DNA from: a virus
Direction: 5' to 3' (one strand)
DNA: 22,725 nt
IMG/VR virus record: IMGVR_UViG_3300022198_000214
Span: 1-22,725 of that record
The notes below the pieces were generated by a model. The model ran no database searches. It saw only the letters and a list, made by a program, of their open reading frames with translations, and was not told the DNA's origin. The position numbers and the translations under genes are program-made. Of the stretch, positions 1 through 22,725 are shown in pieces (positions within the stretch are counted from its first letter, which is position 1; each line of letters starts with the position of its first letter).

Positions 1-65
1 AACTCGGTCAGCGCTTGGCACTGATAGCACATAGTCTGGATAGAGATACCAAGTGAGTCGGTCAT
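1..65 (-). CDS. Partial small protein with a CxxC pair (3' end outside window)
   Basis: The first 21 codons of a leftward gene are visible. Its ATG (65-63) overlaps the TGA of the gene before it (64-62) in an ATGA arrangement, which suggests translational coupling. The start of the protein contains C-Y-Q-C at residues 13-16, like half of a zinc knuckle or zinc ribbon. The neighbouring gene also carries Cys pairs, so the two may be related small metal-binding proteins. The rest lies outside the window, so no function is assigned. The gene call rests on the overlap and the open frame only. Confidence 0.5.
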   Translation of the reverse strand, partial: MTDSLGISIQTMCYQCQALTE

Positions 66-289
66 CTTGCACCATCCGTGCTAATGAAGTGTCTACCGCA
101 ATCTGAGCAGTAGGTTTTTTCTATGTCAATTGGCTTATCAACATAGATTATTGAACAACTAGAGTCGCAGATATAGACAAGGTTTAGTTTGTTTATGTCT
201 GAATTGAACTCTGCTTCTTTCCCCGATATAGCATCTTCGGGGAAGTTTTTACGAACGAATTCTTTGAACTTTTGGTCTAAATCGTTCAT
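62..289 (-). CDS. Small hypothetical protein with a zinc-ribbon-like Cys pattern
   Basis: A 75-aa protein. It has a charged N-terminal half followed by Cys41-x3-Cys45 and Cys61-x2-Cys64, a spacing compatible with one zinc ion bound by two knuckles. The family is not recognised. The start is well supported: on the minus strand a GAAAGGAAG ribosome-binding site lies just before the ATG at 289-287. Further upstream are a perfect 9-bp inverted repeat (301-321) and a TTGACA box (346-341), so the gene probably has its own regulated promoter. It is transcribed away from the structural operon and is coupled by ATGA to the next leftward gene. This fits an early or regulatory module, but its role is unknown. 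Confidence 0.65.
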   Translation of the reverse strand: MNDLDQKFKEFVRKNFPEDAISGKEAEFNSDINKLNLVYICDSSCSIIYVDKPIDIEKTYCSDCGRHFISTDGAR

Positions 290-300
290 AACTTCCTTTC

Positions 301-321
301 TGTATTAGAGTTTCTAATACA
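301..321. promoter_or_regulatory. Perfect inverted repeat, candidate operator
   Basis: TGTATTAGA and TCTAATACA are perfect 9-bp arms (301-309 and 313-321) around a 3-base spacer. The site lies between the ribosome-binding site of the leftward 75-aa gene and a TTGACA box, where a repressor would overlap the -10 region or transcription start. The symmetry is seen directly; the operator role is inferred. No second copy was noticed in the window. Confidence 0.45.
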
Positions 322-346
322 TCTATCTACAAAGCAGGGGTGTCAA
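314..346 (-). promoter_or_regulatory. Candidate leftward promoter
   Basis: On the minus strand a perfect -35 box TTGACA lies at 346-341. The best -10-like hexamer is TGTATT (321-316) at a long 19-base spacing, so only the -35 is convincing. It would drive the 75-aa gene, and its -10 would lie inside the inverted repeat at 301-321. Confidence 0.35.
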
Positions 347-379
347 GCCAGACGCTTTTCCTGGCTTGATAGCCCTGCT
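333..379. repeat. Two-tier long hairpin
   Basis: The inner stem TCAAGCCAG/CTGGCTTGA is a perfect 9 bp (343-351 with 361-369) around a 9-base loop. An outer 7-bp stem pairs 333-339 with 373-379 after a symmetrical 3x3 internal loop. No T-tract follows on the plus strand and only a short TTTGT on the minus strand, so it is not a clear terminator. It overlaps the leftward -35 box. Confidence 0.5.
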
Positions 380-627
380 AGGAATCTGATTATTATCTGC
401 TCAGCCACAGATGTTTACTTACTGCGCGAAGGCCCCAGGGATAGGCCGAGCGACTGTCTACAGGCAGACGCCTGCTGTTACAGGATAGACTACCTGTCTA
501 CTGGCTATATTCTGTATAGTTCTGACCCCAGACTTATAAACTTCTGGTTAGAGCAAGTACTGTTACTACCGAAACTATTTTGCCGTACAGACTATGACCC
601 CTGCTACTGTCCTAATATGTCCTATTT

Positions 628-636
628 TGGTATAGT
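628..636 (+). promoter_or_regulatory. Possible extended -10 element for the late operon
   Basis: TGGTATAGT matches an extended -10 (TG-n-TATAAT, one mismatch) on the plus strand. A further TATAGT lies at 515-520. Neither has a recognisable -35 box at 16-18 bases. This is the best plus-strand promoter candidate seen before the terminase, but short AT-rich matches of this kind also occur by chance. Confidence 0.22.
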
Positions 637-651
637 CTATTCTGTGATTTG

Positions 652-669
652 TATAACAGTTTTGTTATA
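652..669. repeat. Small perfect hairpin
   Basis: TATAACA (652-658) pairs with TGTTATA (663-669) around the 4-base loop GTTT. It is AT-rich and therefore weak as an RNA hairpin. It could equally be a protein-binding palindrome. Confidence 0.4.
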
Positions 670-710
670 AACCGTTCGGATTGGCTGTTTGAACGGATTA
701 ATAGATAGTA

Positions 711-728
711 GGGACTATTTATAGTCCC
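711..728. repeat. Perfect hairpin upstream of terminase
   Basis: GGGACTA (711-717) pairs with TAGTCCC (722-728) around a 4-base loop. It is the first of two adjacent perfect hairpins just before the terminase start. Confidence 0.5.
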
Positions 729-736
729 GTCCAGTA

Positions 737-757
737 GCAAGGTCTTTAGGACCTTGC
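737..757. repeat. Second perfect hairpin upstream of terminase
   Basis: GCAAGGTC (737-744) pairs with GACCTTGC (750-757) around a 5-base loop. It lies 8 bases after the previous hairpin. No T-tract follows. A TTG at 754 in frame with the terminase falls inside this stem, which argues against using that codon as the start. Confidence 0.5.
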
Positions 758-819
758 GTACAGACTGTATCTACTATCTGTTTCTAACTGGCTGTAACTA
801 TTGTAGATGGGACAGGTCT

Positions 820-2706
820 GTGACTTTTCAGAAGGGCAAGAATAACCCTAGGACAGAGGCTATGGCAGCCGCAAAGGCTAAAGTAGTAGCCCTTGTCTCT
901 GAGGGTTGGGCGCCCCACAAGGCGATGGCTGAGGTGGGCAAGCAGCCCGATACCATCCGTATCTGGTGTCTGAGGGATAAACAGTTTGCTGCCGACCTAG
1001 CCCAGGCTAAAGAGGATGCTAAGGAGCGGTCCTTGACCGCCCTGGGGATAGCCCGTGATGATATAAGTTTTCCACAGTTCTCTGAGATGTTCTTAGACCA
1101 GAAGGTCTTTGACCACCACCAGGATTGGATTGACCTTTTAGAGGGGCGGGAGCCTAGTTGGCTCCACGAGAATATGATTTACGAGAAGGGCGACCCTAAC
1201 CGCCTTCTTGTAAACGTGCCGCCTGAGCACGCCAAGTCCACCGTTATCACGGTGAACTACTCTACTTACCGCATCGCGCTGAATCCTAACGTTAGAATCA
1301 TCGTAGTTTCTAAGACGCTTATCAAAGCACGGGAATTCGTGTACGCAATCAAGCAAAGGTTAAGCCACCCGCGCTGGCTGAAGTTGCAAACAACATTTGG
1401 GCCAGAAGGGGGATGGAAAGAAGACTCTGACACCTGGCGTGTTGATACCGTCTACTTGGGAAGCGATGCTCGTAATTCATCTGAGAAGGACCCGACTATC
1501 CAGGCACTCGGTATGGGGGGTCAAATCTACGGTGCCCGTGCCGACCTAATCATCCTAGATGACTGTATAACCACTGCTAATGCTCACGAGTATGAGAAGC
1601 AGATTAACTGGCTACAGAAGGAAGTTATCACCCGTCTTGGCAAGAATGGCAAGTTGCTAGTAGTTGGGACGAGAATTGCGCCGACAGACTTTTATAAGGA
1701 ACTCCGTGACCCGAAGCATTGGTCAGGGGGCAAAAGCCCATTTACGTATATGGGTATGCCTGCTGTTCTACAGTATGCCGAGAAGTCTAAGGATTGGGAA
1801 ACTCTTTGGCCTAAGTCGGATGTCCCGTGGGATGGTGATGAGGATACCCCAGATGAGGAAGGGCTATATCCTAAATGGGACGGTCCGACCCTCGCCAGGC
1901 GCAGAGGCGAAGTTACTCCTTCTACGTGGGCTTTGGTCTATCAGCAAGAAGATGTAACAGAAGATTCCATTTTTCCCGCTGAACTTGTTCAGGGTTCTAT
2001 TAATGGGATGAGAAAGCGTGGGCCGTTAAAGCCAGGTGCTGCTGGTCATCCTCAAAGGGTTGAGGGTTATACCGTCATTGGTTTTGACCCTGCTATGGCT
2101 GGCAACGCTGCGTTTGTGGCTATGACCTATAACAAAGCCGATGGAAAGATTTATGTGCTGGACTGCCTGAATATGGCAGAGCCGACACCACAGAAGATAC
2201 GAGAAACGATTGAGAATTTTACGCACACCTATTCTCCGCAAGAGTTTAGGGTGGAGATTAATGCGCACCAAAAAGCCTACTCACTTGACGATGACTTACG
2301 AAACTGGCTTGCTTCATACGGCGTACGCCTTAATTCTCACTTCACAGGCAAGAACAAATGGGACACGACATTCGGAGTCGCTTCAATGTCTACACTCTTT
2401 GGGACAACCAGAGAAGGAAAGTTCCAAAAGAACAACATACTGGAGTTACCAAGCACTGAAGGTTCTGAAGGACTCAAGGCTTTAACCCAGCAATTACTGA
2501 CTTGGAAGCCGAACACCAAAGGTAAGACCGACTGTGTTATGGCTTTGTGGTTTGGAGTAATCCGTTGCCGAGAGTTTATGCAACAGAACTCTAACCTACA
2601 GAAGTGGGCACACAACCGTTGGGCAACAAGAGCACAAAAAGAAAAACGTTATACGGTAAGCATTGACGATGCCGTTGCAGAGCAATGGCAAGAGATGTAT
2701 GGATAG
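820..2706 (+). CDS. terL: Phage terminase large subunit with N-terminal helix-turn-helix
   Basis: This is the motor and nuclease that cuts concatemeric phage DNA and pumps it into the prohead through the portal. Counting from the GTG at 820 (628 aa), the ATPase half shows a Walker A-like VPPEHAKST at 133-141, Walker B LIILDD at 243-248 and the coupling segment LLVVGTR at 279-285. The C-terminal RNase H-like nuclease shows IGFDPAM with Asp423, Glu479 in VEINAH, and Asp561 in KTDCVMAL as likely metal ligands. Residues about 19-56 look like a helix-turn-helix of the kind seen in small terminase subunits. The start is uncertain: GTG 820 has GGGA 7 bases upstream, while ATG 862 has AGGA 8 bases upstream and would give 614 aa. 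A TTG at 754 is open but sits in a hairpin and encodes an unlikely Cys-rich leader. Confidence 0.94.
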   Translation: MTFQKGKNNPRTEAMAAAKAKVVALVSEGWAPHKAMAEVGKQPDTIRIWCLRDKQFAADLAQAKEDAKERSLTALGIARDDISFPQFSEMFLDQKVFDHHQDWIDLLEGREPSWLHENMIYEKGDPNRLLVNVPPEHAKSTVITVNYSTYRIALNPNVRIIVVSKTLIKAREFVYAIKQRLSHPRWLKLQTTFGPEGGWKEDSDTWRVDTVYLGSDARNSSEKDPTIQALGMGGQIYGARADLIILDDCITTANAHEYEKQINWLQKEVITRLGKNGKLLVVGTRIAPTDFYKELRDPKHWSGGKSPFTYMGMPAVLQYAEKSKDWETLWPKSDVPWDGDEDTPDEEGLYPKWDGPTLARRRGEVTPSTWALVYQQEDVTEDSIFPAELVQGSINGMRKRGPLKPGAAGHPQRVEGYTVIGFDPAMAGNAAFVAMTYNKADGKIYVLDCLNMAEPTPQKIRETIENFTHTYSPQEFRVEINAHQKAYSLDDDLRNWLASYGVRLNSHFTGKNKWDTTFGVASMSTLFGTTREGKFQKNNILELPSTEGSEGLKALTQQLLTWKPNTKGKTDCVMALWFGVIRCREFMQQNSNLQKWAHNRWATRAQKEKRYTVSIDDAVAEQWQEMYG

Positions 2707-2712
2707 GATTAA

Positions 2713-3693
2713 ATGGCTAACCCGCAAGACCCTATATACGAGGTCGTAACTAAATCTCTTAGTGAAAAGATTGCTCAGTCTTCCCAGTTAAGTAAATCGC
2801 AACAAGAAACCGCTGCTGAAATGTCTAAAGTACCTTTGGATGCTAAGACAAGTAAACGTAGCAAACGCGGAACTCCAGGGGCTAAGGGTCGGCAACAGGG
2901 TGGCATTAAAGGTATAACAAAAGCCGAACAAGAAGCAATGATGCTTAAAGACCCAAAGTATCGTGGCGGACCTGGACAAGTAAGTCCTAGTGGCGAAGCC
3001 AGAATTAAAACTGGCGATATAGCAAAAAGTCTTTTTAACTATTACAAAACTGGCGAAATGCCACCACCTGCTAAACAACCAATTGACCCAACTAAAGTTG
3101 AAACTCGCCAGATGGGCAAAGTTGAGTTAGCCAAAAAACAATGGGAATTAAAACAATTAAAAAAACAAGAACAGTTAAGAAGAGAACAACTTAGAATTGT
3201 AGAAGCGCTTGCTCGTGGTGCAGGTTCTAAGCCTCCTGCCCGTCCTACTCTACCTGGTGCTATTGAACTAGGCAAAGAACGCAGTGCTCGTGCTGCCTCA
3301 AGGGAAGCAATACAAGAACAACTGCGTAGCAAACTAACTGGTGCTTGGCCCTGGAGTCCAACCACAAGAGAAGAACAAGCAATAAAAGATTTAGAAGAAC
3401 GTAAGGCTAAAGATAAAGCCGAGAAAAAAGCGGCTAAAGAAAAAGCCAAAGTTGCAAAACGAGACGCTGGCAAGGGTCAAGTTCATCAACTTGCACAATC
3501 AACTCTTGACAGAGAAGCAGACAGGCGAGTTCAAGAAGCATTAAAAGACATAGAGAAGAAAGCAAAAGAAAAAGAAAAAAAGAAAGAAAAACCAAAACCA
3601 AAATATACCTACAAGGGTAAAGGTGGCGGACTTCGTGGCGGCCCTGTTGGTGGTCTTGGCGGAGGCGGAGCAATAGATTGGGAAACTAAATGA
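2713..3693 (+). CDS. Lysine-rich coiled-coil protein between terminase and portal
   Basis: A 326-aa, strongly basic protein that I do not assign to a family. The N-terminal third is Lys/Ser/Gln-rich. Residues about 130-170 and 215-290 are long charged stretches (runs of K, E, A and R) that should form helices or coiled coil. The last 30 residues are glycine-rich (GGGLRGGPVGGLGGGG). The ATG follows the terminase stop by six bases, with a GGAT ribosome-binding site overlapping that stop. The 3' end overlaps the portal start as ATGA. Position and charge would suit a DNA-binding packaging accessory or a minor head protein, but neither is demonstrated. A scaffold role is less likely because a better candidate precedes the capsid gene. 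Confidence 0.8.
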   Translation: MANPQDPIYEVVTKSLSEKIAQSSQLSKSQQETAAEMSKVPLDAKTSKRSKRGTPGAKGRQQGGIKGITKAEQEAMMLKDPKYRGGPGQVSPSGEARIKTGDIAKSLFNYYKTGEMPPPAKQPIDPTKVETRQMGKVELAKKQWELKQLKKQEQLRREQLRIVEALARGAGSKPPARPTLPGAIELGKERSARAASREAIQEQLRSKLTGAWPWSPTTREEQAIKDLEERKAKDKAEKKAAKEKAKVAKRDAGKGQVHQLAQSTLDREADRRVQEALKDIEKKAKEKEKKKEKPKPKYTYKGKGGGLRGGPVGGLGGGGAIDWETK

Positions 3694-5432
3694 CACTTAC
3701 GATTGACCAGATTACAGCGAGAGTTGAATCTTTGCGATATCGCGCATCTAATCGTGATGCACGCCAGCAAGATGTTCTTTCTGTGCGTAAAGGTGAGATT
3801 GCTTCTGTCTATCCAGATTTTTTCCCTGATGGGGTAGATGCTAATGTCGTTGCAAATTTTATTGATATTGTTGCGAGAGATTTGTCCGAAGTTATGGCGC
3901 CATTACCGGCGGTTAACTGTTCGGCAGCGAATCAGGTTTCTGACCGCGCTAGGGCGTTTGCTGATAAAAGAACTCGGATTGCCGCTAATTATTTTTCTAA
4001 TTCTGATTTACAAGTTCAGATGTACACGGGTGCCGATATGTACATCACGTTTGGTTTCGTCCCCTTCATAATTGAACTGGACGAAGAAGCAGGGCTGCCG
4101 CGCATACGCATAGAAAACCCCGTGGGCGCTTACCCAGAGTTTGACCGCTATGGGCGCTGCATTGCCTTTGCAAAGCGCTACTATATGTCTATAGGAGAGA
4201 TAGTAGCCAACTTCCCTGAGTTTGAGATGCAGTTACTTGGCAAAGAAGGTTATGACCAAGACTTAAATTCACAGTTGGAAATTATTCGTTATTACGATAA
4301 AGACCAATCAATAGTCTATGTTCCATCCAGAAATGACCTAGTACTATCTCAAGCAATCAATCCGCTAAATAAGATGATGGTAGTCATTGCTAAACGACCA
4401 TCACTTGATGGTGAGATGCGTGGACAATTTGACGATGTACTTGGCATTCAGTTGCTTCGCAATAGGTTCGCATTACTTGCGATGGAAGCAGCGGAAAAGT
4501 CTGTGCAGGCTCCTATAGTTGTTCCGCAAGATGTTAATGAATTGCAAATGGGACCAGATGCAATCATTCGCACCGCTACACCAGGCTCTGTCCGCCGTGT
4601 AGACCTAAATATTCCACCTGGAGCATTTACCGAACAAGCATTACTACAGCAAGAACTCCGAACTGGAACACGATATCCAGAATCAAGAACTGGAAATGTT
4701 GACGCTAGCATCATTACGGGACAAGGTGTGCAAGCGCTTATGGGTGGATTTGACACCCAAGTTAAGTCTGCTCAGGCTATCTTTGCTTCGGCATTGAAAG
4801 ATGTTATTAGCCTATGTTTTGAGGTTGATGAGAAGTACTTTAACTTTGAGAAAACTATTCGTGGCGTAGATGCTGGTTCTCCTTATAGCATTGACTACAC
4901 GCCAAGCAAAGATATTAAAGGCGACTATAGCGCTGATGTCCGTTATGGAATGTTGGCTGGTCTTAACCCTGCGCAAGGTCTTATCTTTATGCTACAAGCC
5001 CTTGGCGGTAAATTAATTTCTAAAGATTTAGCACAGCGTGAATTACCATTTGGTATTAACGTAACCCAAGAACAAGAAAAGATTGAAGTAGAAGATTTGC
5101 GCACAGCGCTTATGGCTTCTATACAGCAATACACTCAGACAATTCCCCAGATGGCTGCTACCGGTGCAGACCCGTCAGATACCATCCGTAAAGTTGCTGA
5201 CATTATTAAGGCTCGTCAAAAGGGAACATCCCTTGAAGACGCTATTGAAAAGATATTTGCTCCTGAAGAATTACCTCCTGTTGGTGCTCCTTCTATGGTT
5301 GAGCAAACGTCCCCTGCTCCCGCAGCGCCGACAGGAGGCGCTCCTTCTCCGATGCCACTACAAACTTTGTTATCAAGTCTTAGTTCAGGCGGAAGAGCAA
5401 CGGCTAGTGCCAGGACGGCAACACGGAGGTAG
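3690..5432 (+). CDS. Portal protein
   Basis: A 580-aa protein following the terminase, as expected for the dodecameric ring at the capsid vertex through which DNA enters and leaves. The N-terminal 100 residues (an Arg-rich helical start, then a segment ending in IDIVARDLSEVMAPLP) and the central part (FVPFIIELDEEAGLPRIRI, then NPVGAYPEFDRYGR) have the pattern of portal wing and stem domains. The last 60 residues are Pro/Ala/Ser-rich and probably flexible, ending in a basic ASARTATRR tail. The start codon is coupled to the preceding gene by ATGA, with a weak TGGGAA site upstream. The call rests on recalled family resemblance, length and gene order. Confidence 0.88.
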   Translation: MTLTIDQITARVESLRYRASNRDARQQDVLSVRKGEIASVYPDFFPDGVDANVVANFIDIVARDLSEVMAPLPAVNCSAANQVSDRARAFADKRTRIAANYFSNSDLQVQMYTGADMYITFGFVPFIIELDEEAGLPRIRIENPVGAYPEFDRYGRCIAFAKRYYMSIGEIVANFPEFEMQLLGKEGYDQDLNSQLEIIRYYDKDQSIVYVPSRNDLVLSQAINPLNKMMVVIAKRPSLDGEMRGQFDDVLGIQLLRNRFALLAMEAAEKSVQAPIVVPQDVNELQMGPDAIIRTATPGSVRRVDLNIPPGAFTEQALLQQELRTGTRYPESRTGNVDASIITGQGVQALMGGFDTQVKSAQAIFASALKDVISLCFEVDEKYFNFEKTIRGVDAGSPYSIDYTPSKDIKGDYSADVRYGMLAGLNPAQGLIFMLQALGGKLISKDLAQRELPFGINVTQEQEKIEVEDLRTALMASIQQYTQTIPQMAATGADPSDTIRKVADIIKARQKGTSLEDAIEKIFAPEELPPVGAPSMVEQTSPAPAAPTGGAPSPMPLQTLLSSLSSGGRATASARTATRR

Positions 5433-5434
5433 TT

Positions 5435-5689
5435 ATGCCCAGACAGCGTAAAAAGGCTAAAGCAAAACCAACGCCTAAGCGCAGAAGAACTACAAAAGAA
5501 CCTGTACTTACAAAATTAGATTTTTGGGCAATAGCAGCCAAAGAAGTTTATGATGCTTGTGTTCGTGCTGGATTTGATGAGGGTACAGCAATGGCATTTG
5601 CTATGGACAGAACAAGTTATCCAGACTGGATTGTTCCAGCCGATGACCCAATCCGTAAACCTGATTACGATGAAGAAGAGGACGACTAA
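5435..5689 (+). CDS. Small conserved-looking protein after portal, basic head and acidic tail
   Basis: An 84-aa protein of clear polarity. Residues 1-25 are Lys/Arg-rich, the middle (residues 30-60: FWAIAAKEVYDACVRAGF, then AMAFAMDR) is an amphipathic helical segment, and the last eight residues are almost all Asp/Glu. A strong GGAGG site (5425-5429) lies 5 bases before the ATG, and the stop overlaps the next ATG (TAATG). The function is unknown. The basic and acidic ends suggest a protein-protein or protein-DNA adaptor in the head. Confidence 0.75.
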   Translation: MPRQRKKAKAKPTPKRRRTTKEPVLTKLDFWAIAAKEVYDACVRAGFDEGTAMAFAMDRTSYPDWIVPADDPIRKPDYDEEEDD

Positions 5690-6132
5690 TGTCAATGATG
5701 CAACCCACAGAAAATCGTGGCGGATACAGACCAACTGCTTCACAAAATAGTCCAACAAGTATTTCGGCTACAGGTGGCAATGGTCAATCAGGAAAACAAC
5801 CAGCACGGTATATACCTGATATGCGTGAGCAAGGGGTTACTGGACAAGATGTTTACGCTTCACAAAGCGCTCCTGGTACAAGACTACAAGGTGATGAAGC
5901 AGCCGCAATGCGCGGCAGAGCGCTACCAATTGATTTAGATGCACCGACAATGTTTCTTGATGAGCCAGGAACTGCAGGTATTGACAAAGGTCCTGGCATT
6001 AACTCAGATGTTTTTATGGCGGATTTACCTATGGCTAGGCCAAGTATTACTGCCACCTTGCAAAAACTAGCAGTATTTGACGATTCTGGAGAAGCAGAAA
6101 TGTTACTTCAACAAAAAATGAGAATTGGATAA
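5689..6132 (+). CDS. Hypothetical structural-operon protein, probably disordered
   Basis: A 147-aa protein with a Gln/Gly/Ser/Asn-rich, low-complexity first half and a more ordered C-terminal part (residues about 110-147, MADLPMARPSITATLQKLAV then a short acidic helix). The start overlaps the upstream stop (TAATG) with GAGGA 6 bases before it. Further in-frame ATGs occur at 5695 and 5698. The family is not recognised. Its place between portal and the giant protein suggests a minor virion component. Confidence 0.7.
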   Translation: MSMMQPTENRGGYRPTASQNSPTSISATGGNGQSGKQPARYIPDMREQGVTGQDVYASQSAPGTRLQGDEAAAMRGRALPIDLDAPTMFLDEPGTAGIDKGPGINSDVFMADLPMARPSITATLQKLAVFDDSGEAEMLLQQKMRIG

Positions 6133-6135
6133 ATA

Positions 6136-9100
6136 GTGTCAATGCGCTATGTTCCTTCAGTTATTGCTGAAGTAAGCCCTAACTTATATTCTGCTGCGTC
6201 AAGAGCAAACCTGAATCCAACTGAAATGAATCAGGTTGAGCAGATGAGTTGGGCGATTAAGAAGCATCGTGAGTTTGGCCGTATGACTACAGAAAACGCA
6301 CGTTTGTCATATGATAAATTAGATGCAGATGCGCAAGAAAGTCTAAAGTTTTTCTTCGGTGATGCTGAGTATATGAAAGAACCGCCAGCATTTTCTGACA
6401 GATTAGTAGGTGCTGTTAAATTTGCCGGTAAAGCACTAGCCAGCCCGTTGATTGGTTTGTTTAGGGTTGCTGGTTCTTACAATAAAGTTATTAACTCTCC
6501 TTATTTAGTTTATAGACAGATAACCCAAGGCGAAAGCATTTTTGATGCAAAGGTGTGGTCAGATGCTTGGGACGGAAATGATATCTATGATAATGGAGCG
6601 TTGAACGAAGCCGTTCGTATTTTTGGCAAAGAAAAAGTCTTTGTCGCAAAACAACTACTTCAGGGTAGAAAACCAGGTGAAATCCTAGAAGCCTACGGTC
6701 AACTTACTGAAGGTATTACCAATGCTGTAATGGAAGCATTTAATGAACCTGAAACTTTTAATCAAGTTTTAGATGCTACTAAGTATGCACAGGTTTCACC
6801 AGGCAGAGACATTGTTAGATTTTTGGCTAACAGACCGCCCAAGAATGGTGGCCTTACTGCCGATATGATTGATGGTAGTGCTTTCACAAGAGGTATTTCT
6901 GGAACTATAGACTTTGCTTACCAGATAATAATTGACCCGCTTACTTGGATAACTGGCGGAACTTCAAAGGCTATTACACGCGGAACTCAATTAGCCGAAA
7001 TGGCAACTAAGGCTATGAATAATGGTCGTTCTTCTGCCGAAGCAGTATCTATGGTCTTTAAAGATGCCGGTGTCCGTAAGTTATGGGATGACCAGTTTGG
7101 TCCAGAACTAAGAAAACTATCTGAAGCAACAGATGCTTATCAGCGCGGAGTCATACGTCGTAAAATTGGACAAAGATTTTCTGGATACAATGATGACGAT
7201 GCTATTGAGTTCTTTGTTAGAAACAAAATGTTTGATGCAGATTCAGCAGAAGATGTATTTGCTCAAGCAGAAAACACTCATCGTTTATTATCTGGCCGAA
7301 TAGACGGTATTTCTTACAAGCGTAATGGTGTTGCTACTGCAAGAAACCAGCGCCGACTTGGTTATGGCTTTAACCGTCTGCTTGATGGGGTGTTCAACGG
7401 GGCAACTAGTGGTAAGTTTGCGATAAGAAAAACAGTAGAAGAAATAAATGAAAAAAGTGAAAAAGTATTTGATATCTTGCTAGACCACGGGACAGAAGTT
7501 GATAAGGCTATCAATCCTGCTGTCCGTGAACTTGTAGACATAGATGAAGATTTAGGTAAATTTAAAAAGACACTTTACTTTTTTGGAAAGATGGCTGCTC
7601 GGAACCCTGGTGGCCAGTTTATTATGGTCGGAGATGATGCAGTAAAAACTGTTGGTACCCTCCGACAGGTAGCCCGACAGGTTCTTAATAAGGATTTGTC
7701 TGACTTTGTTGCTCAAAAGTTTTTGAGGTCTTCAGAAGATGAGCAGATTGTCATAATCCGTAACCTTTATACAGCAATTATGATGCGTGCTGGGTTATAT
7801 GGCAGACCAGAGGGCGAAGAGTTTATCAATGAAATCCTTAAAAAGACTTTAAATGAAAAGGCTGGATTTACTACTACTACAAACTCTAGGATTTCTGAAG
7901 GGTTAACTAAGTTATTAAGCAGTCATACCGTAAGAGTTATGGAAGGGCAAGCAGAACTTGTTCGTAGGGGTGCAATACAGCCATCTCAACTAGCAAGTGC
8001 TATTGCTCCTTTGCCCTATGAGGAAATAGCATCGGTTGCTTACAATGTAAAGTCTAAACAAAATTTATTTTATGCCGTAGGTGGGGCCACCAAGTCCCGT
8101 GCCGCTAAAAACTTTGTAGATTTTTGGTCTATTTTTACTCTTTTCCCTAGATTGGGTATTAGGTCTGCTGTTGACGAAGGGATAATGCACGCACTTACTG
8201 CGCCTATGAAAGACATTTGGCAGTTTGCTAGCGGTGTAGGTCGTAAACTTGGGCGTGCAAGCGCAGCATACACAGGTTCAGATGCTGCTTCTCCTCTTGT
8301 TCTTGACTCTTTTAGAAAACTAGCAGGTAGAAAAACACCATCTCAATACATACCACTTGAAGAACGTAATCAGATTATTGATGATTTGATAAACGAACTT
8401 AATGAGATGAACAAACTATCTGATGATTTGGGTTTAACTCCTGCCGAAATAGCCCACATAACTATAAATAAGAATATTGCAGGTAGGGCTGCTGTATTTT
8501 TACGCGGATTAAAAGACGAAGATAAAGCCTACTGGGCAGATTTAATGGTTCATCACCCAGATGCTATGAATGCTATGGCTTCTTCTGTTGCTGCCAAAAC
8601 AATATCTGGCCGTATAGATGATGCTTTTACAACTCAGCAAATAAATATATCTGAACTTACTAGGGCTATGTCTATTGCTACGGAAAGACTGCGTGAAAGC
8701 GGCAAACTTTCTAAGAAACAAGTTTTAGAACTAGGTGACTATAGAGATATTGATGTTTATAAGTTAGGGCAGAAAGACCCATTCTACGTTACCCTTGCTC
8801 ATTATGATAATTTCTTTATTCGCTTTGCAGTTCCTAGACAGCACGGTTCTTTAAAGTTACCTGGAAATTACAGAGTAGCACCTGCTACTGTGTTTCTTCA
8901 GAACAACGGATTAAAAACTGAAAAAGATTTATTCCGTGCTGTTGGCGAAGTTATGCAGAGTGTGGGCATAGAGTTTATTGGGGATAGTTACAGAGTAAAA
9001 GCGGGTGCTGAAGATACCGTAAAGAAGTTCTTATCATACTTTGGCGATACTGTAAGTCTAAGAGCACAGGGACTAGCAGATGAAGAGATAGTTCGTATCT

Positions 9101-11331
9101 ACGCTGAGGGTATGCTTTTAGATTTACGTTCTGCATTCCACGGCAGTTTTGATTTCTCTAAATATAATTCTGCTTTATACGAAAAAGTTGTTGACAACTA
9201 TAGAAACTTAGCAATGAAGGTAGAAGAGCGTGGCACCCTTGTAGGTGTTGCGCCTATGTATATGTCAGATAGCAATCTATGGCACAAGTCTATTGCTTCT
9301 CTGGACCTGGATTCTTTTGATGAGTTAACTGTTGGCTTTAAGCCTGAAGGGTTTATTAATACTCGTATAGAGTTTCAAGAGTTTACGGATTTTCCTAACG
9401 TCTTTCGTAAATATGGCAATCAGGCTATGGAGATGATGGATAGACAACTTACCAACATTCTTCGTCAGCCTATTGTTAATGTTTCTTATCTTCGTTATCG
9501 CAAGATGTATGCTGGTTTAGAGCGTGAATGGGTAGACCAATATATTAAAAACGAGATTAGGGAAAACCCAAAACTGTATACCAAAGGTAGCGATGCTTTA
9601 ATTGCTTTAAACCGCAAGGCTGAACTTTTGGGGCAAAAGAGATTTGCTGAACTATCTCTAAATGAAGCCCTTGACCAGACTTTAAAGTTTGCCGATAACC
9701 CTTCTATCCGAAGCAATCTTGCTATGTCGGTTAGAACAGTTGGTCGTTTTTACCGTGCTACTGAAGATTTTTATCGCCGCGTATATCGCTTAAAAGAAGT
9801 ATCCCCTAGGGTTCTTTATCGTATGCGTTTAGCGCATCTTGGTTTAAATGGCTCTGGTCTTTTTCACGAAGACGCAGATGGTAAGCCCTACTTAATGATG
9901 CCAATGGATGATGTGATTTTTAAGGCTACGGATACAACGCTTAGAACATTATTAGGACAAACAGATTCTGTTTATAAACAACCTGCCTTTAATGATTTTA
10001 CTTTTAAACTAGAACTACTAAACCCTTCATTCTCACCAGAAGCCGGTGTTCCGCAATTTAGTGGGCCTATAGCAGCGCTAGGCGTTATTGGTATAAAGAA
10101 TCTATTAGGAAACTTTGATAATCCAGCAGCGCAAAAAGTTGCTGCCGAGATAGACAATGTTGCTTTAGGTGATTTAGGCGATAACATTACAATCAGAAGA
10201 GCCATAGTTCCTAGCACTTTAGGCAAACTTTGGGCTATGTTGCCAGTAAATGAAAAAGAAAGACAAGAAGTTACGGCTGCTCAACAGGCAGTTGCTTACA
10301 ACGCAGCCAATGGATTGTTTATTACGCCTGATGCTACCGATAAAGAAAAGGCTGATTATCTTAAGAATGTAAGGATTACAGCCCACAATATTTTGTTTCT
10401 GCGTTCTTTCTTGGGATTGATTTCTCCAGTAGTACCGACTACTCAAGATACAAAGGGAGTGCCAGACTATCTTCTTGATGTAGGGGTAACTGGTTTGCGG
10501 TCAGAGTTTTTTGACATTCTTACTGCTGTTCAAAAGAAGTATGGCGATGATGTACAAGACCCATATGAGTTAGCGTTAAATATATTTACTGGACAAAACC
10601 CAGGTAAGATTGTGTATACAGTCTCTAAGAATGAAAAGCAGAATAAAGTTCTTATTGACTCTACCAATGAAATGAAGAATTGGGCATTAAGTAATGTTAA
10701 CTTTATTAAGACTTATGGAGAAGTAGCCTACTTATTCGGCCCTAAGACTGGTGAGTTTAGCCCAAGTGCCTTTAACTGGATGCGGGCTACAGGATTGATT
10801 GAGGACAAAACTCTTGAGAAGTACTATGAAGATGTGCAAGTAGCAGAGGATAAACAAAAGTATTACGACATAGCCCGTTGGGAGAATGACGAACTAGCCA
10901 GAGAAGGCAGCATTGCCCAGCGTAAAGTAGTAATACAGTCTGCTACTCAAGCCCGTGAGGCTTTAATTCAGTCAAATCCTTTGTTGCTTACCGCTCTTAC
11001 TGGCGGTGGCAATGAGGTAGCAACAGAGCAAAGAATGATGGAGTCTGTCCGTCAGATTATTGGCGACCAAAATATTCAAATAAGTGGTGATACCAGGATT
11101 CGTATGAAGACTGCGTTACAGGCTATGGATGATTTCTTGTCGTTTGTTGCCAACCCAGAGGTTCGGTCACTTTATAATGCTTCTTACTTAAAAAGAAAAT
11201 ATAGAGAGAATGTGGAGAAACTATTGAAAGACCTATCAGTAGAAGACCCTGCTGTTAAAGAAGCAACTAGGGCTATCTTTAATAGTTTATTGAGTTACCA
11301 TTCTCGTGAATCTTATAGGGCGGTGCCGTAA
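6136..11331 (+). CDS. Giant putative internal virion (ejection) protein
   Basis: A 1731-aa, mainly helical, charged protein and the largest gene in the window. I see no signal peptide, no clear membrane helix and no catalytic motif (no convincing lysozyme, transglycosylase or protease signature). A hydrophobic stretch (residues about 255-280, FAYQIIIDPLTWITGG) and another near 670-690 (FWSIFTLFPRLGIRSAVDEG) resemble segments of very large structural proteins in short-tailed phages. In those phages such proteins sit inside the capsid and are ejected with the DNA. The start is a GTG three bases after the previous stop; ATG 6142 is a possible alternative. The 3' end overlaps the next ATG (TAATG). 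The ejection role is inferred from size, the absence of a tape measure, and the three companion genes downstream. A minor head protein is the main alternative. Confidence 0.6.
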   Translation: MSMRYVPSVIAEVSPNLYSAASRANLNPTEMNQVEQMSWAIKKHREFGRMTTENARLSYDKLDADAQESLKFFFGDAEYMKEPPAFSDRLVGAVKFAGKALASPLIGLFRVAGSYNKVINSPYLVYRQITQGESIFDAKVWSDAWDGNDIYDNGALNEAVRIFGKEKVFVAKQLLQGRKPGEILEAYGQLTEGITNAVMEAFNEPETFNQVLDATKYAQVSPGRDIVRFLANRPPKNGGLTADMIDGSAFTRGISGTIDFAYQIIIDPLTWITGGTSKAITRGTQLAEMATKAMNNGRSSAEAVSMVFKDAGVRKLWDDQFGPELRKLSEATDAYQRGVIRRKIGQRFSGYNDDDAIEFFVRNKMFDADSAEDVFAQAENTHRLLSGRIDGISYKRNGVATARNQRRLGYGFNRLLDGVFNGATSGKFAIRKTVEEINEKSEKVFDILLDHGTEVDKAINPAVRELVDIDEDLGKFKKTLYFFGKMAARNPGGQFIMVGDDAVKTVGTLRQVARQVLNKDLSDFVAQKFLRSSEDEQIVIIRNLYTAIMMRAGLYGRPEGEEFINEILKKTLNEKAGFTTTTNSRISEGLTKLLSSHTVRVMEGQAELVRRGAIQPSQLASAIAPLPYEEIASVAYNVKSKQNLFYAVGGATKSRAAKNFVDFWSIFTLFPRLGIRSAVDEGIMHALTAPMKDIWQFASGVGRKLGRASAAYTGSDAASPLVLDSFRKLAGRKTPSQYIPLEERNQIIDDLINELNEMNKLSDDLGLTPAEIAHITINKNIAGRAAVFLRGLKDEDKAYWADLMVHHPDAMNAMASSVAAKTISGRIDDAFTTQQINISELTRAMSIATERLRESGKLSKKQVLELGDYRDIDVYKLGQKDPFYVTLAHYDNFFIRFAVPRQHGSLKLPGNYRVAPATVFLQNNGLKTEKDLFRAVGEVMQSVGIEFIGDSYRVKAGAEDTVKKFLSYFGDTVSLRAQGLADEEIVRIYAEGMLLDLRSAFHGSFDFSKYNSALYEKVVDNYRNLAMKVEERGTLVGVAPMYMSDSNLWHKSIASLDLDSFDELTVGFKPEGFINTRIEFQEFTDFPNVFRKYGNQAMEMMDRQLTNILRQPIVNVSYLRYRKMYAGLEREWVDQYIKNEIRENPKLYTKGSDALIALNRKAELLGQKRFAELSLNEALDQTLKFADNPSIRSNLAMSVRTVGRFYRATEDFYRRVYRLKEVSPRVLYRMRLAHLGLNGSGLFHEDADGKPYLMMPMDDVIFKATDTTLRTLLGQTDSVYKQPAFNDFTFKLELLNPSFSPEAGVPQFSGPIAALGVIGIKNLLGNFDNPAAQKVAAEIDNVALGDLGDNITIRRAIVPSTLGKLWAMLPVNEKERQEVTAAQQAVAYNAANGLFITPDATDKEKADYLKNVRITAHNILFLRSFLGLISPVVPTTQDTKGVPDYLLDVGVTGLRSEFFDILTAVQKKYGDDVQDPYELALNIFTGQNPGKIVYTVSKNEKQNKVLIDSTNEMKNWALSNVNFIKTYGEVAYLFGPKTGEFSPSAFNWMRATGLIEDKTLEKYYEDVQVAEDKQKYYDIARWENDELAREGSIAQRKVVIQSATQAREALIQSNPLLLTALTGGGNEVATEQRMMESVRQIIGDQNIQISGDTRIRMKTALQAMDDFLSFVANPEVRSLYNASYLKRKYRENVEKLLKDLSVEDPAVKEATRAIFNSLLSYHSRESYRAVP

Positions 11332-12395
11332 TGGCTACTATGTTAGAAATCCCAACACCTGATAAAGATATTCTTCAAAGTTATAGAGGTAGAGTAGGTT
11401 ATTTTAAGAGCGATACAACTATCAAATTAGTCTTTGATGTTATTAACCAACAATGGCGTATTATAGATACAAGTAGTTACGCTTATCCTAAGACTTCTTA
11501 TGTAACCTTTGAAGAGTATGAAGGTGGCAAAAAGACTGTAAATCCAGAAGCAGTTAAATCTATTATGGGATATACGGGAGATGCTGCTGACGAAGTTGGC
11601 ACACAAAGTGCATTGGCTGGAGCAACTATTACTATGGGGCCAAGTGGTCCTGTTGTAAATTTTACTACTCCTAATAAAGCAGACCCAGATGGAGACCCTG
11701 TAGTAATACAGGCTTATTTATATGTCACCGAAAAGGGAGTGTCTTTATCGCCAGATGAAGCCAAGGCTGGGGAAATAGTAGACAAAACATTTGATTTAAA
11801 TGTTACAGATTCTGTCCGTGATAAACACTTAGAAGATTTATATAAGATATATGGTAATAGACAAAATATTATTAATGTTTTATACGAAAGTAGATTTTTA
11901 AAGACAGACAAAAACGTAGAAACAACTGAATTAATTTCTGCTTTAGAAAATGCAGTTGGTGAGTATTCTGTAAACCAAATAGAAGCCTATAAGGCTGGGC
12001 AGATAAAGCAATTTGCTACATTTAACGAGTGGCTAACAAGCAGAGAAGGCGTTGTTGATACAGGGTTAACAAGGACTATTCGTAGAACAGATATTTCTTC
12101 TAAGGGAGATATCAGAGGTTTGGTCCGTGAAATGTATCTTGAGTTAAAAGAACGGCAACCAACCGATGAAGAATATAAACGTTGGATTTCTAAGATTCAG
12201 AAAAAACAAGAACGTAAACCTGACCTAGAGACAGTAACCTATGACGAAGAAGGCCGGTTAGTTTCTAGTAAAACTAAACGTGGTTTTAACGAAGCAGAAT
12301 ATTTATTTAAACAAATATCAGAAGATGACGAATCTAATGCTGTTCGGCTAATGAGTCTTTACGACGCCTTTAGACAAGCAAGGAGGTCGGAATAA
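11331..12395 (+). CDS. Putative minor structural / internal virion protein
   Basis: A 354-aa protein. The first 60 residues look like a beta-rich domain (strands in GYFKSDTTIKLVFDV and QQWRIIDTSSY). A helical C-terminal region follows (residues about 180-350), with YLELKERQPTDEEYKRWISK at about 265-284, resembling a motif of helical phage structural proteins in which a conserved helix precedes a linker. It is coupled to the giant gene by TAATG and to the next gene by TAATG. The family is not firmly recognised. The role is inferred from its place in the block between portal and scaffold. Confidence 0.6.
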   Translation: MATMLEIPTPDKDILQSYRGRVGYFKSDTTIKLVFDVINQQWRIIDTSSYAYPKTSYVTFEEYEGGKKTVNPEAVKSIMGYTGDAADEVGTQSALAGATITMGPSGPVVNFTTPNKADPDGDPVVIQAYLYVTEKGVSLSPDEAKAGEIVDKTFDLNVTDSVRDKHLEDLYKIYGNRQNIINVLYESRFLKTDKNVETTELISALENAVGEYSVNQIEAYKAGQIKQFATFNEWLTSREGVVDTGLTRTIRRTDISSKGDIRGLVREMYLELKERQPTDEEYKRWISKIQKKQERKPDLETVTYDEEGRLVSSKTKRGFNEAEYLFKQISEDDESNAVRLMSLYDAFRQARRSE

Positions 12396-13378
12396 TGCCA
12401 TATACTCCACCAGGTCCTAATGTTATAGATGGTGATGGCGGACAAGGCCAAGGCATTGAAGAAATCTATCGCCTATTAGAATCAGAATATGGCGACATAG
12501 ATGATATTTTTCTTACCGATGAAGAGTTACAAAGCCTTTTGTTGCAGGCTTATTATGGTAAATGGAAGCCTGAAAGATTCTATAATGCTATAACTACCTC
12601 TAAATGGTTTCTGAATAATGCAGGTAAAGTACGCCAAAGAGATTACTATAAGCGTATCTACAATGGCCTTATTAAAGGCTTAGACCAGAATGACCCAGAG
12701 TATGCTAAAAATGTAGAAAAGATTGCAGGCAAAACAGAATACTGGCGTGGGCTAGATAGCGTAAAGGCTAAACTAGAACCACTTTTAACTGGCAAAGGTA
12801 TTCAATATACAGATAGGGATTTAGATAACTGGGCAGCAGAAATATATGACTCTGCTAATGAAGATAATAATTCTTTTATAAATAGATTTCTTAATCGTAA
12901 AGTAGGTTTTGGGGCTACGCCGTTAGGTGATGTAGCAGACAACTTGGCTTTGTTAAAGACTTATGCCTTTGATATGGGTATTGATTTAGAAAAAGATTAT
13001 AGGTCTTCTTTACCTGAGTGGATGCAAAGATTGGATAGAGGAGAATCAATAGAGGTCTTTAAGAATATTATCAGAGACCAAGTCGCTGGTACCGAAGGTG
13101 AGTTTATAGCAGGTTATTTAAATAAAGGTATGACATTAAAAGACTTATATAAACCATATAAACAATACGTGGCTTCTGAGTTAGATATTCCTATTGAGGA
13201 AATAACTCTTGATGACCCATTGTTGCGCCAGGCTATAACCCAAGATAGGTTTTTAAATAATAGAGAATTTAAAAAATTAGCCCGCCGAGACCCACGTTAT
13301 CAATTTGGACAACCAGCCAGAGAAGAGGTTTATGGAAATATGTTTCAGATTCTTCGTGACTTTGGATTCCAGGGGTAA
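12395..13378 (+). CDS. Putative minor structural / internal virion protein
   Basis: A 327-aa, acidic, helix-rich protein with a short Gly/Pro-rich N-terminus. It ends with an aromatic/basic segment (DPRYQFGQPAREEVYGNMFQ). A perfect AGGAGG (12381-12386) lies 8 bases before the ATG, one of the strongest ribosome-binding sites in this block, and the start also overlaps the previous stop. This suggests a higher copy number than the giant protein. No catalytic motif was seen. Its general make-up resembles its neighbours, so it probably belongs to the same complex. Confidence 0.6.
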   Translation: MPYTPPGPNVIDGDGGQGQGIEEIYRLLESEYGDIDDIFLTDEELQSLLLQAYYGKWKPERFYNAITTSKWFLNNAGKVRQRDYYKRIYNGLIKGLDQNDPEYAKNVEKIAGKTEYWRGLDSVKAKLEPLLTGKGIQYTDRDLDNWAAEIYDSANEDNNSFINRFLNRKVGFGATPLGDVADNLALLKTYAFDMGIDLEKDYRSSLPEWMQRLDRGESIEVFKNIIRDQVAGTEGEFIAGYLNKGMTLKDLYKPYKQYVASELDIPIEEITLDDPLLRQAITQDRFLNNREFKKLARRDPRYQFGQPAREEVYGNMFQILRDFGFQG

Positions 13379-13380
13379 CA

Positions 13381-14769
13381 ATGGCTGACGAAAGAGATAG
13401 ATTACGTAAACTTCGTGAACTTGAAGCACAACAAGTTGCTGCTACTCCGGTAGAAAAAACAACAACAAGAACTAAACCTTTAAGCGAAGAACAAAAAATT
13501 GCTTATGCTGAACAGAAAAAAGCCCAGCGTGAAGCAACAGCATTGGCTGAACAACTTGGGGCTAAGATTGACCCTAAGACTGGTTTAATTGATAAAGAAA
13601 CTGTTACCAATCCTTTTGGTATTTATGGACCTAAAGGTGGCAAGACTAAGATTTTCCAAGGTTACAGAGGTAGCGGTAAAAACCGAGTATTTGTAATTAC
13701 TTATGCTGATGGCACTGAAGATGTTACTGCAGCCCCAGAGGGAGGCGGGGACGATAAAGGTGGCGGAAAAACTGAAACTGATAGAGAATATCTAGGTTCA
13801 GGAGCAAGCAGGGTTCTTCGTATTTATTATTCAGATGGAACTTTCCAGGATTTTCCTGCTGCCGAAACTGTAACTAAAGATACTACTACAGACGCATTAG
13901 TAGAATACCAAAAGCAACAAGATGCTGCTGCTACAAAAGCCAGCAGAGAATCTGCTTTTGATATTTTAAAAGCAGAGTTTACTAAATATGGTTTAGGCAG
14001 CCTTGTTGATACAGTCAAAAACCTTATTCTTGATGGTGTATCTAAAGAAGAAGTAACTATGAAGTTACGTGAAACCCAGGCATATCAGACTCGTTTTTCC
14101 GGCAATAAAGGAAGGCTAGATGCTGGTCTTAATGTTTATGATGAGTCTACTTATTTAGAATTAGAAAATCAATATGATTTAGCGCTAAGTTCTTATGGCG
14201 TATTAGATGCTGCTGGCAGTACTACTGCTGCTCGTCAGGCTAAATATGGTGAATGGATTGCTGGAACTAAATCTCCTAATGAAATAAAAGGTAGGGTTCA
14301 ACTAGCCGTCGCAGCCCAGGCTGAGGATGAAGTTACTAAGGCCACATTAAGACAATTCTATCCTATGATTTCTGATACAGATATTATTTCTTACTTTTTG
14401 AATCCAAAAGATACTTTGCCTAAATTAGAAACAAAGGTAAGAGCATCTCAGATAGGTGCTGCTGCAGTAAGACAAGGCTTAGTAACTAATGTTACTACTG
14501 CTGAAGAACTTGCTGCTTTTGATATTACAGAAGAACAGGCTCAACGTGGCTATTCTGCTTATGCTGGTATGAAGCAAGACATTGATAAGTTAACCGGAAT
14601 TGACAGAGTAACATTCGGCCAAGCAGAAGCAGAAGGCGCATTGCTAAAAGGGTTAGCCTCTGAGCAAAGGAAATTAGAAGGTCTCCGAGAGAGAGAAATG
14701 GCAAGATATAAAGGCGCTTCTGGTGTATCTAAGGTAGCGCTTGGAGATGCCGCTAAAGGCACATTTTAG
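13381..14769 (+). CDS. Putative internal virion / minor structural protein with two beta repeats
   Basis: A 462-aa protein in three parts. Residues 1-60 are a charged helical N-terminus. Residues 95-120 and 137-162 are two copies of a short beta unit with pattern Y-x-G-S-G-x2-R-V-x2-I-x-Y-(A/S)-D-G-T, separated by a Gly/Asp linker. Residues about 190-450 are a long helical domain (LRETQAYQTRFSGNKGRL, later SYFLNPKDTLPKLETKVRAS and QIGAAAVRQG). I recall this helical pattern from phage structural proteins near capsid genes, but cannot name the family. The ATG lies after AGGGG with a short spacing. It is the last gene of the 8.6-kb block, and its stop is followed by the structured leader. Confidence 0.65.
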   Translation: MADERDRLRKLRELEAQQVAATPVEKTTTRTKPLSEEQKIAYAEQKKAQREATALAEQLGAKIDPKTGLIDKETVTNPFGIYGPKGGKTKIFQGYRGSGKNRVFVITYADGTEDVTAAPEGGGDDKGGGKTETDREYLGSGASRVLRIYYSDGTFQDFPAAETVTKDTTTDALVEYQKQQDAAATKASRESAFDILKAEFTKYGLGSLVDTVKNLILDGVSKEEVTMKLRETQAYQTRFSGNKGRLDAGLNVYDESTYLELENQYDLALSSYGVLDAAGSTTAARQAKYGEWIAGTKSPNEIKGRVQLAVAAQAEDEVTKATLRQFYPMISDTDIISYFLNPKDTLPKLETKVRASQIGAAAVRQGLVTNVTTAEELAAFDITEEQAQRGYSAYAGMKQDIDKLTGIDRVTFGQAEAEGALLKGLASEQRKLEGLREREMARYKGASGVSKVALGDAAKGTF

Positions 14770-14887
14770 AATCCTGACACGGACCGACCAGCCCCGTGCA
14801 GTGTACAAGACTGGTAGCAAGAGCCAGCCTACTTTCCCCTGAGTAGAACTGTGGCTTGCGACAACAACGACAGAAAGGGTGGTTGCT
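14770..14887 (+). ncRNA. Candidate structured leader RNA of the scaffold-capsid genes
   Basis: This 118-base gap is exceptional in an operon where genes normally overlap. CACGG (14778-14782) pairs with CCGTG (14794-14798), and the loop bases ACCAG (14787-14791) pair with CTGGT (14811-14815), giving an H-type pseudoknot on paper. A longer imperfect stem follows directly: GCAAG (14817-14821) and CC (14824-14825) with GG (14853-14854) and CTTGC (14855-14859). It encloses CTACT/AGTAG (14829-14833 with 14842-14846). A purine-rich AAAGGG ribosome-binding site lies downstream. I do not recognise a named RNA class. It may be a cis-acting translation regulator, a processing site or a protein-binding site. 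Confidence 0.5.
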
Positions 14888-14896
14888 ATGAGCAAC
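14882..14896 (+). promoter_or_regulatory. Hairpin with the scaffold start codon in its loop
   Basis: GTTGCT (14882-14887) and AGCAAC (14891-14896) are perfect 6-bp arms whose 3-base loop is exactly the ATG start codon of the scaffold gene. The arrangement is seen directly; an effect on initiation is inferred. Confidence 0.45.
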
Positions 14897-15358
14897 AACT
14901 ACTGGGATGATGAAGACGAAGACCAAGATACAGAAGTAAGTCTGACTGGTGATGACCTTGTAAAGAAATTACGCAAGGCTAAACGAGCAGATGAAAAGCG
15001 TATCAAGGAACTTACAGAGCAACTTGAGAGTTTTACCAAGGCGCAGCGTGAGCGTACCGTCAAAGAAGTCCTAGAAAAGAAGGGCATAAACGCTAAGGCT
15101 TCTCGCCTTATCCTTAAAGACTTAGATGATGTCACAGAGGAATCTCTGGATGGATGGCTCCAGGAAAATGGAGACCTAATCGGTTATCAACCTGAAGTCA
15201 AGGATGAGCAGAAGGAGCAGAATCTTGCTGCCTTAAGACAGCAGGATGTGCTCACACAAAGCGGAGTATCGCCCGAGAGAGCAGATGAGTTAGCAATGAA
15301 ATTGGACAATGCGCAAAGTGCAGACGAATTGCTAGCCTTCCTACGCTCTCAGTCCTAA
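14888..15358 (+). CDS. Putative capsid scaffolding protein
   Basis: A 156-aa acidic protein directly before the major capsid gene, the usual place for an assembly scaffold that shapes the prohead and then leaves. Residues about 10-22 are nearly all Asp/Glu. A long Lys/Glu-rich coiled-coil region follows (residues about 27-65, VKKLRKAKRADEKRIKELTE onward), then a helical C-terminus ending in LLAFLRSQS. Small size, charge and coiled coil match scaffolds of other phages. ATG 14888 is preferred over GTG 14879 because AAAGGGTGG lies just before it. The start codon sits in a hairpin loop. No protease gene was seen nearby. Confidence 0.7.
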   Translation: MSNNYWDDEDEDQDTEVSLTGDDLVKKLRKAKRADEKRIKELTEQLESFTKAQRERTVKEVLEKKGINAKASRLILKDLDDVTEESLDGWLQENGDLIGYQPEVKDEQKEQNLAALRQQDVLTQSGVSPERADELAMKLDNAQSADELLAFLRSQS

Positions 15359-15366
15359 TCCGTTCA

Positions 15367-15381
15367 TAGTCTAGGAGACTA
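15367..15381 (+). promoter_or_regulatory. Hairpin containing the capsid ribosome-binding site
   Basis: TAGTCT (15367-15372) pairs perfectly with AGACTA (15376-15381) around the loop AGG. The ribosome-binding site TAGGAGA runs through the loop and the 3' arm, 6-12 bases before the capsid ATG. Its availability may therefore be modulated. Confidence 0.45.
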
Positions 15382-15386
15382 AACAA

Positions 15387-16340
15387 ATGGCTAATGCCTA
15401 TACAAGCACCGGCTCCTCCTCTCTTGGAGGTACCGTTGGCTCGGCAGGTCTAGTTCAAAAGGCGTATGACCGCCTTCTTGAGTTCGCTCTCCGCTCAGAA
15501 CCACTAATCCGTTCTGTCGCAGATAAGCGTCCTGCTCGCCAAGCAATCCCAGGCTCAACCGTAGTTCTACAGAAGTACGTTGACCTAACCGCAGCAACTT
15601 CCGCTCTCACGGAGGATACTGACCCAGATGCAGTTGCACTGTCAACTCCAACTCAAATCAGCATCACTCTCGCTGAGTACGGAAATTCTGTTCTAGTAAC
15701 TCGTGCGTTGGAACTCTTCAGCCTTGCTGATGTAGACCCAGCGATTGCAAATATCATTGCGTTCAACCTTGCTGATTCTATTGACAAGGTAGCAATGACC
15801 ACACTTCGTGGCGGAACCAACGTAATCTACGGTGGTAACGCTTCTTCAACAGCAACTGTTGACGCAACCGACACAATCTCCTCAGCAAACATCCGTAAGG
15901 CTGTTGCTAAGTTGCGTGCCGGAAATGCTAAGGGCCGCAAGGGCAACCTTTACTGGGTTGGTATTCACCCAGAAGTTTCACACGACCTTCGTGCTGAGAC
16001 AGGTTCCGCAGGCTGGCTCCTACCTCACCAATACGGAACTGACCAGAGCAGCATCTGGGCAGGAGAAATCGGTAACTACGAAGGTGCATACTTCGTTGAG
16101 ACCAACCGTATGTACAACGCTACTGACGGAGCATCATCTGCTCGTAACTACCGCACAATCGTTGCGGGTCAGCAAGCATTGGCTGAGGCTGTTGCCGAAG
16201 AGCCACACGTAGTAGTCGGACCAGTAGTTGACAAGTTGATGCGTCACCGCCCAATGGGCTGGTACGGCGTACTCGGCTTTGCTCGCTACCGCGAAGATGC
16301 TTTGTACCGAATTGAAACCGGTTCCTCAATCGCTTCCTAG
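15387..16340 (+). CDS. Major capsid protein, N4-gp56-like
   Basis: A 317-aa protein that should form the icosahedral shell with an HK97-type fold. It shows the pattern I associate with the N4-gp56 capsid family: an N-terminal segment with LIRSVADKRPARQAIPGSTV (about 40-59), a TSALTEDTDPD segment (about 70-80), ISITLAEYGNSVLVT (about 90-104), a central helix region ending in MTTLRGGTNVIYGG, and a C-terminal GPVVDKLMRHRPMGWYGVLG. Codons are more regular and C-ending than in the flanking genes, as expected for a highly expressed protein. It is preceded by a hairpin-embedded ribosome-binding site and followed by a strong GNRA hairpin. Confidence 0.88.
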   Translation: MANAYTSTGSSSLGGTVGSAGLVQKAYDRLLEFALRSEPLIRSVADKRPARQAIPGSTVVLQKYVDLTAATSALTEDTDPDAVALSTPTQISITLAEYGNSVLVTRALELFSLADVDPAIANIIAFNLADSIDKVAMTTLRGGTNVIYGGNASSTATVDATDTISSANIRKAVAKLRAGNAKGRKGNLYWVGIHPEVSHDLRAETGSAGWLLPHQYGTDQSSIWAGEIGNYEGAYFVETNRMYNATDGASSARNYRTIVAGQQALAEAVAEEPHVVVGPVVDKLMRHRPMGWYGVLGFARYREDALYRIETGSSIAS

Positions 16341-16346
16341 TTGATT

Positions 16347-16384
16347 GACTGTCGGGCAGGGGAAACCCTGCCTGATGGTGAGTC
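16347..16384 (+). terminator. Strong GAAA-capped hairpin after the capsid gene (possible terminator or mRNA-protecting element)
   Basis: Bases 16353-16361 pair with 16366-16374 (one G-U) around a GAAA tetraloop. Adding T-A and G-T steps, the stem reaches 16351-16376, and GACT (16347-16350) can close with AGTC (16381-16384). No T-tract follows, so full intrinsic termination is doubtful. Partial termination or protection of capsid mRNA 3' ends is more plausible. Confidence 0.55.
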
Positions 16385-16399
16385 CATTAAGGAGGACTA

Positions 16400-16669
16400 A
16401 TGACTGAATATATCTTCAGAACACCAACGGTGCGAGAAGGTCCTGCTGGTGGAGGAAGACTGTTTTCTTTTTATAAGTTAGATAAAGGAATCAGTATCGT
16501 CAAGTCAGGTGCTACCTACTCTCAGGCTAGGTATCTGCTAGACGAAGACTTGGCTGACTATGATGTTGTATATCGTGGTGGCTATGAATATGTAGTAGAT
16601 GATGCCACTAAGGCAGACTTAATTGCCGGTGGTGTGGGGATAACAGAAAGTAACTTTACTGCAATATGA
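16400..16669 (+). CDS. Small hypothetical protein after the capsid gene
   Basis: An 89-aa protein that I do not assign to a family. It is mostly beta-like with aromatic residues (IFRTPTVREG, later YDVVYRGGYEYVVDD). An AAGGAGG site (16389-16395) four bases before the ATG predicts strong translation. The 3' end overlaps the next gene as ATGA. Proteins of this size and place are often head-completion or decoration proteins; here that is only a suggestion. Confidence 0.75.
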   Translation: MTEYIFRTPTVREGPAGGGRLFSFYKLDKGISIVKSGATYSQARYLLDEDLADYDVVYRGGYEYVVDDATKADLIAGGVGITESNFTAI

Positions 16670-16971
16670 AACATTGGGAGCATCACCCACAGCCAGTTGA
16701 AGGTTGCTTCGGCTGTAAGGGTCTGTCTATCCAGATGAACGCTGGGGATGCAACACGAGATATTCCAGATAAGAAATGGAATGCTGAACTACAAGCATAT
16801 CGGGATGCTAGAGCACAGGGTATACAGCCCAATACAACCCGTATGCAAGATATACAAGCGGCATACAAAGCATCAGAAGTGCTTGGCAAAGCATATGACG
16901 GTGACAGTATGCCGAAAGCACACAAGATAAATAAGGGCGTAGCCGAGGTAATGAAAGAGATAGGTGCATAA
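16666..16971 (+). CDS. Small His/Cys protein, actinophage-type
   Basis: A 101-aa protein starting with a His/Cys cluster: His3, His6 and His7, then Cys14-Phe-Gly-Cys17 in VEGCFGCKG. This is a plausible metal-binding knuckle. The rest is helical and charged. I recall proteins with a similar HHP...EGCFGCK start in actinobacteriophages, always without a known function. Both ends overlap neighbours (ATGA upstream, TAATG downstream), so it is part of the coupled operon. Confidence 0.75.
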   Translation: MKHWEHHPQPVEGCFGCKGLSIQMNAGDATRDIPDKKWNAELQAYRDARAQGIQPNTTRMQDIQAAYKASEVLGKAYDGDSMPKAHKINKGVAEVMKEIGA

Positions 16972-17087
16972 TGCCAAAAGTTGGAAAGAAAGAATTTCCT
17001 TACACAGCCAAGGGAAAGAAGATGGCTGAGGCTGAAAAGATGAAGATGGCCAAGAAAAAGAAGGCTAAGAAAAAGAAGGCTATGTAA
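16971..17087 (+). CDS. 38-aa lysine-rich miniprotein
   Basis: A very short gene whose ATG overlaps the previous stop (TAATG) and whose stop overlaps the next ATG (TAATG). The product has 16 lysines in 38 residues. It begins MPKVGKKEFPYTAKGKK, a start I recall from small basic phage proteins, and ends in two KKKK runs. The exact fit between neighbours is the best evidence that it is real. The likely role is binding to DNA or an acidic protein surface in the head; this is inferred from charge only. Confidence 0.7.
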   Translation: MPKVGKKEFPYTAKGKKMAEAEKMKMAKKKKAKKKKAM

Positions 17088-17302
17088 TGGCTAGAAAAAG
17101 TTTAGAAGAAATTCGTCACGAGGCTGAAGGCAAGGCTTACGAAAAGTTTCGTAAAGAAAGTTGGAAGCACGTATCAAAACCTATGGATTTTAAAAAATCT
17201 TATTACAATGCTTTAATGGCTACTGCTGACGCACAGGTTGCGGAAGTAGAGGCTAGGCGTGCAGTTAAGGCCGCTAGAAAAGCAAAGCCTAAGAAGAAGT
17301 AA
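17087..17302 (+). CDS. Small basic helical protein
   Basis: A 71-aa protein with start and stop each overlapping a neighbour (TAATG at both ends). It is mainly helical and charged, with a central aromatic segment (KKSYYNALMATADAQ) and a C-terminal Ala/Lys/Arg tail ending KPKKK. No family is recognised. It forms a series with the other tiny basic proteins here. Confidence 0.7.
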   Translation: MARKSLEEIRHEAEGKAYEKFRKESWKHVSKPMDFKKSYYNALMATADAQVAEVEARRAVKAARKAKPKKK

Positions 17303-17454
17303 TGTCGTCAGGAAAATACAAGCCTCACAGAGGGTTTAACCCAATCCAGATTAAAAATGGGATGGTTGTGAGGCTTCGTAAAGATGGAACTGTAAGAGCA
17401 GTACTAGGAAAGCACGGGGAATATGGCAAGCAAGAAGGACCCAAGACTCGCTAG
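17302..17454 (+). CDS. 50-aa basic protein
   Basis: The ATG overlaps the previous stop (TAATG) and the frame is open to TAG at 17452-17454. The product looks like a folded small domain (MVVRLRKDGTVRAVLGKHGE at residues 21-40, a probable beta hairpin) with basic ends. Its last 32 bases overlap the start of the next gene in another frame. The family is not recognised. Confidence 0.6.
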   Translation: MSSGKYKPHRGFNPIQIKNGMVVRLRKDGTVRAVLGKHGEYGKQEGPKTR

Positions 17455-17713
17455 AGCCGGTGTCTCTGGTTTTAATAAACCAAAGCGCACACCGAATCAT
17501 CCTAAGAAGTCACACATTGTTGTGGCTAAAGAAGGTAGCCAAGTCAAAACTATTCGCTTTGGTGAACAAGGAGCGAAGGTTGCTGGTGCACCGAAGGCTG
17601 GGGAATCCCGCCGTATGAAGATGAAGCGTAAGTCTTTCAAGGCTCGTCACCGTAAGAACATTGCCAAGGGCAAGATGAGTGCAGCGTATTGGGCAGACAA
17701 GGTGAAGTGGTGA
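17423..17713 (+). CDS. Conserved small basic phage protein (DUF6321-like)
   Basis: A 96-aa strongly basic protein. The start (KDPRLARAGVSGFNKPKRTP, then HPKKSHIVVAKEG) and the end (KARHRKNIAKGKMSAAYWAD, then KVKW) match a protein I recall as widespread in marine and freshwater phages, probably the family DUF6321. No function is established. The ATG has GGGGA just upstream and lies inside the previous gene. The stop overlaps the next start (GTGA). The middle (residues about 50-65, Ala/Gly/Pro-rich) looks like a linker. Its abundance next to capsid genes suggests a virion role, which is inference. Confidence 0.82.
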   Translation: MASKKDPRLARAGVSGFNKPKRTPNHPKKSHIVVAKEGSQVKTIRFGEQGAKVAGAPKAGESRRMKMKRKSFKARHRKNIAKGKMSAAYWADKVKW

Positions 17714-17871
17714 AGAAGAAAGCATTTTGGGATAAGAAGAATCCTAAGAAGAAGTCTAAGAAACTTACACCTAGCCAGAAGGCTGCGGCTAAACGCCGCG
17801 CTAAAGCGGCTGGTAGGCCGTATCCAAATCTTGTAGATAATGCAGCAGTAGCAAAGAGAAAGGCTAGATAG
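17710..17871 (+). CDS. Small basic phage protein with a GRPYPNLVDN motif
   Basis: A 53-aa protein read from the GTG at 17710, which overlaps the previous TGA (GTGA) and has AAGGTG five bases upstream. A longer frame from 17689 is less likely because it would lie within the previous gene without its own site. The product is Lys/Ala-rich with the segment LTPSQKAAAKRRAKAAGRPY then PNLVDN, a pattern I recall from other environmental phages next to the preceding family. The function is unknown. The charge suggests nucleic-acid or capsid binding. Confidence 0.75.
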   Translation: MKKKAFWDKKNPKKKSKKLTPSQKAAAKRRAKAAGRPYPNLVDNAAVAKRKAR

Positions 17872-18137
17872 TGGCTGGTACACCAGGTAGCACACTTTGT
17901 GCAGAACTGAATCGTTTGGCTAACGGTGGGACTTACCCTGCCCGCACAGCATTTCTGGATGAACAAGGTGCTGCTAATGCTTGGGCTAGCACATCAGGCA
18001 AAGGGTTGATTGGTGCTCTGAACTACAAGGTTAGTTCTAGCCGTCAGCCGTATGACTTTAAGGGATTGAATGCAGTATGTAATGAACTTGCTGGAACCTC
18101 TGGGTTATCAGCCGTAGATGCGCTGAGGACTATATGA
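17871..18137 (+). CDS. Small conserved phage protein
   Basis: An 88-aa protein starting at a GTG that overlaps the preceding stop (TAGTG). Its start contains TPGSTLCAELNRLANGGTYP and its end has NAVCNELAGTSGLSAVDALR. I recall this from actinobacteriophages, with no known function. Two similar helical motifs (CAELNRLANGGT at about 10-21 and CNELAGTSGLS at about 70-80) suggest an internal duplication. The 3' end overlaps the adaptor gene as ATGA, linking it to head-tail joining genes. Confidence 0.75.
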   Translation: MAGTPGSTLCAELNRLANGGTYPARTAFLDEQGAANAWASTSGKGLIGALNYKVSSSRQPYDFKGLNAVCNELAGTSGLSAVDALRTI

Positions 18138-19063
18138 CAACATTAGGCAACATAGTAGATGAAATCCTTATCAATATGGCTGGCTACACAATGCAGCAAG
18201 ATAGGGCTACCAGCCTTGCTGCTGCTATCACCGACACTACTGCTACTAACATCTCAGTAACCTCAACCTCTGATATCGGTAAAGGTATCATTGAGATTGG
18301 CGAAGAGTTGATGTGGGTAGAGAACTTTGACCGAGTAGCCAACACCCTAACTATTGCACCTTGGGGCAGAGGCTATCTAGGTACAACTGCTGCTACTGCT
18401 GCCAACTCCAGCAAGGTAACAATCAGCCCGACATTTCCTAAACACGTAATCAAGCGTGCTGTCAACGACACTATCAATGCTATGGGTGCATCTATCTTTG
18501 CAGTCAAGCAAGTAACTTTTACTTACAACGCATCTATCTCAACTTATGAATTACTTGATAGTGCTGGCAACAATGTAACTGCTCAGAACATTATTGCTAT
18601 GCACTGGCAAGAGGTAGGTCCTTCTAAAGAATGGATACCAATCCGTCGCTGGTCGTTTGAGCCTTATGCTGATATCACCACCTGGGGTGGTAGCGCTGCT
18701 TCTCCTGCTCAAACTGTCAGCATCTATGATGCAATTACCCCTGGCAGAACTGTCAAAGTTCTATACGCAGCAGCACCTACATCTTTCAGTACCAACTCTG
18801 ATGTCTTCACTACAACCACAGGACTACCTGAATCCTGCAAGGATGTGGTAGTACTTGGCGCTACTTACAGATTGCTCACCTTCCTAGACCCTGCCCGTGC
18901 TACACAGACCAGCCCACAGGCTGATGAAATTGATACCAAGCGTAACTTTGGTAGCACCTCCAGCATTATGCGTCAGATATTCGCACTCTACTCACAACGT
19001 TTGGCTGAAGAGACCCAGGCTCAACAGCAACAATATCCAACCCGTATCCACTACACCCGATAG
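18134..19063 (+). CDS. Putative head-tail adaptor / tail protein
   Basis: A 309-aa protein. A helical N-terminus (1-22) is followed by a beta domain (about 26-95) with TSLAAAIT, GIIEIGEELMWVENF and NTLTIAPWGRGYLGTTA. A long middle region carries a helix near 104-122 (HVIKRAVNDTINAMGAS) and a beta-rich domain, then a helical end (LPESCKDVVVLGATYRLLTF from about 231) and a Gln-rich tail. The overall plan and place after the capsid cluster resemble adaptors that join the portal to a short tail. The beta domain recurs in the fibre gene downstream. I cannot name the family firmly; a tail-tube or baseplate protein is an alternative. Confidence 0.6.
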   Translation: MTTLGNIVDEILINMAGYTMQQDRATSLAAAITDTTATNISVTSTSDIGKGIIEIGEELMWVENFDRVANTLTIAPWGRGYLGTTAATAANSSKVTISPTFPKHVIKRAVNDTINAMGASIFAVKQVTFTYNASISTYELLDSAGNNVTAQNIIAMHWQEVGPSKEWIPIRRWSFEPYADITTWGGSAASPAQTVSIYDAITPGRTVKVLYAAAPTSFSTNSDVFTTTTGLPESCKDVVVLGATYRLLTFLDPARATQTSPQADEIDTKRNFGSTSSIMRQIFALYSQRLAEETQAQQQQYPTRIHYTR

Positions 19064-19070
19064 GTAAAAA

Positions 19071-20843
19071 ATGACAGTACGCAAATACTCTTCCCGTTCC
19101 CAGCAAACTACGCTGGCTTCTGCGATTACTGCTGGCGATACTACGATGACAGTGGTGTCAGGTTCCGCCGTTATGGGTGGTAAGACCCTGACGGGAAGCC
19201 AGACCTACACAGTAGTCATTGACCCAGATACATCCCTTGAAGAAATTGTTGATGTAACGCTCTACTCAAGCGGTAATACCCTAACCATCACCAGAGGGCT
19301 AGATGGCTCCACAGCCCAGGCCCACTCTGCTGGTGCTGTCGTAAGACATATGGTTATCGGTAGAGACTTGCAGGAAGGCAACGACCACAGAGAGGCTTCT
19401 GCAGCCGTTCACGGCCTCACAGGGACGGTTGTAGGCACGACTGATACTCAGACCCTCACCAATAAGACTTTAACCTCTCCTACGGTCAATGGAGCCACAG
19501 TCTCAGGTACCGTGACTTCTACCGCCACCATCACTGGTGGAACGGTAAACCCGACCACCCTTCAACAGGGCGGGGTACAGGCAGTCACCACAACTGGTAC
19601 ACAGACCCTGACCAACAAGACTCTTACTAGCCCAACCATCACAGGCACAGGCGCTATCGCTGGTACCTTCACAGGTAACCTGACAGGTAACGTCACAGGT
19701 AATGTGAGCGGTACTTCAGGTTCTACCACAGGCAATGCTGCTACAGCCACAGCCCTAGAGACAGCCCGTAACTTCCAGATTCTAGGAGATGTTGAGGCTT
19801 CAGCCGTATCCTTCAATGGTACTGGTGATGTAAGCCTAACTACTGGAATTGCTGCTGGTGCTATCGTCAACGCAGATGTCAACTCATCTGCTCAGATTGC
19901 TTACAGCAAGTTGAACTTGGCTAACAGCATTGTTAATGCCGACATCAATGCTTCGGCTGCTATTGACTGGACAAAGATTGCTCCATCCTCAACGGTATCT
20001 ACAACAGAACTTGGATACCTTGATGGAGTTACCTCTGCTATCCAGACCCAATTAGATTCTAAGTTGGCTACATCTACAGCAGCCAGCACCTATGCTCCTT
20101 TGGCTAGCCCTGCACTAACTGGTGTTCCAACAGCACCTACTGCTGCTGCTAATACCAACACCACTCAGATTGCTACAACAGCATACGTCCAGACAGAAAT
20201 CAATGACTTGATTGCTGCAGCACCTGGTGCTCTTGATACTCTTGATGAGTTGGCTGCAGCCCTTGGCGATGATGCTAACTTCTCAACTACAGTAACCAAC
20301 TCTTTGGCTACCAAGTTACCTCTAGCCGGTGGCACTATGACCGGTGCTATCGCAATGGGTACCAACAAGATTACAGGGTTAGGTGACCCAACCAACGCTC
20401 AGGATGCTGCTACTAAGAACTACATTGATACAGCAGTTATTGCTCCTAGCAATCTAACTGGAGTAATCACCTCGGTAGGAACTCTTACCTCAACAGGTGC
20501 TCAGACTGGTACTGGTTCAACCTTCGTAATGCAGAACAGCCCAACTCTTACTACACCTGATATCGGTGTGGCTACTGCTACTAGCGTCAACGGAACTACG
20601 ATTCCTAATAGCGAGACTCTAGTAACTACAACTAGCACCACATACATTGTTCCTAGCCAAACTGGTAACTCAGGCAAGTACCTAACTACCGATGGCTCAG
20701 TATCGTCTTGGGCAACCGTAGATGCGCTACCTAGCCAGACTGGTAACTCAGGAAAATATCTCACGACAGATGGAAGTACCGCTTCGTGGCAACAAATCGT
20801 AACCGACCCAACACCGTCAGTCTTTATGCTGATGGGCGCTTAA
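19071..20843 (+). CDS. Tail fibre protein
   Basis: A 590-aa repeat-built fibre, expected to be trimeric and to contact the host surface. Residues 1-100 are a virion-attachment-like beta domain (QQTTLASAIT, then NTLTITRGLDGSTAQAH). Next come two copies of TQTLTNKTLTSPT (126-138 and 177-189), a TGNLTGNVTGNVSG spacer (201-214), a segment PALTGVPTAPTAAANTNTTQ at 347-366, and LPLAGGTMTGAIAMGTNKIT at 416-435. Near the end, two copies of PSQTGNSGKYLTTDGS occur at 528-543 and 554-569. These are hallmark fibre repeats. The start lies eight bases after the previous stop with a weak AGGTA site. No chaperone or peptidase domain is seen at the C-terminus, which ends abruptly in VFMLMGA. Confidence 0.87.
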   Translation: MTVRKYSSRSQQTTLASAITAGDTTMTVVSGSAVMGGKTLTGSQTYTVVIDPDTSLEEIVDVTLYSSGNTLTITRGLDGSTAQAHSAGAVVRHMVIGRDLQEGNDHREASAAVHGLTGTVVGTTDTQTLTNKTLTSPTVNGATVSGTVTSTATITGGTVNPTTLQQGGVQAVTTTGTQTLTNKTLTSPTITGTGAIAGTFTGNLTGNVTGNVSGTSGSTTGNAATATALETARNFQILGDVEASAVSFNGTGDVSLTTGIAAGAIVNADVNSSAQIAYSKLNLANSIVNADINASAAIDWTKIAPSSTVSTTELGYLDGVTSAIQTQLDSKLATSTAASTYAPLASPALTGVPTAPTAAANTNTTQIATTAYVQTEINDLIAAAPGALDTLDELAAALGDDANFSTTVTNSLATKLPLAGGTMTGAIAMGTNKITGLGDPTNAQDAATKNYIDTAVIAPSNLTGVITSVGTLTSTGAQTGTGSTFVMQNSPTLTTPDIGVATATSVNGTTIPNSETLVTTTSTTYIVPSQTGNSGKYLTTDGSVSSWATVDALPSQTGNSGKYLTTDGSTASWQQIVTDPTPSVFMLMGA

Positions 20844-20852
20844 GGAGAAATA

Positions 20853-21188
20853 ATGGCTAAAAAAGTTCTTGGGCAATCCAACCCATCAGCAACTACAGTA
20901 ACAACCCTATACACAGTCCCTGCCTCTAAGGAGGCTGTCATCTCTAGCGTTTCAGTAGCCAACCTTGCTGCTTCTACCGCTACCTTTGACATCATCGTTC
21001 AGCCTTCGGCTGATGTATCTGCAACCATTTTGGATAAGCAATACTTTGGTAAGAACATCACAGTAGGTGCATCTGATACAACTATCATCACTGTCGGTAT
21101 CACACTTGCTACTGGCGATGTAGTCAAAATCAATGCCTCAACTGCGACTGTTGCGTTTCAGGCGTTTGGAGATGAGGCTTCCGTCTAA
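20853..21188 (+). CDS. Small beta-sandwich tail-associated protein
   Basis: A 111-aa protein of alternating short strands with almost no charge in the core (ATTVTTLYTVPASKEAVISS, later DTTIITVGITLATGDVVKIN). This is a common small partner of fibre genes in environmental phages, usually without an assigned function. AAGGAG (20842-20847) lies five bases before the ATG and overlaps the fibre stop codon. The 3' end overlaps the next gene (TAATG). A fibre-tip or receptor-contact protein is likely. Confidence 0.7.
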   Translation: MAKKVLGQSNPSATTVTTLYTVPASKEAVISSVSVANLAASTATFDIIVQPSADVSATILDKQYFGKNITVGASDTTIITVGITLATGDVVKINASTATVAFQAFGDEASV

Positions 21189-22117
21189 TGACGATTACAA
21201 GTTTCAAGACTGGAACCGTATCGCCATCTAGTTTGCTTGCTGGTAATGCCTACCATATTCCTACCGTGACTGTAGATTATTTAGTTGTCGCCGGTGGCGG
21301 TGGAGGTGGTGGTGGATTAGCGGCAGGTGGAGGTGCTGGCGGTTTACGCTCTACCGTTACAGCAACCGGCGGTGGCGGTTCGCTAGAGAGTTCTCTTGTA
21401 TTAAATGGTGGAACCAGTTATACGGTTACAGTTGGCGCCGGTGGGTCAGGTGGAAGCAATAATTATGGCTCTGATGGTAACAACTCAATTTTTTCTACAA
21501 TTACTTCTACTGGTGGTGGAGGCGGCGGAACTTATTTTCTGAGTCCTGGTAATGGTCGTGCAGGTGGTTCTGGTGGTGGCGGCGGTTCAAGAGAAAGTGG
21601 TAGCAATTCAAGCGGCGGCGCTGGAACGACTAATCAAGGCTACGCCGGCGGCGCTGGTGGATTACGCGGTGGCGTAGGTGGTTCAGGGGCTTATTATGGA
21701 GCAGGTGGCGGCGGTGGCGCTAACGCTATTGGTGGTAGTTTTGTAACTTATACGGGCGGAGATGGTGGCGCTGGTGTAGCAACTTCTATTACAGGTTCGT
21801 CGGTTACTTATGCTGGCGGTGGTGGCGGTTCGGCTTATCAAGGGACAGCCGGTAGCGGTGGCGCTGGTGGTGGCGGTAATGGCGGAAGTGGAACGAATGG
21901 AATAGGAACCGCTGCTACAACCAATACTGGTAGTGGCGGTGGTGGAACTGCTAAAGATGCAAATACTGGAACTGCTGTTGGCGGTGCTGGCGGTTCAGGA
22001 GTAGTAATTCTCCGAGCGCTACAAGCAGCAGCATCAACAACCGGCTCACCTACATATACAACTTCAGGCAGTTATCACATTTATACATTTACCGGAAGTG
22101 GGAGTATTACTTACTAA
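21188..22117 (+). CDS. Glycine-rich putative tail adhesin
   Basis: A 309-aa protein in which most of residues 35-275 is glycine-rich (AGGGGGGGG, many GGxG runs, SYTVTVGAGGSGG). Ordered segments flank this at the N-terminus (1-32, SFKTGTVSPSSLLAGNAYHI) and at the C-terminus (about 277-309, a Thr/Ser/Tyr-rich strand region ending GSGSITY). Such layouts form stacked polyglycine helices in some phage adhesins (the T-even gp38 type is the structurally known case). The same compositional type is annotated as a glycine-rich domain in many fibres. Its N-terminus resembles that of the gene at 22476. The start is coupled by TAATG. The likely role is receptor recognition at a fibre tip. Confidence 0.7.
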   Translation: MTITSFKTGTVSPSSLLAGNAYHIPTVTVDYLVVAGGGGGGGGLAAGGGAGGLRSTVTATGGGGSLESSLVLNGGTSYTVTVGAGGSGGSNNYGSDGNNSIFSTITSTGGGGGGTYFLSPGNGRAGGSGGGGGSRESGSNSSGGAGTTNQGYAGGAGGLRGGVGGSGAYYGAGGGGGANAIGGSFVTYTGGDGGAGVATSITGSSVTYAGGGGGSAYQGTAGSGGAGGGGNGGSGTNGIGTAATTNTGSGGGGTAKDANTGTAVGGAGGSGVVILRALQAAASTTGSPTYTTSGSYHIYTFTGSGSITY

Positions 22118-22476
22118 TGGCACATTTTGCACAGATAGACAACAACAACATTGTTACTCGGGTAATCGTTGTAGCCAACGAGGAACTACTTGATAATGGC
22201 GTTGAGTCTGAAGTCAAAGGTGTAACCTTTTGTCAATCTCTTTTCGGTGGCAACTGGAAGCAGACTTCCTACAATGCCAACATCCGTAAGAACTATGCTG
22301 GGATTGGGTATACCTTTGATGCTGGCAGAGATGCCTTTATTGCTCCACAACCATTTGCTTCTTGGGTATTAGATGAATCTACCTGCCGATGGGAAGCACC
22401 AGTGCCATACCCGACTGATGGCAAGATATATTCTTGGAATGAAGCAACTTTATCTTGGGATGAGGTAACGGTTTAA
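22117..22476 (+). CDS. Conserved small phage tail-region protein
   Basis: A 119-aa protein starting MAHFAQIDNNNIVTRVIVV and ending with a Trp-rich part (FASWVLDESTCRWEAPVPYP then an NEATLSWDE segment). I recall this pair of features from many cyanophage, marine and freshwater phage tail-fibre neighbourhoods. It can stand alone or be fused to fibres, and its function is unclear. The middle contains GGNWKQTSYNANIRKNYAGI. Both ends overlap neighbours (TAATG). It is probably a virion-surface or fibre-assembly protein. Confidence 0.78.
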   Translation: MAHFAQIDNNNIVTRVIVVANEELLDNGVESEVKGVTFCQSLFGGNWKQTSYNANIRKNYAGIGYTFDAGRDAFIAPQPFASWVLDESTCRWEAPVPYPTDGKIYSWNEATLSWDEVTV

Positions 22477-22725
22477 TGGCAATCAGAAGTCTAAAGAATG
22501 GCACATTCAGCCGTAGCCTACTGATAGGTAATGAGTTCTATGTTCCGCCTAGTTTTAACCTGATTCAAACATACACAGTCGGTGCTGGTGGCGCTGCTAA
22601 TGTTCAATTTAATAGCATACCTTCGGGGTATTCTCATCTTCAAATTCGCGGCATCTACTCTTCAACGCACAGTTCTAATTATGGTCTATCAAGTTGTGTA
22701 ATGCAGTTCAATTCTGATACTGGTT
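22476..22725 (+). CDS. Partial tail protein sharing an N-terminal segment with the glycine-rich adhesin
   Basis: The first 83 codons of a gene that runs off the window, starting at an ATG that overlaps the previous stop (TAATG). Residues 1-24 (MAIRSLKNGTFSRSLLIGNE then FYVP) align with the start of the glycine-rich protein at 21188. The following segment (YTVGAGGAANVQFNSIPSGY then SHLQIRGI) is a beta-rich module I recall from phage tail or fibre accessory proteins. It is probably another interchangeable adhesion component. Confidence 0.7.
   Translation, partial: MAIRSLKNGTFSRSLLIGNEFYVPPSFNLIQTYTVGAGGAANVQFNSIPSGYSHLQIRGIYSSTHSSNYGLSSCVMQFNSDTG

What the first reader, a model, noticed from the sequence alone, without database searches (positions are those of the whole stretch)
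14770..14887. Candidate pseudoknot-containing leader RNA before the scaffold-capsid genes
The sequence shows an H-type pseudoknot (14778-14782 with 14794-14798; loop bases 14787-14791 with 14811-14815) directly followed by a longer hairpin (14817-14859) in the only sizeable gap of an otherwise overlapping operon. It lies before the genes that must be made in the largest amounts. I know of no named RNA class that it matches. It could be a translational switch sensing capsid or scaffold protein, a processing site, or a ribosome-recruiting leader.
Basis: partly seen in the sequence, partly recalled or inferred. Interest (0 to 1): 0.72.

Follow-up and report, generated by a model that had tools for sequence, protein, structure and literature searches.

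The report
Conserved pseudoknot leader before capsid genes
Just before its capsid-building genes, this freshwater bacterial virus carries a knotted RNA whose base pairs have been kept by matching mutations in over 200 related virus sequences from lakes and soils; no database describes it, and it probably forms the front end of the capsid mRNA and controls how long that mRNA lasts or how well it is translated.

Summary
The 118-nt gap 14770-14887 encodes an H-type pseudoknot (P1 14778-82/14794-98; P2 14787-91/14811-15) followed by a long hairpin (14817-14859). In 149 distinct freshwater leaders, a structure-agnostic covariation test with a phylogenetic null put all 8 significant pairs (of 10,440) in the proposed helices, both pseudoknot stems included. 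An independent soil/Streptomyces-phage set of 67 gave the same result for P1 and P2. A covariance model trained on freshwater leaders alone finds many soil leaders at the same place, down to E=1e-10, with one strong copy per genome. Rfam 15 has no matching family, the 84,980-species genome collection has no exact hit to the core motif, and the open-access papers searched do not describe it. In soil phages P1 starts exactly where an upstream tRNA, or truncated tRNA-like minihelix, ends. In freshwater phages a conserved TAGAATCC block sits there. A strong hairpin follows the capsid gene. Best model: the RNA is the 5' cap structure of a processed scaffold-capsid mRNA. Main rival, not exclusive: translational control by Shine-Dalgarno or start-codon occlusion. 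Structure shown; function inferred.

The parts
14767..14774 (+). Conserved TAGAATCC block directly 5' of P1; candidate 5'-end-generating site (RNase E-type cut AAU|CCU, or a -10 box)
   Evidence: 126 distinct freshwater leaders: T 81%, A 98%, G 87%, A 98%, A 76%, T 100%, C 100%, C 100%; no conservation at -35. Only occurrence in the window; 96 leader-associated versus 10 other contexts in freshwater loci
14774..14801 (+). P1 stem of the pseudoknot: 14778-14782 with 14794-14798, extended by 14774-14776 with 14799-14801 around bulged A14777
   Evidence: Significant covariation at 14780-14796, 14779-14797 and 14778-14798; 5 of 5 core pairs have two-sided changes; extension pair counts
14787..14815 (+). 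P2, the pseudoknot stem: loop bases 14787-14791 with 14811-14815
   Evidence: 14790-14812 and 14788-14814 paired in 149/149 with covariation; the equivalent soil pairs 67/67
14817..14859 (+). P3/P4 hairpin: 14817-14821 with 14855-14859, 14825-14827 with 14849-14851, 14829-14834 with 14841-14846; apical loop UCCCCU
   Evidence: Covarying pairs 14827-14849, 14830-14844, 14833-14842; folds at -13.7 kcal/mol
14837..14879 (+). Candidate P6: P4-loop CCCU 14837-14840 with Shine-Dalgarno AGGG 14876-14879
   Evidence: In the soil set the first pair is formed in 56/67, p=5e-4 for the single pair, E about 4 after full correction: suggestive only
14882..14896 (+). Start-codon hairpin P5: GUUGCU 14882-14887 with AGCAAC 14891-14896, AUG in the loop
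   Evidence: Freshwater 93% score 12 or more versus 21% of shuffles, with different stems in different lineages; absent in Beephvirinae
14888..15358 (+). Scaffold-like protein gene (start ATG 14888)
   Evidence: PHROG 7813, 5.7e-31; weak Pfam DUF4355/Gp46 scaffold match, E=0.002, below cut-off
15387..16340 (+). Major capsid protein gene
   Evidence: PHROG 1357 major head protein, 1.9e-82; Phage_capsid_3, 1e-10
16343..16384 (+). Long perfect hairpin directly after the capsid stop codon (3' boundary of the scaffold-capsid unit)
   Evidence: -31.6 kcal/mol in the window; well below shuffled in 53 of 55 related loci

Best explanation
The leader is a conserved cis-acting RNA that forms the 5' end of a processed scaffold-capsid mRNA. 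Shown: a covarying H-type pseudoknot plus hairpin, one strong copy per genome, in front of the scaffold gene of one capsid lineage of actinophages, its 5' helix abutting a tRNA or tRNA-like 3' end (soil) or a conserved TAGAATCC block (freshwater), and a strong hairpin after the capsid gene. Inferred: a nuclease that matures the tRNA (soil), or a C-preferring RNase E-type cut (freshwater), leaves a 5' end at the base of P1. The knotted leader then shields that end from 5'-dependent decay (RNase J, RNase E) while an A-rich spacer keeps the ribosome site open, so the most-demanded virion proteins come from a stable short mRNA. Translational tuning through P5 and P6 may be layered on top in some lineages.
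For: Real RNA. Context: 118 of 119 pattern hits are whole leaders in scaffold context; one strong match per near-complete genome. 5' boundary: in 47 of 49 soil leaders with an ARAGORN tRNA, P1 starts -2 to +6 nt from the tRNA end, with eight tRNA types; a T-loop lies about 21 nt upstream of P1 in 61/68; several lineages without a full tRNA keep only a 41-56 nt acceptor/T-arm minihelix, and L301 keeps an 83-nt tmRNA-like domain. This is what would persist if the cleavage signal, not the tRNA, were needed. Freshwater phages, in which no tRNA was found, have TAGAATCC instead. Purified mycobacterial RNase E cuts immediately 5' of C (PMC10641625), and over 90% of M. smegmatis cleavage sites have C at +1 (PMC6448022). 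3' boundary. A folded viral RNA element can block bacterial RNase J1 (PMC5760640).
Against: No transcript, 5'-end or half-life data. TANAAT also fits a -10 box, and the isolates E7 and F5 encode a sigma-70 factor (PMC10202952), so the freshwater 5' end could be a transcription start. Simple H-type pseudoknots are not known to me to stop RNase J. tRNA abutment could merely reflect compact packing. P5 and P6 point towards translational control. RNase E and RNase J in these hosts were not examined.
Confidence: 0.45

Rival explanations
1. Translational operator or switch: the pseudoknot and hairpin hold the Shine-Dalgarno (P4 loop with SD) and/or the start codon (P5), and binding of scaffold or capsid protein, or another signal, shifts the balance, as gp32 does at the T4 gene 32 leader.
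For: Start-codon hairpins with compensated stems in freshwater leaders (93% versus 21% of shuffles) and some soil lineages (39% versus 15%). P4-loop/SD complementarity, e.g. CCUAG/CUAGG, CCCAU/AUGGG, CCUCCC/GGGAGG, first pair formed in 56/67, single-pair p=5e-4. Scaffold and capsid need a fixed ratio and are encoded just downstream.
Against: P6 is only CCC/GGG in most freshwater leaders, is not significant after full correction, and was noticed in the same data. P5 is absent in Beephvirinae. A translational model does not explain why P1 abuts a tRNA or tRNA-like end.
Confidence: 0.3
2. 5' UTR of a dedicated late promoter: TAGAAT is a -10 box used by host or phage sigma, and the RNA structure starts near its transcription start.
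For: TANAAT with near-invariant A and T; isolates E7 and F5 encode a sigma-70 factor (PMC10202952).
Against: No -35 conservation; no sigma-70-like promoter found by scan; P1 covaries at positions only 2-3 nt after the putative -10, upstream of any plausible start; no such motif seen in the soil set.
Confidence: 0.12
3. Metabolite-binding riboswitch.
For: Tandem structured leader with possible SD pairing, like translational riboswitches.
Against: No Rfam riboswitch match even at E<=10; the core-motif pattern has no hit in 84,980 prokaryote genomes; found before virion genes, not metabolic genes.
Confidence: 0.05
4. Self-cleaving ribozyme that separates the capsid mRNA from upstream RNA.
For: Stem, pseudoknot and hairpin order resembles the pistol ribozyme in outline (from memory).
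Against: No ribozyme family matches; the linker is about 10 nt, shorter than I recall for pistol.
Confidence: 0.03

Closest known systems
T4/T2/RB69 gene 32 leader pseudoknot (autoregulation by gp32; RNase E processing at -71)
   Same: Phage mRNA leader with a 5' H-type pseudoknot upstream of the ribosome site; in T4 nuclease processing just upstream gives a stable mRNA (PMC3014915).
   Different: Unrelated phages and gene; here a second large hairpin, a CCCC apical loop, tRNA or tRNA-like abutment, a scaffold-capsid operon, and no known binding protein.
Flaviviral exoribonuclease-resistant RNAs
   Same: Compact pseudoknotted RNA proposed to stop 5'-3' decay; one such element blocks bacterial RNase J1 (PMC5760640).
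   Different: The ring-type fold of xrRNAs was not found or tested here; plain H-type topology; different location and host.
T7 late mRNA units bounded by RNase III sites and the terminator after the capsid gene (from memory)
   Same: Scaffold-capsid mRNA defined by processing in front and a strong hairpin behind.
   Different: Different 5' structure and probably different nuclease.
tRNA-mRNA cotranscripts cut by tRNA-maturing enzymes (from memory)
   Same: Downstream mRNA 5' end set by a tRNA or tRNA-like element.
   Different: Here the downstream RNA is itself a conserved pseudoknot whose 5' helix begins at the tRNA CC(A).

Membership tests
Conserved structured RNA | Compensatory changes in each proposed helix beyond a phylogenetic null | tested here: met
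   the P6 helix does not meet it
Any Rfam 15 family | Match to the covariance model | tested here: not met
   Window 0 hits; leader region at E<=10 only irrelevant snoRNA scores below threshold; related loci only tRNAs and a tmRNA-like domain upstream, apart from one weak chance-level hit elsewhere in L269
T4 gene 32-type autoregulatory leader | 5' H-type pseudoknot upstream of an A+U-rich ribosome site | tested here: met
   Pseudoknot confirmed; A-rich spacer between P3 and SD
T4 gene 32-type autoregulatory leader | The protein encoded downstream binds the leader and represses its own translation | not testable with these tools
   Needs binding and translation assays
Exoribonuclease-resistant RNA | Ring-like fold around the 5' end | not tested
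   No RNA 3D modelling or tertiary-contact analysis done
Exoribonuclease-resistant RNA | Blocks 5'-3' exonuclease in vitro | not testable with these tools
   Needs RNase J assay
Translational riboswitch | Conserved aptamer family shared with cellular genes | tested here: not met
   0 hits of the core-motif pattern in genome contigs; an exact pattern, so diverged copies are not excluded
Intrinsic terminator or attenuator | G+C-rich hairpin followed by a U run | tested here: not met
   No terminator-like site in 14600-14950
Pistol ribozyme | Match to the family model | tested here: not met
   No such hit in the all-family scans

The most novel reading that the evidence does not exclude
A phage-specific class of 5'-terminal mRNA cap structure: a tRNA or tRNA-like minihelix acts as the cleavage signal and the abutting pseudoknot as a roadblock to 5' exonuclease, giving a stable capsid mRNA. 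This would be a bacterial-virus counterpart of exoribonuclease-resistant RNA, kept in lake phages with the tRNA replaced by another cut site.
Probability: 0.3. Interest if true: 0.88.

Novelty: new variant of a known kind. Interest (0 to 1): 0.72.

Why it matters
[quoted passage not shown] Here is an undescribed pseudoknotted leader shared by a large lineage of actinophages, from cultured Streptomyces phages to phages of the abundant freshwater Nanopelagicales, two of them isolated (PMC10202952). It sits before the genes needed in largest amount. It makes testable how these phages set capsid mRNA stability or translation, and whether phage tRNA arrays double as mRNA-processing signals.

Tried and rejected
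Rfam at gathering and at E<=10: nothing relevant. sigma-70 promoter and intrinsic terminator scan of the leader: none. Recurrent TAGAATCC as a general late-promoter motif: not seen elsewhere in the window and rare elsewhere in the loci. P6 as a significant helix: not after full correction. P5 as a family-wide feature: rejected for Beephvirinae. The apparent freshwater exception L078 carries a junction that fuses the leader 5' half to mid-scaffold, probably assembly or deletion, so not a natural leaderless case. L245, first thought leaderless, has the leader further upstream. More distant capsid relatives (Bacillus phage Page, MW202801, Bacteroides BS162P1) gave no model hit. Paper searches found no description.

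Full report
WHAT IS THERE. The window is a 22,725-base virus record carrying a structural operon: large terminase, portal, several virion proteins, a scaffold-like protein (14888-15358) and the major capsid protein (15387-16340). The 118-nt gap 14770-14887 holds the reported pseudoknot and hairpin at exactly the stated positions. On the single sequence the signal is moderate; the comparative evidence settles it.

HOMOLOGUES. Capsid-based searches of viral contigs returned 80 freshwater loci at 82% identity or more, capped at 80, and soil and Streptomyces-phage loci; annotated Streptomyces phages match at about 53% and the phages infecting Planktophila at 77%. A leader in front of the scaffold gene was extracted from 76 of 81 freshwater loci including the window; four of the others are contigs too short to cover it and the fifth, L078, is a junction that fuses the leader 5' half to mid-scaffold. 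The soil leaders have the same order of elements. In the annotated Streptomyces phages read here the leader lies unannotated between the last tRNA and the scaffold gene.

COVARIATION. I wrote an R-scape-like test (APC-corrected G-test; null alignments made by redistributing substitutions along a FastTree tree). On 149 distinct freshwater leaders aligned without structure, 8 of 10,440 pairs passed E<0.05, all in the proposed helices: three P1 pairs, two pseudoknot P2 pairs and three P3/P4 pairs. On 67 soil leaders the four top-scoring pairs, all at E<=0.02, are P2 (67/67 paired) and P1; the two other pairs at E<0.05 lie inside the coding start. With 28 diverse freshwater leaders the named structure has 94.2% of cells paired against 22-38% for slid partners; P1 has two-sided changes in 5 of 5 core pairs, P2 in 3 of 5. 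E-values are limited by 60 and 150 null alignments, and the tree came from the leaders themselves.

ONE FAMILY. A covariance model built from freshwater leaders only finds soil leaders at the same position with E down to 1e-10 (L301, L313, L291, L319) and, more weakly, many others; Beephvirinae leaders are only marginal hits (E about 0.3) and link through intermediates such as L319. Near-complete genomes have one strong match each where the model is sensitive to the lineage; two also show a second, marginal hit, and two soil genomes show only a marginal one. An exact core-motif pattern has no hit in the bacterial and archaeal genome collection, which says nothing of diverged copies.

THE 5' BOUNDARY. 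In soil leaders, 49 of 69 have an ARAGORN tRNA within 400 nt, and in 47 of these P1 starts between -2 and +6 nt of its 3' end, with tRNAs for Val, Pro, Phe, Asn, Met, Ile, Asp and Gln. A T-loop lies about 21 nt upstream of P1 in 61 of 68. Of 19 leaders without an ARAGORN call, 16 show a T-arm by script, several as a 41-56 nt acceptor/T-arm minihelix instead of a full tRNA (folds); L301 has an 83-nt element matching Rfam tmRNA above threshold but lacking the mRNA-like domain. The four near-complete freshwater genomes and two isolates checked have no tRNA; freshwater leaders instead share TAGAATCC next to P1, absent elsewhere in the window. Mycobacterial RNase E cuts just 5' of cytidines (PMC10641625; PMC6448022 reports C at +1 in over 90% of sites), so AAU|CC is a plausible cut that would leave a 5' end at the base of P1. 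A -10 box is the alternative, but P1 covaries two to three bases after it, upstream of a plausible start.

THE 3' BOUNDARY. Right after the capsid stop codon lies a long near-perfect hairpin in 53 of 55 loci tested, well below shuffled controls. Freshwater copies lack a U run. The scaffold-capsid pair is therefore bracketed by structure on both sides.

TRANSLATION-SITE FEATURES. The start codon sits in a hairpin loop in freshwater leaders, with different compensated stems in different lineages, and in part of the soil set, but not in Beephvirinae. The P4 loop can pair with the Shine-Dalgarno in many soil leaders; the best single pair has p=5e-4 but does not survive full correction, and I noticed it in the same data. 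In the window this pairing would be CCCU/AGGG.

INTERPRETATION. Shown: a conserved pseudoknotted leader tied to one capsid lineage of actinophages, with a conserved 5' junction and 3' hairpin. Inferred: that the junction is cut and that the knot protects or tunes the mRNA. The persistence of tRNA-like minihelices where full tRNAs are gone is the best reason to favour processing. Translational control is a live and compatible alternative. Known parallels are the T4 gene 32 leader (PMC3014915) and, for the shield idea, viral RNAs that stop RNase J1 (PMC5760640). No paper in the searched open-access library describes this element; subscription literature was not searchable.

Noticed in passing
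L301 1095-1177: 83-nt element matching the Rfam tmRNA model (50.6 bits, gathering 47, E=5e-17) with only the tRNA-like domain and no mRNA-like domain, directly 5' of the leader; ARAGORN reports neither tRNA nor tmRNA.
   Followed up: partly
L255, L256, L315, L253, L269, L287 upstream of P1: Truncated tRNA-like minihelices (acceptor plus T-arm, 41-56 nt) in the place where other phages have a full tRNA.
   Followed up: partly
window 16343-16384: Very strong hairpin just after the capsid stop codon; equivalent hairpins in 53 of 55 related loci, mostly with GAAA-type loops in the freshwater set and UUCG-type loops in the soil set, and no U run in freshwater phages.
   Followed up: partly
L261 and L282 leaders: Extra hairpin insertions in the leader (between P2 and P3 in L261, between P4 and P3 in L282).
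   Followed up: no
L087 (Bacillus phage Page) about 545-612: Gap before the scaffold gene contains a possible small H-type pseudoknot (CGAC/GUCG, UGAG/CUCA) and a UUUUCC/GGAAAA hairpin next to the ribosome site; the model R1 does not hit it.
   Followed up: no
L078 2630-2690: Junction that fuses the 5' half of the leader to mid-scaffold; probably an assembly or deletion artefact.
   Followed up: yes
window 16972-17086: 115-nt purine-rich gap downstream of the capsid region, with no evident strong structure.
   Followed up: no
L245 1888-1921: Long perfect hairpin with a T-loop-like loop (GGTCAAAC) directly 5' of the leader, in the place of a tRNA.
   Followed up: no
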